DNA of 64,000 nt from Glaciimonas sp. (GTDB lineage: Bacteria > Pseudomonadota > Gammaproteobacteria > Burkholderiales > Burkholderiaceae_D), in NCBI GenBank assembly GCA_012927625.1, contig JABBOV010000003.1, positions 558,001 to 622,000 on the forward strand, read 5' to 3'. Positions 1 through 64,000 of the stretch are shown here, piece by piece. The first letter of the stretch is position 1, and each line of letters opens with the position of its first letter. The notes beneath the pieces were generated by a model that was not told the DNA's origin, made no database searches, and was given only the letters and a program-made list of their open reading frames with translations. Made by a program: the position numbers and the translations under genes.

Positions 1-776
1 AGGGTATTGGCGGCTTTTTCGAAATCCCAGTCGCCGCCTTTCAGACGGTAACCACGCCGCTGCGCAACGCCTTCGACTACGCTGACCGCATCCATGCCCT
101 CGGTTTTCATGTTGTAACGTGTTGCCAGCAATTGCGGGTAGCGCTGCAACAGAATCTCGGCCAGGAAAGTGGCGATTTCTTCCTCGATCAAGGCGTTGAC
201 GCCGATCGCGTGGCTAGCGGCCAGCATCAGGCCGTCGGTCGGATGGGCGATTTTCGGCCACAACAAGCCGGGCGTATCGATCAGGATCATGTTTTTATTC
301 AAGTACAAGCGCTGCTGCACCTTGGTTACTGCCGGTTCGTCGCCGACCTTGGCCACTCGTCTTTTGAGCAAAGCGTTCATCAGCGTCGATTTGCCGACGT
401 TCGGAATGCCCATGATCATCATCCGCAGCGCCTTGGTCGGCACGCCGCGATGCGGTGCCTGCTGCAGGCACAAGGCTGGAATTTTCAAGACATCCGATGG
501 TTTTTTGCAGGACAGCGCAACCGCGCGCACGTTTTTCTGGCTATTGTAAAAAGCCAACCAGGCTTGCGTCGCTACCGGGTCGGCCAGATCGCTCTTGTTC
601 AGAATTTTCAAACAAGGGCGTTGCCGGAACAGGCGCAACTCTTCGACCATCGGGTTGCAACTGGCTTGGGGTATGCGAGCATCAAGCACTTCGATGACCA
701 GATCGGTCGCTTCCATGGTTTCCGCCGCTTTTTTGCGGGCGGCGTTCATGTGGCCGGGGAACCATTGTATCGACAT
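1..776 (-). CDS. ylqF: Ribosome biogenesis GTPase YlqF/RbgA (C-terminus cut off by window edge)
   Basis: Circularly permuted GTPase of the YlqF/RbgA family, which binds the large ribosomal subunit late in its assembly. Read on the minus strand the protein starts MSIQWFPGHM, the usual start of the family. The G4 motif NKSD (about residues 60-63) comes before the G1 motif GIPNVGKST (123-131) and the G3 motif DTPG (167-170); this permuted order is diagnostic. About 258 codons are present, and the C-terminal domain runs off the left edge of the window. It is divergent from nothing nearby: the next gene, on the same strand, ends 57 bp upstream of its start. The assignment is firm; the ribosomal role is taken from the family. 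Confidence 0.93.
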   Translation of the reverse strand, partial: MSIQWFPGHMNAARKKAAETMEATDLVIEVLDARIPQASCNPMVEELRLFRQRPCLKILNKSDLADPVATQAWLAFYNSQKNVRAVALSCKKPSDVLKIPALCLQQAPHRGVPTKALRMMIMGIPNVGKSTLMNALLKRRVAKVGDEPAVTKVQQRLYLNKNMILIDTPGLLWPKIAHPTDGLMLAASHAIGVNALIEEEIATFLAEILLQRYPQLLATRYNMKTEGMDAVSVVEGVAQRRGYRLKGGDWDFEKAANT

Positions 777-833
777 GCGGAATCAATTCTTGCGGGATAA
801 AACGCTATTGTACGGAGTTGCGGCGTTCGCTAT

Positions 834-1781
834 CTAAAATTCATCCAGCCCGGCCAGCACCTTCAAATGCGCGACCACGCTGCGCCCCAGTGCAGACAGG
901 TTGTAGCCGCCCTCCAGGCAACTAACGATGCGTCCGCCGGAGTGCAGTCTCGCGACATCCATGATCTGTCGGGTAATCCATGCGTAATCGGCTTCGACCA
1001 GATCCATCTGACCGATATCGTCTTCCCGATGGGCGTCAAAACCGGCCGAAATGAAGATCATTTGCGGCCGGTACGCGTGCAGCGCCGGCAGCCATTTTTC
1101 GGCAATCTGCTGACGCACCACTTCGCCTCCGGTGTAAGCCGGCAGCGGGATGTTGATTGCATTCGTGACGCTGCGGTCGGTCCCACTGTAGGGATACAGC
1201 GGATGCTGGAAAAAACTCGCCATCAACACTCTTGGCTCATTGGCGAATGTTTCTTCGGTGCCGTTGCCATGATGGACATCGAAATCGACGATGGCTACAC
1301 GCTGCAAGCCATGCACTTCCAGCGCGTGGCGCACCGCAATGGCGACATTATTAAACAGGCAAAAACCCATCGACTCAGTCGGCCGCGCATGGTGGCCGGG
1401 CGGTCGGATGGAGCAGAAGGCATTTTCAATTTCACCTTTGATGACAGCATCGGTGGCTGCCACAGCAGCGCCGGCAGCGGCCAGCGCCGCTTTCCAACTG
1501 AACGCATTGAGCGAAGTATCGCCATCCAGCGGATAGTAGCTGGACTGGCCGCTGAGTGCCCGCGGCACGTTGTCGCGCACCAGTGCGATGGCCGCCGGGG
1601 TATGAATGCGGGCGATGTCAGCCACATCGGCAGCGGGTGCTTGACGATACTCCAGATAAGTGCCAATCCGGCTGGAAATCAACTGATCTTCAATCGCCTG
1701 CAGCCGGGCTGGTGACTCTGGATGCCAGTCGCCCATTTCGTGGCGCATGCAATCGGGATGGGTATAAAAAGCTGTCGTCAT
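834..1781 (-). CDS. Histone deacetylase family protein (class II type, zinc-dependent deacylase)
   Basis: Zinc-dependent deacetylase of the HDAC/AcuC/acetylpolyamine amidohydrolase superfamily, 315 aa from the chosen ATG at 1781. An in-frame start ten codons upstream exists, but MTTAFYTHPD is the usual beginning. The active-site signatures are present: RPPGHH (126-131) with the two catalytic histidines, VDFDVHHGNG with zinc ligands near D168 and H170, GFDAH with the third ligand D249, and EGGY with Y293. The natural substrate of bacterial members is mostly unknown; acetylated polyamines or protein lysines are possible. No signal peptide is visible, so it is cytoplasmic. It appears to be a single gene. 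Confidence 0.9.
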   Translation of the reverse strand: MTTAFYTHPDCMRHEMGDWHPESPARLQAIEDQLISSRIGTYLEYRQAPAADVADIARIHTPAAIALVRDNVPRALSGQSSYYPLDGDTSLNAFSWKAALAAAGAAVAATDAVIKGEIENAFCSIRPPGHHARPTESMGFCLFNNVAIAVRHALEVHGLQRVAIVDFDVHHGNGTEETFANEPRVLMASFFQHPLYPYSGTDRSVTNAINIPLPAYTGGEVVRQQIAEKWLPALHAYRPQMIFISAGFDAHREDDIGQMDLVEADYAWITRQIMDVARLHSGGRIVSCLEGGYNLSALGRSVVAHLKVLAGLDEF

Positions 1782-2019
1782 GGATGCAAAATTGCCCACT
1801 GCTGCGGGCATAACCTTCTTGAATTAAATCGGGTTGAAATCATGGGTACACAAACGGCAGGAAGCTTCCAACGCAATAGACACTAACGCAAACTCTTCAC
1901 ACCGTTTACACTCACCATCTTACGCTTTCAAACCGAACCGCAAGTTGCATCGGCTCCAGACAATCGTTCGACGGCTCTGTTGCAGCCGTCATCTTTGACC
2001 CACAATTCGCTTTTGCACA

Positions 2020-3138
2020 ATGTCGATAAAATTTCCTAAAGCACTGCAACGCCTGACTTCTCTTACCATCCTGCCTTTATTGCTCGCAATCGGATTGGGG
2101 CAGCACAGTGCTGCGCAGGCAGACCAACCCAGTGCGGCGCGTAAGCTCGCTTTTATAGAAGAAAACCAGGGAGAGTTCGTCAATTTTGGACAATGGAAAG
2201 AAGTTGCAAGCTTCATTGATAAAATGGTTGAAAAACATCATTTTGACAAGGCCGAACTGCAAGCAATCCTGGCCCAAGTGAAATACTCTGAAACCGCAAT
2301 CCAATTGATGAAACCGGCACCGCCAGGCCGTCCAAAGAACTGGCAAGCCTACCGCGCACGCTTCGTGGAACCGATACGCGTCAACGCAGGGGTGCAATTT
2401 TGGAACGACTACGCCAGCGATCTGAAACGTGCCGAAATACAATACGGCGTTCCGGCGGAAATCATCGTCGGCATCATCGGAGTGGAAACCGTATATGGCC
2501 GCAATATGGGAAATTTTCGCGTGCTCGATGCGCTTACTACCCTCGCCTTCGACTACCCGAACACCCCAACGCGCATGGCAAGAATGGATTTTTTCCGTGA
2601 CGAACTTGAAAGCGCCCTGTTATACGCACGCGAATCCGGCATCGACCCATGGTTCCTAACTGGATCGTATGCAGGTGCGATCGGCTGGCCGCAATTTATG
2701 CCCAGCAGTATTCTCGCCTATGCGGTTGATTTCAACCAGGATGGCAAGATCGATTTACGCAATTCTCCAGCAGATGCAATTGGCAGTGTGGCTCGCTTCC
2801 TGTCCATGCACGGATGGAGACGCGGCTATCCCATCGTTTTCCCTGCTACCATCCCCTCACGGAACAATCATAACGGCCTCTGGGCAGCATTCATCGGTCA
2901 GGGATTGGAAGCAAAATACTCGCTCAATGAATTAACAAGCGCAGGTGTAGTGCCAAGCCCGCAGGCGCCAACTGATTTACTATACGGTCTTGTCGATTTG
3001 CAAAACGGTACCGAAGCGACTGAATACTGGTTAGGCACTGACAATTTTTTTGCCATAACCCTGTATAACCGTAGCTTCTTTTACGCGATGTCGGTAATCG
3101 AACTTGGCCGTACAATCAGCGCCATGCGCAATCGATAG
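2020..3138 (+). CDS. mltB: Lytic murein transglycosylase B
   Basis: Cleaves the MurNAc-GlcNAc bond of peptidoglycan to give 1,6-anhydro ends. The 372-aa product has an N-terminal signal sequence (hydrophobic segment about residues 13-33, ending SAAQA). There is no lipobox, so this looks like a soluble periplasmic MltB (Slt35) homologue, not a lipoprotein. The catalytic glutamate lies in GIIGVETVYG (E156), and the family motif AGAIGWPQFMPSS follows. The length matches the family. It is transcribed away from the HDAC-like gene, with about 240 bp between the two starts. Related genomes often have it next to cysM, as here. Confidence 0.94.
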   Translation: MSIKFPKALQRLTSLTILPLLLAIGLGQHSAAQADQPSAARKLAFIEENQGEFVNFGQWKEVASFIDKMVEKHHFDKAELQAILAQVKYSETAIQLMKPAPPGRPKNWQAYRARFVEPIRVNAGVQFWNDYASDLKRAEIQYGVPAEIIVGIIGVETVYGRNMGNFRVLDALTTLAFDYPNTPTRMARMDFFRDELESALLYARESGIDPWFLTGSYAGAIGWPQFMPSSILAYAVDFNQDGKIDLRNSPADAIGSVARFLSMHGWRRGYPIVFPATIPSRNNHNGLWAAFIGQGLEAKYSLNELTSAGVVPSPQAPTDLLYGLVDLQNGTEATEYWLGTDNFFAITLYNRSFFYAMSVIELGRTISAMRNR

Positions 3139-3652
3139 CTGCGCACTTCTTCGCCGGCATCGCCCCAGTTACACACATATTTAATACAACATTGACAACA
3201 ATCAAGTCGAAGCATTATTGATCTGACAAAATATTTCTTAAGTGAAGGGAATTTTTTATGTATTTTAATAGTCCGACACTTGTTTATATAGATATTTTAC
3301 GCAAATTGAGATTTAATCACGTGCATTATTGCTATAAGGCATTAATTTTTCGTGTATCAAAGTAATTGTGATTTGGATTTTATTGCTAATTTTTTATAGC
3401 AATAGATTCTCCAGCCATTTCAAAGCATCGCATCGTTATGCGTGATAGTTACATTACTGTAGAAGCAACTATAAGAGCATGAAAAGCAACTGAAGCAGTC
3501 TACCCACATGGATCTGAAAATTTGTTTTTAAATGTAAATTTGCTTACGGTATTACACGGTCTGACGGTATTAATACACCGCGATGTATGAATAAGCAGAT
3601 TCTTTGTTTCGCTTCCATTCCCATAAAATTTAAAAAATGAAAGACCAAGACC
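3139..3652. other. AT-rich intergenic region upstream of the HTH-like gene
   Basis: About 510 bp without a credible coding frame on either strand; it is markedly more AT-rich than its surroundings. It contains an inverted repeat ATTGCTA/TAGCAAT at 3382-3388 and 3397-3403, and a repeated ACGGTATTA at about 3546 and 3564. The second ACGGTATTA lies inside an imperfect palindrome at 3565-3580. These could be regulatory sites for the following gene, but none matches a consensus I know. No tRNA or known riboswitch core is seen. Confidence 0.5.
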
Positions 3653-3976
3653 ATGAGCACTCAGACAGACAATGACACCGGCAGCACCGCACTTATGGAT
3701 CAATTCGAATACAATCCCAACCGCCTTCTAGATACGCTGATCGAAAAATTGCATTTGAAAAACGACGCAGCACTTTCCAGGGCGTTGGAAGTTGCACCGC
3801 CTGTCATCAGCAAAATTCGTCATCGCAGATTGCCAGTCGGCGCATCTCTACTGATCCGAATGCACGAAGTGAGTGATTTGAGCATCCGGGATCTACGCTA
3901 TCTGATGGGAGATCGTCGCAACAAGTTCAGAATCAGCGACAAGCAGTTCAAGCCCAAAGAAGCGACGGCAGCATAA
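3653..3976 (+). CDS. Small helix-turn-helix-like protein of unknown function
   Basis: A 107-aa basic protein. Residues about 24-75 (LDTLIEKLHLKNDAALSRAL, then VAPPVISKIRHRRLPVGASL) read like a lambda-repressor/Cro-type helix-turn-helix: a helix, an ALSRAL..AP turn and the recognition helix VISKIRHR. A short lysine-rich tail (KFRISDKQFKPKEATAA) follows. No effector domain is visible. It probably binds DNA, but its target is unknown. The gene is isolated: a long AT-rich region lies before it, and the convergent cysM gene ends about 70 bp beyond it. The assignment to the HTH fold is by pattern only. Confidence 0.75.
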   Translation: MSTQTDNDTGSTALMDQFEYNPNRLLDTLIEKLHLKNDAALSRALEVAPPVISKIRHRRLPVGASLLIRMHEVSDLSIRDLRYLMGDRRNKFRISDKQFKPKEATAA

Positions 3977-4048
3977 TCCACAGTTACGCTGTAAGGATGC
4001 ATTTGATCGCAGGACTGAGACATCCAGTCAGCCCTGCGAGCGGAAAGC

Positions 4049-4951
4049 TCAGGCGGGAAAAATGCCGGTCGAGAGGTAACGGTCACCGCGATCGCATACT
4101 ATAAAGACGATCGTGGCGTTTTCTACCGTTTGAGAAATCCGTAGCGCAACTTCGCAAGCACCGGCAGCGGAGATACCGCAGAAAATACCCTCTTCGATCG
4201 CGAGTCGTCTTGCCATGTGCTCTGATGCGGCCTGGCTTACCGATTCAATCTGGTCGACTCTGGATTTGTTATAGATCTTTGGCAGATAGGCTTCCGGCCA
4301 TTTACGGATGCCAGGAATCTGCGAGCCTTCTTCCGGCTGTGCGCCAATAATTCGCACTGCGCCTTTTTGTTCCTTCAAATACTGCGACACGCCCATGATG
4401 GTGCCGGTAGTACCCATCGCACTCACAAAATGCGTCACGCGTCCTTTGGTATCGCGCCATATTTCCGGCCCGGTAGTCTCATAATGCGCGCGTGGGTTAT
4501 CTGGATTGGAGAACTGGTCGAGGATAATGCCCTTGCCATCTTTCTGCATCTGGAGTGCCAGATCCCTGGCATATTCCATGCCGCCGATCTTCGGCGTAAG
4601 CACCAATTGCGCGCCATAAGCAGACATGCTTTGACGGCGTTCCATGCTAAGGTTTTCCGGCATCAGTAAAATCATCTTGTAGCCACGGATGGCAGCCACC
4701 ATCGCAAGCGCAATTCCAGTATTGCCGCTGGTGGCTTCAATCAAGGTGTCGCCAGGCTTGATCTCTGCGCGCTCTTCGGCACGCTTTATCATCGACAAAG
4801 CGGCCCGATCCTTGACTGAGCCGGCCGGATTATTGCCTTCCATTTTACCGAGAATAACGTTATTCCTGCTGGCAGTATCAGTGCCCCCGATCTGCTTCAG
4901 CTCAACTAAAGGGGTATTGCCTATCGTGTTTTCAATGGTCTGATAACGCAT
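4049..4951 (-). CDS. cysM: Cysteine synthase B (O-acetylserine sulfhydrylase)
   Basis: PLP-dependent enzyme that makes L-cysteine from O-acetyl-L-serine and sulfide or thiosulfate. The 300-aa length is typical of CysM (CysK is longer). The PLP lysine is K47 in NPAGSVKDRA. The phosphate and substrate loops EATSGNTGIA and GTTGTIMG are present. The CysM type is supported by the length and by the bulky, charged segment RIIGAQPEEGSQIPGIRKW in place of the CysK counterpart. It lies downstream of the comEA-like gene on the same strand but behind a strong terminator, so it probably has its own promoter. Confidence 0.93.
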   Translation of the reverse strand: MRYQTIENTIGNTPLVELKQIGGTDTASRNNVILGKMEGNNPAGSVKDRAALSMIKRAEERAEIKPGDTLIEATSGNTGIALAMVAAIRGYKMILLMPENLSMERRQSMSAYGAQLVLTPKIGGMEYARDLALQMQKDGKGIILDQFSNPDNPRAHYETTGPEIWRDTKGRVTHFVSAMGTTGTIMGVSQYLKEQKGAVRIIGAQPEEGSQIPGIRKWPEAYLPKIYNKSRVDQIESVSQAASEHMARRLAIEEGIFCGISAAGACEVALRISQTVENATIVFIVCDRGDRYLSTGIFPA

Positions 4952-5037
4952 GGTGTCCGGTCTATCGCATCAACAAAACTGTATTTTAGTCTGAGTCACG
5001 CCAGTACGCGCTGGCTGTCCGTCAAATCGTGCGGCAA

Positions 5038-5071
5038 TAAAAAACCCCGCAACTTGCGCATGCGGGGTTTT
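5038..5071 (-). terminator. Rho-independent terminator of the comEA-like gene
   Basis: An 11-bp inverted repeat, AAAACCCCGCA (5041-5051) and TGCGGGGTTTT (5061-5071), has a T-run on the minus strand immediately after it. It lies 17 bp beyond the stop codon of the comEA-like gene and upstream of cysM. Confidence 0.85.
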
Positions 5072-5087
5072 GGTGAAATTTTATGGC

Positions 5088-5501
5088 TTATTTAGACGGG
5101 GCGACTTCCGGCTTGGCTTTCTTATCCATGCTGGTCGGAGCCGGTGTGTTCGGCATCGCTTTTTCCGGTGTGCTTGCTTTCATCTTCTTGTCTGCCTTGG
5201 CAGCTGCCGGCATTTTGGCTGGCGTATTCGGTTTGTTCTTGCCATTGATGGTGAGACCCGCATCGGACAGTTTGGCAGAATTTTTATCGCCAATACCCTT
5301 GACCCGTTTTTCGAAATCAACCCAGTCCTTGAAATCGCCGCCCTTCTTGCGCTCGTCCAGAATGGTCTTGGAAGTTGCGGGTCCAATGCCTTTAATGCCG
5401 TCCAATGCCGCCTGATCTGCCTTGTTGACGTCGACTTGTGCAAATGCAAATCCCATCGTTACGATTAAACCGACTACGCCCAGCAATAATTTTTTGAACA
5501 T
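5088..5501 (-). CDS. comEA: ComEA-like helix-hairpin-helix DNA-binding protein (secreted)
   Basis: A 137-aa protein with a signal peptide (MFKKLLLGVVGLIVTMGFAF, then AQ) and one ComEA-type helix-hairpin-helix domain (about residues 22-82: VDVNKADQAALDGIKGIGP and FEKRVKGIGDKNSAKLSDAG). The tail is rich in Ala, Lys and Pro. ComEA proteins bind incoming DNA in the periplasm during natural transformation; many proteobacterial members of this size are unstudied. The start at 5501 is preferred because AAAAGGAATGAA precedes it and the signal peptide begins there; an in-frame start 16 codons upstream exists. The nearby type IV pilus genes at 25988-29827 would be compatible with a transformation role, but this is only inference. 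Confidence 0.88.
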   Translation of the reverse strand: MFKKLLLGVVGLIVTMGFAFAQVDVNKADQAALDGIKGIGPATSKTILDERKKGGDFKDWVDFEKRVKGIGDKNSAKLSDAGLTINGKNKPNTPAKMPAAAKADKKMKASTPEKAMPNTPAPTSMDKKAKPEVAPSK

Positions 5502-5634
5502 TTCATTCCTTTTAGTAGACCAATTATTTTTTAAAAATCGCAGTAGCACTGGCGAAACGCAATCGCAAGCGGCTTCGTAGACTATACAACAAGTCGATCA
5601 AAAAATAGCAAATGAATCACACCAGCGTTGGATT

Positions 5635-6558
5635 TTAATCTTGCAATTCATCTAGGGAGACGGTGGCCGTACCCAGTTTCCCCACCACGATGCCGCCGGC
5701 ACGATTGGCGTAGGACACCGCCTGCTCCAGCGGCAGCCCAGCGCCCAACATCACGGCCAGCGTGGCGATTACGGTGTCTCCGGCACCTGAGACGTCATAC
5801 ACTTCGCGCGTTACCGCTGGCACATGCGACACGCCTTGTGCCGAATACAGTGTCATGCCTTCTTCGGAACGGGTCAGCAACAGCGCCTCCAGTTGCAGAC
5901 TTGTACGCAGTTGCTGCGCTTTGGCAGTCAGCTCGGCCTCGCTGTGCCAGGCACCAACGATGGCACGAAACTCCGTCTTGTTGGGCGTCAATATCGAAGC
6001 CCCCGCATAACAAGTGAAGTCTTCTCCCTTCGGGTCGACCAGAACCATCTTGCCTGCCTGCCGCGCCAACTGAATCATGGCGGCCACATTGACCAAGCCG
6101 CCCTTAGCATAATCGGACAGCACAACCACATCGTAGTCGCACAGTAAAGTATCGAACCGAGCCAGTTTGTCGCGCAATGCGCCATCGGCCGGCGCCTGCT
6201 CGAAATCGATGCGCAGCAATTGTTGCTGGCGGCCTATCACGCGTAATTTGATAATGGTCGCAGTCGCGACATCGCGCTGCAGGTAGTTGTGAATTGCGGA
6301 TTCATCCAACAGGCGTGCAATCGCATCGCCTGCTTCGTCCTGCCCCACCACACCCAACAAACCGGCGTACGCGCCCAAAGCAGATACATTTCGGGCTACA
6401 TTGGCGGCCCCGCCCAGACGCTCTTCGCTCTTCGCCACATGCACCACCGGAACCGGCGCTTCCGGCGATATCCGGTTGACATCGCCAAACCAGTAACGGT
6501 CCAGCATCACATCGCCCGCCACCAAAATTCGTGTCGTATTCAGTGCCGGTAGTTTCAT
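5635..6558 (-). CDS. hldA: D-glycero-beta-D-manno-heptose-7-phosphate kinase (HldE kinase domain only)
   Basis: PfkB/ribokinase-family kinase that phosphorylates heptose-7-phosphate at C1 in the pathway to ADP-heptose for the LPS inner core. At 307 aa it has only the kinase domain. The cytidylyl/adenylyltransferase half found in enteric HldE is absent, so a separate HldC should exist elsewhere. The N-terminal signature GDVMLDRYWFGDVNRISPEA and the catalytic DVSGAGD (255-261) are clear. Its ATG overlaps the stop of the upstream ugd remnant (ATGA). The epimerase gene hldD, which commonly follows the kinase in related genomes, is missing here. Confidence 0.9.
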   Translation of the reverse strand: MKLPALNTTRILVAGDVMLDRYWFGDVNRISPEAPVPVVHVAKSEERLGGAANVARNVSALGAYAGLLGVVGQDEAGDAIARLLDESAIHNYLQRDVATATIIKLRVIGRQQQLLRIDFEQAPADGALRDKLARFDTLLCDYDVVVLSDYAKGGLVNVAAMIQLARQAGKMVLVDPKGEDFTCYAGASILTPNKTEFRAIVGAWHSEAELTAKAQQLRTSLQLEALLLTRSEEGMTLYSAQGVSHVPAVTREVYDVSGAGDTVIATLAVMLGAGLPLEQAVSYANRAGGIVVGKLGTATVSLDELQD

Positions 6559-6752
6559 AGCGTATTTCCTGTGCCGGTCAAAACCTCATGACAATTTGCG
6601 CCGGGCCCAGTTAATGGATAGAAACCCTGCGGCTGTACAGGATGGAATCCTTGTCGGCCGGGATATCCGGCAAAAATTTTACTGTCGAGCCCGGCCAGAT
6701 CGGGGCCGGCGACCAAGCCGACATAACTGGTGGCGATAATGGGTATTTTCAT
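6555..6752 (-). pseudogene. ugd: Remnant of UDP-glucose 6-dehydrogenase, internally deleted
   Basis: A 65-codon open frame between lapB and hldA. Its first residues, MKIPIIATSYVGLVAG, resemble the conserved Ugd start (MKI-x-IIG-x-GYVGLV-x-G), but the glycines of the NAD-binding loop are damaged (ATS for GTG). The later part, GRQGFHPVQPQGFYPL, can be aligned by eye with the Ugd C-terminal pattern GRNLFDP...GFDY.-IGR. This suggests that a central deletion of some 350 codons joined the two ends. It ends in a 4-bp ATGA overlap with hldA, so the old translational coupling survives. Ugd sits between lapB and the heptose kinase in several Burkholderiales. The N-terminal match is good; the C-terminal match is weaker. 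Confidence 0.6.
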
Positions 6753-6863
6753 AAACTTAGTTAATAGGATTCAATAGCGAGATTGACGGTTTCAGCCAGA
6801 AATGCGACGTCAGGTTTTTTGTCGAACCTATTTTTCACCACCACCATTTTTTTTATTTTAAAA

Positions 6864-6936
6864 AATATACTGCTATATGTATTACATCGAAGTCAATTAA
6901 ATAATGCGTAAAATAGGGTTTTTTTAATATACTCTG
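6864..6936 (-). repeat. 73-bp intergenic repeat, copy 1
   Basis: Read on the minus strand it begins AGAGTATATTAAAAAAACCC, has CGCAT 28 bp in, and ends with AATAC...CAGTATAT. It belongs to a family of six copies in this window (see also 11638, 14110, 32388, 49716, 53975). This copy has one base fewer between the A-tract and CGCAT. It lies in the spacer between lapB and the ugd remnant. Confidence 0.7.
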
Positions 6937-7007
6937 CAATAATAAACTATGATGGCCTGAAATATTCTTCCACAATGCACATCAGCGCCAGTCAGTTACG
7001 CAGTAGC

Positions 7008-8183
7008 TTAATTCATCACGTTGAGTTCTTCGGTGCGGCGCGGCGGATACGTTTCCCAAAGATTGCAGCCGGGGCACTGCCAATAGAATTGGCGCGCCTT
7101 GAAGCCGCAATGACTGCATTGATAACGCGCCAGCTTTTGCGCGTAGCTGTGCACCAGGTGCTTGACCATGGATAGTTCAGGCTGGATCTCCGGCCGGGCA
7201 TCCATTAAGCGGGCGTCGAGCAACTTGTCCAGACCCAGCAAGGTGGGTGTGCGGCGCAATTCATCGCTGGCCAGTTGCTTGGCGGCGTCCACCCCATGAA
7301 GTTCGAATACCGCCTTGAAAACCACTTCCAGCAAATCGATAGACGGCGTTTCGGCGAGATAAAATTTCAATAAATTGATGCCTTCCTCGGCTCGCCCGAC
7401 ACTGCGATAACCATCCATCAGGCGCTGCGCCGCTAGTGCCACATGCGGCACGCTCTGCTGTTCGACCCGACGCCAGGCCAGCAATGCGCCTTCGAGGTCG
7501 CCCTTGGCCTGCGCCACATCGCCGATCAACAAAGTAGCGCGCACGCTTTTACGATCGGAGGCCAAGGCTTTTTCCAGCAAGGCCAGTGCCGCATCTGGGT
7601 GCGTATGCACCAACTCATCCTGCGCCATTTCACAGTAGAACTGGGCGATTTCCTTTTGCAGTCCACCGGCGCCGGACTGCTGCAATCCCTGCGCCGCTTG
7701 AATCGCTCGCGGCCATTCCTTCTCGCGCTGAAAAATTTCCAGCAAGGCGCGCTGCGCTTGCGCGCCGTAGGCAGTTGTCAGCAGTTGATTGAAGGTTTCT
7801 TCGGCCCGATCCAGCAAACCCGCTTTAAGGTGATCCTGGCCCAACTCAAACAATGCCTGCAAGCGCTGTTCCTGCGGCAAATCTGGGCGCGCCAGCAAAT
7901 TTTGGTGCACCCGAATCGCTCGCTCCGTTTCACCGCGGCGACGAAACAGGTTGCCAAGCGCAAAATGCAGCTCAACGGTTTCTGGATCGAGCTTGACGAT
8001 TTCAATGAATGCATCGATCGCCTTGTCCGGTTGTTCGTTTAGCAGAAAATTCAAACCCTTGAAATAGCCGCTGGGCAAACTGCGCGATTCCGACAGCAAT
8101 TGTCTGATATCAACGCGCGCTGCTATCCAGCCCAATCCGAAAAAAATCGGTATTCCGAGCAACCACCAAATTTCAAATTCCAT
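7008..8183 (-). CDS. lapB: Lipopolysaccharide assembly protein B (TPR and zinc-ribbon)
   Basis: LapB (YciM) recruits the protease FtsH to LpxC and so limits LPS synthesis. The 391-aa product has the expected layout: an N-terminal membrane anchor (residues 1-22), cytoplasmic TPR repeats through the middle, and a C-terminal rubredoxin-like metal site with C356-x2-C359 and C370-x2-C373. It directly follows lapA (127 bp between stop and start) and precedes the LPS heptose gene, so the neighbourhood is LPS-related. Function is from the family; the motifs are seen directly. Confidence 0.94.
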   Translation of the reverse strand: MEFEIWWLLGIPIFFGLGWIAARVDIRQLLSESRSLPSGYFKGLNFLLNEQPDKAIDAFIEIVKLDPETVELHFALGNLFRRRGETERAIRVHQNLLARPDLPQEQRLQALFELGQDHLKAGLLDRAEETFNQLLTTAYGAQAQRALLEIFQREKEWPRAIQAAQGLQQSGAGGLQKEIAQFYCEMAQDELVHTHPDAALALLEKALASDRKSVRATLLIGDVAQAKGDLEGALLAWRRVEQQSVPHVALAAQRLMDGYRSVGRAEEGINLLKFYLAETPSIDLLEVVFKAVFELHGVDAAKQLASDELRRTPTLLGLDKLLDARLMDARPEIQPELSMVKHLVHSYAQKLARYQCSHCGFKARQFYWQCPGCNLWETYPPRRTEELNVMN

Positions 8184-8309
8184 CTAGGTTCGATCTTGTC
8201 ATGATTTATTACGTTTTCACATCAATTGTGAACGCGAAGGCGTAACACAGACAAATACGCGGTACGGCGAGCGAAGCCGACAAAGAGCGAAATGCACGAG
8301 AAAGTGAAA

Positions 8310-8624
8310 TCACCTGTCGAGCACACCATCCGGTTGCGGGGGCTGGCTGCGCAACCGTTCGCGCGTTGCATTTTCTTTTTCCATACCGACGATAATTTTT
8401 CTTTGCCGATTCAAATCGCGGCGCTGGCGCAATACAGTGGACATCATTGCCAGTACGCCGAAAATGACGCCGCTGACAAAAAAAATCAATAACATCAATA
8501 CCAAGGGCGCCCGTATTTCATAACCCAAAAAGAATTCTAATGCGACTTCCTGCGTATTCTTGAGGGCGAATCCAAAAAAAACAATAAACAGCAGACCTGC
8601 AATTATTCGGGAAATGAGCTTCAT
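8310..8624 (-). CDS. lapA: Lipopolysaccharide assembly protein A
   Basis: Small inner-membrane protein (104 aa, DUF1049/LapA family) with two hydrophobic segments: MKLISRIIAGLLFIVFFGFA at the start and APLVLMLLIFFVSGVIFGVL in the middle. A basic cytoplasmic tail follows, with a short coiled segment. LapA works with LapB in balancing LPS synthesis. The start at 8624 is chosen because the first membrane helix begins there; a longer frame upstream would cover the ihfB terminator. It lies between ihfB and lapB, the same order as in many proteobacteria. Confidence 0.9.
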   Translation of the reverse strand: MKLISRIIAGLLFIVFFGFALKNTQEVALEFFLGYEIRAPLVLMLLIFFVSGVIFGVLAMMSTVLRQRRDLNRQRKIIVGMEKENATRERLRSQPPQPDGVLDR

Positions 8625-8706
8625 CGCGCGGTTCTCCAATGCATTCCAATACATGCTGGCTGCGCGGGAATCGCGTAGCCAAAAATGCCATACGAAATTG
8701 TACGTG

Positions 8707-8735
8707 AAAAAAAACGGCATCCGTAGATGCCGTTT
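8707..8735 (-). terminator. Rho-independent terminator after ihfB
   Basis: Perfect 10-bp stem AAACGGCATC (8712-8721) and GATGCCGTTT (8726-8735) with a 4-base loop, followed on the minus strand by eight T. It lies 20 bp past the ihfB stop codon and separates the rpsA-ihfB transcript from lapA-lapB. Confidence 0.88.
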
Positions 8736-8754
8736 CGATTTATCTGTAAATGGC

Positions 8755-9060
8755 TCAGTCTTCCCTGATCGGCTGTCCCACCATCGCATCCACGCATTCG
8801 CGCAATTGTTTGCCCGGTTTGAAGTGGGGCACCCGTTTTTCGGGCACCATCACCTTGTCGCCGGACTTCGGATTGCGCCCGATGCGCGGCGGCCGACTGT
8901 TCAGCGCAAAGCTGCCGAAGCCCCGGATCTCAATGCGCTGTCCCGTTGCCAAGGCATCGATCATTGCATCCAGAATTGTCTTGACCGCGTAATCCGCATC
9001 CTTGGCGACCAGTTGCGAATAACGCTCGGCCAAACGGGCAATCAACTCCGACTTAGTCAT
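8755..9060 (-). CDS. ihfB: Integration host factor, beta subunit
   Basis: DNA-bending architectural protein of the HU/IHF family, 101 aa, a partner of IhfA. It starts [17 protein letters not shown], and carries the IHF beta-arm and proline region ([11 protein letters not shown], then [15 protein letters not shown]) followed by [17 protein letters not shown]. It is the next gene after rpsA (14-bp gap), the classic rpsA-ihfB arrangement, and is closed by a strong terminator. Confidence 0.97.
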
Positions 9061-9074
9061 TTACCGACTGACAA

Positions 9075-10790
9075 TCAGTTCTTGTTATCGAACTTGGCCT
9101 TCAACAGCGCGCCCAGGCTAGTAGTGCCCGATGCAGCATTGTTGTCGGTTGCTGTCATTTTTTGCATCGCTTCTTGCGTTTCGACATTATCTTTTGCCTT
9201 GATCGACAATTGAATGCCACGCGCTTTGCGGTCGATATTCAATACCATGGCTTCAACAGTGTCGCCAACTTTCAAGTGGGTACCGGCATCTTCGACGCGA
9301 TCACGCGAGATTTCGGAAGCACGCAGATAGCCTTCAACTTCTTCGGACAACTGAATCACTGCGCCTTTAGGCTCGACCGATTTGACGGTACCTGTTACCA
9401 GTGCGCCCTTGTCGTTCATGGCAGCGAAGTTGTTGAATGGATCGCCTTCGAGTTGTTTAACGCCCAGGGAAACGCGCTCGCGCTCGACGTCAATCGCCAA
9501 CACGATAGCTTCCAGTTCGTCGCCTTTCTTGAAACGGCGGACTGCTTCTTCGCCGGTTTCAGTCCAGGACAAGTCGGACAAATGCACCAGACCGTCGATG
9601 TTGCCAGCCAAGCCGATGAAAACGCCGAAGTCGGTGATCGATTTGATCGCGCCGCGAACTTTATCGCCCTTCTTGTGGGTGATTGCGAAATCATCCCAAG
9701 GATTGGACTTGCATTGCTTCATGCCGAGGCTGATGCGACGACGCTCTTCGTCGATTTCCAGCACCATGACTTCAACTTCATCGCCCAATTGGACAACTTT
9801 GTTTGGCGCCACGTTCTTGTTAGTCCAGTCCATTTCGGACACATGGACCAAACCTTCGATACCTTGTTCGACTTCAACGAATGCACCGTAGTCGGTCAGA
9901 TTGGTAACTTTACCGAACAGGCGGGTGCTTTGCGGGTAGCGACGTGACAAACCGGTCCATGGATCGTCGCCCAATTGCTTGACGCCCAGCGAGACACGGT
10001 TCTTCTCTTTGTCGTATTTCAGAATTTTGGCAGTAATTTCCTGACCGACAGTCAGTACTTCCGATGGATGACGCACACGACGCCATGCCAAGTCTGTGAT
10101 GTGCAGCAAGCCATCGATGCCGCCCAGATCCACGAATGCGCCATAGTCGGTGATGTTCTTGACCACGCCGTTGACGATGGAACCTTCTTGCAGGGTTTCC
10201 ATCAGTTTCTGGCGCTCTTCGCCCATCGACGCTTCGATTACCGCGCGGCGTGACAGCACCACGTTGTTGCGCTTGCGATCAAGCTTGATGACCTTGAATT
10301 CGAGCGTTTTGCCTTCAAACGGGGTCGTGTCCTTGACTGGGCGGGTATCCACCAGCGAGCCAGGCAGAAAGGCACGGATACCGTTGGTCAGAACGGTCAG
10401 GCCGCCCTTAACCTTGCCATTGACTGTACCGATGACGATTTCGCCGGATTCCATTGCTTTTTCAAGCGCCAGCCACGAGGCCAGACGTTTTGCCTTGTCG
10501 CGCGACAGGATGGTGTCGCCAAAGCCGTTTTCGAGCGATTCGATCGCAACTGAAACGAAGTCGCCAATCTTGACTTCGAGTTCGCCTTGATCGTTTTTGA
10601 ATTCTTCAACAGGGATAAAGGCTTCGGATTTCAGGCCGGCGTTGACGATGACGAAATTATGGTCAAGGCGCACGACTTCAGCAGAAATCACTTCGCCGGA
10701 ACGCATGTCCTGACGGGACAACGATTCTTCGAACAGGGCGGCGAAACTTTCCATTCCGGTGGATTCGGTGGAGGTTGTAGCAGTAGTCAT
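9075..10790 (-). CDS. rpsA: 30S ribosomal protein S1
   Basis: S1 unfolds mRNA and places it on the 30S subunit. The 571-aa product contains six S1 (OB-fold) repeats. The repeats are visible as recurring patterns such as [40 protein letters not shown] and [20 protein letters not shown]. The ATG at 10790 is preceded by CTGTAAAAAACCT with no Shine-Dalgarno sequence. This is typical of rpsA, whose translation is autoregulated by S1 in other proteobacteria. A leader of about 160 bp separates it from cmk. Confidence 0.98.
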
Positions 10791-10949
10791 AGGTTTTTTA
10801 CAGGTTATCCAGCAGGGGACGCGACAGGCGACTTAAACTGGGTTAGGTTTATCAACGCCGCACCGGACCATGTGTTGTGGAACCTGTACGGCAGCAACGG
10901 CACTACAAAATTACAGAAAAAATATGCATCAGATGCGCATCAAACCAAA

Positions 10950-11618
10950 TCAATCCGATCTCTGCGCATACCAGCGCAGCACTTGCGACACCGCCTGATC
11001 TACGCTCAGATCGGAAGTATCGAGCAAACAGGCATCCTCGGCGGGCTTTAACGGGGCGGTAGTACGCTGCGCATCACGTGCGTCACGCTCATTCAAATCC
11101 CGCAAGAGGTCGGTAATATTAGCAGAAAATCCCTTGTCAATCAATTGCTTATACCGTCTTTGCGCACGCACCTCAACGCTGGCAGTCAGGAATATCTTTA
11201 ATGATGCGCCCGGAAAGATGACAGTGCCCATGTCGCGCCCATCGGCCACCAGCCCGGGAGCTTGCCGAAAGCCCAGTTGCAGGCCGATCAGCGCCTGCCG
11301 CACTGCAGGCAGGGCGGCAATCTTTGACGCGGCATTGCCGATTTCCTCGGCTCGGATCGCGTCGGTGACGTCAACACCGGACAGCCGCACGGCAGCGCCG
11401 TTGAAATTGCATGGCAGCGCCGCTGCCAGCGCGGCTATGCGCTGCTGATCCGACAGCGGCGTATTGCTGCGCAGTGCAGACAGCGCGGCAAGTCGGTACA
11501 GCGCGCCGGAATCCAGATAATGCCATCCAAGCTGCTGCGCAACGCGCTGCGCTACAGTGCCTTTTCCAGAGGCAGTGGGGCCGTCAACAGCAATCACGGG
11601 AACACGGATCCGATCCAT
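10950..11618 (-). CDS. cmk: Cytidylate kinase
   Basis: Phosphorylates CMP and dCMP to the diphosphates. The 222-aa product has the P-loop GPTASGKG (residues 13-20), the CMP-binding segment and the lid region [14 protein letters not shown]. It lies between aroA and rpsA, the conserved order in proteobacteria. The gap to aroA holds a copy of the 73-bp intergenic repeat. Confidence 0.96.
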
Positions 11619-11637
11619 TACAATTCCTGAAAATATT

Positions 11638-11710
11638 GGAGTATATGCAAAAATAGTGGTATTACCGCATATAAATAGACCATTACTATTTATACTGGCT
11701 GTTATATATA
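11638..11710 (+). repeat. 73-bp intergenic repeat, copy 2
   Basis: Begins GGAGTATATGCAAAAATAGT, has CGCAT at its positions 29-33, and ends in an AT-rich tail with TTATAC...TTATAT. It lies in the aroA-cmk spacer, on the strand opposite to those genes. It is closest to the copy at 53975: in the first 35 bases the two differ at only a few positions. Confidence 0.78.
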
Positions 11711-11732
11711 AATCATCCGAACAACCGCCGCA

Positions 11733-13106
11733 TCAAAACAATTCATTGCGGGCGATGCTGGCGAATGCTTCAAAATAATCAGGAAAGGTTTTGGCCACGC
11801 ATTGCGGGTTGTTGATGCGTATCGCCGCACCATTACGGCCAGCGCCGGCCAGCGTCGCCAGCGAAAAGCACATCGCCATCCGATGGTCGTCGTAGGTATC
11901 AATAGTCGCGGCGCGAATCTGCGCCGGCGGCGTCACCCGCAAATAATCCGCGCCCTCCTCCACCAGCGCGCCGACTTTGCGCAACTCAGTCGCCATCGCG
12001 CTAATGCGATCGGTTTCCTTGACCCGCCAGCTGCCGATATTGCGCAGCATGCTGGGACCGTCGGCATACAGTGCAGCAACTGCAATGGTCATCGCGGCGT
12101 CCGGTATGTGGTTGAAATCGGCGTCAATCGCCTTTAATACGCCATTCGATTGCGCTTCGATCCAGTTTTCACCCATCGTGATAGTTGCGCCCATTTGCTG
12201 CAGCGCTTCGACAAAGCGCACATCGCCCTGGATGCTGGCACTGCCTACGCCTTCGACCCGCACCGGGCCGCCGGCAATCGCGCCCGCCGCCAAAAAATAC
12301 GAAGCCGACGAGGCATCGCCTTCGACCTGAATGATCCCGGGACTTTGGTAATGTTGCCCTGCCGCCACCACAAACGATTGCCAGCCGTCGCGCTCGACCA
12401 GCACGCCAAAGCGCCGCATCAGGTTTAAGGTGATTTCGATATATGGTCTGGAAATCAGTTCGCCAATGACTTCAATGGAGAGCGCATGCTCGCGCGCGAT
12501 GAAGGGCGAGGCCATCAGCAATGCGGTCAGAAACTGGCTCGAAACGTTGCCGCGCACGCGCATGTACCGGGCATCGATGTGACCGCGCTGGATATACAAG
12601 GGCGGGAAGCCTGCAACGCCGGTGTATGCGATCCGGGCCCCGATCGCGTTCAGCGCATCGACCAGATCGCCGATCGGGCGCTCATGCATGCGCGCTACGC
12701 CGTGCAGCGTGTAGTCGCCGCCGATCACGGCCAGCGCCGCGGTCAGCGGGCGGATCGCAGTGCCGGCGTTGCCCATGAACAAATCGGCCTGGTGCACCGG
12801 AGGATTGCCATCGACGCCAAACACAGTGTAGTTCTGGGTCTGGCCCTGCTGCTCCCAGCGCACTCCCAGCAGTCGCAGCGCGTTCAGCATCACGAAAGTA
12901 TCGTCCGACGCCAGCAAATCCAATATCTGGCTAGTGCCGCCAGCCAGCGCGGCCAGCAGCAGGGTGCGGTTCGAAATACTTTTTGAGCCGGGCAGGCGCA
13001 CCGTGCCCTGCGCACGCATCGCGGGCGCCAGATCAATATGATCGGGATAATGTTTTGGATGCTGGGCCTGGGTTTGGATGCTGGTCGGTTTCATGCTGTG
13101 CGTCAT
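11733..13106 (-). CDS. aroA: 3-phosphoshikimate 1-carboxyvinyltransferase (EPSP synthase)
   Basis: Joins shikimate-3-phosphate and phosphoenolpyruvate in the sixth step of the shikimate pathway. The 457-aa product has [20 protein letters not shown] (PEP and S3P binding) and [14 protein letters not shown], the class I EPSP synthase signature with G-x-A at the glyphosate-contact loop. A roughly 30-residue leader precedes the usual start of the fold; a downstream start is possible ([11 protein letters not shown]). The ATG overlaps the tyrA stop by one base (TAATG), so the two are translationally coupled. Confidence 0.97.
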
Positions 13107-14017
13107 TAGTCGCCGCCTTCCTGATGGTGTTTTTCTGCCGCTTCAATCGATATTTCCCAACGTTGCCGGGCTTGCTGTGCATTGGCAAAGATCGCTTCCA
13201 GCGCGCCACCGTCGCCGCCTGCCAAGGCGCTACGCAAGTGCGTCAATTGCAGCATATACGCATCCAGTTCGCTCAGCAGCGCGGTTTGATTGGCCAATGC
13301 AATATCGCGCCACATTTCCGGCGAAGAACCGGCAATCCGGGTGAAATCGCGAAAGCCGCTAGCCGCATACTGGAACAACAGGTCGGCATGCGGCTTGCGC
13401 GCAATATCATCGACCAGCGCATACGCCAGCAGATGCGGCAAGTGGCTGACCGAGGCAAACACGCGGTCGTGCTGCTCCGGCGTAAGTCGGTGGATGATGG
13501 CGCCGCATTGCTGCCAGGCAGCAGCCACCCGAGCCACATCGTCCATTGCATTTTCTGGCAACGGCGTCAGCACCACTTTTTTGCCAAGGTACAAATCGGA
13601 TAGCGCCGCTTCCGGCCCGTTCAGCTCGCGACCGGCAATCGGATGGCCCGGCACGAACTGCGCAATCTTGGCACCCAGCGCGCGCCGGGCTGCGGCCACC
13701 ACATCGGTCTTGGTGCTACCGGCGTCGGTGACGATGGTGCCGGCCTGCAAATGCGGTGCGATAGCTTCCAGTATCGCCTCGGTTTGCGCTACCGGCGCAG
13801 CAATCAATACCAGATCGGCATCCCGCAAACAAGTTGCCAGCGCGTCGGAATCAGAGCTGCTGGCGCTATCGATGATGCCGAGTTCAATCGCGCGCGCCAG
13901 CGGTGCAGCAGTGCGGCCGACGCCGACAGTGTGCGTTGCCGCAGCCGCTTTTTTGAGCGCCAGCGCAAAGGAGCCACCGATTAAGCCGACACCGAAAATA
14001 ACGATTTTTTTGAACAA
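13106..14017 (-). CDS. tyrA: Prephenate dehydrogenase family protein
   Basis: NAD(P)-dependent dehydrogenase converting prephenate (or arogenate) to the tyrosine precursor. From the TTG at 14017 the protein is 303 aa and starts [20 protein letters not shown], with the Rossmann motif GVGLIGGS at once, as family members do. A frame extending to another TTG at 14122 exists, but its 35 extra residues look non-coding and run into the repeat at 14110. Later motifs [16 protein letters not shown] and [12 protein letters not shown]-type (here [13 protein letters not shown]) are typical of prephenate dehydrogenase. It is coupled to aroA. Identity is sure; the start codon is not. Confidence 0.92.
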
Positions 14018-14109
14018 GGGAATGACTCTAATGGTGGAGTTATGCCAATGCAGGCGCGTCCGCGTTAGCCCCGTCCGCTCTTTTCCGCATCTTTTAAATT
14101 TGAAAAAAC

Positions 14110-14182
14110 GGGAGTATGGCAAAAAACACTATACTCTCCGCATATATTTATTGCGTCTTTAAAAAATACACTAAATAGTATT
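14110..14182 (+). repeat. 73-bp intergenic repeat, copy 3
   Basis: Begins GGGAGTATGGCAAAAAACAC, has the CGCATAT core near its middle, and ends AATACACTAAATAGTATT, a 3' hairpin. It also shows an inner inverted repeat AGTAT...ATACT and CGCA...TGCG around the core. It lies just upstream of tyrA, on the opposite strand. Confidence 0.78.
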
Positions 14183-14214
14183 CGATATTATGAGAATACT
14201 GCTGTTTTGTGATG

Positions 14215-14258
14215 GCAGGCCTGCGTGCCTACGGCCCGGTGCAGGCATGGAGGCCTGC
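14215..14258. repeat. GC-rich palindromic (REP-like) element
   Basis: Inverted repeat GCAGGCCT (14215-14222) and AGGCCTGC (14251-14258), with a second inner pair GCCT/AGGC, in an AT-rich spacer between hisC and tyrA. It has the form of a repetitive extragenic palindrome. There is no T-run, so it is not an ordinary terminator. Only one copy is seen in this window. Confidence 0.5.
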
Positions 14259-14316
14259 ACTACTTAATTCCATCTAAATTCACGTTGTATTTTAAGCAAA
14301 AAACAGCAAGCCGCAC

Positions 14317-15447
14317 TCAGGCGGCTTTCACTTCCGCTTCGATTTTCAGCACCGTGCGCAGCGCATCGATAAAGATCGCGTTTTCTTGCGGCAAGCCGAT
14401 TGAGATGCGCAACCATTGCGACAAGCCGTAATTGGCGACCGGCCGCACGATCACGCCCCGCTTCAGCAATGCCAGATTAATGCGGGCGCCGGCATGGTCG
14501 TCAATCCCGACCTTGACCAGCACGAAGTTGCCGAAGGATGGCACATATTGCAAATCGATTGCATCGAAAAACTCTGTCAACTGCACATAACCGGCGGCAT
14601 TCAAGGCTGCGCTTTTTTGTAGAAATTGCGTATCGCCCAGCGCCGCAACAGCTGCCGCCTGCGCCAGCGAATTGACATTGAACGGTTGCCGGATGCGGTT
14701 CAGCAAATCGGTAACAGCCGGTTGCGCAATCCCGAACCCGACCCGCAAACCGGCCAGTCCGTAAGCTTTCGAGAGCGTGCGCGACACCAGCAGATTCGGA
14801 TAAGTCCTGACCCACTCAGTCGATTCGTGTTGCAACTCCGGCGCCAGATATTCGTTATAGGCTTCGTCCAGCACCACCACTACTTCCGGCGGCACACTTT
14901 TCAGGAACGCTTCGATGGCTGCGGCGGGCAAAAAGGTGCCGGTCGGATTATTCGGGTTGGCGATATAGATCAGCTTGGTATCGGGCGTAATCGCGCGTGC
15001 CATTGCAGCCAAGTCGTGACCGTAATCCTGGGCCGGCACTTCGATGGCGCGTGCGCCTACCGCTTGGGTCGCCAGCGCATAGACCAAAAACGCATATTGT
15101 GCGTACATTATTGCCTGGCCCGGTTGCACGAACGCATGCGCGGCCAGTTCCAGAATGTCGTTACTGCCGTTGCCCAGCGTAATCCACTCTTGCGGCACCC
15201 GGTATTTTGCGGTGATAGCCGCTTTCAGGTCGAAACCGTTGGCATCTGGATAGCGGCCAATCCCGGCTACCGCATCGAGCATCGCCTGCCGAGCAGACTC
15301 CGGCATGCCAAGCGGATTTTCGTTGGAAGCAAGCTTGACAATCGTGGCCTGGTCCAGGCCGAATTCGCGTGCTACTTCCGCAATCGTCTTGCCACTCTGG
15401 TAAGGGGCAATTGCACGCACATAATCAGGACCGTACTGTATGGACAT
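14317..15447 (-). CDS. hisC: Histidinol-phosphate aminotransferase
   Basis: PLP enzyme of aminotransferase class II, 376 aa. In this position, inside an aromatic amino-acid cluster, the HisC paralogue may also transaminate prephenate or aromatic keto acids. The PLP lysine lies in SRTLSKAYGLAGLRVGFG, and ASNENPLGMPESA near the N-terminus is the HisC signature. The ATG at 15447 has a GGAG sequence upstream. It follows pheA with 24 bp between them. Related genomes have a second hisC in the histidine operon, so the name hisC2 would fit; which substrate dominates cannot be told from sequence. Confidence 0.93.
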   Translation of the reverse strand: MSIQYGPDYVRAIAPYQSGKTIAEVAREFGLDQATIVKLASNENPLGMPESARQAMLDAVAGIGRYPDANGFDLKAAITAKYRVPQEWITLGNGSNDILELAAHAFVQPGQAIMYAQYAFLVYALATQAVGARAIEVPAQDYGHDLAAMARAITPDTKLIYIANPNNPTGTFLPAAAIEAFLKSVPPEVVVVLDEAYNEYLAPELQHESTEWVRTYPNLLVSRTLSKAYGLAGLRVGFGIAQPAVTDLLNRIRQPFNVNSLAQAAAVAALGDTQFLQKSAALNAAGYVQLTEFFDAIDLQYVPSFGNFVLVKVGIDDHAGARINLALLKRGVIVRPVANYGLSQWLRISIGLPQENAIFIDALRTVLKIEAEVKAA

Positions 15448-15471
15448 CTTGGACTCCAGAGTTAAATGAAA

Positions 15472-16545
15472 TTAGGCGCAAAAAGGATAGGAGCCGAGAA
15501 CCTTGAAAAAAGCGGCGTTCTGTTTTAGTTCGGCCAAGGCGCAGGCCACCTTGTCGTCTTGCAGATGGCCCTCGATATCGACGTAGAAATAATATTCCCA
15601 AGTGCCCATGCGGGCCGGGCGCGATTCAAAGCGCGTCATCGATACGCCGTGTTTGGCCAACGGCGCCAGCAAATTATAGACAGCGCCCGCCTTGTTCGGC
15701 ACCGACAAGACCAGCGAGGTTTGATCGCTTCCGCTGGGGCTGGTCTGCAGGCGGCCGATCACCGCAAACCGGGTGCGATTGTGCGGATCGTCCTGGATAT
15801 GCGCGTTGATGATTTGCAAGCCATATTGCTGACCGGCAATCTCGCTGGCGATGGCGGCCGTGCTGGACTGTTCTGACGCCAGCCGCGCCGCTTCGCCGTT
15901 GGAAGCGACTGCGTGGCGTTCAATGTTCGGATAATTCTGGTTCAGCCAGGCTTGGCACTGCGCCAGCGCCTGCGAATGGGCGCAAATCCGCAACACACCA
16001 TCCATCGTCCCGCTTAATGACATCAGGCTGTGATGCACCGGAATCGACACCTCGCCGCTGATCAAAAGCGTAGTTTGCAGCAGCAAATCGAGGGTCCGGT
16101 TGATCGCGCCTTCGGATGAATTTTCCACCGGTACCACGCCGAAATCGGCGGTACCGGCTTCCACCGCGCGAAATACTTCATCGATGGATGGGCACGGCAT
16201 GCCTTCGACCGCACGACCAAACTGCTGGTATACCGCTTGTTCGGTAAAGGTCCCGACCGGACCGAGAAAAGCGACTGTGACCCGGTTCTCCAGCGCCCGA
16301 CAGGACGACATGATTTCGCGGAAGATGGTTTGTACGTCTGGGCCAAACAAGGGGCCGGGATTGCGCTCGGCGACTCGGCGCAGGACTTGCGCCTCGCGCT
16401 CGGGGCGAAATACCGGCGCATTGGTTTCAGCTTTCAGATGGCCGACTTGCTGCGCCAGGCGAGCCCGCTGATTCAGCAATTCCAGGATTTGCTGATCGAT
16501 TGCATCGATTTGGACACGCAATGGCTGGAGTTTATCTTGGCTCAT
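15472..16545 (-). CDS. pheA: Bifunctional chorismate mutase / prephenate dehydratase
   Basis: Makes phenylpyruvate from chorismate in two steps. The 357-aa product has an N-terminal AroQ chorismate mutase (about residues 1-90, with RVQIDAIDQQILELLNQRA), a prephenate dehydratase domain starting VAFLGPVGTFTEQA, and a C-terminal ACT regulatory domain (about 270-350, with ESRPARMGTWEYYFYVDIEG) for phenylalanine feedback. The start at 16545 (MSQDKLQPLR) is preferred to a longer frame because it fits the family. It lies between serC and hisC. Confidence 0.96.
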   Translation of the reverse strand: MSQDKLQPLRVQIDAIDQQILELLNQRARLAQQVGHLKAETNAPVFRPEREAQVLRRVAERNPGPLFGPDVQTIFREIMSSCRALENRVTVAFLGPVGTFTEQAVYQQFGRAVEGMPCPSIDEVFRAVEAGTADFGVVPVENSSEGAINRTLDLLLQTTLLISGEVSIPVHHSLMSLSGTMDGVLRICAHSQALAQCQAWLNQNYPNIERHAVASNGEAARLASEQSSTAAIASEIAGQQYGLQIINAHIQDDPHNRTRFAVIGRLQTSPSGSDQTSLVLSVPNKAGAVYNLLAPLAKHGVSMTRFESRPARMGTWEYYFYVDIEGHLQDDKVACALAELKQNAAFFKVLGSYPFCA

Positions 16546-16602
16546 ATTTTCTGTGTTCTGTGGGCCGCGGCCACTATCTATCATCCGTCACCCGACAAGC
16601 AG

Positions 16603-17706
16603 CTATGCGTGCAGGCGCTCGAATTGTTTCATGTAGGCCACCAGTGCCTGCACGCCCTCGATCGGCATCGCGTTATAAATCGAAGCCCGCATGCCGCCGA
16701 CCGATTTATGTCCCTTCAGTTGCAACAAACCACCCGCTTCGGCTCCCGCCAGAAACGCTACATTATGCGTATCGTCGCGTAGCGAAAACGGAATATTCAT
16801 CCTGGAACGGCAATCGGGAGCAATTTTGTTGCTATAAAAACTGCTGGCATCGATGGTGTCATACAACAACTTAGCCTTGGCGATATTGCGTTGCTCCATC
16901 GCCGCCACGCCGCCTTGGCGCAGGAGCCACTGGAACACCAGGCCGGCGATGTAGATCGCATAAGTCGGCGGCGTGTTGTACATCGAATGGTTATCCGCCA
17001 CCAGTTTCCAGTCAAATGCGGACGGGCAAAACGGCAGTGCATGTCCGATCAAGTCCTCGCGCACGATGACGATGGTCAAGCCGGCCGGACCAACATTTTT
17101 TTGCGCGCCGCCGTAGATGACGCCATATTTCGACACATCGATCACGCGCGACAGGATGTGAGACGACATGTCGGCCACCAGTGGCGCGTCATTGGTGGCG
17201 GCTGCAACCTCCGGCACGAACTGGTATTCAACGCCGTCGATGGTTTCATTGGTGCAAATGTGCACATACGCGGCATTTTCCGACAAACGCCAGACGTCGC
17301 GTGCAGGAATCGCCGCAAAATGGGAAGCTTCAGAGGAAGCCGCGATATTGACGTTGCAATACTTCTTCGCTTCCTTGATGGATTTGGTCGACCAGGAGCC
17401 GCTGTTGATGTAATCCGCGGTCGCAGGCTGCGGCTTGCGACCGACCAGATTCATCGGAATAATCGCGTTTTCTGCAATCGCCCCGCCCTGCATGAAAAGA
17501 ATCCGGTAATTATCCGGCACCGCCAGCAACACCCGCAAGTCACGCTCGGCCGCTGCGATGATGGACATGAATTCTTTGCCGCGATGGCTCATTTCCATCA
17601 CCGACATGCCGCTGCCATGCCAATCGAGCATTTCAGCGGCCGCCTGCTGCAACACTTCCGGGGGCAGCATTGCCGGCCCGGCGGAAAAATTATAGATACG
17701 CGTCAT
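16603..17706 (-). CDS. serC: Phosphoserine aminotransferase
   Basis: PLP enzyme making 3-phosphoserine for serine synthesis; it also acts in pyridoxal phosphate synthesis in many proteobacteria. 367 aa, starting [19 protein letters not shown], with the PLP lysine in [13 protein letters not shown]. Its ATG overlaps the gyrA stop (ATGA). The order gyrA-serC-pheA is conserved in betaproteobacteria. Confidence 0.97.
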
Positions 17707-20333
17707 GCTTCGCTCGGCTCCTCGCCATTCACATCGCCTTCAACATCGCTCTCGACATCGGGTTCCACTATGCGTTGCAAGCCGCTGAGCTTGGTGCCGT
17801 CTTCGACTGCGATCAGTGTTACGCCCTGGGTTGCACGGCCCATTTCACGGATTTCGGAGACGCGGGTACGGATCAAAACGCCGCCGGTAGTGATGAGCAT
17901 GATTTCATCGCCAGACTCGACCAGTGTGGCAGCCACGACTCGGCCGTTACGCTCGCTGGTTTGGATCGCGATCATGCCTTTGGTGCCCCGGCCATGACGG
18001 GTGTATTCATGAATCGGAGTCCGCTTGCCGAAGCCGTTTTCAGTAGCAGTCAAAACGCTCTGTTGGTCGTTTTCGGCCACCAGCAAGGAAATAACCTGCT
18101 GGCCTTCTTCCATATTCATGCCGCGTACCCCGCGCGCGTTGCGGCCCATCGGCCGTACGTCATTCTCGTCGAAGCGCACTGCTTTGCCTGAATCCGAAAA
18201 CAGCATCACATCATGCTTGCCGTCGGTTAGCGCCGCACCGATCAAAAAATCACCCTCGTCCAGATCAACCGCAATGATGCCGGCTTTGCGCGGGTTTTTA
18301 AAGTCTTGCAAAGGAGTCTTCTTGACGGTGCCAAGGCTGGTCGCCATGAAGATATAGCGGTCTTCCGGGAAAGTCCGATTTTCGCCCGATACCGACAACA
18401 CCACAGTGACTTTCTCGCCTTCCTGCAGCGGGAACATATTGACGATCGGCTTGCCGCGCGAATTGCGCGAACCTTGCGGCACTTCCCATACCTTGAGCCA
18501 ATACAATCGACCGCGGTTGGAAAAGCACAAAATGTAATCGTGAGTATTGGCGATGAAAAGCTGATCGATCCAGTCGTCTTCCTTGGTTGCCATTGCCTGC
18601 TTGCCGCGACCGCCGCGCTTTTGTGCATGGTATTCCGACATCGGTTGCGACTTCATGTAACCCGTATGCGATAACGTCACCACCATGTCCTGCGGCGTGA
18701 TCAAGTCTTCGGTACCTAGATCTGTTGCATTGAGTTCAATCTGCGAACGGCGCACATCCTTGTTGCCTTCGCCGTATTCATTTATGGCCAAGTTCAGTTC
18801 ATCGGTAATGATGATGGTTACACGCTCCGGTTTGGACAGAATATCCAGCAAGTCCGCGATCTGCGCCATCACATCCTTGTATTCATTGACGATCTTGTCT
18901 TGCTCCAGACCCGTCAGACGCTGCAGACGCATCTGCAGAATTTCCTGAGCCTGGTCATCCGACAACTTGTACAAACCGTCTTTTTGAATACCGTAATGCT
19001 TCGGCAAATTTTCCGGGCGGAATGCCTCGATGCCACCGGTATTTTCGGCCCCGGTACGCATCAACATCTCGCGCACTACCGAGGAATCCCAGGCACGCGA
19101 CATCAATTCCAGTTTTGCGATGGGCGGCGTCGGAGCGGCCTTGATGATGGCAATGAAATCGTCAATGTTGGCTAGCGCAACCGCCAAGCCTTCCAGTACA
19201 TGCCCGCGTTCACGCGCACGGCGCAGCTCAAACACGGTACGGCGCGTTATAACCTCGCGTCGATGCGACAAGAAACACTGCAGCATCTCTTTCAAGTTCA
19301 GCAGCTTAGGCTGGCCATCCACCAGTGCCACCATGTTCATGCCGAATGTGTCCTGCAATTGCGTCTGCTTGTAAAGATTGTTCAACACAACCTCAGGTAC
19401 TTCGCCGCGTTTCAATTCGATCACTACGCGCATGCCGGATTTGTCGGACTCGTCGCGGATGTCGGAAATACCGTCAAGCTTTTTGTCACGCACATGCTCG
19501 GCGATACGCTCCAGCAAAGTTTTTTTATTAACCTGATACGGCAGTTCATCGATGATGAGTGCGGTACGCCCTTCCTTGCCGAACTCTTCAAAGTGCGTCT
19601 TGGCGCGCATCACAACCCGACCGCGCCCGGTACGATAGCCATCGCGAACGCCCGACACGCCATAGATAATGCCGGCGGTCGGAAAGTCAGGTGCCGGGAT
19701 GATCTCGATCAATTCATCAATGGTGCAATCGACATTGCGCAGCAAATACAAGGCGCCTTTGATGACTTCTGTAATATTGTGCGGTGGGATATTGGTTGCC
19801 ATCCCAACCGCGATACCTGAAGAGCCGTTAATCAGCAGATTCGGAATCTTGGTCGGCAGTACCGACGGCTCTTTTTCCTTGCCATCGTAGTTAGGCACAA
19901 AATCAACGGTATCTTTGTCGATATCAGCCAAGAGTTCATTGGCTATTTTCCCCAGGCGACACTCGGTATAACGCATCGCCGCAGCGCTGTCGCCATCGAC
20001 CGAGCCGAAATTGCCCTGTCCGTCAACCAGCATGTAACGTAGCGAAAAACTCTGCGCCATTCGCACCAGCGTGTCGTAAATCGAGGCGTCGCCGTGGGGG
20101 TGGTATTTACCCATGGTTTCACCGACCACGCGCGCACATTTTACATACGGACGGTTCCAGACATTGTTCATTTCATGCATGGCAAACAATACTCGCCGAT
20201 GTACCGGCTTCAAGCCGTCGCGCACATCGGGCAAGGCACGCCCAACGATTACGCTCATGGCGTAATCGAGATAACTTTTACGCATCTCTTCTTCAAGGGA
20301 AATCGGGATTGTTTCTTTGGCGAATTGATCCAT
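17703..20333 (-). CDS. gyrA: DNA gyrase subunit A
   Basis: Breakage-reunion subunit of gyrase, 876 aa. The catalytic tyrosine is Y122 in AAAMRYTE. The quinolone-resistance region reads [11 protein letters not shown] (residues 78-88): position 83 is alanine where E. coli has serine, and D87 is kept. The GyrA-box QKRGGRGKQ marks the start of the DNA-wrapping C-terminal domain. The acidic tail is rich in Asp and Glu. The gene begins the long minus-strand cluster down to lapB, and a candidate promoter lies 57 bp upstream. Confidence 0.98.
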
Positions 20334-20389
20334 TGGCTGTTCGGCTAATCTTTGACTGGGGTTAACATACGATGCCCATCTTTAAGGCA

Positions 20390-20419
20390 TTATTACAACA
20401 ACGGGATGAAGCTTGTAAA
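20390..20419 (-). promoter_or_regulatory. Candidate promoter of gyrA
   Basis: On the minus strand TTTACA (20414-20419) is followed after 18 bp by TAATAA (20390-20395). Both resemble the -35 and -10 boxes of a housekeeping sigma factor, and they lie 57-86 bp upstream of the gyrA start. This is pattern matching only. Confidence 0.35.
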
Positions 20420-20579
20420 CAGATAATCTTATCATGCGGCGGTTTCCTCATGGCTTTTAAGAAACCGAGAATGCCGATACGATATTTTCCAGAAAATGCG
20501 ATCCCGTCAATAAAATATGTTTAAATACTGCCGGATATTCCAACCATTTTTACTTGAAAATCGCAAAAAAGGAAGCAGC

Positions 20580-21260
20580 ATGCTTATTAAACTGGCCATG
20601 AGCTTTGCGATTGGAGCAACAGCCATTGGCGCGCACGCACAGACCTCCGCTATTAAAGCAAAAACACCAGACAGCGCATATTTGCAAGACAACAACCAAA
20701 CAGTAGTGCGCAGCGCCTACGGCCTCTGCTGGCGCACCGGCAATTGGCTCGCTGCAGATGCAATCCTAGGATGCGACGGCGAACTGACTCCCCCTATTGC
20801 GAACCCCACTGCCCCTGCCGTTGCAGCACCGTTCGCGCAAGTAGTTACTCCTGCCGTCACGCCAGAACCTAAACGGTGTGATTTCACGGCAACACTGGAA
20901 AACGACCAGACTTTTCCATTTAATAGCGCCATTCTTACAAAGGCAGCCAAAAAACGGGTTGATGATGAAGTGCTCCCGAGGCTTGCAAATTGCACCAATA
21001 TTGAATCAATACGCATAACCGGCCATACCGATTTACTCGGATCGCAAAAATATAACCAGCTATTATCTGAAAACCGCGCAGGGAACCTGGCTGCCTACCT
21101 GAAAAGCAAAAATATTGTTTTCAGTATCAATACATTGGGTGTAGGCGCAACACAGCCGGTAAAAACCTGCAGCAAAAATTTGCCTCGCAAAAAACTTATT
21201 CAATGTCTGGCACCCAACCGCCGGCTCATTATTGAAGTTGAAGGACGGTCAGTTAAATAG
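20580..21260 (+). CDS. OmpA family outer-membrane protein (paralogue 1)
   Basis: A 226-aa protein with a signal peptide (MLIKLAMSFAIGATAIGAHA) and a C-terminal OmpA-like peptidoglycan-binding domain (about residues 110-222). The diaminopimelate-contact residues are kept in ITGHTDLLGS and LLSENRAGNL. The N-terminal part shares the block KTPDSAYLQD..VVRSAYGLCW..GCDGE with the next gene. The domain carries extra cysteines, one pair bracketing a short loop (CSKNLPRKKLIQC). The start at 20580 has AAAAAAGGAAGCAGC before it. It likely links the outer membrane to the cell wall. It is divergent from gyrA. Confidence 0.85.
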   Translation: MLIKLAMSFAIGATAIGAHAQTSAIKAKTPDSAYLQDNNQTVVRSAYGLCWRTGNWLAADAILGCDGELTPPIANPTAPAVAAPFAQVVTPAVTPEPKRCDFTATLENDQTFPFNSAILTKAAKKRVDDEVLPRLANCTNIESIRITGHTDLLGSQKYNQLLSENRAGNLAAYLKSKNIVFSINTLGVGATQPVKTCSKNLPRKKLIQCLAPNRRLIIEVEGRSVK

Positions 21261-21548
21261 CAATGCATCAAATTTAGGGGTCCATTTTGATGGGCGGCTT
21301 ACATAATTCCCTAAATGAAAACCACCCATTTTATCGTTGCGAAATCGCAACGAATGACCAAAATTACACCACAATCAATTTAACAAACAAAGCAGCAAGT
21401 CAAAGCCTATGGCAAAATGAAAACCGGACTATTGCATAGGGCTAATTTATAATTGTGATAACCTGTTGCAAGTAGTAATTCAATTCTTAAGATGTTGTAA
21501 ATTTGTAGCGCAGTTTATCTGCGGATATCTCACCCGAGAGGAAAAAAT

Positions 21549-22196
21549 ATGAAAAAATTAGCAAAACTCGTCTTCGCTGCGTCCGCAGTCCTGTCTATTT
21601 CGGCATCTGCACAAGGCACACAAGATATTCAGGCCAAAACACCTAATAGCGCATACGTTCAAGACAGCCGTGGTGTGATTGCACGCAGCCCATTCGGCTT
21701 GTGCTGGCATGCCGGTTACTGGACTCCTGCCGACTCAGTCGGTGGTTGCGATGGCGAAATCGTCAAAGCTGCCGCCGCGCCGGCACCTGCTGCTGAATCT
21801 GCTCCAGCAGCGGCTCCTGTAGTCGCAGTCGCACCAACATCGGAAAAAGTCACTTTTGCAGCGGATGCATTCTTTGATTTTGACAAGTCCGTACTGAAAG
21901 CCGACGGCAAAGCGAAATTAGACGACCTAGCCTCGAAACTGGGCGGCGTCAATCTGGAAGTTATCATTGCTGTTGGTCACACAGACTCCATCGGAACTGA
22001 TGCTTACAACCAGAAACTGTCGATTCGCCGCGCTGAAGCAGTTAAAGCCTACTTGGTTTCCAAAGGCATCGAAACCAATCGCGTATACACTGAAGGTAAA
22101 GGCGAGAAGCAACCAGTTGCCAGCAATAAAAACGCTGCAGGTCGCGCTAAAAACCGCCGCGTAGAAATCGAAGTTGTTGGTACACGCAACCAGTAA
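21549..22196 (+). CDS. OmpA family outer-membrane protein (paralogue 2)
   Basis: A 215-aa OmpA-like protein: signal peptide (residues 1-21), the shared N-terminal block KTPNSAYVQD..RSPFGLCWHAGYW..GCDGE, an Ala/Pro-rich linker (about 75-100) and a standard OmpA domain with FDFDKSVLKADGKAKLD, GHTDSIGTDAYN and GRAKNRRVEIEV. An exact TATAAT (21448-21453) lies upstream and a strong terminator follows, so it is probably a well-expressed single gene. It is the more canonical of the two tandem paralogues. Confidence 0.92.
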   Translation: MKKLAKLVFAASAVLSISASAQGTQDIQAKTPNSAYVQDSRGVIARSPFGLCWHAGYWTPADSVGGCDGEIVKAAAAPAPAAESAPAAAPVVAVAPTSEKVTFAADAFFDFDKSVLKADGKAKLDDLASKLGGVNLEVIIAVGHTDSIGTDAYNQKLSIRRAEAVKAYLVSKGIETNRVYTEGKGEKQPVASNKNAAGRAKNRRVEIEVVGTRNQ

Positions 22197-22212
22197 TCGT
22201 TCTTGCTCCAGT

Positions 22213-22239
22213 AAAACCCCGCTTACGCGGGGTTTTTTT
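22213..22239 (+). terminator. Rho-independent terminator after the second OmpA gene
   Basis: Stem AAAACCCCGC (22213-22222) and GCGGGGTTTT (from 22227) with a 4-base loop and a run of T; 17 bp after the stop codon. Confidence 0.92.
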
Positions 22240-22324
22240 GGCCTAAACAATCAGGCCAATTGCCTCGCTCAGAATCATCTGATTTATTCTACAAGACCTG
22301 CGCATCGGCACATTTACAGCTATC

Positions 22325-23029
22325 ATGTCATCTATGAATGCTGACCCTCTTGAACTACAAAAATTCAGTGATCTCGCTCACCGTTGGTGGGATTCGAGTT
22401 CGGAATTTCGTCCCTTGCATGCCATTAATCCACTCCGCCTGGAATGGATTAATGGCTGTGTGCCATTAGCAGGAAAAACCATTGTCGATATAGGCTGTGG
22501 CGGCGGCATCCTGTCAGAATCAATGGCAAATAAGGGCGCGAATGTAATGGGAATCGATTTATCTGAAAAAGCCCTTAAGGTTGCTGACCTGCATAGCTTG
22601 GAATCCGGCGCCAAAGTCCATTACGAATTGATTGCCGCAGAAGACCTGGCGGCAAGAGAACCTGGCAAATACGACATCGTGACATGCATGGAAATGCTGG
22701 AACATGTGCCAGATCCGGCTTCCATCGTGCGCGCCTGTGCCACCTTGGTAAAACCCGGCGGCTGCGTATTTTTTTCCACACTGAATCGTAATCTGAAATC
22801 CTACCTGTTTGCCATTATCGGAGCCGAATACCTGCTGCGCCTGCTGCCAAAAGGCACCCATGAATATGCAAAATTCATTACTCCCGCAGAGTTGTCGCAA
22901 TACATACGCAATGCGAACATGACCGTCGATGTCATGAAAGGACTGACATACAATCCTGTGACCCAATTGTATTCGCTCAATCACGACACCAGCGTCAATT
23001 ACATGATGGCTTGCACGCGCAGTGTCTAG
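22325..23029 (+). CDS. ubiG: Ubiquinone biosynthesis O-methyltransferase
   Basis: SAM-dependent methyltransferase doing both O-methylations in ubiquinone synthesis. 234 aa; SAM motif I is [12 protein letters not shown] (54-65), and the family start with [20 protein letters not shown] is unmistakable. Followed after 59 bp by gph, a common pairing in proteobacteria. A start three codons later (MNADP) is also possible. Confidence 0.96.
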
Positions 23030-23088
23030 CTCAATTTTACTAATCGACAACTGCCACACCAATATGCGAAATCGCACATAAGTTTGCC

Positions 23089-23769
23089 TTGACTACCAAT
23101 ACGCTTTCTATCCCCCGCGCCATCCTGTTCGATCTCGATGGCACTTTAGCCGACACGGCACCAGATCTGGCGGCGGCAGTCAATCTGCTGCGAACAGCGC
23201 AAGGACTAATGCCAACACCGTACGAATCACTCCGCCCCACGGCATCATCTGGCGCGAGAGGATTGATCGGCGCGGCATTCGGGCTCCAGCCTGAAGATGA
23301 CGGCTATGAAAACTTGCGGATCGCTTTCCTGAACAACTACGCTGCAGCGTTAGCAGTGAAATCCCGACTATTCGATGGAGTAACCGATCTGATCAAGGGA
23401 TTAAGCGAGCACGACCTGGCCTGGGGAATCGTAACCAACAAGGCAGCGCGTTTCACAGATCCTTTAGTACGCCAGATTGGCTTGCATGGGGCAGGTTGCG
23501 TGGTATCCGGCGATACGATGCCGCAGGCAAAACCGCATCCGGGGCCGCTATTCGAAGCCGCCAGGCGTCTTGGCATATCCCCACAAGATTGTTGGTACGT
23601 AGGCGACGACCTTCGCGATATTCAGGCAGGGCATGCTGCCGGCATGCATACCGTCGCTGCGGCATGGGGCTATTGTGGCGAACTTGCCCCCCGCGTATGG
23701 GGCGCCGATTTGATCATAAACACACCATTACAGTTACTGGAATGCATCCGCAACAGATGTCTGGCCTAG
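23089..23769 (+). CDS. gph: Phosphoglycolate phosphatase
   Basis: HAD-family phosphatase removing 2-phosphoglycolate. 226 aa, starting at a TTG codon. The nucleophile motif FDLDGTLADTAPDL has the catalytic pair D15/D17. Further HAD motifs are IVTNK and the acidic YVGDDLRDI. No ATG is available before the motif, so the TTG start is the best choice. It lies directly after ubiG. Confidence 0.93.
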   Translation: MTTNTLSIPRAILFDLDGTLADTAPDLAAAVNLLRTAQGLMPTPYESLRPTASSGARGLIGAAFGLQPEDDGYENLRIAFLNNYAAALAVKSRLFDGVTDLIKGLSEHDLAWGIVTNKAARFTDPLVRQIGLHGAGCVVSGDTMPQAKPHPGPLFEAARRLGISPQDCWYVGDDLRDIQAGHAAGMHTVAAAWGYCGELAPRVWGADLIINTPLQLLECIRNRCLA

Positions 23770-24551
23770 AGGCTTGTCAGGGTTAGGGCGAAACTGTTAC
23801 GAAATACCTTGGGCGTCACATTTTGCGCAACGCAATGTAATACGGTCAGGATTTTCTTGACTAATCGTTTTAATGATTCTCAGAAACTTTGCAAGAGCAT
23901 ATATACCCCCGCGATATTTTATAAAAAATCACGTTCTACGCATGTGATACGGATAGCATTAAATAATACACTACCCCCTATACCATAAAAACAGGAACGC
24001 AGCCGATCCGTCACACTGTTTTGATAACATTTGTATTGACGCACGCAGCACACCCACACTGCTGACTGACTTCCCACTCCAGCTTACCTGCGCCGCCATG
24101 CAGCAATTGTCCCATAGCGAGGGCTGCATACTGCGTGCTGGACGATGCCCAGTACAATTGTTCTGACCAGATTTCTAGTAATCGAAGCAGAAGAATTTGC
24201 TGCGGCGCTTGCCTATGCAGAGGATGTGAATGGGTATACGAGAGCGTGTGCGGCGCAGTTTGGCTTTTTTTGGCCCTTACGGAATTTTCCGAAAATATGG
24301 CGCAGCAGGAACGTCTGCATATGAAAATGAAAGTCTGCGGTAATCTACGCCAAATTATAGGATGCACCGACTCCAGATTGTCCCTACGGTTACGCACAGT
24401 GCTTGATTGCAAGTAAAATCATGCCTTTAGATAGCGGTTACAGCAAACAATTAATAGCCATTCCAGACATGGAGGCCGAGGCTGAAAATGTTCTCATCGT
24501 TACCAAATTATCGAGTAACTTTCTTGTTTAATCCTTTTTAACGGCAAATCA
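23770..24551. other. Long spacer between gph and the CNNM-type gene; no gene assigned
   Basis: About 780 bp. Possible short frames exist on both strands: a 59-codon plus-strand frame at 24145-24324 and a longer minus-strand frame ending at 24011. Neither is recognisable, and they overlap each other. The part from about 24040 to 24140 can fold: GCACGCAG near 24042 pairs with CTGCGTGC at about 24131-24138, enclosing an inner ATGCAGC/GCTGCAT pair. It could be a decayed gene or a structured RNA. No known RNA family was recognised. Confidence 0.4.
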
Positions 24552-25853
24552 TTGAATTCCGTTCCCCTATGGGTGCAGTTGCTTGCGCTTGCTTTCCTGA
24601 TACTTTGTTCGGGTTTTTTTTCTGTTTCCGAAACCTCCCTTATGGCCGCCAATCGTCATCGGTTGCGTCATCTGGCAAAACGCGGCAGCAAGCTTGCCGG
24701 CACCACGCTATGGCTGCTGGGGCACCTCGATAAGGTACTTTCACTGATCCTAATCTGCAATACTGTGATCAATGCGCTGGCGAGCGCCCTAGTGACTTCG
24801 ATGGCTATTAGCGCCTTTGGCAATGAGCATAAAGTCATCATCATTGCCGCCGGCGTGGTGGCTTTCCTGCTCATCATCTTCGTCGAATTCGTCCCTAAAG
24901 CGATAGGTGCAACTTATCCCGAGCGCATCATCATGCCGGCCAGCTTTGCCCTCAAAATCTTGCTCACAATAGGCAGGCCAATAGTTTGGTTGGTCAACAT
25001 GTTAGTCTCAGGGCTATTCAAGTTGCTTCGTGTCAAAACCGGCGCCAGCGCGGAAGTACAGCGACTGTCGCCGGAAGAGTTACGCTCTATCGTGCTGGAA
25101 GGAGGCAATTTCATCCCGCAGAAACACAAGAGCATCCTGCTCAATCTGTTCGATCTGGAAACCATTTCAGTCGAAGACGTGATGACGCCGCGAGCCCAGA
25201 TCGAAGCTCTGAATCTGTCGGTCCCCGTGGAAGAGATCAAGCATCAATTGGTGACTTGCTATCACAACAAACTGCCGGTCTACGAAGGCGAAATCAACAA
25301 AATTGCAGGCATCTTGCACATGCGCAAGGCGGTAGCTTTACTAAGTCAGGAGCAGGAGTTGACGGTGGATCATTTCCGCGCCCTGCTGACCGAACCTTAT
25401 TTCATCCCGCAAGATACCGGCGTATTTACCCAGTTGCAGTATTTTCAGGAAAATCACGAACGCCTTGGCATCATCGTCGACGAGTACGGTGAAGTACAAG
25501 GTCTGGTGACGCTGGAAGACATCATTGAAGAAATGATCGGTGAATTCACGACTTCCACACCAGGTGCCACCCGCGCCGATAATTTCAGGTGGAATGAACA
25601 GGGCGAATGCCTGCTGGAAGGTACTACTGCGCTGCGCGATATTAATAAACGACTCGGGCTGGACCTGCCATTGGATGGGCCGAAGACGCTCAACGGCTTA
25701 CTGCTGGAATTATTGCAGGATATTCCAGAAGCAAATGTCAGCATCAAGTTTCCAAAGTGCATCATCGAAATCATCCAAGCCCAGAATCAGGCAATCAAAG
25801 TAGTCAAACTAATACGCCGCGTGCCTAAAAACCGCGCTGCCGACAAAGCATGA
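24552..25853 (+). CDS. CNNM/CorC-type transporter (DUF21, CBS pair, CorC_HlyC domains)
   Basis: A 433-aa inner-membrane protein of the HlyC/CorC (YfjD) family, linked to magnesium or cobalt homeostasis. Residues about 1-190 form the DUF21 membrane domain with several hydrophobic helices. Two CBS domains follow (about 205-330; DVMTPRAQIEALN and LGIIVDEYGEVQGLVTLEDI). The C-terminal CorC_HlyC domain closes the protein. The start is a TTG. The gene stands alone between a long spacer and pilB. Whether such proteins move Mg2+ themselves is debated. Confidence 0.9.
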   Translation: MNSVPLWVQLLALAFLILCSGFFSVSETSLMAANRHRLRHLAKRGSKLAGTTLWLLGHLDKVLSLILICNTVINALASALVTSMAISAFGNEHKVIIIAAGVVAFLLIIFVEFVPKAIGATYPERIIMPASFALKILLTIGRPIVWLVNMLVSGLFKLLRVKTGASAEVQRLSPEELRSIVLEGGNFIPQKHKSILLNLFDLETISVEDVMTPRAQIEALNLSVPVEEIKHQLVTCYHNKLPVYEGEINKIAGILHMRKAVALLSQEQELTVDHFRALLTEPYFIPQDTGVFTQLQYFQENHERLGIIVDEYGEVQGLVTLEDIIEEMIGEFTTSTPGATRADNFRWNEQGECLLEGTTALRDINKRLGLDLPLDGPKTLNGLLLELLQDIPEANVSIKFPKCIIEIIQAQNQAIKVVKLIRRVPKNRAADKA

Positions 25854-25987
25854 TCCTTGGCGGCATACTCAAATGAGGCCGTTAAAAAATCGCACTGCCG
25901 TGGCAATGCCTTTACAAGGCAGATGCTTGGAGGCATCATCTAACGCCTCTCCGATATTTTTTGCGTTATCTTCCGACTGAATTATTT

Positions 25988-27715
25988 ATGGCAGCAGCGT
26001 CTCCTAATAGCATAGCTCCCCTCCCCATGTCAGGATTGGCCAGGGCATTGGTGCAGGCTGGACATTTATCGACATCGCAAGTCGAGGCATTGAATAAAAA
26101 AGCCTTGTCCGAAAAATCTTTTTTCATCGATACATTGCTGCAAAGTGGCTATATCGAAAAACGCGTACTAGCCCTGTTCTGTTCCGAAACCTTCGGTTAT
26201 CCGGCACTTGATCTGGCGGCGTTCAATATCGCGGCGCGGCCGGAAAAAATCATCGATGCCAGGCTAATGCAGGGGCAACGCGTTATCGTACTGGCAAAGC
26301 GCGGCAACAAGATCACAGTCGCAATCTCGGACCCCAGCAACACGCAGGCACTCGATCAGATCAAGTTTCAGACCGGCTTGATCGTCGAACCGGTAATCGT
26401 GCAACACGATACGCTGCTGCAACTGCTGGAGCAATTCGGACGGAATGACGAGCAAAATCTAAATGAGTTGATCAGCGACGATCTCGATATCAATTTCATC
26501 GAAGACGAAACGACAGTCGCGGCAGGTTCCGCAATCGATACCGACATAGACGACGCACCGATTGTCAAGTTTCTGCAAAAAATATTACTGGATGGAATTA
26601 ATTTGGGTGCATCCGACATCCACTTTGAACCATTTGAAAAGTTTTACCGCATCCGTTTCCGTGTAGATGGCATTTTGCGTGAAGTCGCCCAACCGCCTCT
26701 GGCGATCAAGGAAAAGCTGGCCTCGCGCATCAAGGTCATTTCCAAGCTCGACATTTCAGAAAAACGCGTGCCGCAGGACGGCCGCATGAAATTGGCGATC
26801 TCCCCAACGCGCGCCATCGATTTTCGGGTCAGCACGCTACCGACCCTGTTCGGCGAAAAAATCGTCATGCGCATCCTGGATGGTAGCCAGGCCCAACTGG
26901 GGATCGACGCGCTTGGCTACGATGCGGATCAGAAGGAAACTCTGCTCAATGCGATTCAGCGTCCGTACGGGATGGTGCTGATGACGGGACCTACCGGCTC
27001 CGGCAAAACGGTGTCCCTGTATACCTGCCTGAACGTGATCAACCAGCCTGGCATTAATATCTCGACCGCGGAAGACCCGGCCGAAATCAATCTGCCCGGA
27101 GTCAATCAGGTCAACGTCAACGAAAAGGCCGGCCTGAGCTTTGCCGTGGCCCTGAAGTCCTTCCTGCGCCAGGATCCAGACGTCATCATGGTAGGCGAGA
27201 TCCGCGACCTGGAAACCGCAGACATCGCCATCAAGGCGGCGCAAACCGGTCACATGGTGTTTTCCACGTTGCACACCAACGATGCTCCATCGACCCTGAC
27301 GCGGCTGATGAATATGGGTGTAGCGCCCTTTAATATTGCCTCCTCAGTGATTTTGATTACCGCTCAGCGGCTGGCGCGCCGTCTGTGCAGCTGCAAGCAA
27401 CCCGCCGTTATCCTGGATGAAGTGCTGTTGCAGGCCGGCTACAAGGCGCCAGAGCTCGATGGTAGCTGGCAAGCTTTCAAACCGGTTGGCTGCGAACGCT
27501 GCAGCGGCAGCGGTTACAAGGGCCGGGTCGGAATCTATCAGATCATGCCAATTTCACAAGAAATAGAACGCATTATCCTGGCGCAAGGTTCAGCCCCCGA
27601 CATAGGACGTCAGGCCGCGCTGGAAGGGGTTAAATCCCTGCGCCAATCGGGGCTGGTCAAAGTCAGGCAAGGTTTGACCAGCCTGGAAGAAGTTCTCGGT
27701 TGCACCAATGAATAA
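25988..27715 (+). CDS. pilB: Type IV pilus assembly ATPase PilB
   Basis: Hexameric ATPase that drives pilin polymerisation. 575 aa from the ATG at 25988; a TTG nine codons upstream is possible. It has an N-terminal T2SSE_N domain, Walker A GPTGSGKT (334-341), the Asp box, and Walker B DPDVIMVGEIRD with the His box GHMVFSTLHTND. A four-cysteine zinc site (CSCK and CERCSGSG) typical of PilB/GspE follows. It starts the pilB-pilC-pilD run. Confidence 0.97.
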   Translation: MAAASPNSIAPLPMSGLARALVQAGHLSTSQVEALNKKALSEKSFFIDTLLQSGYIEKRVLALFCSETFGYPALDLAAFNIAARPEKIIDARLMQGQRVIVLAKRGNKITVAISDPSNTQALDQIKFQTGLIVEPVIVQHDTLLQLLEQFGRNDEQNLNELISDDLDINFIEDETTVAAGSAIDTDIDDAPIVKFLQKILLDGINLGASDIHFEPFEKFYRIRFRVDGILREVAQPPLAIKEKLASRIKVISKLDISEKRVPQDGRMKLAISPTRAIDFRVSTLPTLFGEKIVMRILDGSQAQLGIDALGYDADQKETLLNAIQRPYGMVLMTGPTGSGKTVSLYTCLNVINQPGINISTAEDPAEINLPGVNQVNVNEKAGLSFAVALKSFLRQDPDVIMVGEIRDLETADIAIKAAQTGHMVFSTLHTNDAPSTLTRLMNMGVAPFNIASSVILITAQRLARRLCSCKQPAVILDEVLLQAGYKAPELDGSWQAFKPVGCERCSGSGYKGRVGIYQIMPISQEIERIILAQGSAPDIGRQAALEGVKSLRQSGLVKVRQGLTSLEEVLGCTNE

Positions 27716-27728
27716 CAGGAGACAGTAA

Positions 27729-28961
27729 ATGGCAACCGCATCCCGCAGTAGCGCAAGCGCCCGTCCGAACAAGGATGCAATCTTTGCTTGGGAAGGCAAG
27801 GACAAATCCGGTAAATCGATGCGCGGCGAACTCCGTGCCGGCGGTGAAGCTGTGGTCAGCGCCACCTTGCGACGCCAGGGCATTCTGGTCACAAAAATCA
27901 AGAAAAAAAACTTCCGCAGCGGCAAGCGGATTACCGACAAGGACATCACGCTGTTCACCCGTCAACTGGCGACCATGATGAAGGCTGGCGTACCGCTGTT
28001 GCAATCGTTCGACATCGTCGCCAAAGGCCACGCCAATCCATCGGTATCCAAGCTGGTGCAGGATATCCGCGCCGACGTCGAAACCGGTTCGAGCCTGAAT
28101 CAGGCCTTCCGTAAATTTCCACTGTATTTCGACCCATTGTTCTGTAATCTGGTGGGGGCCGGTGAACAGGCGGGGATTCTGGAAGACTTGCTGACCCGGC
28201 TGGCGGTATACAAAGAAAAAACCATTGCCATCAAGGGTAAGATCAAGTCGGCCATGTTTTATCCGGTATCGATCCTGGTGGTCGCTTTTGTGGTGACGGC
28301 AGTGATCATGATCTGGGTAGTGCCGGCTTTCAAGGAAGTATTCAAGAATTTCGGCGCCGACCTGCCGGCACCGACCCTGTTCGTGATGGCGATTTCAGAT
28401 TTTTTCGTACACTGGTGGTATCTGATCTTCGGCTTGACCTTCGGCGGCCTGTATCTGTTTTTTCAATCATGGAAACGTTCGCTGAAAATGCAGCAGTTCA
28501 TGGATAGGCTGTTACTAAAGGCGCCGATTTTCGGCGCAGTGATCCGCAAGGCTACCATCGCGCGCTGGACGCGCACTCTGGCCACCATGTTTGCCGCCGG
28601 CGTGCCTTTGGTCGAGTCGCTCGATTCGGTCGGCGGCGCCTGCGGCAATGCGGTATATCTGGATGCAACCAAAAAAATCCAGACCGAAGTCAGTACCGGC
28701 ACCAGCCTGACCGCTGCGATGCAAAATTCCGATGTGTTTCCGAATATGGTCACGCAAATGGTTTCAATCGGTGAAGAATCCGGTTCGCTCGATATGATGC
28801 TGGGCAAGGTAGCCGATTTCTACGAGGAAGAAGTCGACGATGCGGTAGCTTCGCTTTCCAGCCTGATGGAACCGCTGATCATGGTGATTCTGGGCGTGCT
28901 GATCGGCGGTCTGGTGATTGCCATGTACCTGCCTATCTTCAAACTGGGATCGGTGGTCTGA
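27729..28961 (+). CDS. pilC: Type IV pilus inner-membrane platform protein PilC
   Basis: Polytopic platform protein of the type IV pilus machine. 410 aa with two T2SSF domains (about residues 70-195 and 275-395) and three membrane helices. Typical motifs include TRQLATMMKAGVPLLQSFDI and the matching TRTLATMFAAGVPLVESLDS of the second repeat. The ATG is preceded by AACAGGAGACAGTAA. Its stop overlaps the pilD start (TGATG). Confidence 0.97.
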   Translation: MATASRSSASARPNKDAIFAWEGKDKSGKSMRGELRAGGEAVVSATLRRQGILVTKIKKKNFRSGKRITDKDITLFTRQLATMMKAGVPLLQSFDIVAKGHANPSVSKLVQDIRADVETGSSLNQAFRKFPLYFDPLFCNLVGAGEQAGILEDLLTRLAVYKEKTIAIKGKIKSAMFYPVSILVVAFVVTAVIMIWVVPAFKEVFKNFGADLPAPTLFVMAISDFFVHWWYLIFGLTFGGLYLFFQSWKRSLKMQQFMDRLLLKAPIFGAVIRKATIARWTRTLATMFAAGVPLVESLDSVGGACGNAVYLDATKKIQTEVSTGTSLTAAMQNSDVFPNMVTQMVSIGEESGSLDMMLGKVADFYEEEVDDAVASLSSLMEPLIMVILGVLIGGLVIAMYLPIFKLGSVV

Positions 28962-29827
28962 TGTTGGAATTTTCTTTCTTTGCAGCACCCGGCAATCTGC
29001 TGGGTGCCGCGCTGGCCGGCCTGTTCGGCCTGCTGATCGGCAGTTTTCTGAATGTAGTGATTTATCGCGTGCCGAAGATGATGCAGCGCGAATCGGATAA
29101 TTACGTGGCGCACGAAAGCGGCCTGAGCCTGCCGCATACCGATCGTTTCGATCTAATGCTGCCGCGTTCGGCCTGCCCCCGCTGCGGGCACCCGATCAGC
29201 GCGCTGGAAAACATTCCCGTCATCAGCTACCTGGCGCTTGGAGGCAAATGCGCATCTTGCAAAGCGCCGATTTCGGCCCGTTATCCAGCCGTTGAACTGC
29301 TGACTGCCGCGCTGTCGGCACTGTTGATATGGCGCTTCGGCGCCGGCGTGGCAGGTCTGGCGACACTGCTGTTTGCGTATCTGCTGATTGCGATGACCTT
29401 CATTGATGCCGATACCCAGCTATTGCCCGACGACCTGACGCTGACGCTGCTGTGGGCTGGCCTGCTGGTCAACCTGAACGGCACTTTCGCAACACTGCCA
29501 GACGCCGTGTTGGGCGCCGCAGCCGGCTATTTGATCCTGTGGGCAATCTATTGGCTGTTCAAACTCGCCACCGGCAAGGAAGGCATGGGCTACGGTGACT
29601 TCAAACTGCTGGCTGCATTGGGAGCATGGCTGGGATGGGGCATGTTGCCGGTGATTATCCTGCTATCGTCAGTAGTGGGCGCTACCGTTGGCATCTTCCT
29701 GATTGTTTTCTCCAAGCGCGGCCGTGACAACCCAATACCATTCGGCCCTTATCTGGCCGCTGCCGGAATGATTGCCTTACTCTTTGGCAAGTCCATCGCA
29801 GCCCATACGCTCGACTTTCTGCTGTAG
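28961..29827 (+). CDS. pilD: Prepilin peptidase / N-methyltransferase PilD
   Basis: Cleaves the prepilin leader and methylates the new N-terminus. 288 aa, polytopic. The cytoplasmic zinc site is C72-x2-C75 and C97-x2-C100; the two catalytic aspartates lie in FIDADTQLLPDD (D149) and GYGDFK (D213). Translationally coupled to pilC. It probably also serves any type II secretion system of the cell. Confidence 0.97.
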   Translation: MLEFSFFAAPGNLLGAALAGLFGLLIGSFLNVVIYRVPKMMQRESDNYVAHESGLSLPHTDRFDLMLPRSACPRCGHPISALENIPVISYLALGGKCASCKAPISARYPAVELLTAALSALLIWRFGAGVAGLATLLFAYLLIAMTFIDADTQLLPDDLTLTLLWAGLLVNLNGTFATLPDAVLGAAAGYLILWAIYWLFKLATGKEGMGYGDFKLLAALGAWLGWGMLPVIILLSSVVGATVGIFLIVFSKRGRDNPIPFGPYLAAAGMIALLFGKSIAAHTLDFLL

Positions 29828-29854
29828 CCAGCATTTGCAACTATTGAACAATCA

Positions 29855-30469
29855 ATGAGAAATCGTTTTTCAGTCGGCGTGACCGGCGGTGTCGGCAGCG
29901 GAAAAAGCACGGTGGCCGACCTGTTCGCTGCCTGCGGCGCAACGATCATCGATACCGATTTGATCGCGCACCGCCTGTGCGCGCCGGATGGCGCGGCCAT
30001 CGCCGCCATTCGAGTCCAGTTCGGCGCTGCATTCATCGGCGCCGATGGGGCAATGGACCGGGCCGCGATGCGCGACAAGGTATTTTCCGACCGCGTCGCC
30101 AAACAACGGCTCGAAGCGATCTTGCACCCACTGATACGCGCCGAAACCGAACGCGCTGCGCAACAGGCCGAAGGCGTCTACCTGATGCTGGTGGTGCCGC
30201 TACTGGTAGAGTCCGGCAACTGGGACCGACGCGTGGCGCGGGTGCTGGTCATCGATTGCCCGGAAGCCCTGCAAATCCAGCGTGTCATGCAGCGCAACGG
30301 TTTGAGCGAAGTGCAGGTGCGTGCGATCATGGCGCACCAGGTTTCACGCGCGACACGGCTGGCCGCTGCGGATGACGTGATTGTCAATGATGCCGATGCT
30401 AGCGCGTTGGCGTCGCAAGTCGACCGCCTGCATGGGTTATATCTGTCGTTGGCGGCACAATCGTCATAA
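29855..30469 (+). CDS. coaE: Dephospho-CoA kinase
   Basis: Last step of coenzyme A synthesis. 204 aa with P-loop GGVGSGKST (residues 9-17) and the CoaE motif VVPLLVES. It follows pilD as in most beta- and gammaproteobacteria. Confidence 0.96.
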
Positions 30470-30546
30470 CAAATTATCGCAACAATTGTAATTTGGGCCG
30501 GCATCGTTCAGAATTACAAAACTTCCAACCTTTACCGGGATCCGCC

Positions 30547-31302
30547 TTGATTGTTTACGAATACCCTTTCAACGAGCGTATTCGCACGTTGTTGCGACTG
30601 GAAGACCTGTATGAAAAATTTATTTTTTTCCTGCATCAGGAACATGCGCTACAACACCATGTAGCCCTTTGCACCATCTTTGAAATGCTTGAAGTCGCCG
30701 GCCGCGCCGATCTGAAATCGGATCTGCTGCAAGAACTGGAACGCCAGAAGCACACCTTGCTCGGCTTTAAAAGCAATCCCAATGTGGAACCTGATCGGCT
30801 CGAAGAAATCCTGCTCGATCTGGATCGCATCAGCACAGCACTGATGGCGGCGCAAGGCAAGACCGGGCAAAACGTGCGCGACAATGAATGGCTGATGAGC
30901 ATCCGCGGCCGCACCATCATCCCGGGCGGCGCCTGCGAATTCGATTTGCCTGCGTATTACGCTTGGCAACAGCGCCCGGCACAGCAGCGTTTTGACGATA
31001 TTTCGGGATGGTTTTCAACTTTGTTGCCGCTATTCGAGGCATTGAGCATGGTACTGAGGCTGTTGCGTGAATCGGGCAGCACCAGCAAGATCATCGCGCA
31101 ATCAGGCACTTACCAGCAAATGTTGCAAGGCAAGGTATACCAGATGCTGCGCCTGGACATTGACGAAGAACTCGGCTGCATCCCCGAAATTTCCGCCAAT
31201 AAATACATGTTATGGGTGCGTTTCACTTGCCAGGACGGCAATATGAAACCAAAAGGGTTCGAGGGCGACGTGCCGTTCGAGCTAACCCTATGCAATTTTT
31301 GA
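30547..31302 (+). CDS. zapD: Cell division protein ZapD
   Basis: Cytoplasmic protein that bundles FtsZ filaments at the division ring (YacF family). 251 aa from the TTG at 30547, where the family start ([20 protein letters not shown]) begins. A longer frame from 30493 would add 18 unlikely residues. Between coaE and yacG, the normal order. Confidence 0.94.
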
Positions 31303-31324
31303 CTGTAAAAATAACAAGCAAACA

Positions 31325-31513
31325 ATGATTACTTTTGTGCATTGCCCCACTTGCAAGACCAAGGTCGAATGGAGTGAAAAAAACCGCTTCCGTCCTTTTT
31401 GTTCGGAACGTTGCAAGCAAATCGATCTGGGCGCCTGGGCCGAAGAAAAATACACAATTCCTGCCGTCAATCCTGCCGAGGATATCGACGACGACAGCAA
31501 ATTGCAGACGTAA
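31325..31513 (+). CDS. yacG: DNA gyrase inhibitor YacG (zinc-binding)
   Basis: A 62-aa protein with one zinc site, C7-x2-C10 and C26-x3-C30, and the motif [14 protein letters not shown]. In E. coli YacG binds GyrB and inhibits gyrase. It follows zapD by 22 bp. Confidence 0.93.
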
Positions 31514-31525
31514 GCGGCAGCCACG

Positions 31526-31963
31526 ATGTCACGCCTGCTAGTTTTTGCGCAATTACTGTTAATCGCCCTGATCGCGATTCCCAACCCAATTTCTCGCCAT
31601 GCTCCTGAACTCACCGCAACCAGCATTGCGTTATTCATCCTCGGCTTAATCGCCATTGGCGCTGCACTGGCCGTAATGCCGGCACGCACTCTCAGCGTGC
31701 TACCGGAACCCAGAAGCGGCGGCGAACTGGTCACGCGCGGCATCTACCGCTTTATCCGGCACCCGATGTATCTAGCGGTGCTACTGTGCGGCCTGGCCGC
31801 CTGCTTGGCGTATGGATCGGCGGGAAAATGGAGCTTGCTGGCGCTGTTGGCGATCGTGCTGATCATCAAGATCAGGCGCGAAGAGCGCTTCCTGCTGGCG
31901 CGTTTTTCTGACTACGCCGCCTACCGAAAAAAAACCAAAGCGATCATCCCTTATTTAATCTAA
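31526..31963 (+). CDS. Isoprenylcysteine carboxyl methyltransferase family membrane protein
   Basis: A 145-aa polytopic protein with about four hydrophobic helices and the family signature VTRGIYRFIRHPMYLAVLLC, followed by EERFLLARFSDYAAYRKKT. This ICMT/PEMT-like fold methylates small or lipid substrates; bacterial substrates are mostly unknown. It starts 12 bp after yacG, and its last 20 bases overlap the 3' end of the convergent mutT. In related genomes mutT usually follows yacG, so this gene looks like an insertion in that order. Confidence 0.82.
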   Translation: MSRLLVFAQLLLIALIAIPNPISRHAPELTATSIALFILGLIAIGAALAVMPARTLSVLPEPRSGGELVTRGIYRFIRHPMYLAVLLCGLAACLAYGSAGKWSLLALLAIVLIIKIRREERFLLARFSDYAAYRKKTKAIIPYLI

Positions 31964-32372
31964 GCGGGTAGCGCAAGCGGTCCAGCCATTCAAGTAGCGG
32001 AATAGTGGCCGGCAAGAGCGGCGCAACGTCAACCTTGCCCTGCCAGGCGAACGCTTGTCTTTCCAGGCTCTGCGGTTCGCCGCGCCAGGCGCGACAGAGG
32101 TAAAAATGCAGCCGCACATGGGCATGCGGATAAATGTGCTCGACGCCGCACCAGGGCTCGGCGGTCAAGATCTCGATCCCTAGTTCTTCGACGAATTCGC
32201 GTTTTAATGCATCCAGAATCGATTCGCCCAGCTCCACCTTGCCGCCCGGGAATTCCCAATAGCCAGCGTAAGGCTTGCCACTCGGGCGCTGCGCCAACAA
32301 AACATCGCCGTTCGGCTGCATGAGAATCCCGACCGCAACCGCAATCGGAACTTGACTGGATTCCGTCATCAA
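31944..32372 (-). CDS. mutT: 8-oxo-dGTP diphosphatase (MutT-type Nudix hydrolase)
   Basis: Removes oxidised guanine nucleotides from the pool. The 142-aa product has a perfect Nudix box from G44 to I66 (GKVELGESILDALKREFVEE, then LGI). It follows argJ and the DUF815 ATPase on the minus strand and ends within the convergent methyltransferase gene. Confidence 0.9.
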   Translation of the reverse strand: MMTESSQVPIAVAVGILMQPNGDVLLAQRPSGKPYAGYWEFPGGKVELGESILDALKREFVEELGIEILTAEPWCGVEHIYPHAHVRLHFYLCRAWRGEPQSLERQAFAWQGKVDVAPLLPATIPLLEWLDRLRYPLRLNKG

Positions 32373-32387
32373 ATAACTTTGAAATAA

Positions 32388-32460
32388 ATATACTACTTAT
32401 TGTATTTAATTTTTTCGCTATGAATATATGCGTAAAACATGCCATTTAAATGCATACTCC
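32388..32460 (-). repeat. 73-bp intergenic repeat, copy 4
   Basis: On the minus strand it begins GGAGTATGCATTTAAATGGC, has CGCATATATTCATAGCG at its centre and AAATACAATAAGTAGTATAT as tail. It fills the spacer between the DUF815 ATPase and mutT. It is most like the copy at 49716. Confidence 0.78.
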
Positions 32461-32466
32461 ACAATA

Positions 32467-33333
32467 TTACATTTTTCCCGCATGATCGCGGGCGAATTGC
32501 CAAGCCACGCGGCCGGAGCGCGAGCCGCGCTGCAAGGCCCAGCGTAGCGCATCGGCTCGGGCCGCTTCGATCTGGCTGGCATCGCAGCCGAATGAGCCCA
32601 GCCAGTGCGCTACGATATCGAGGTAATCGTCTTGCTTGAACGGATAAAACGATACCCACAGACCGAAACGCTCGGACAGGGAGATTTTTTCTTCGACCGT
32701 CTCGCCCGGATGCAGATCGCCGTCGTCGCTGCGCTTGTAGGTTTCGTTGTCAGCCATGCGTTCCGGCAGCAGGTGGCGCCGGTTGGAAGTAGCGTAAATC
32801 AGCACATTGTCGGATTGCGCGGCGATGCTGCCGTCCAACGCTACTTTCAGCGCCTTGTAACCGCCCTCGCCTTCCTCGAAACTCAGATCATCGCAAAAAA
32901 TGATGAAACGCTCGGGCCGCTCGGCCACCAAGTCGACGATATCCGGCAAATCCGCCAGATCGGCTTTGTCGACTTCGATCAGGCGCAAACCCTGCGCCGC
33001 ATAGCAATTCAGGCATGCCTTGATCAGCGACGATTTACCGGTGCCGCGGGCGCCGGTCAGCAGCACATTATTGGCCGGCCGACCTTGCACGAATTGTTGC
33101 GTATTCTGTTCGATCTGCTGCTTTTGCGGCCCAATATTATGCAGATCGCTCAAATTGATATTGGCAATATGCGCCACCGGCTGCAAAAATCCGATGTTTT
33201 GTCCAGGTCGCTTGCGCCAGCGAAATGCGGTGGTACGCGTCCAGTCGGTTGCGTGCGCCGGCGGCGGCAGAATGGATTCGAGGCGCGCCAGCAAGCTTTC
33301 AGCGCGCACCAGAAATTGATCGAGTTGTGTCAT
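32467..33333 (-). CDS. ATP-binding protein of the DUF815 family
   Basis: An AAA-type P-loop protein of 288 aa. Walker A is GARGTGKSSL and the Walker B region reads FIIFCDDLSFEEGE. The tail WALQRGSRSGRVAWQFARDH is typical of DUF815. The family is conserved next to argJ and mutT in betaproteobacteria, but its role is not established. The start at 33333 (MTQLDQFLVRAE) is preferred to a longer frame. It lies 28 bp after argJ. Confidence 0.88.
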   Translation of the reverse strand: MTQLDQFLVRAESLLARLESILPPPAHATDWTRTTAFRWRKRPGQNIGFLQPVAHIANINLSDLHNIGPQKQQIEQNTQQFVQGRPANNVLLTGARGTGKSSLIKACLNCYAAQGLRLIEVDKADLADLPDIVDLVAERPERFIIFCDDLSFEEGEGGYKALKVALDGSIAAQSDNVLIYATSNRRHLLPERMADNETYKRSDDGDLHPGETVEEKISLSERFGLWVSFYPFKQDDYLDIVAHWLGSFGCDASQIEAARADALRWALQRGSRSGRVAWQFARDHAGKM

Positions 33334-33361
33334 GAATGAAAGGCTTATGCAGTGTCGATTA

Positions 33362-34600
33362 TTAAGAGCGGTAATCCGCATTGATGGTCACATATTCGTG
33401 CGACAGGTCGCAAGTCCAGACCGTGGCACTGGCGCTGCCGCGCGCTAGTGTGACGCGCACCGTGATTTCGCTTTGCTGCATTACGCGTTGGCCGTCCTGT
33501 TCCTGATAATCCGAATTGCGCCCGCCATTTTTGGCGACCCAGACATCGTCCAGATACAGGTTCAACTGGCTGACATCGAGATCATCGACGCCGGCATAAC
33601 CGATTGCGCACAGAATCCGGCCGAGGTTCGGGTCGGACGCGAAGAAAGCGGTTTTCACCAGCGGCGAATGGGCGATCGAGTAGGCAATCTTGCGGCATTC
33701 CTCGGCGTTTCTGCCTTGCTCTACCGTGACCGTGATGAATTTTGTCGCGCCTTCGCCATCGCGAATAATCATCTGCGCCAACTGTTGCGAAATACCGGTT
33801 ACCGCCTGCGCCAGCGCAACATATTCGGTCGACCCGATATCGTTGATTTCGAGCGCGGCTGTGCCGGTGGCGATCAACATGAAGGAATCGTTGGTCGAGG
33901 TGTCGCCATCGATGGTGATGCAATTGAACGAGGTATCGGCAGCCTGCTTGACCAAATGATCCAGCACCGGTTGCGCCACCTTTGCATCGCACGCCAGAAA
34001 GCCCAGCATGGTCGCCATATTTGGCTTGATCATGCCGGCGCCTTTACTGATGCCGGTCAGGGTGATCGTGACGCCGTTGATCACCACGCTGCGCGACGCT
34101 GCCTTGGGCTGGGTATCGGTGGTCATGATGGATTCGGCGGCATTGAACCAATTGTCTTGCGTCAGATTCTTGATCGCTTGCGGCAATCCGGCCACAACGC
34201 GGTCGAGCGGCAGAGGTTCCAGGATCACACCGGTGGAAAACGGCAGAATTTGGGTCGGATCGCAACCCAGCAAGCCGGCTAGCGCCGCGCAGGTGGCATG
34301 GGCATCAGCCAAACCCGGCGCGCCGGTGCCGGCATTGGCGTTGCCGGTATTAATTACCAGCGCGCGGATGCGGCGGCCGGATTGCGCCACTGCTGCCAGA
34401 TGGGCTTTGGCGACCTGCACCGGCGCGGCGCAGAAACGGTTGGTGGTGAACACGCCCGCCACCGTGGCGCTCTCGGCGAGCTGCAGTACCAGCAAATCCT
34501 TACGGTTGGGTTTTTTGATGCCTGCTTCGGCATGGCCAAGCAGGATGCCGGACACGGGCGTGAGATTGGTGGCGAGCGGGAGGGGGGAATTGACGGCCAT
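33362..34600 (-). CDS. argJ: Bifunctional glutamate N-acetyltransferase / amino-acid acetyltransferase
   Basis: Acetyl-transfer enzyme that recycles the acetyl group between N-acetylornithine and glutamate in arginine synthesis. 412 aa. The self-cleavage site is visible in [15 protein letters not shown], with the nucleophile T197 giving alpha and beta chains. In related genomes secA is the usual neighbour; here the N-type ATPase cluster lies between. Confidence 0.96.
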
Positions 34601-34803
34601 GTTGTGAGCACTCTAGCGATAGACGAAAAACGTATTGTAATCGTTATGCCAGCAAGGCCGATGCCGCGATACCGGTAGTGCCACAGCGTCCGGCGATGCA
34701 AAAAACCACACCATCGCATGACATGTATTTACGCCACTGCGCTTCAGGAATGGCGACCCGCCCATGCAGGAAAGCATGCTAGATTGTCGTGTATGGAAAA
34801 TAA

Positions 34804-36653
<1,850 letters not shown>

Positions 36654-36661
<8 letters not shown>

Positions 36662-36998
36662 CGCGCCAAAAAAAACCGTGAAGAAAGCCGCGGACTTCGC
36701 CGGACAGATCGGCATCAAGGCAGAGCGCAAGATCAAGGCGCGCCGCAATGTTGCAGGCGTCTGGTTCGGCTTGGGTATGATGGGACTGATCGGGTGGTCG
36801 GTGGTGGTGCCAACGCTGCTCGGCGCGGCACTCGGGATCTGGTTGGACGAGCGCTATCCGGGAGGCCGCTCCTGGACGCTGGCGCTGCTGGTGGCCGGCC
36901 TCGTGCTCGGTTGTTTCAATGCGTGGCATTGGGTCGACAAGGAAGACAAAGCAATGCGAGACGAACAGGAGGATAACGATGGCTCAGATGTTGAATGA
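36654..36998 (+). CDS. atpQ: N-type ATPase accessory membrane protein AtpQ
   Basis: A 114-aa protein with a basic N-terminal part (about 1-35) and two hydrophobic helices (about 39-85), similar to AtpI-type proteins. AtpQ occurs only in N-ATPase operons, always after atpC; it may assist ion supply or c-ring assembly, but its role is unproven. It overlaps atpC by 8 bases and atpR by 20 bases. Assigned by position, size and membrane pattern. Confidence 0.85.
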
Positions 36999-37308
36999 AG
37001 CGCTGACACTGATGCTGGCATGGGTGGCAGGGACCGTGCTCGGTACGATTTTCTTTGGCGGTCTTTGGTGGACGGTACGCAAAAGCGTTGCAGCCAGACA
37101 GCCGGCGCTATGGGTATTCGGCAGTCTGTTGCTGCGCATGAGCATAGCCCTGGCTGGATTTTATTTTGTTTCAGGCGGCCAATTGAAGCGGCTGATGGCA
37201 TGCATCCTCGGTTTTTTTATTGCGCGTCTGGCTGTGAGCTGGCTGACCCGGTTGCCAGTAGAAAACCAGAAGGTTCCTCCGGCACAGGCGGCCAGCCATG
37301 CGCCTTAG
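36979..37308 (+). CDS. atpR: N-type ATPase accessory membrane protein AtpR
   Basis: A 109-aa protein with about three membrane helices (residues 9-30, 42-62, 66-85), including LLLRMSIALAGFYFVSGGQL with an arginine in a helix. AtpR is a hallmark of N-ATPase operons and has been proposed to interact with the c subunit. The ATG at 36979 has a perfect AGGAGG sequence upstream. It overlaps atpQ by 20 bases and the a subunit by 11 bases. Confidence 0.86.
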   Translation: MAQMLNEALTLMLAWVAGTVLGTIFFGGLWWTVRKSVAARQPALWVFGSLLLRMSIALAGFYFVSGGQLKRLMACILGFFIARLAVSWLTRLPVENQKVPPAQAASHAP

Positions 37309-38023
37309 TCCCGATCAGCTGATTTTCTGGCAGCTCGGCTTTATCAAGCTTAACGCCACTATTGTCACAACCTGGGCGCTGATGTTCGTGCTGGCCGTCG
37401 GATCAAAACTGATCACGCGAAGGCTGGCCACGGGAATCGAGCGTTCCCGCTGGCAAAACATGCTGGAAATCGTCGTCACCGCGATCCAGAATCAAATTGC
37501 CGACATCGGCCTGCGTCATCCGGAGAAGTACGTAGGCTTTTTAGGCACGCTCTTTTTGTTCGTCGCCACCGCCAGCCTGTGCACCATCATTCCCGGCTAT
37601 GAACCGCCGACAGGCTCGCTGTCGACCACGACGGCACTGGCGCTATGCGTGTTTGTGGCGGTGCCGTTTTTCGGGATCAAGGACCAGGGTGTGCGCAGCT
37701 ATCTCAAATCCTACATGGAGCCGACGGTCATCATGCTGCCATTCAACATCATCAGCGAGCTCTCGCGCACGCTGGCGCTGGCGGTCCGCCTGTTCGGCAA
37801 CATGATGAGCGGCGCGATGATCATCGGTATTTTGGTCAGTATCACGCCCTTCCTCTTTCCGATCGTCATGACGGCGCTGGGTCTGCTCACCGGCATGGTG
37901 CAAGCCTACATTTTTTTCATTCTGGCTGCGGTATACATCGCTGCCGCCATGCGCGTTCGCAAGCATGCATCCGAACCTGAAACAAAACCTGACGATTCGG
38001 CAAAAATCGACGCCCATCGTTGA
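37298..38023 (+). CDS. atpB: N-type ATPase subunit a
   Basis: Stator ion channel subunit, 241 aa, with five or six membrane helices. The essential arginine lies in SRTLALAVRLFGNMMSGAMI, and the last helix holds GMVQAYIFFILAAVYIAAAM. It is short for an a subunit, as is usual in N-ATPases. It overlaps atpR by 11 bases and precedes the c subunit by 31 bp. Confidence 0.94.
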   Translation: MRLSPDQLIFWQLGFIKLNATIVTTWALMFVLAVGSKLITRRLATGIERSRWQNMLEIVVTAIQNQIADIGLRHPEKYVGFLGTLFLFVATASLCTIIPGYEPPTGSLSTTTALALCVFVAVPFFGIKDQGVRSYLKSYMEPTVIMLPFNIISELSRTLALAVRLFGNMMSGAMIIGILVSITPFLFPIVMTALGLLTGMVQAYIFFILAAVYIAAAMRVRKHASEPETKPDDSAKIDAHR

Positions 38024-38054
38024 AGCAACAGAATAAACAACAAAAGGAAATACT

Positions 38055-38336
38055 ATGGACAGCATGACAATGATCGCGGTGGCATCCATTATCATCGCCG
38101 GTCTCACCACCGGTTTCGGCACCATGGGCCCGGCGCTGGCGGAAGGGCGGGCGGTCGCGACCGCGCTGACCGCGCTGGCGCAGCAACCCGACGCCTCGGC
38201 CACCATCACCCGCACCCTGTTCGTCGGTCTGGCGATGATCGAGTCCACGGCAATCTATTGCTTCGTGGTTTCAATGATTCTCATTTTCGCCAATCCGTTC
38301 TGGAACCACGCCATCGCCCAAGCTGTGGGGAAGTAA
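38055..38336 (+). CDS. atpE: N-type ATPase subunit c (rotor)
   Basis: Hairpin rotor subunit, 93 aa, with two membrane helices joined by the polar loop AQQP (42-45). The ion site has a carboxylate in each helix: E30 in GPALAEGRA and E63 in IESTAIY, with S64, T65 and Y68. The second-helix pattern equals that of Na+ rotors such as Ilyobacter tartaricus, but a Burkholderia N-type rotor was reported to be proton-specific, so the ion cannot be fixed from sequence. AAAAGGAAATACT precedes the ATG. Confidence 0.95.
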   Translation: MDSMTMIAVASIIIAGLTTGFGTMGPALAEGRAVATALTALAQQPDASATITRTLFVGLAMIESTAIYCFVVSMILIFANPFWNHAIAQAVGK

Positions 38337-38339
38337 GCC

Positions 38340-39176
38340 ATGCTGATCGATTGGTTCACCGTCGGCGCGCAAACACTCAATTTCCTCATTCTGGTGTGGC
38401 TGTTGAAACGTTTTTTGTACAAGCCGATTCTCGACGCCATCGATGCGCGGGAGGAGGACATCGCCAAGAAACTTGCGCACGCCGAAGCAAAAGAGGCAGA
38501 AGCCCAAAAGGAGCGTGACGAGTTCGAACGCAAGAACGAGGCATTCGATAAACAGCGTGCCGCACTCCTGACACAGGCGACGACCGAGGCGAACGCCGAA
38601 CGCCAGCGCCTCCTCGACGAAGCGCGGCAGGCGGCTGTCGCCCTGCTCGCGAAACGACAGGATGCGCTGAGAAGCGAACAACAGAGCCTGAACGACGAAA
38701 TCGGCCGCCGAACACAGGAGGAAGTGTTCGCTATCGCACGCAAGACGCTGGCCGATCTTGCCAATGCCACGCTGGAAGATCAGATGAGTGCAGTGTTCGC
38801 GCGCCGCTTGCGGGAGCTGGACGAACAGGAGAAAGCAGGTCTGATCAAGGTCGTGAGAACATCGTCTGCCCCAGTTGTCGTGCGCAGCGCCTTCGACCTG
38901 CCCCCACAGCAAAAAACGGCGATTCAACAAGCGCTCAATGACCTGTGTTCGGGTGAAATCGAGCTCAATTTCGAGACTGCGCCGGGTTTGATCAGCGGTA
39001 TCGAACTTAGCGCAAACGGACAAAAGATCGCCTGGAGTATCGCGGATTATCTCGGCTCACTCGAAAAGAGCATCGCCGAACTATTGAAAGAACAGACTAA
39101 ACCGCAGACCAAGCCTGAACTCAAGCCGAAATCCGGGACGGAACTTGCCGATGCCGATTCCGAGAAAGCCCAATGA
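38340..39176 (+). CDS. atpF: N-type ATPase subunit b, with a C-terminal delta-like domain
   Basis: Peripheral-stalk subunit of 278 aa, far longer than an ordinary b (about 156 aa). Residues 1-30 hold the membrane helix, about 35-160 a charged coiled coil. Residues about 165-250 ([20 protein letters not shown], then [20 protein letters not shown]) resemble the C-terminal domain of subunit delta. As the operon has no atpH gene, this fusion probably replaces delta. It overlaps atpA by 4 bases. Confidence 0.92.
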
Positions 39177-40777
39177 GTGCGCCGCCTGATACCTTGCAAA
39201 GCGCCTTTGAGCGCGCATTCGCCGGCCTGAGCCATGGCCGTGAATCCTTCACGCCGCAACTGACGCCGCAAGAAGTGGGCGCAATCACCAGTGTCTCCAC
39301 TGGCATCGCCATGGTCTCCGGTCTTCCTGGCGTGGGCTTTGACGAACTGGTGAAATTTCCCGGAGATGTATTCGGCATTGCGTTCAATGTGGACGAGGAC
39401 GAAATCGGCGTCGTGCTGCTCGGCGAATACTGGCATCTGCAGGCCGGCGATGAAGTCGAGCGCACCGGCCGGGTGATGGACGTAGCCGTCGGAGAGGGCT
39501 TGCTGGGGCGCGTCATCGACCCGCTCGGCCGGCCGCTTGACGGCAACGGCCCGGTGGCATCGAACCAGCGCTTGCCGATTGAACGCCCTGCTGCGCCCAT
39601 CATGGATCGCGCACCGGTCACCGTGCCGCTGCAAACCGGGCTGAAAGTCATCGACGCGCTGATTCCAGTCGGGCGTGGCCAGCGCGAGTTGATACTGGGG
39701 GACCGGCAGACGGGCAAAACCACGATTGCGATCGATACCATCCTCAACCAGCAGGGCCAGAATGTCTTGTGCGTGTATTGTGCGATCGGCCAGCGCGCTG
39801 CCGCCGTGGCAAAGGTTGTCTCCACCTTGCAGCAGAAAGGGGCAATGGAGTACACCGTCGTCATGGTAACCGAGGGCAATGACCCGCCGGGCCTGGCCTA
39901 CATCGCCCCTTACGCGGCGACCAGCATTGCCGAGCATTTCATGGAAGCGGGTCGGGATGTCCTGATTGTGTATGACGACCTCACGCAACACGCCCGCGCC
40001 TATCGCGAGCTTTCTTTGTTGCTGCGGCGCCCGCCCGGACGCGAAGCCTTCCCAGGCGACATCTTCTATATCCATTCACGGCTACTGGAACGTGCGACAC
40101 ATCTGCGCCAGGAACGCGGCGGCGGCTCGCTCACCGCTCTGCCCATCATCGAAACTGAAGCACAGAATATTTCCGCCTACATTCCGACCAATCTGATTTC
40201 GATCACGGATGGACAAATTTATTTGTCGCCGTCTTTATTCGAACTGGGTGTATTGCCAGCGGTCGATGTCGGAAAATCCGTTTCACGCGTTGGCGGCAAG
40301 GCGCAGCGCGCAGTCTACCGTGCGGTGGCTGGCGACCTCAAGCTCGCATACGCCCAGTTCGAGGAATTGGAAACCTTTGCCCGGTTTGGTGCTCGGCTGG
40401 ACGAAAATACCACCCAAATTATCGAGCATGGGCGGCGTATCCGGGCGTGCCTCAAGCAACCGGAATTCGCCCCGGTGTCGGTACCGGCACAAATCACGGT
40501 ATTGCTGGCGTTGACTGCTGCACTGTTTGATGGCATACCGCTCGACCGGATGACTGATGCCGAGCACGCTGTGCGCGAGGCAGCAACGCACATTCCGCCT
40601 GAAATCAGCGCACGCTTCGACACTGCCGATAAATTGAACGATGGAGATCGGGCAGCGATACTCCAGATCGCCGGCACCGCGCTTGCTGGCTTTCAACCAG
40701 CTGACGAATCTGAGCATGAGTCGGAGACCAAAATAACGCACGCCAAGATGGACGCCAAGGCGGGAGCTAAATCATGA
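39173..40777 (+). CDS. atpA: N-type ATPase subunit alpha
   Basis: Non-catalytic nucleotide-binding subunit, 534 aa. Walker A is GDRQTGKT (176-183) and the alpha signature is [13 protein letters not shown]. The N-terminal delta-contact segment differs from that of ordinary alpha subunits, consistent with a b-delta fusion partner. ATGA overlaps join it to atpF and atpG. The tail is rich in Glu, Lys and Ala. Confidence 0.95.
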
Positions 40778-41658
40778 GCGACACCACGGCGAATCTGCGC
40801 CGCAAGATTGACAGTGCCGGAGACCTTCAATCAGTAGTGCGCACGATGAAGGCAATGGCCGCATCGAGCATCGGGCAATACGAAAAGGCAGTGCGCTCTC
40901 TCGACGATTATTATTGGACCGTGCAATTGGGCTTGGCTGCCTGCTTCCGCCAGGCTGAACTGTCTGCCGCCACAACACCAGCGCAACAGAAGGAATCAGG
41001 CGTAATCGGCGCGATCATATTCGGTTCTGACCAGGGACTGGTTGGTCAATTCAATGATGTGATGGCCGATTTTGTCGTCACTACGCTGGCACAGCTGCCG
41101 GGCAAAAAAAAGGTGTGGGCGGTCGGCGAACGTATTCGGTCACGGCTTGCGGAAACCGACCTGGTGGCTGGGCAAAATTTCACCTTGCCCAATTCCATCA
41201 GTGCTATTTCAACACTAGTTGGGCAGATTTTGATCGAGATGGAAATGCAGCGTGAACAGGGCGAAATCGCGCAAGTTTACCTGTTCTATAACCGTCCCAT
41301 GTCCGCGTCGATTTATGCGCCTGTGCGTCAACGACTGCTGCCGTTGGATGATGTCTGGCGGCGCGATTTGGCTGCAATTGACTGGCCCACCAAGAATTTG
41401 CCCGAGGTTGTGAATCATAAAGAAGAAGCAGTGTTGGCATTCGTTCGCGAATATCTGTTTGTCTCGCTTTTCAGAGCCTGCGCTGAATCCCTGGCAAGCG
41501 AAAACGCCAGCCGCCTGGCTGCAATGCAACGCGCCGAAAAAAATATCGATGAACTGCTGGAAGACCTGAACCGGACCTTTCACCGGCTGCGTCAAAATGG
41601 TATCGACGAGGAGTTATTCGATGTGGTTTCCGGTTTCGAAGCGCTGACAAGGCCGTAA
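40774..41658 (+). CDS. atpG: N-type ATPase subunit gamma
   Basis: Central rotor shaft, 294 aa, with the N-terminal helix [20 protein letters not shown] and the C-terminal helix [20 protein letters not shown], the two coiled-coil arms of gamma. The Rossmann-like middle shows [15 protein letters not shown]. It is the last ATPase gene, but the operon goes on: ppk2 starts 20 bp later. Confidence 0.94.
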
Positions 41659-41678
41659 CGAAGACTGAAAGGATAGCG

Positions 41679-42566
41679 ATGAAAATCAATACAAAAGATT
41701 TCTTGGTACAGGAAGGCGTACAGGTCAAACTCAAGAAGTGGCCAACGCTGGTGAAGCCGGCATACAAATCGAAAGGTCAGTATCAGGACATTCTCGCGGG
41801 ACAGGTGAAGGAATTAAGCGAACTGCAACGCATGCACTATGCGTCCAACAGCTATGCAGTGCTGTTGATTTTTCAGGCGATGGATGCTGCCGGCAAGGAT
41901 GGCGCCATCAGGAATGTAATGTCCGGCGTCAACCCACAGGGTTGCCAGGTGTTCAGCTTCAAACATCCGAGTCCGACGGAACTGGATCACGATTTTCTGT
42001 GGCGCACCACCCAATGTTTGCCGGAGCGCGGTCGGATCGGCATCTTTAACCGATCCTATTATGAGGAGGTATTGATCGTTCGCGTGCATCCGGAGATTCT
42101 ACGCAGCCAGAGGCTTCCGGATGGACTGCTTGACGAGAAAACCATCTGGCAGGAACGTTATCGTTCCATCCTGGATCTGGAGAGCCATCTGCATCGTAAC
42201 GGCACCCGTATCATCAAGTTCTTTCTGCATCTTTCAGAAGAAGAGCAGCGCAAACGCTTTCTCGACCGTATTGACGAGCCCGACAAGAACTGGAAATTCA
42301 GCCTGGCCGACATGGAGGAGAGAAAATTCTGGCCACAGTATATGCAGGCCTATGAAGAGTGCCTGAGTGCAACCAGCACAAAAAATTCTCCTTGGCATGT
42401 GGTGCCTGCCGATGACAAGGAAAATGCTCGGTTGATTATTTCCGAGATTGTTCTCGATACTTTCAAGTCGCTCAAAATGCACTACCCTGAAACCGATGCA
42501 AAACGCCAGCAAGAATTACTATCAATCCGGCAACAGCTAATGAAGGGAGGACCAAGCCGCAACTGA
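41679..42566 (+). CDS. ppk2: Polyphosphate kinase 2 (PPK2) family protein
   Basis: Transfers phosphate between polyphosphate and nucleotides. 295 aa; Walker A-like loop AMDAAGKDG (67-75), and the lid and second motif [19 protein letters not shown]. The latter sequence type is that of the class III group, which can phosphorylate both AMP and ADP from polyphosphate; this subclass is my inference. It has the ribosome-binding site GAAAGGATAGCG and follows the ATPase in one transcript. It could make ATP for the pump from stored polyphosphate. Confidence 0.93.
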
Positions 42567-42596
42567 TCTCTGTCAAATCCGGAAGAAAAATCTGCT

Positions 42597-43892
42597 ATGT
42601 TCGACGTCGCCGTTTCATGCCTTGTGTTGACTGCATTTCTGTCCTATCTGAACCATCGGTTCATCGGCTTGCCGACCACGATTGGTGTCATGGGTATTGC
42701 TTTGCTGTTTTCGCTGGCGCTGTTCGGGCTCGACATACTTGGCTTTAGCGCCTTGCGTGACTATGAGGTGTCGCTGCTTTCGTCGGTCGATTTTTCGGTA
42801 TTGCTGATGCAGGGAATGCTGTCGCTATTGCTGTTCGCCGGTGCGCTGCACGTCGATTTAAGCGAATTGAAATCGCACAAATGGCAGGTCGGCATATTGG
42901 CAATTTTCGGTACCCTGGCTTCGACTGCGCTGGTCGGCTTTGGCCTGTGGGCAATCCTGCCATACACCGGTGCCGCCCTGCCGCTGTCCTATTGCCTGAT
43001 CTTCGGCGCACTGATTTCCCCCACCGATCCGATTGCCGTCATGGGCATTCTGAAGTCGGCCGGCGCACCGAAGAGTCTGGCAATCGTCATCGCCGGCGAG
43101 TCGCTGTTCAACGATGGCGTCGGCGTGGTGCTGTTTTCTCTGATGCTGGCGATGGTGAGCAGCGGCGAAGCACCGACTGTAGCGCACGGCGCCATGCTGC
43201 TGCTGGAGGAAGGTGGCGGCGGCATTGCGTTCGGATTGGCACTCGGATATCTGACCTATTACATGCTTAAGAGCATCGACAGCTACCAGGAAGAGGTGTT
43301 GATCACGCTGGCCGCTGTGCTTGGTGGATATGCACTGGCGAGCCGCTTGCACGTATCTGGTCCACTGGCGATGGTGGTTGTCGGGCTGATCATCGGCAAT
43401 CATGGTCGCGCACTGGCGATGTCGGACAAGACACGCCAAAACGTGGATATGTTCTGGGAACTGCTCGATTCGATACTCAATGCAGTGTTGTTCGTGCTGA
43501 TCGGACTAGAAGTGATCCTGATCGAATTCTCAACCGGCCTGGCGCTGGCGGCGGCAGCCGTTATTGCACTTACCTTGACTGCACGGCTGTTATCAGTCGG
43601 GGTGCCAATCAGCCTGATGAGCCGGGTGTTCAAGTTACCGCAGGGTGCTTTGCGTGTGCTCACCTGGGGCGGATTGCGCGGCGGCATTTCTGTCGCACTG
43701 GCGCTTTCGCTGCCTGCTGGCCCAGAGCGAGATCTGGTGCTGACATTGACATACGCGGTCGTGGTGTTTTCGATCCTGGTTCAGGGACTTAGCATCGGCA
43801 AGGTGGTACGTGTTGTGAGTACATCTGACAACCTGAACTTGAATCAATCGCAGGCATCCCTTTTATCACACTCCAGCGAAAGAGAATTTTGA
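42597..43892 (+). CDS. CPA1 family cation/proton antiporter
   Basis: A 431-aa membrane protein with about 12 hydrophobic helices. Family motifs are SPTDPIAVMGIL, GESLFNDGVGVVLF (ion-site aspartate) and the late GGLRGGISVALALSLP. It is a Na+(K+)/H+ exchanger of the NhaP/YjcE type. In line with the N-ATPase, it points to cation handling as the module's task. GGAAG precedes the ATG; its stop overlaps the next start (TTGA). Confidence 0.92.
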   Translation: MFDVAVSCLVLTAFLSYLNHRFIGLPTTIGVMGIALLFSLALFGLDILGFSALRDYEVSLLSSVDFSVLLMQGMLSLLLFAGALHVDLSELKSHKWQVGILAIFGTLASTALVGFGLWAILPYTGAALPLSYCLIFGALISPTDPIAVMGILKSAGAPKSLAIVIAGESLFNDGVGVVLFSLMLAMVSSGEAPTVAHGAMLLLEEGGGGIAFGLALGYLTYYMLKSIDSYQEEVLITLAAVLGGYALASRLHVSGPLAMVVVGLIIGNHGRALAMSDKTRQNVDMFWELLDSILNAVLFVLIGLEVILIEFSTGLALAAAAVIALTLTARLLSVGVPISLMSRVFKLPQGALRVLTWGGLRGGISVALALSLPAGPERDLVLTLTYAVVVFSILVQGLSIGKVVRVVSTSDNLNLNQSQASLLSHSSEREF

Positions 43893-45031
43893 CTATTCCT
43901 ACCAATGTTACTCACCAACCCCGCCAGGAACACAGCGTTCCGTGGTTCTGGCCCCTGGCTGCCGCAATCGAACTCGGCGAGGATGGCATGCAGCTGTTTC
44001 AAGATAACCTGCGTCACATTGCACAAGCAGAAAAAATCACTACGCCACCTGAGCCGGAGTGGGCAACATCGAACCGCATCCTGTTGGATCTCGATACGAT
44101 GCGACTGCGGGATTTTTCAGCGCTTGGCGCCAAGCATACGCAGACACCGGTTTTGATCGACGCGCCCTATGCAGGCCACAGCTCGACAATCGCCGACTAC
44201 GCGATCGGTCAGAGTCTGGTCGAAACATTCCAGGCGAACGGCCTGGAGCATGTGTTGGTAACAGACTGGAAGGGCGCCACCGGCGCGATGAAGAACTTCG
44301 ACATCGACAAGTACCTCGCGGAAATCAATGTCGCCGTCGATCATCTCGGGGGCGTCGTCGACCTCATCGGCCTATGTCAGGGCGGCTGGATGAGCGCGAT
44401 GTACGCAGCACGTTTCCCAGCAAAGGTACGCACTCTGGTGCTGGCCGGCGCCCCCATCGATACCGATGCCGGCGATGGTCCAATCAAGAAACTTGCCCAT
44501 ACCCTGTCTTTGAGCCTGTACCAAGAAATGGTGGTCGCGGGCGGCGGCTGCATGCGCGGAAAAACGATGCTCGCCGGATGGAAAAGCATGAATCCAGAAC
44601 AGCAATATATGGGGAAGTATCTCGAGCTGTATCAGAACATCGAGGACAAGAACTATATCAAGCGCACGGAGAAATTTGAGCGCTGGTATGAAAATCCGAT
44701 TGATCTTCCTGGCACTTATTATCTACAAGCAATTCAGCAGATTTTCAAGGAAAACCGTTTGGCGAAAGGGAAATTCGTCGGTCTTGGCCAGTGCCTGTCA
44801 TTGAAAGATATCGTCTGCCCCGTTTATCTGCTAGCAGGGTCGGAAGACGACATAACCACGCAGGAACAGGTATTCGACGCGGAAAAATATCTCGGCACGC
44901 CAAAGACGGAAATCATCAAGAAGCTCGCCTCTGGTGGCCATATTGGGCTGTTCATGGGAACAAAGACTTTGACCGAGTGCTGGCCCGATATTGCACGCTG
45001 GGTCCGGTCCGACGGCAAGGCCAGGGTCTGA
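43889..45031 (+). CDS. Polyhydroxyalkanoate depolymerase/synthase-like alpha/beta hydrolase
   Basis: A 380-aa alpha/beta hydrolase with a cysteine nucleophile in GLCQGGW, the aspartate in AGSEDDITT and the histidine in GGHIGLFMG. Segments such as APYAGHSSTIADY, VTDWKGA and YYLQAIQQIFKENRLAKG recall intracellular PHB depolymerase PhaZ; the GxCxGG box is that of PhaC synthases. The direction of reaction cannot be told from sequence. No signal peptide; cytosolic. It starts with TTG and is coupled to the antiporter, the last gene of the N-ATPase operon. Confidence 0.8.
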   Translation: MTIPTNVTHQPRQEHSVPWFWPLAAAIELGEDGMQLFQDNLRHIAQAEKITTPPEPEWATSNRILLDLDTMRLRDFSALGAKHTQTPVLIDAPYAGHSSTIADYAIGQSLVETFQANGLEHVLVTDWKGATGAMKNFDIDKYLAEINVAVDHLGGVVDLIGLCQGGWMSAMYAARFPAKVRTLVLAGAPIDTDAGDGPIKKLAHTLSLSLYQEMVVAGGGCMRGKTMLAGWKSMNPEQQYMGKYLELYQNIEDKNYIKRTEKFERWYENPIDLPGTYYLQAIQQIFKENRLAKGKFVGLGQCLSLKDIVCPVYLLAGSEDDITTQEQVFDAEKYLGTPKTEIIKKLASGGHIGLFMGTKTLTECWPDIARWVRSDGKARV

Positions 45032-45093
45032 CTGCGAACTGAATTTTTAACAACTCAGGTTGCCGCCCACCCAACCTTGTATGCTACAGAAGA

Positions 45094-45127
45094 GCCGTTA
45101 AGCAACGGCGGGGGCGCTCGCCCCCCG
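45094..45127 (+). other. Tandem hairpins after the N-ATPase operon
   Basis: Two adjacent hairpins: GCCGTT/AACGGC (45094-45109) and GGGGGC/GCCCCC (45110-45125). They lie about 60 bp after the last operon gene, before convergent secA. There is no T-run, so transcript ending would need Rho, or the hairpins protect the 3' end. Confidence 0.5.
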
Positions 45128-45196
45128 TGATGTGACTAAGGCTTGTATACGCATTACGGGCAAGTCCGTTTTTTGATACAAAACGACTACCGCGCC

Positions 45197-47962
<2,766 letters not shown>

Positions 47963-48174
47963 ACTTGGATTCTAAAAAAGCGCCGGAAAAATGACTCGAT
48001 GCATCTGCATTGGGCATCTGCACTGCATAACTGCTAGCATCGGGCCGGACTATGTTTAACATTGGATTTTAGCATGCGACTTTTTGCATGTTGGGCTTAC
48101 TTAGCCGGAAGCAATGCTCAATTGCCATTACTTAAACTTTACCAAAAAGAAAAATCGGCATTAAAAACGTATTT

Positions 48175-49131
48175 TTACCGTAGCGCCACAACTTTCGCCA
48201 GATCGGCTCCGGCTGCGAGAAACTTGTTCGGATCTTGGGCCACGCCCTTGACGCGCACTTCGAAATGCAGATGCGCGCCAGTAGAACGGCCAGTCGAGCC
48301 AATATCGGCCACATGCTGGCCGCGCTTGACGATGTCGCCGATGTGCACCAGCAGGCGCGACGCATGCGCATAACGGGTGACAATATCGTTGCCGTGGTCA
48401 ATCTCCAGCATGTTGCCGTAATCGTTATGGAACTCGGACGCGATGACCACTCCGCCTGCCGCGGCCACGATCGGGGTGCCGGTTGGGGCCGGGAAATCGA
48501 TCCCCTCATGAAAGGTGCTGCGCCCAGTAAACGGATCGAAGCGCACCCCAAAACCGGACGCGACATAATTCACCTTGACCGGCTGATTGGTGGGCAGCAG
48601 TTTCGACTGGATCTTGTCGGCCATCAGAGTCGACTCCAGCACATTCATGTAATCGGCCCGATGCTCGACATCGGTTGTCATGGCATCGAGCAATTTCTGG
48701 AAGTCTGTCAGGCTCAAATCCGGTCCGGTCTGCCGCTCCAGACTGGACGGCGCCGCACCGCCACGACCGGGCAATGCCTTGAAGTTAAAATCTTCCGGCT
48801 TGACGCCGGCCAGTCCCTGCACCCGTTCGCCGAGTGCATCTAGCCGCACTAACTGGGCCTGCATCTGGCCCAGCCGCACCGCCATGAAAGCCAAGTTTTG
48901 CTTCAAAAATTTGTCTTGCCGGCTGGCCTGATCGGTCTCCGATTGCGCGACCAATCCCAGTAAAAAGGGGGAGGTAATCCCGGTTCCAAAACGCAGCGTC
49001 AGGGCCTGCAGCAAAACTGCGCCGACTGCGACTGCAGCCAAAAAGACCAGCATTGCCAGTAGCAGATGCTTTTTGGTCAGGGTAATGGATTTGGCCTGGG
49101 CTAGGCGTGGGTGCAGCAGAATGACTTGCAT
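48175..49131 (-). CDS. M23 family peptidase (LytM-type), membrane-anchored
   Basis: A 318-aa protein with an N-terminal membrane helix (about 23-45), a periplasmic coil, and a peptidase M23 domain at about 200-310. The zinc ligand motifs are HEGIDFPAP (H and D) and the HLHFEVR box with its histidines. It is an endopeptidase or an amidase activator acting on peptidoglycan. Adjacent to secA and divergent from dciA, a conserved arrangement in betaproteobacteria. Confidence 0.92.
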   Translation of the reverse strand: MQVILLHPRLAQAKSITLTKKHLLLAMLVFLAAVAVGAVLLQALTLRFGTGITSPFLLGLVAQSETDQASRQDKFLKQNLAFMAVRLGQMQAQLVRLDALGERVQGLAGVKPEDFNFKALPGRGGAAPSSLERQTGPDLSLTDFQKLLDAMTTDVEHRADYMNVLESTLMADKIQSKLLPTNQPVKVNYVASGFGVRFDPFTGRSTFHEGIDFPAPTGTPIVAAAGGVVIASEFHNDYGNMLEIDHGNDIVTRYAHASRLLVHIGDIVKRGQHVADIGSTGRSTGAHLHFEVRVKGVAQDPNKFLAAGADLAKVVALR

Positions 49132-49173
49132 ATCGATCCTCTATGGTGCGCCGGATATGATAAGGTTCAGCGG

Positions 49174-49677
49174 ATGCGGTCATCCTCCTCTTCCTATACT
49201 CCTTACCAACGTAGCGCTAGTCCGGCGCAGTCAGCGCGCGCGCCACAAGACGCCATGGATTTTTTGCGCGGACACGACAAAATGGCTGCGCTGATGCCTA
49301 CCGCCACCAGAATGGCGGCGCTGCAAACGGATTGTGCGACGGCGCTACCCGCAATGTTCGAAGCCTGCGCCATCTTGCAATTCGAATCCGGCCAGTTGGT
49401 GCTATCGACGCCGAATGCTGCACTAGCTGCCAAACTCAAGCAACAGTTGCCGAAACTGCAGGATTTATTGCTCAAGCGCGGCTGGCAGATTAGCGCAATC
49501 CGTCTCAAAGTGCAAGTTGTCAAAAGCCTGGAAAAAGCCATCCCGGTCAAGCAAGCGACCCTATCGGAGCCAGCCCGTTCGGCGCTGGCGGTGCTGGCCG
49601 ATACGTTGGAAAACTCACCCCGCAACGCAGCGCTGAAAGCCGCCCTTGACGCCATGTCGCGCCGCAATCACGCCTGA
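49174..49677 (+). CDS. dciA: DciA family protein (DUF721), probable replicative helicase loader
   Basis: A 167-aa protein of the DUF721/DciA family, which in many bacteria loads the replicative helicase DnaB. The fold is a short KH-like domain (about 35-110; LQFESGQLVLSTPNAALAAK and LKQQLPKLQDLLLKRGW). The ATG at 49174 is preceded by AAGG and the frame is divergent from the M23 peptidase gene; a start 21 codons upstream would overlap that gene. Confidence 0.85.
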   Translation: MRSSSSSYTPYQRSASPAQSARAPQDAMDFLRGHDKMAALMPTATRMAALQTDCATALPAMFEACAILQFESGQLVLSTPNAALAAKLKQQLPKLQDLLLKRGWQISAIRLKVQVVKSLEKAIPVKQATLSEPARSALAVLADTLENSPRNAALKAALDAMSRRNHA

Positions 49678-49715
49678 TTACGACTATTTTCCACTTTATC
49701 CATTATTAAAATAAT

Positions 49716-49788
49716 GGCGGGTATGCCTAAAAATGCTATGTTTTCCGCATTATTTCATTAATAAAAATAAAATACGGCGTCCAGTACT
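49716..49788 (+). repeat. 73-bp intergenic repeat, copy 5
   Basis: Begins CGGGTATGCCTAAAAATGCT (one base into the listed interval), has TTTTCCGCATTATTTCATTA as its middle and AAAATACGGCGTCCAGTACT as tail. It lies between the convergent genes dciA and ftrD, and its last bases touch the ftrD stop codon. Confidence 0.72.
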
Positions 49789-51160
49789 ACCAGATCCAGA
49801 ACATCAGCACCCAGTTGACATCGACTAGTGCCAGCGCCAGTGCGAACACACCTAGCGCCGCCATCCGTTGCAATCTAGTCGTAGCGTACTGGTGGGCAAT
49901 ACCCACTGCCAGCCTGAACGACCAGAGACTGGCGCCGATAAGCAGTATCAGCCGCAGGTCACTGATCCAGAACACCGGTACTCCATCGTTTTTGAGCAAG
50001 TTGACGGTCAGCGCCGACAAGCCCAGAAACACGCCGCAACCGGCCAGTGGAATCAGCGCCTGGCACAAGTGATAAAAACGCTGGCGCTGCCACGGCCCCA
50101 GCAAGCGACTGGCCAGCCCGATGATGGCAGAGAGCGCGCAACCCATTAACACCCCCATGCCCAGAATGTAGCTCGCCACCAGGCTGCCATCAAGCCAGGA
50201 AAAGACATCGCGCTGCATCGGATAATTGGTCAACAGCCACCACGGCGCGTTCTCGGCGAACGGCCACAGGATGTCGCGCTCAATCAGCCATCCGGCAGCC
50301 AATTGCTTGACCTCAATGAAATGCGGATTGACGCCCCACTGAAAAGCCCCAAGCGCGATGCCGAGCAGACCGAACAGGATCAGCACGCTTTGCCAGCCGG
50401 TAGCTAATTGCGCGCCCAGCTTGACCACTTCGTGATTCGGCGCCCGGGCGCTCAGTACAATGGCGTCGCGATGGCCGCTGCAGCGTCCACACATATGGCA
50501 ATCGCTGGCGCCTTGCATCTGGCGCATCGCCACTAGTGGCGCGCAATTGATCGGCTGAATCGGGATCACGCTATGGTAGGACTTGCGCCAAGCGTCAACA
50601 TCGACCTTGTTGTGCATCGGCGCCAGCTTGCTGAGTACCTCGAATACACCATTGACCGGGCACAGATATTTGCACCAAACCCGCTTTTCGCGTCCGTACA
50701 GATAACCGACCATGATGGCCGCTGCAGTGGAGCCGCCCAGTACCAGCAATACCGCTTTGGGGTACTGATACACGCTGACCAGCTGACCGTACAGTGTGGT
50801 CATGCTGAACGCCACAAAGGGCCAGCCGCCCCAGCGCATCCAGCGTGGAATGGCGCGGTTGCGACCCTTGCTGCTAGCCCATTCCGTCAAGGAACCTTCC
50901 GGGCACAGCACGCCGCACCAGGCCCGCCCTACCAGCAGCATGCTAAGTAGCACGAATGGCCACCAGATGCCCCAGAATACGAACTGGGCAAAAATGGTCA
51001 GATTATTCACAATGTGCGCGCTCTCGTCCGGCAGCGGCAAGACCGCCGGTACCACCAGCAACGTTACGTAAAACAGCACCACCACCCATTGCACGCGCCG
51101 TATCAGGCGACCATTGCCTTGGAGCCAGTTTCCCAGCGGGGCCAGCGTCAGCGCACTCAT
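49787..51160 (-). CDS. ftrD: Polyferredoxin of a ferrous-iron uptake system (FtrD-like)
   Basis: A 457-aa membrane protein with about eight hydrophobic helices and iron-sulfur cysteine motifs. CGVLCP (with the preceding WCG) and CKYLCP are NapH/MauN-type; the soluble cluster motif is DCHMCGRCSGH. In FtrABCD systems FtrD is proposed to supply or remove electrons for iron transport. The start at 51160 is chosen because its ATG overlaps the ftrC stop (ATGA); a start 16 codons earlier is possible. The third cluster motif lacks the fourth cysteine of a standard ferredoxin site. Confidence 0.85.
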   Translation of the reverse strand: MSALTLAPLGNWLQGNGRLIRRVQWVVVLFYVTLLVVPAVLPLPDESAHIVNNLTIFAQFVFWGIWWPFVLLSMLLVGRAWCGVLCPEGSLTEWASSKGRNRAIPRWMRWGGWPFVAFSMTTLYGQLVSVYQYPKAVLLVLGGSTAAAIMVGYLYGREKRVWCKYLCPVNGVFEVLSKLAPMHNKVDVDAWRKSYHSVIPIQPINCAPLVAMRQMQGASDCHMCGRCSGHRDAIVLSARAPNHEVVKLGAQLATGWQSVLILFGLLGIALGAFQWGVNPHFIEVKQLAAGWLIERDILWPFAENAPWWLLTNYPMQRDVFSWLDGSLVASYILGMGVLMGCALSAIIGLASRLLGPWQRQRFYHLCQALIPLAGCGVFLGLSALTVNLLKNDGVPVFWISDLRLILLIGASLWSFRLAVGIAHQYATTRLQRMAALGVFALALALVDVNWVLMFWIW

Positions 51161-51984
51161 GCTGTTGCTGGGCGACCCGAGCGCATCATCCAGCGGATTA
51201 CCAGCCAATAAGCGAAGAAAACCAGCAGGGTCAGCAGATCGGGACGGGCCCGGTAGCCGGTGAAAGAGGACACCAAACTGCCTAGTACGGAACCGTCATC
51301 GAGCAACCGGGTGGTATCCCAGACTTGCGCCACGATCACCGGCAGTAGTTGCACATCGATCAGTTTCTCCACTCCGCTCAGGAGCAGCGAACACGCCAGT
51401 AGCAGCAACAGAATTTCTGTGACACGAAAAAATACGCGCCATGAAATCAGCTTACCGCCTAATTGCAGCAGCGCAAATGTAGCGCCTGCAAGTATTACTC
51501 CCAGGCCCAGCGCCAACCAAAATTGTGTCGAGGCGAACCCATTGCTGCCCATTGCCAGGCTGGATAAAAACACCACCGTTTCGCTGCCCTCGCGCGCTAC
51601 CGCAATTGCCGCCAATGAAAACACTCCCCACCAATTTTCGGCTTGCGTGCTGACGCTTAACGCCTGCTCCATGTCCCGCTTCAAGCGCCGTCCATTGCGG
51701 CGCATCCAGAACACCATTTGGACAATCAGAACTGCCGCCACTAGCAGCATCCCGGCCATGAAGTATGCATGCCCTTGCTCCGACAGCAGATCGTTCATCG
51801 CCCCGATTCCCAGCCCGAGCAGGAAAGCCCCCGCGAGGCCCGCCAATACACCGCCCCACAGATATTTAAGGCCGCGCGCGCCGGCCGGATTGTGCGATAA
51901 CCAGGCATACAGAATGCCGACCACCAACATCGCTTCGACGGTTTCGCGCCACATTACGAATAGGATTTGAGTGAAATTTTGCAT
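51157..51984 (-). CDS. ftrC: FTR1 family iron permease (FtrC)
   Basis: A 275-aa polytopic permease of the FTR1 family. The iron-passage motifs are RETVE (13-17) and REGSE (131-135), each within a membrane helix. It transports iron across the inner membrane, probably after Fe(II) handling by FtrA and FtrB. It follows ftrB by 30 bp and overlaps ftrD by 4 bases. Confidence 0.92.
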   Translation of the reverse strand: MQNFTQILFVMWRETVEAMLVVGILYAWLSHNPAGARGLKYLWGGVLAGLAGAFLLGLGIGAMNDLLSEQGHAYFMAGMLLVAAVLIVQMVFWMRRNGRRLKRDMEQALSVSTQAENWWGVFSLAAIAVAREGSETVVFLSSLAMGSNGFASTQFWLALGLGVILAGATFALLQLGGKLISWRVFFRVTEILLLLLACSLLLSGVEKLIDVQLLPVIVAQVWDTTRLLDDGSVLGSLVSSFTGYRARPDLLTLLVFFAYWLVIRWMMRSGRPATA

Positions 51985-52014
51985 GATTGAATGATGGAAT
52001 AAATACCGGAAAAT

Positions 52015-52350
52015 TTATTGTGCGACGATGCTGCCCTGACCCACGCTGATATGAAAATCATCGAAATACTTGTACTCGCCGGGTTGCAATGGGTAAATCA
52101 CGACAAATGATGTGCCGCCGGGACTCAGCGCCTTTTCCTTACGCAATTGTTTACTCTCGAACTCGATTGCTTCGGTGCCGACATTATGAATTTCCAGTTT
52201 GAATTTCTTGCCGGCCGGCACCTGCAACACCTTCGGCGTGAAAACGCCGTTATTGCAATTCAGCCCGAAGCTCAGCAAATCCTCCCCCGCCGAAGCAGCC
52301 CCTGCCAACAATAGTGTGGCGCAAAATACACTGAATTTTTTCAACATCAC
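52015..52350 (-). CDS. ftrB: Periplasmic cupredoxin-like iron transport protein (FtrB)
   Basis: A 111-aa secreted protein with a signal peptide (MLKKFSVFCATLLLAGAASA after the first Met) and an EfeO/cupredoxin fold (KFKLEIHNVGTEAIEFESKQ; LQPGEYKYFDDFH). In Bordetella FtrB is proposed to oxidise Fe(II) together with FtrA. Located between ftrA and ftrC. Confidence 0.9.
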   Translation of the reverse strand: MMLKKFSVFCATLLLAGAASAGEDLLSFGLNCNNGVFTPKVLQVPAGKKFKLEIHNVGTEAIEFESKQLRKEKALSPGGTSFVVIYPLQPGEYKYFDDFHISVGQGSIVAQ

Positions 52351-52409
52351 ATCTCCCGAACCTGGGCCGGATCATCGGCCCGGCATGCATAAATTGATAA
52401 ATCGATTAA

Positions 52410-52949
52410 TTAATACCCACCCCTTTTACCGGTGCCGGCAAAGGTGAAATCGTAATTCACGTCAAACGGCTTGAACCACTTTGCAACGCCGGTTTCCTTG
52501 TCGACATGGCGGCCGAAGTGGGAGTTGACCGACGGCGGCAACACGGTGAGCTTCAATTGGTACTTGCCGGGGCCGGACAACTTCACGTTATCGCCATAAT
52601 GCGGACCATCGCTGGCTTGCATTGGCATCATTTCACCGGCCGCCTTGAAGTTACTGCCGACCTTGCTCAGTTCATACTTCACCACCAGATACGGAATCCA
52701 GTCGCCTTCGGCAAACGCGTTCGGATTGTCCTTGACCGCGTGGACATCGGCCTCCAGGTGAATGTCGGAAGTCTCAACTTTGCCCATCATGCCTTCAGGA
52801 TCCATCTTGATCGGTTGCAAATACACTGCGCCAATTTCCATTCCGTGCAAAATCTGGTGCTTGCCGATCGGCGTTTCAGCCGCGTGGGCGGCGCTGCTGA
52901 TAATTAATGCCAAACTCGAGAACAATACTGTGCTGAGAGATTTTTTCAC
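52410..52949 (-). CDS. ftrA: Periplasmic P19/Tp34 family iron-binding protein (FtrA)
   Basis: A 179-aa protein with a signal peptide (1-23) and a P19-type domain. Conserved metal ligands lie in GMEIGAVYLQPIKM, HLEADVHA, MPMQASDGPHYGD and SHFGRH (His and Met). It is the first gene of the operon and would capture ferrous iron, possibly with copper at its second site. A Fur box lies 51 bp upstream. Confidence 0.93.
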   Translation of the reverse strand: MKKSLSTVLFSSLALIISSAAHAAETPIGKHQILHGMEIGAVYLQPIKMDPEGMMGKVETSDIHLEADVHAVKDNPNAFAEGDWIPYLVVKYELSKVGSNFKAAGEMMPMQASDGPHYGDNVKLSGPGKYQLKLTVLPPSVNSHFGRHVDKETGVAKWFKPFDVNYDFTFAGTGKRGGY

Positions 52950-52999
52950 GGTGTACTTGCCTTCATTGCGGTTATTGAATGCAAGGATTCTAACACGTA

Positions 53000-53018
53000 G
53001 ATAAGAACAATTCTCATT
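53000..53018 (-). promoter_or_regulatory. Fur box upstream of ftrA
   Basis: The 19-base palindrome GATAAGAACAATTCTCATT (on the minus strand AATGAGAATTGTTCTTATC) closely fits the Fur consensus GATAATGATAATCATTATC. It lies 51 bp upstream of the ftrA start, which predicts repression of ftrABCD by iron-loaded Fur. Confidence 0.75.
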
Positions 53019-53111
53019 TGTATTTAAGATTTTTATATATTCAGCTTGCGCAATATCAGTAGCGTGGGCCCTGCGCTACTAAAACCCACACTATTTTGCG
53101 CATCTGACCGT

Positions 53112-53948
53112 TCAGCGTTGTTTTTTAGGCCGAAATACGCCGGCGTCGGTGTAAAACGCAGCATCCTGCCCCGGCCACCATCCCGGCACGCCGAGCACCG
53201 GCAATGGCGTGAAACCGGCGGTGGTCAAGCCTGGACCCATTAATTCCTGAGCGACCTGGCGGTCTACCCAGGCGCGGCGCGCGGCAGGGCACAGAGCAAA
53301 ATAAGCGCCATCCACCATCACCACGCGGCTGTGGGCGGTAATCGCCCGGTAAGGCGACACCAGTTTTTCCATCAACGCATGGCCGAACAACCAGACTTCG
53401 ACCGCGCTGCCGTAATCGGCACGCTGTCCAATGAACGCCTCTTGCCATTGGTGATTACGTAGCGCGTCCACCAGCGAGCGGCCTGGCGGCGCATCGTGCA
53501 CCACCAGCAGCGCCGCATTTTCATCGAAAATTGTGGCCGCGTCCCGGGCCGGCCCACGCGCCTTGCCGACGCCGGACTGCGCAATTTGTGCCGCTTGCAG
53601 GGCATTGAGTTGGCGCTTGATGCGCGGAAAACTGAGCCAGACCAGCGCATTGAAAAAATCGTGCAGATTGGCGCGGGTCGGTACGCAACCGGTGGCGCTG
53701 ATGAAAGCTTCATAAGCCGTGTCCGCCGGCAACGCAGCCTGCGGCACAAAAGAGAGCGCCAAGCCGGCATGGTTACGCAAACCGTCGGCGGCGGCGCACG
53801 CATTGAGCGCCTGCCGCCAGTCGGCAGCGCCCGTCACGCGCTGCGCGGCCGCTAGCACGCCAGCCAACCAAGGCCGCGTCCAGTCTATCGGCGCATGCAC
53901 CGAAGCGAGTGCAGGTTCAAGCGTCGCGGCCACAGGAATCCCGTTCAT
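53112..53948 (-). CDS. DUF3025 domain-containing protein
   Basis: A 278-aa protein with the DUF3025 signature TRANLHDFFNALVWLSFPRI, then KRQLNALQA, and DENAALLVVHD. The role is unknown; the family is common in betaproteobacteria. No signal peptide or membrane helix is visible. The spacer to pyrC carries a copy of the 73-bp repeat. Confidence 0.85.
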   Translation of the reverse strand: MNGIPVAATLEPALASVHAPIDWTRPWLAGVLAAAQRVTGAADWRQALNACAAADGLRNHAGLALSFVPQAALPADTAYEAFISATGCVPTRANLHDFFNALVWLSFPRIKRQLNALQAAQIAQSGVGKARGPARDAATIFDENAALLVVHDAPPGRSLVDALRNHQWQEAFIGQRADYGSAVEVWLFGHALMEKLVSPYRAITAHSRVVMVDGAYFALCPAARRAWVDRQVAQELMGPGLTTAGFTPLPVLGVPGWWPGQDAAFYTDAGVFRPKKQR

Positions 53949-53974
53949 CCATATCTACTGTATTTAGAATAAGT

Positions 53975-54046
53975 GGGAGTATAGGTAAAAACAGTGGTAT
54001 GTCCGCATATTAATTGTGCGGAATGTAAAAATACAGCGCTCTGTAT
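53975..54046 (+). repeat. 73-bp intergenic repeat, copy 6
   Basis: The best-structured copy. It begins GGGAGTATAGGTAAAAACAG (with one G more than others), has TCCGCA/TGCGGA (54002-54007 and 54017-54022) as a central hairpin and ATACAG/CTGTAT (54031-54036 and 54041-54046) as a perfect 3' hairpin. It lies between pyrC and the DUF3025 gene. Confidence 0.82.
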
Positions 54047-54075
54047 CAAATTTTTCAAAGAATAAAACAAGTCGC

Positions 54076-55131
54076 CTACAACAATTTCCAGGGAATCGTT
54101 TCACCGCCGTTCAATGGCATGATGGTGGCGTCGCCCAGCGGCAATTCAGTCGGCACTGTCCAATTTTGGCGCTGTAAAGTGACCGTTCCGGGATTGCGCG
54201 GCAAATCGTAAAACGCCGGGCCGTTAAAGCTGGCAAACGCTTCGAGCTTATCCAGTGCGCCGGCCTGGTCGAAAGCGTGCGCATACAGTTCCATCGCGTG
54301 CAAGGCGGTGTAGCAACCGGCGCAACCGCAGGCAGTTTCCTTCAATCCTTTGGGATGCGGGGCCGAATCGGTGCCGAGAAAAAACCGTTCATCGCCGCTG
54401 GTGGCCACTGTCACCAGCGCTTGGCGGTGCTCTTCGCGCTTAAGTACCGGCAGACAAAAATAATGCGGGCGAATCCCGCCTTTGAAGATGGCATTGCGGT
54501 TGTACAACAAATGATGGGCGGTGATGGTGGCGGCAATCGGACCGTCGGCCTCGCTCACGTATTGCGCGGCGTCCTTGGTGGTGATGTGCTCGAACACAAT
54601 TTTCAGCGCCGGCATCGCCAGGCGCAGCGGTTGCAGCACGCGCTCGATGAAGACCGCTTCACGGTCGAAAATGTCGATCTCAGGAGCGGTCACCTCGCCA
54701 TGCAGCAAGAATGGCATGCCGATTTCCTGCATCGTTTCCAGCGTTTTATAACACTTGATCAGATCGGTCACGCCGGCGTCTGAATTGGTGGTGGCACCGG
54801 CCGGATACAGTTTGACCGCATGGATGAAGCCGCTGTCTCTGGCCCGCAGGATTTCATCCGGCGGCGTGTTATCGGTCAGATACAGTGTCATCAACGGCTC
54901 GAAAGCCATGCCGTCGGGCAAAGCGGCCAGAATGCGCTCGCGGTATTCTGCCGCTTGCGCAGTGCTGGTGACCGGCGATTTCAGGTTCGGCATCACGATT
55001 GCGCGGCCAAACTGGCGGGCGCTGTGCGGTAATACTGAAGCCAGCGCCGCGCCATCGCGCAAGTGCAAATGCCAATCGTCTGGGCGGGTGATGGTGAGTG
55101 TATTGAGCGGTGTGGCGGTGGTCATGATCAT
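54076..55131 (-). CDS. pyrC: Dihydroorotase
   Basis: Zinc amidohydrolase of pyrimidine synthesis, class II type, 351 aa. Metal ligands H21 and H23 in DWHLHLRDG, the carboxylated lysine K107 in [14 protein letters not shown], and LGTDSAPH with the catalytic aspartate. The start at 55131 is preceded by AGAAAG; an ATG two codons later is equally possible, and frames further upstream run into a repeat hairpin. Confidence 0.96.
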
Positions 55132-55196
55132 GGCGGCACTTTCTATGGATTGCCGCCATTTTACCTGCCTCACGGCCATGACTGCCCTCTCCCCAA

Positions 55197-55220
55197 CCCT
55201 CTCCCGCACGCGGGAGAGGG
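55197..55220. repeat. Palindromic hairpin between pyrC and the glycerate kinase
   Basis: Perfect 10-bp stem CCCTCTCCCG (55197-55206) and CGGGAGAGGG (55211-55220) with loop CACG. This CT-rich palindrome is of the type often found between genes in proteobacteria. No T-run follows. Confidence 0.6.
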
Positions 55221-55230
55221 AGCATTCACG

Positions 55231-56517
55231 TTACAGAATCAGGATCACCCGATAATCGTTGACATTGGTGCGCGTCGGCCCGGTTACCAGCAAGTCGCCC
55301 AGCGCGGAAAAATAACTGTAACTGTCATGCGCGCCCAGCATCGCGGCAGCCTTGATTCCCAACGTTGCGGCGCGCGCCGGCGTGTCCGGCATCAGCACCG
55401 CGCCGGCATTGTCCTCGGTGCCGTCGATGCCGTCGGTATCGGCCGCCAACGCGTACACGTCGGGCATGCCGCCCAGTTCCAGCGTCAGCGACAGTAGAAA
55501 TTCGGCACAGCGCCCGCCGCGGCCGGGCTCGTCACCGGCGCGTACGGTGACCGTACATTCGCCGCCGGAAATCAAGGCCACCGGCGCGCGGAACGGCTGC
55601 TGATGATCGCGGATTTCGCGCACAAGCGCCGCATACACTTTGGCTACTTCCGCGGCTTCGCCGGTGACGGTGTCGCCCAGCACTACCGGCGTAATGCCGT
55701 GCTGCCGAAAAAAATCAGCCGCCGCTTGCAAGCTTTGATGCGCGCTGGCGATCACGGTATTGCGCACCTGCGCCAATGCGACGCTGTCCGGCTTGGGCGT
55801 TTCATCGATCGTGCCGCGCACCCCGGCCTGCAAATGCGCCAGCACGCTGACCGGTGCGCTGACTGCATAACGGCTGAGAATGTCGAGCGCATCTTGATAG
55901 GTGCTGGCGTCAGCGCAAGTCGGGCCGGAGGCAATCGCGCTCGGATCGTCGCCGGTCACGTCGCTGATGATCAAAGCGGTGATCGGTGCCTGGCACGCGG
56001 CGGCCAGTCGCCCACCCTGAATCTGCGACAGATGCTTGCGCACCACGTTCATTTCGGTAATCGGCGCGCCGGAGTGCAGCAACGCCTTGGTCACCGTTTT
56101 CAAATCCGCCATCGGCACTGCGGTGACCGGCAGCGATAACAGGCTGGAGCCGCCGCCGGACACCAACACGATCAAATGGTCAATAGGGGTCAGCGCACGC
56201 ACCTGCGCCAAAATCTCTACTGCAGCACCTTCCCCGGCCGTATCCGGCACCGGATGGCCAGCCTCGATCACGCGAATGCGCTCAGTCGGCATGCCGTGCC
56301 CATAGCGCGTGACGACCACGCCTTCCAGCGGCGCTTCGGCCGGCCACGCCAACTCGACCGCACGCGCCATGCTGGCAGCGGCCTTGCCGGCGCCGACCAC
56401 CAAAGTGCGGCCGGGGGAAGGAGGCGTGGATGGCAAAAATTGTGCAACAACGCGGTGTGGATCGGCGGCAGCAACTGCGGCGTGGAAACTATCAATCAGG
56501 AGTTGGCGCGGGTTCAT
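55231..56517 (-). CDS. Glycerate kinase / hydroxypyruvate reductase-type protein (MOFRL family)
   Basis: A 428-aa protein of the GckA/TtuD family, which phosphorylates glycerate to 2-phosphoglycerate. The N-terminal DUF4147 half shows VVGAGKAAASMARAVE and VSGGGSSLLSLP; the C-terminal MOFRL half shows GGECTVTVRAGDEPGRGGR and the acidic AADTDGIDGTEDNAGA. Old annotations name it hydroxypyruvate reductase (ttuD), probably wrongly. No glyoxylate or tartronate genes are adjacent, so its pathway is open. Confidence 0.9.
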   Translation of the reverse strand: MNPRQLLIDSFHAAVAAADPHRVVAQFLPSTPPSPGRTLVVGAGKAAASMARAVELAWPAEAPLEGVVVTRYGHGMPTERIRVIEAGHPVPDTAGEGAAVEILAQVRALTPIDHLIVLVSGGGSSLLSLPVTAVPMADLKTVTKALLHSGAPITEMNVVRKHLSQIQGGRLAAACQAPITALIISDVTGDDPSAIASGPTCADASTYQDALDILSRYAVSAPVSVLAHLQAGVRGTIDETPKPDSVALAQVRNTVIASAHQSLQAAADFFRQHGITPVVLGDTVTGEAAEVAKVYAALVREIRDHQQPFRAPVALISGGECTVTVRAGDEPGRGGRCAEFLLSLTLELGGMPDVYALAADTDGIDGTEDNAGAVLMPDTPARAATLGIKAAAMLGAHDSYSYFSALGDLLVTGPTRTNVNDYRVILIL

Positions 56518-56645
56518 GGCTTGGATTCACTCGAAGAGGAAAACAGCCATTTTGCCAGCAATACCCCGCCCACAGCGAATCCGTGACGGACCTGGTATGC
56601 GCCACAACTGACGGCCGAGCAAAACCGATAACGATCCTGCATCGA

Positions 56646-57785
56646 CTACACAAATACCGAAAAAATCGTCAGATCGAATAAACGCTCCACCAGCCATACC
56701 ATCGCGACCAGAACGATCAAGCCGGAGCCGCCGGTAAAAATGGCGTTGCGATAAAAGGTAGTTCTGCGGATCGCATAAGCAAGCGGTAAAAAGACCGAGA
56801 CGATTGCAAGCTGCCCGACCTCCACTCCCAAATTAAAGCCGACCAAGGCCAGCAATAATGCAGATTGCGGCAATCCCAAATCGGTCAGGACGCTGGCAAA
56901 GCCGAAACCGTGAATCAGACCGAAAGCAAACGCCACCATCCAGCGCTTATTCTGAAATAGCGGGAGCAAGTTGTTCAACGCGGCCAATACGACCGAGGCT
57001 GCGATTGCGGATTCAACCCAACGCGAGGGCAGCGTTACTACCTGAAAGGTCGCCAATGTGAGCGTGATCGAATGCGCGAGTGTAAACGCAGTGACGATCT
57101 TCATCACGTCAACGAACGACGTCTTGAAACTGTCGGAGGGGCGATGCTGCCGGTCGACTATTTTGAGTACGGCCGGCAACAGCAGCGACAATAAAAACAG
57201 GATGTGATCGAAGCCCTTCCAGATGTGCCAGATACCGGTCACAACGTAGTCGCCAAACTGCGCCAGTTTGCTGGCCTCGCGCAATACCAGAGTCTGGTGC
57301 GCGGTACCCGGTGAAAATATCGCAGTCGATGCCTGCGTGCCGGACTGCAGGTTTAGCAGACCCTTGTGCTGCGGGTCGATGTCGAACAATAAACGATAAT
57401 CGACGTCGAGCTTTTCGATCGGCGCACTGCAGGTGGCGCTAAAACGCAGCACCGAATAAGCGCCATCGCTGTGATTGTCGACCAGCTGTTGGCCGGCCTT
57501 GATCGGGCAGCTTGCGCCGGCGTTGGAAAGAGCCAAACGACCCAATGCATAGGCGGCGATGTCGCGATGCCGCGCGCGAATTTCGCCCCAGCTTAATTCG
57601 CCGTTGCCGTCCTGGTCCAAGCCGATGGCAAAGTCGAGATCGCGTAGTGCAATGTCCCATTGCCCTTCGACCATATTGTCGTTGACCTTCAGTGTCAGGT
57701 AACTGTCGCTCGGCTTGTGGGCATGGGCGGCAGCGCCCAGCAATGCGGCCGCTGCCAGTATCAGGAGTGTCAAGAAGCGCTTCAT
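56646..57785 (-). CDS. HupE/UreJ-type membrane protein with EF-hand
   Basis: A 379-aa protein with a signal peptide (1-22), a periplasmic domain (about 23-185) and five or six C-terminal membrane helices (about 190-370). The periplasmic part holds an EF-hand, DQDGNGELSWGE (57-68), with the calcium ligands in place. The membrane part has GFDHILFLLSLLLP and FAFGLIHGFGFAS, the HupE/UreJ-2 pattern of conserved His and Asp in helices. That pattern suggests metal handling (HupE and UreJ accompany nickel enzymes), but no urease or hydrogenase is near. It starts 1 bp after the TPR gene stop. Confidence 0.85.
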   Translation of the reverse strand: MKRFLTLLILAAAALLGAAAHAHKPSDSYLTLKVNDNMVEGQWDIALRDLDFAIGLDQDGNGELSWGEIRARHRDIAAYALGRLALSNAGASCPIKAGQQLVDNHSDGAYSVLRFSATCSAPIEKLDVDYRLLFDIDPQHKGLLNLQSGTQASTAIFSPGTAHQTLVLREASKLAQFGDYVVTGIWHIWKGFDHILFLLSLLLPAVLKIVDRQHRPSDSFKTSFVDVMKIVTAFTLAHSITLTLATFQVVTLPSRWVESAIAASVVLAALNNLLPLFQNKRWMVAFAFGLIHGFGFASVLTDLGLPQSALLLALVGFNLGVEVGQLAIVSVFLPLAYAIRRTTFYRNAIFTGGSGLIVLVAMVWLVERLFDLTIFSVFV

Positions 57786-57786
57786 C

Positions 57787-58977
57787 TCAAGCTCCTACTG
57801 CAAATTTAAATGCTAGCGCGTTGATCGCATGATCTTCCAAGCGGGTCTTTTTTAGCCAATCCAGCACCGGCGCGGCTGCGGCCTTGTCGTTTGCGACGAG
57901 CGCTGCTTCGAGAAATATGCGCGCGTCTGCCGGCTCTTTTTGCACTGCCCAATTGCGCTGCGCCAACTGCAATGCGAACGGTGCGCGATGCATCAACTGC
58001 AATTCAAAGCGCGCCTGTTCGCGCTGATGCACAGTGTCGCCACGCAACATGGCGGCGGCGAAACGGGAATTCAGCAAGGCGATCTGATCGGCGGCAGCAC
58101 GGTTGTCGGCCGGCTGCGAGGTGAGCGCGAGGGCAAGGGCGTAGCGCAACAACAGCGCATCGACTCGGGTCTTGTCTTTTAGTAGCCGGATCACTTCTCC
58201 CGGGCGCTTCTGATCGAGTAAAAAATCTGCGTAAGCGCCCAGCAAATAACTGTCGGCATCGTCAAGTGCCAGCGCTGTTTTGAAGTGTTCCTCTGCCGCC
58301 GGAAATTGGCCCAATCGTTGCGCCATTTCGGCCAGCAAAGTGGTGACCCAAATGCGGATGCCGGGATCGGCACCCGGGGCCATCGCAAGGGCCGATTTCA
58401 AGTGCGCATAGCTCTGGTGCGCTTGTCCATTCAGACTGGCTACGTTCGACAGACACGTAATCGTAATCAGCACCGGGGCCAGCGAGCGCAGTGCATTGCA
58501 ACTTTGCGCAGCCGGTCTATATTCGCCCATGACTTGCAGCACAGTGGCTTTGGTCAGCCACGCTTGCGCATTGTGCGGGTCGGCTTTCACGACCGCATCC
58601 AGATCGCGCAGCGAGGCCGGAAACTGATGCGTGCTTTGCAGCAGCGTGGCGCGCATCACGCGCACTTCCGCCGGTGGATCAGACTTGTCATACCAGGGTG
58701 CCAGCGCAGCTTGCGCATACCCTAGATAGCGCGGATCGCCTTCGACTCGCGACTGACTGATATAGCGTTGGGCCAGCGTCAGCGCCAGCGGCATGTCATT
58801 GGGCGATGCTGCCAGGCGGCTGCGCAAAGCCCTGAATTCCTGCTGCGCCGGATCGGCGCGTCGCGGCAAATGTTCGATCACTTCAGTATCGCTGACCGGG
58901 ATGCGCGGTGCGCTCCAGGTTGCAGGCGCAGCACCGGAAAATAGCAAGCCAATGGCCAAAACTTTGTAGAGTGTCAT
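57787..58977 (-). CDS. Secreted TPR-repeat protein
   Basis: A 396-aa protein with a signal peptide (MTLYKVLAIGLLFSGAAPATWSA start) followed by tetratricopeptide-like helical repeats, e.g. SLRDLDAVVKADPHNAQAWL and LGQFPAAEEHFKTALALDDA. No enzyme motif is seen, so it is probably a periplasmic scaffold. It forms a unit with the EF-hand HupE-like gene downstream and, behind a hairpin, with the lipoprotein and DUF4331 genes upstream. Confidence 0.85.
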   Translation of the reverse strand: MTLYKVLAIGLLFSGAAPATWSAPRIPVSDTEVIEHLPRRADPAQQEFRALRSRLAASPNDMPLALTLAQRYISQSRVEGDPRYLGYAQAALAPWYDKSDPPAEVRVMRATLLQSTHQFPASLRDLDAVVKADPHNAQAWLTKATVLQVMGEYRPAAQSCNALRSLAPVLITITCLSNVASLNGQAHQSYAHLKSALAMAPGADPGIRIWVTTLLAEMAQRLGQFPAAEEHFKTALALDDADSYLLGAYADFLLDQKRPGEVIRLLKDKTRVDALLLRYALALALTSQPADNRAAADQIALLNSRFAAAMLRGDTVHQREQARFELQLMHRAPFALQLAQRNWAVQKEPADARIFLEAALVANDKAAAAPVLDWLKKTRLEDHAINALAFKFAVGA

Positions 58978-59112
58978 GGATGCTCACGTTGCAAGAAAGG
59001 GATGCTGCCGGATGGCAGTATCGTCATGTTGACCGCAAAACAGCGGCGACAAAACAGAGGTGCCAACACATCATTTAGAAGCAATTGTGTATTGCTGTAC
59101 CCAACCCCAGCC

Positions 59113-59142
59113 GGGTGCCCCGAGCGTTTGCTCGGAGCACCC
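59113..59142. other. Strong hairpin between lipoprotein and TPR genes
   Basis: Stem GGGTGCCCCGAGC (59113-59125) and GCTCGGAGCACCC (59130-59142) with loop GTTT; one mismatch. It lies between identical 10-bp direct repeats ATTGCTGTAC (59091-59100 and 59143-59152). No T-run follows on either strand. It may block or stabilise the operon transcript. Confidence 0.6.
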
Positions 59143-59171
59143 ATTGCTGTACTACCATATTACGTAAGCTC

Positions 59172-59435
59172 TTAAATAATCTGGACCGGAGCAGTATCGT
59201 TGCGACCGGTTGGCGTGATCGAGTCGATCGGCCCAGCTTCGGTCGTATCGGACGTTGTCGCAACCACCCCTTTAACGGCATCAATGAAGGCGTCCTGTGC
59301 CGCGACCGGCTCGCCAGTATTGTTGCTCCCACTCCGGTCAAATCGATTATCGTCGCCGTTGCCACCGCAACCGGATACCAGCATCGCCAAAACGAGTGCT
59401 GAGCCGAGACCCAGTATGGATTTTTTAATGATCAT
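59172..59435 (-). CDS. Small lipoprotein of unknown function
   Basis: An 87-aa product with a lipobox (LVSGCGGN; Cys about residue 23) after a typical signal sequence. The rest is polar and rich in Thr, Asp and Gly with no recognised fold. Ribosome-binding site AAGGAG; 10 bp downstream of the DUF4331 gene, so co-transcribed. Confidence 0.82.
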   Translation of the reverse strand: MIIKKSILGLGSALVLAMLVSGCGGNGDDNRFDRSGSNNTGEPVAAQDAFIDAVKGVVATTSDTTEAGPIDSITPTGRNDTAPVQII

Positions 59436-59445
59436 GGCGGGCTCC

Positions 59446-60933
59446 TTATTTGTTGCCGGGCAGTGGCGTGTTCAGATACGGAAACACTGCTTTGAAGGTT
59501 GTCGCATCCCTGCGTACACCGTCCGTCAGCGCCAAACCGCCGGCTGGTGCATCGCCGGGTTTGCAGCCCACAGCGAAGGTATCGGTCGGCCCGGTCAATA
59601 CGCATAGCGCACCCATCGCTACGCGCAGCGTCAGATCGACCACATCATCGCCAGGACGACGGCCATTCGGGAACCCAGCCATGTCGCCGGCTGCCACGCC
59701 AAGCGAATTTTGCGCAGCTTGCACAGTCGGCACGGTAGTGGTATCCAAGCGCAGCATTTCGCTAGGTTTAACGTTTGCCGGTTGATTGACCCCTTTGATA
59801 CCGGTCAGGAATGCTGCCACCAGGTCAGTACGCGGGAAGTTGGTAGGCGCCTTGGCGGACGGGAACAGCGACTCAACCAGCGCCGGCAGCGAAGGGTTAG
59901 TGACGTAATTGAGAAACTGCGTATCGTCACGCGGCCGCGATGCGTTGAAACGGTCTTTGTCGTCCATGCCGATCACGACTTCATTGACCAACGGCATGCC
60001 CAGCCGCGAAACCTGGGCCCAAGGGCCGCCTTCTTTTACCGCATTGTTGTTGCCCGATGCAGGCGACGGATTGATCAAACGACCTTGGCGAACGCTGGCG
60101 GTGGTAAAGCCGCCGATAACTTTTTCAGTGCCATTGGTGAGACAAGAAGTAGGAACTTCGAGTGCAATGGAACTGACGTTCTTATTTTCAAGATCATTTT
60201 TGTTGCCGGTTTCCGCCCCCAACGGATTGAGATTGAACAAGTCGAATATCTGGCCGACGGCGATAAAAAACGACTCCTTGCGCTGGCCAACGAAGACCCG
60301 GCCGTCGCCGCAACCTGGAATTTTCACGTCATAGACATGCTGGTTTGCGTAGGCTTCATACCCGGTCGCGCTGCCAAAGGATTTGTCGCCGATATTGTCG
60401 ACCGGCTTGTCAAACTCTTTAGCGCCAGCCGCAGTAGTAACGGAATCCACTTGGCCGACCCGGCGGTCGCCGCGCACAATATCGACGGTGTAGGTTTCGC
60501 GCACATTCAAGGTGGCCGGATTTACGCCACTTATAACACCCGAGTTAATCAGCGGAATCAGGGTTGGCTTGCCACCTACTGTGAGAGCGGTACGTTTGGA
60601 GGTGCTCTTGAAACGGAACCGAAAGCTGATATTTTCCTTGCTGCCGCCGTCATTGACGACGTGGATTTCGTACAGCGCATTGGGATCGAACTGGTAAAAA
60701 TTCGGGCCGCCCTGAGGATCCTGGAATGGAATGTAATTCGCGATCAGGGTCACATAATCTTGTCGGCCCGGAGCGTAGCTTCGAAACATATAAAAATCAG
60801 TGCCGTCCACGCGCGACATACCGCTGATAAATGGGGCTTCGCGATGACTCGAAGCACCTGCCGGAAAACAGCTTGCCGCACTGATTGCGCCGATGGCGAC
60901 TGCCAAGGCCTTTCTGCTCAAATATTTATGCAT
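59446..60933 (-). CDS. DUF4331 domain-containing secreted protein
   Basis: A 495-aa protein with a signal peptide (about 1-27, AISAASCFPAGASS) and a DUF4331 fold beginning SSHREAPFISGMSRVDGTDF. The family has a conserved start (SSHREAP) and is exported, but its function is unknown. The start at 60933 is preferred; a TTG four codons upstream is possible. It is the first of a run: DUF4331, lipoprotein, TPR, HupE-like. A possible FNR-type site lies 170 bp upstream. Confidence 0.88.
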   Translation of the reverse strand: MHKYLSRKALAVAIGAISAASCFPAGASSHREAPFISGMSRVDGTDFYMFRSYAPGRQDYVTLIANYIPFQDPQGGPNFYQFDPNALYEIHVVNDGGSKENISFRFRFKSTSKRTALTVGGKPTLIPLINSGVISGVNPATLNVRETYTVDIVRGDRRVGQVDSVTTAAGAKEFDKPVDNIGDKSFGSATGYEAYANQHVYDVKIPGCGDGRVFVGQRKESFFIAVGQIFDLFNLNPLGAETGNKNDLENKNVSSIALEVPTSCLTNGTEKVIGGFTTASVRQGRLINPSPASGNNNAVKEGGPWAQVSRLGMPLVNEVVIGMDDKDRFNASRPRDDTQFLNYVTNPSLPALVESLFPSAKAPTNFPRTDLVAAFLTGIKGVNQPANVKPSEMLRLDTTTVPTVQAAQNSLGVAAGDMAGFPNGRRPGDDVVDLTLRVAMGALCVLTGPTDTFAVGCKPGDAPAGGLALTDGVRRDATTFKAVFPYLNTPLPGNK

Positions 60934-61372
60934 GACATGATCCAATCATTAGTAAAATTGCTAGTTGAAATGAGATTTTCATATCGCGTTGCTGATAATG
61001 ACCGTAGGTGAAATGTTGCAAATATGAACACGGCTTCAGCTAGGCAAATATACTGAATTTGACCAAAAAAAGATTCGATCGTTTGGCCGTGCCAAGCAAC
61101 TAAATTGATTTACGTCAAGCGAAGTGTTGATTTGACTAGGGGCGGCGCAGTATCGGGGCCGTGCAGTTCTCCTGTGTGCGAACAGGGCTGCGTCATAAAC
61201 TTGCTTTGAGCAGGCGCGGTGCTCCGGCTCTTAGGTACAAAGCCCCCGCGTCAAGTCACCCGCCCACGGCAGGATAAACCGATGAACGATGAAAGCTTTG
61301 GTAATGGGAATGGGGCGGTAGCGTCACTGGAAGCACCGAGCAGACGCTCAACTGTCCCAGCGACGCTCGCAT
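60934..61372. other. Spacer between the DUF4331 gene and gltL
   Basis: About 440 bp without a credible gene. It holds the FNR-type palindrome at 61105-61118 and a hairpin (CCTGT/ACAGG with flanking GCAG/CTGC, 61163-61191). No known riboswitch core was recognised. Confidence 0.5.
61105..61118. promoter_or_regulatory. Possible FNR/Anr-type site
   Basis: TTGATTTACGTCAA fits the FNR/CRP-family consensus TTGAT-N4-ATCAA with one mismatch. It lies about 172 bp upstream of the DUF4331 gene, which would be its likely target. Pattern match only. Confidence 0.35.
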
Positions 61373-62098
61373 TCAGTGAATGATTTTAGACAGGAAATCT
61401 TGCGCGCGCTCGGAACGCTCGGTGTGGAAAAACTCTTCCTTGGTGCAGTCTTCAACGATGCGACCCTGATCCATGAAGATGACGCGGTTCGCGACTTTTT
61501 TGGCAAATCCCATCTCGTGCGTGACGACCATCATGGTCATGCCTTCCTCCGCCAGGCCGACCATTACGTCCAGCACTTCGTTGATCATCTCGGGGTCGAG
61601 CGCCGAAGTCGGTTCGTCGAACAGCATCGCTATCGGGTCCATCGATAGCGCGCGCGCAATCGCCACGCGCTGCTGCTGACCGCCCGAGAGTTGGCCGGGG
61701 AATTTATCCTTTTGCGAAATCAGGCCGACCCGTTCAAGATATTTGAAACCGCGTTCACGCGCCTCCTCGGCACTGCGCCCGAGCACCTTGATCTGACCGA
61801 TGGTCAGATTTTCGGTAATCGACATGTGCGGAAACAGCTCGAAACTCTGGAATACCATACCGATCTGCGAACGCAGTTTGGACAAGTTGGTCTTGGGCGC
61901 GCCAACCGAAACGTCGTTGACGATAATTTCGCCTTTCTGAAACGGCTCCAATCCGTTAACGGTCTTGATCAGGGTCGATTTACCCGAGCCGGATGGGCCG
62001 CACACCACCACTACATCGCCTTTCGCAACCCGGGTTGTGCAATCGGCCAAGACCTGGAAAGTGCCATACCACTTGCTGACGTTCTTAAGTTCAATCAT
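61373..62098 (-). CDS. gltL: Glutamate/aspartate ABC transporter ATP-binding protein
   Basis: A 241-aa ATPase of the polar amino-acid uptake family. Walker [10 protein letters not shown], signature [15 protein letters not shown], Walker [15 protein letters not shown]. The start [20 protein letters not shown] at 62098 is preceded by AGGAGAAACAAG; a longer frame upstream is unlikely. Last gene of gltIJKL. Confidence 0.95.
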
Positions 62099-62167
62099 CT
62101 TGTTTCTCCTAATTTCTGAATGTGGTTTCACGTATCTGGATCGGTCGTACACTCACGTATCAACGTA

Positions 62168-62863
62168 TCAGCGAATGATCGCGACCTTTGTCTGTAGTTT
62201 TTTGACCAGCAGGGACAACCCGAAACTCATCACGAAGTACACCACAGCAACAAACAAATACATCTCCACCAAACGGCCGTCACGCTGCGCTATTTTCGAC
62301 GCGACGCTAACAAAATCCGGCACCGAGCCCAATACGTACACCAGCGATACGTCCTGGAACAAGACGATGGTTTGCGTGAGCAGAATCGGAATCATGTTGC
62401 GGAACGCCTGCGGCAAAATTACGTGGCCCATCATTTGCCAATAATTCATGCCAATCGCGTAGCCCGCTGCAACTTGGCCGCGCGGAATCGACTGAATTCC
62501 AGAGCGCATAATCTCGCAATAATAGGCGGCTTCAAACAATACAAAAGTAATCAGCGCCGATGAAAATGCGCCGACCGGAATCGGTTGGGAAGCACCGGTA
62601 ATCCAGGCGCCGATGTATGGCACCAGAAAGTAAAACCAGAAAATCACCAGGATCAATGGAATCGAGCGGATCAGATTGACGTAACTGCCGGCAACAAACC
62701 CAAGCGCTTTGTTGTGAGACAAACGCATCATTGCCAGCAGAGTGCCGAATATGATGCCGCCCATCATCGCAAAGAAGGTCAGCATCAGCGTAAACTTCAT
62801 GCCGGTAGTAAACAAATACAGCCAGGAACGCTGAATAACGTTGAAATCGAAATTTGCAAACAT
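62168..62863 (-). CDS. gltK: Glutamate/aspartate ABC transporter permease GltK
   Basis: A 231-aa inner-membrane permease with five or so helices and the EAA loop IQSIPRGQVAAGYAIGMNYW. GGAGG lies just upstream, within the end of gltJ. Pairs with GltJ as the heterodimeric channel. Confidence 0.94.
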   Translation of the reverse strand: MFANFDFNVIQRSWLYLFTTGMKFTLMLTFFAMMGGIIFGTLLAMMRLSHNKALGFVAGSYVNLIRSIPLILVIFWFYFLVPYIGAWITGASQPIPVGAFSSALITFVLFEAAYYCEIMRSGIQSIPRGQVAAGYAIGMNYWQMMGHVILPQAFRNMIPILLTQTIVLFQDVSLVYVLGSVPDFVSVASKIAQRDGRLVEMYLFVAVVYFVMSFGLSLLVKKLQTKVAIIR

Positions 62864-62865
62864 GA

Positions 62866-63615
62866 TTAGTGTCCTCCCGTGTTGCTACTGGCGACAATAA
62901 ATCCCGGGACCGCTGTTTTGCGCTCCAGCCAATGTGCCAAAAACAACGCAAACGCCGACACAATGATGTAAATGATGGTCGCTGCCGTGAGCGATTCAAA
63001 AGTCTGGAATGTGAATTCGCGCATCGAGTAAGCCGCAGCAGTCAGTTCCACCAGGCCGATGGTCAGCGCTACCGAACTGTTCTTGATGATCGCCGCAAAT
63101 TCATTGGTCAGCGCCGGAATAATGATGCGAAACGACATCGGCAACAATATATAACGATAGGTTTGCGGCAAGGTTAATCCGAGCGCTGTTCCTGCCATTC
63201 TCTGACCACGCGGCAAGGCCTCGATTCCAGTCGATACCTGGATCGCGACCCGCGCCGAGGTGAAGAACCCCAGCGCCAGAAAGGCTGTAATGAAAGATGA
63301 GTTCGGCAACGCTTTGAGCCAATTGCCCAGGCTTGCGGGCACAAGCTCCGGCACCACGAAATACCACAAGAACATTTGTACGATTAGCGGAATATTACGA
63401 AATAGTTCGATATAAGCGTTCGACAAGCGCACCAGCCACTTGTTGGGCATGGTGCGTACGGTGCCAATCACGGTGCCAATTACGAGCGCCATGATCCAGG
63501 CGCTAACCGCGGTGGCAAGTGTCCATTGCAATCCCGCTAACAACGTTTCCATATAGGTATGTACGCCGTCAGGAGACTCTTGCCAGTAAATATTCCAGTT
63601 CCAGGGATAATGCAT
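62866..63615 (-). CDS. gltJ: Glutamate/aspartate ABC transporter permease GltJ
   Basis: A 249-aa permease with the EAA loop IEALPRGQRMAGTALGLTLP and several membrane helices. AGAGGAGATAC precedes the ATG. Between gltI and gltJ lies a terminator-like hairpin, so gltJKL may be made at a lower level than gltI. Confidence 0.94.
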   Translation of the reverse strand: MHYPWNWNIYWQESPDGVHTYMETLLAGLQWTLATAVSAWIMALVIGTVIGTVRTMPNKWLVRLSNAYIELFRNIPLIVQMFLWYFVVPELVPASLGNWLKALPNSSFITAFLALGFFTSARVAIQVSTGIEALPRGQRMAGTALGLTLPQTYRYILLPMSFRIIIPALTNEFAAIIKNSSVALTIGLVELTAAAYSMREFTFQTFESLTAATIIYIIVSAFALFLAHWLERKTAVPGFIVASSNTGGH

Positions 63616-63698
63616 TTTGTATCTCCTCTTTGATGGGAGTGGGCCAGAATTATTGCGGTATCTTCAGGGGCACAGGCACCAATCTGTGTGCTCCATTA

Positions 63699-63726
63699 AA
63701 ACAAAAATGGGAGGCTTTCGCCCCCC
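63699..63726 (-). terminator. Terminator or attenuator between gltI and gltJ
   Basis: On the minus strand GGGGGGC (63720-63726), loop GAAA, GCCTCCC (63709-63715), then ATTTTTGT. Seven pairs with one G-U. Lies 26 bp after the gltI stop codon; partial read-through would set a high ratio of binding protein to permease. Confidence 0.75.
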
Positions 63727-63751
63727 TATTTTACTGATTGCAATATTGAAT

Positions 63752-64000
63752 TTATTTTTTCTTGGAAGAACCTTTTTGCGCTTCAGGTACTACAGCGTAG
63801 GCAGCAGGATCAGGAGAATCGGTCGGCTTGGCAAATGCCGCCTTCAATTCCGCACTCATCGGCACATTCAGATTGATGCCTTTTGGTGGGATTGGAGACT
63901 GGAACCATTTTTTGTAAATTGCGTTGATTTCGCCCGATTTGTAGACGCTCGACAATGCTGCATCGACCGCTTTCTTGAACTCAGGGTCGTTGCGGCGTTC
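63752..64000 (-). CDS. gltI: Glutamate/aspartate-binding periplasmic protein (C-terminal part only)
   Basis: The last 82 codons of the binding protein of the glt transporter; the gene runs off the right edge. The stretch NDPEFKKAVDAALSSVYKSG, then EINAIYKKWFQSPIPPKGIN and LNVPMSAELKAAF, is typical of GltI family C-termini. The tail after it (EAQKGSSKKK) is basic. Confidence 0.88.
   Translation of the reverse strand, partial: ERRNDPEFKKAVDAALSSVYKSGEINAIYKKWFQSPIPPKGINLNVPMSAELKAAFAKPTDSPDPAAYAVVPEAQKGSSKKK

Follow-up and report, generated by a model that had tools for sequence, protein, structure and literature searches.

A conserved DUF4331 operon with an anglerase-like permease: a possible envelope system for transition-metal capture

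Four adjacent genes of Glaciimonas sp. might form one envelope unit for capturing an extracellular transition metal, with Cu(II) or Ni(II) the likeliest. This is the reading favored here, if only tentatively. The window is a stretch of 64,000 nucleotides (contig JABBOV010000003.1, positions 558,001 to 622,000). The genes lie at 56646–60933 on the minus strand in the order D, l, T, H (Table 1). A single base separates the end of T from the start of H. Gene calling relied on codon usage to choose among frames. The preliminary description had reported four exported or membrane proteins in one run, and all four are found in their places on this strand.

Table 1. Features of the D-l-T-H locus (positions in the window)
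Feature	Position	Strand	Basis
Weak candidate promoter, CGAATC-N17-AGTAT, two mismatches to the family motif	61050..61077	-	motif scan
D, exported DUF4331 protein, 495 aa	59446..60933	-	PF14224; signal-peptide-like start
D Ser28-Ser29-His30 codons, predicted mature N-terminus X-X-His	60844..60852	-	A at -1, A/V/S/T at -3
l, small lipoprotein, 87 aa	59172..59435	-	lipobox-like start
Strong hairpin in the l-T gap, without T-run	59060..59171	-	z -4.2 against 200 mononucleotide shuffles
T, exported TPR protein, 396 aa	57787..58977	-	TPR models of Pfam
H, exoplasmic and HupE/UreJ_2 membrane domain, anglerase-like permease, 379 aa	56646..57785	-	PF13795
H His23 codon, predicted first mature residue	57717..57719	-	conserved A-H at the predicted cut; aligns with 9GCE residue 1
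EF-hand-type loop, H residues 57-68	57582..57617	-	12-residue pattern; helix-loop-helix in model
HupE/UreJ_2 membrane domain, H residues 180-342	56760..57248	-	PF13795

The named loci used for comparison are the best 80 of 492 relatives, mostly Betaproteobacteria close to the window, and percentages taken from them do not describe the whole phylum. Gene order was counted in the 68 of these loci whose sequence runs on for 3500 bases or more beyond D. The order D, then T, then H is kept in 54 of them, and D and l occur without T and H in 12. The co-occurrence in other genomes on which the preliminary description had staked its grouping is thus present. No family above the cut-off is assigned to l; our own HMM detects it beside D in 64 of the same 68 loci. 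The hairpin between l and T has z below -2 in 16 of the 21 relatives having a gap of at least 60 bases. On a wider scale, HupE_UreJ_2 is seen within about 3 kb of DUF4331 in 12 of 17 class-wide DUF4331 genomes, and T and H are beside D in nine of the 12 regions of a phylum-wide draw. Actinomycetes and one cyanobacterium also have the arrangement D-TPR-permease, with a NicO-type permease in the third slot. All nine relatives covering at least 58% of this NicO-type permease are on plasmid records that also contain DUF4331 within about 5 kb.

Judged by its structure model (pLDDT 89.6), H resembles an anglerase. Anglerases, which combine Ang-1/Ang-2 with HupE/UreJ-2, were described in Nature Communications in 2025 (PMC12537917; PDB 9GCE), and that paper gives RbAng-1a a Kd of 74 nM for Cu2+ and 220 nM for Ni2+. 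The membrane domain of H matches PF13795 at E 1.2e-51 (174.9 bits, cut-off 24.5), and H187, D193, H194, H238, H292, and E322 are invariant in 28 H sequences. The predicted exoplasmic domain, residues 23–169, has the Ang-1 fold: it aligns with chain residues 1–157 of 9GCE, a copper-bound Ang-1 domain, with Z 13.4 and rmsd 3.0 over 137 residues, and in this alignment His23 falls on residue 1 of 9GCE. Alanine just before the predicted cut and histidine as the first mature residue are found in 62 of 62 H sequences (61 open reading frames of the named loci, the best 80 of 492, and the window). H shares with anglerases the export, the predicted N-terminal histidine, the Ig-like exoplasmic domain of the same fold, the linker, and HupE/UreJ_2. 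The next best fold matches of the domain are zinc-bound ZrgA (Z 10.9) and PA4063 (Z 10.2). Unlike H, these periplasmic zinc binders are soluble and have no permease fusion as far as their entries show.

Sequence homology between the exoplasmic domain and the anglerase was not detected: the profile search at E ≤ 10 did not list 9GCE, and hhalign gives E 0.48. A phmmer search of H and the TonB-dependent receptor described below against PDB sequences returned no match. DUF6702 was considered for H and is kept as a hint only, being under the Pfam cut-off (E 0.057).

H differs from anglerases in further respects. One is the EF-hand-type loop in the exoplasmic domain; the words "EF-hand" and "calcium" are absent from the available passages of PMC12537917. 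The other is its membership in a DUF4331-TPR operon, likewise absent from those passages. The loop, DQDGNGELSWGE, fits the 12-residue EF-hand pattern, for which we required acidic or Asn ligands at positions 1, 3, and 5, Glu at 12, and flanking helices. In the model it lies between strands 2 and 3, flanked by helices 47–54 and 66–71. It is present in 62 of 62 H sequences (61 from the named loci, the best 80 of 492, and the window), 59 being counted by the pattern and two more seen among the three pattern misses, the last one being locus L058. Pfam at E ≤ 1 lists no EF-hand model for the H of the window; what identifies the loop is its conserved 12-residue pattern together with the modelled helix-loop-helix, and on these grounds the EF-hand noted earlier before the HupE/UreJ-like domain is borne out as an EF-hand-type loop. 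The NicO-type permease has a similar N-terminal region: an alanine, the predicted cut, HPLGNF, and an EF-like loop are seen in five of the six relatives with a readable N-terminus. Homology between the exoplasmic domains of H and of the NicO-type permease was not found by hhalign; with E 0.008 and a probability of 5%, the two may resemble each other by convergence.

D matches PF14224 over positions 1–421 of 421 (E 9e-149, 496.7 bits, cut-off 27). In 113 of 123 distinct D N-termini, A-x-A followed by X-X-H fits the strict cleavage rule of Table 1. By a crude cleavage score for the same 123, the best cut places His at position 3 in 71, lies farther upstream in 50, and places His at position 1 in two. 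X-X-His is kept in the D of Nostoc (SDH) and in the divergent locus L017 (ADH). A free N-terminus with His at position 3 is the Cu(II)/Ni(II) motif called ATCUN, and the predicted mature end of D looks like such a chelator. The structure model of D has a mean pLDDT of 68, and Foldseek found no match for it at E ≤ 0.001. The best second-look match, 7UWW (Z 8.1 over 195 residues), was rejected, since by the notes of the search tool models that lack a true match usually reach about this score.

D could also be read without any metal function. It would then be a structural exoprotein of an ECF-controlled surface or adhesion operon, and H would need metal only for its fold. The invariant sequence SHREAP could be structural, and the lack of a fold match for DUF4331 fits such a protein, as do the neighbors with Ig-like or PKD domains and the fasciclin and sortase genes in actinomycetes. 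We regard this as unlikely, because two permease types of metal-transporter families occupy the same slot and the H domain matches metal-bound domains. As for export, D is beside type II secretion genes in all five Rhodobacterales records examined, of eight found. In Glaciimonas immobilis, gspG and gspK come after D-l-T-H, and the genome of the window has GspD. From this neighborhood, which speaks for the favored reading, DUF4331 may be a type II secretion substrate.

The operon is accompanied by regulatory genes in many relatives. Among the 58 flanked loci (from the best 80 of 492 relatives), 25 have an ECF sigma factor with RskA and four an ECF sigma factor with ChrR; 26 have no ECF match, and 42 have no receptor. 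The promoter motif TGAATC-N17-CGTAT is shared by D and a TonB-dependent receptor, in some cases with the two on different contigs. With up to one mismatch it is upstream of D in 24 of 28 RskA loci (7 of 3750 shuffles), and at one mismatch in one of six ChrR loci. Six whole genomes contain 15 exact sites against three for the reversed pattern. Six of the 15 are before D, four before the receptor, two before cytochrome c, and three elsewhere; two of the four receptor sites are on contigs other than that of D. In the genome of the window, 58 sites have one mismatch or none, compared with 17 sites of the reversed pattern; none is before D among the matches listed, and one RskA query found no match in this genome. 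In the window the two-mismatch pattern is no commoner than chance predicts (10 matches, with 15.8 expected from shuffling), which leaves the candidate promoter in Table 1 only a lead.

Sigma factors of the SigK-like/RskA kind often respond to stress, and exporters exist among HupE/NicO-type proteins. It can be speculated that the system works outward: DUF4331 and l would sequester excess metal at the surface, H would export or buffer it, and the ECF factor would sense metal or oxidative stress. The RskA- and ChrR-type anti-sigma factors would fit, as would the long histidine stretches of NicO-type permeases found in the permease slot. Besides, genes of the bufferin type (MNIO, DUF2063) are downstream of the operon in an Undibacterium locus (L074; one of 80, the best 80 of 492), and MNIO is also in locus L085; a CusA/CzcA pump is convergent with the receptor in the same genome. 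According to PMC12452194, bufferin operons likewise join exported copper-handling peptides with sigma-factor genes. Their proteins are unrelated to those of D-l-T-H and adjoin them in only one of the 80 loci, so the bufferin link is treated as anecdotal. These copper neighbors are single cases, and the promoter motif shared with a TonB-dependent receptor points to uptake; we find the outward alternative somewhat unlikely.

In the genome of the window, urease and NiFe hydrogenase are matched only on two other contigs, C21 and C24. The organism does have nickel enzymes, judged by these matches, and within what was tested the earlier remark on the lack of a nearby nickel enzyme is right. A system supplying nickel or cobalt to hydrogenase or urease would agree with the presence of these enzymes, with the names HupE/UreJ_2 and NicO, and with the binding of Ni2+ by RbAng-1a (PMC12537917). 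H also resembles the HupE nickel permeases of hydrogenase clusters in its related membrane-domain family name and its conserved histidines. It differs from them in the extra exoplasmic domain and in its operon, and a separate weak HupE-like match sits between the hydrogenase matches on C24. Since the enzyme matches are on other contigs, such an accessory role is considered very unlikely.

In the favored reading, metal capture by one envelope unit, we infer the metal and the direction of its transport as follows. D would be exported and cut after A-x-A, giving a free X-X-His N-terminus able to chelate Cu(II) or Ni(II), and DUF4331 would bind metal as a protein either secreted or kept at the surface. 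In Gram-negatives, the loaded DUF4331 or its metal would enter with the help of the TonB-dependent receptor. By putative contacts in the periplasm, l and T might dock the metal-loaded D or hand on the metal. H would then take it in the manner proposed for anglerases, by way of the N-terminal histidine, and pass it to the HupE/UreJ_2 pore. Ca2+, if bound by the EF-hand loop of the exoplasmic domain, might stiffen or gate the metal site. The switch that turns on D-l-T-H and the receptor jointly would, in many relatives, be a SigK-like ECF sigma factor paired with an RskA-type anti-sigma factor.

The preliminary description had proposed that the genes sense or move a metal as an envelope system, and possibly one not yet described. 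The ECF sigma factor, the receptor, the type II secretion link, and the N-terminal histidines were beyond its view, being found in relatives or in mature ends. The first part is the best-supported reading, given the match of the H domain to 9GCE, the HupE/UreJ_2 domain, the NicO-type permease that other phyla have in the same slot, and the receptor sharing the motif. The second part stands for the operon as far as the searches reach, and falls for the permease, whose type was described in 2025 as anglerase (PMC12537917). A literature search for DUF4331, PF14224, "HupE UreJ", and PF13795 found no paper by these names; other spellings escape such searches, and this zero is weak because PMC12537917 treats the HupE/UreJ-2 Pfam family under other spellings. 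The permease is of a known kind, and the system as a whole is apparently undescribed.

A bolder and rather unlikely version makes DUF4331 a secreted protein metallophore that holds Cu(II) or Ni(II) by its N-terminal X-X-His and hands it, via a dedicated TonB-dependent receptor, to a calcium-gated anglerase permease, with one ECF sigma factor in control of all. If so, it would be the protein counterpart of a siderophore system, and different phyla would have built a histidine-terminated permease on two permease families. The DUF4331 family has no known function. If the favored reading of metal capture is true, it would become the extracellular part of metal capture in several phyla, anglerases would acquire a receptor, a regulator, and partner proteins, and one could test what the EF-hand loop does. 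The promoter motif gives a direct route to defining the regulon.

Four genes of the window, grouped as one cluster in the preliminary description, encode a DUF4331 (PF14224) protein (D), a small lipoprotein (l), an exported TPR protein (T), and an exoplasmic domain fused to a HupE/UreJ_2 (PF13795) permease (H). Their organization as an operon is well supported computationally. The best 80 of 492 public-genome relatives of D were compared with flanks of up to 8 kb. Where 3500 bases or more are available beyond D (68 loci), T and H follow D in order at 54 loci and are near D in another arrangement at 2, and D and l stand alone at 12; l is present at 64. The window genome is close to Glaciimonas, the nearest public locus (L028) belonging to a MAG of that genus whose D is 98% identical. 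Across the class, DUF4331 is present in 17 of the 185 genomes drawn, and 12 of these 17 have a HupE_UreJ_2 match within about 3 kb of it. In a phylum-wide draw, DUF4331 is seen in 22 of 398, and T and H are beside D in 9 of 12 regions drawn from 16 strong matches. Near full-length H is present on 17 plasmid records, 11 of which also contain D. Neither T nor H was seen near weak, divergent DUF4331 matches at five loci (L177–L181). The L164 region, taken with the weak matches, turned out to be the TonB-dependent receptor of the window genome. In several Polaromonas and Noviherbaspirillum genomes, D and l are present a second time, unaccompanied by T and H.

In the window, the spacing is 10 bases between D and l, 194 bases between l and T, and one base between T and H. 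The l-T gap contains a strong hairpin, and a similar strong structure is found in 16 of 21 relatives; it perhaps sets expression of D and l above that of T and H. A glycerate-kinase-like gene and a dihydroorotase-like gene flank the operon on one side, where an FtrABCD-like set for iron uptake also lies a few kb away; an amino-acid ABC transporter is on the opposite side.

Coordinates of the operon and of features in the window and in relatives
Feature	Position	Strand or source
D-l-T-H, in that order	60933 down to 56646	(-)
GC-rich long hairpin, no T-run, between l and T	59060-59171	(-)
FTR1, cupredoxin, Fe2+-transport (PF10634), 4Fe-4S ferredoxin-type membrane protein group	49787-52949	(-)
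Bufferin-type MNIO and DUF2063 genes directly 3' of D-l-T-H	L074:12717-14719	Undibacterium
Small class I cytochrome c behind exact ECF motif	L200:1701-2192, L201:4517-4888	two Duganella genomes

In other phyla, a NicO-type permease is the third-slot protein. All four annotated Streptomycetaceae records viewed contain D, TPR, and "nickel transporter" genes; in one of them, a sortase gene separates D from TPR. Nostoc has D, a TPR protein, and a NicO-like protein. No annotated permease is present behind D and TPR in Adhaeribacter (two plasmids) and Miltoncostaea. DUF4331 is on the same record in all 9 relatives covering at least 58% of the Streptomyces NicO-type protein. Ala followed by HPLGNF at the signal-peptide end, together with an EF-like loop, is seen in 5 of 6 NicO-type proteins with a readable N-terminus. 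L148 has no EF-like loop, and the pattern was not found in L161 and L162. Profile comparison gave no proof of homology between the exoplasmic domains of H and the NicO-type proteins.

The permease type of H, which is anglerase-like, is well supported computationally. In the predicted model (mean pLDDT 89.6), residues 23–169 match chain residues 1–157 of 9GCE, an Ang-1 domain with bound copper that comes from a HupE/UreJ-2 protein, with Z 13.4, rmsd 3.0, and 18% identity (Foldseek E 4.3e-6). According to the anglerase paper (PMC12537917), the copper site of Ang-1 is built on a single histidine (His1, together with Asn41), Kd is 74 nM for Cu2+ and 220 nM for Ni2+, and the domain is proposed to feed metal to the permease. 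The predicted first mature residue of H is His23. The EF loop of H (mature residues 35–46) lies in the helical connection joining strands 2 and 3, the same connection in which the paper describes three helices (PMC12537917). By residue count, Asn41 of 9GCE would fall in the corresponding stretch. Alignment of 28 H proteins shows invariant residues, among them H23, D57, E68, C93, C119, D137, H140, H187, D193, H194, H238, H292, and E322. The membrane domain (model residues 172–372) matches 7VCF chain A (Chlamydomonas TOC-TIC complex) with Z 9.8, a range common for helical parts.

The D protein of the window, a putative secreted binder, has a signal-peptide-like start ending in A-x-A, followed by SSHREAP. 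Ala is three residues before the conserved His in 118 of 123 distinct N-termini, and 113 have, by a strict rule, A at -1 and A/V/S/T at -3; twelve more segments, some of them fragments, fall outside the search pattern. The predicted cut after A-x-A would leave X-X-His, as in amino-terminal motifs that bind Cu(II)/Ni(II). The two residues before His are SS in 118, and also AS or SD; the pattern-unmatched L017 has AD and keeps His. By a crude cleavage score, this site is top in 71 of 123. Under a looser rule, a cut immediately before His is permitted in 121 as well and would make His the first residue, so a chelating end is predicted under either cut. The low model confidence at residues 19–38 fits a flexible tail, but also a shallow alignment.

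Co-regulation of the operon with a receptor is well supported computationally. Among the 58 loci with enough flank, an ECF sigma factor is accompanied by an RskA-type anti-sigma at 25 and by a ChrR-type cupin at 4, is alone at 3, and is missing at 26; TonB-dependent receptors of one family are seen at 16. L040 has two DUF4331 copies, one on each side of the RskA/ECF pair. ECF and RskA are within about 5 kb of D in 10 of 12 phylum-draw regions. With at most one mismatch, TGAATC-N17-CGTAT is found upstream of D at 24 of 28 RskA loci, 16 of 36 loci without local ECF, 3 of 4 ECF-alone loci, and 1 of 6 ChrR loci (shuffle control, 7/3750). Across the 80 loci (1.21 Mb in all), there are 39 exact sites, 27 of them before D; read from maps, the rest belong to D with a misplaced start (2), the receptor (8), an ECF gene (1), and elsewhere (1). 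Six whole genomes contain 15 exact sites, whereas the reversed pattern gives 3. Of the 15, 6 precede D, 4 precede the receptor (2 of these on different contigs from D), 2 precede a cytochrome c, and 3 are elsewhere. In the window, the best site of D has two mismatches, within chance. A receptor with 53% identity is encoded on another contig of the window genome (C24), beside TonB-ExbB-ExbD-like genes. One RskA query found no match in this genome, a negative that carries little weight.

D is beside type II secretion genes in all 5 Rhodobacterales plasmid records examined (8 found), with a prepilin peptidase gene nearby in all four showing that side. Glaciimonas immobilis, a close relative, has gspG, a pseudopilin-like gene, and gspK directly after D-l-T-H, and then the receptor. 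A full GspD is encoded in the window genome. Few other secretion-gene matches are seen among the best 80 of 492 loci (L052 and L094).

The metal, the direction of its transport, the role of Ca2+, and binding by DUF4331 are inferred. Copper is slightly favoured over nickel, because of the likeness to 9GCE and single copper-gene neighbours.
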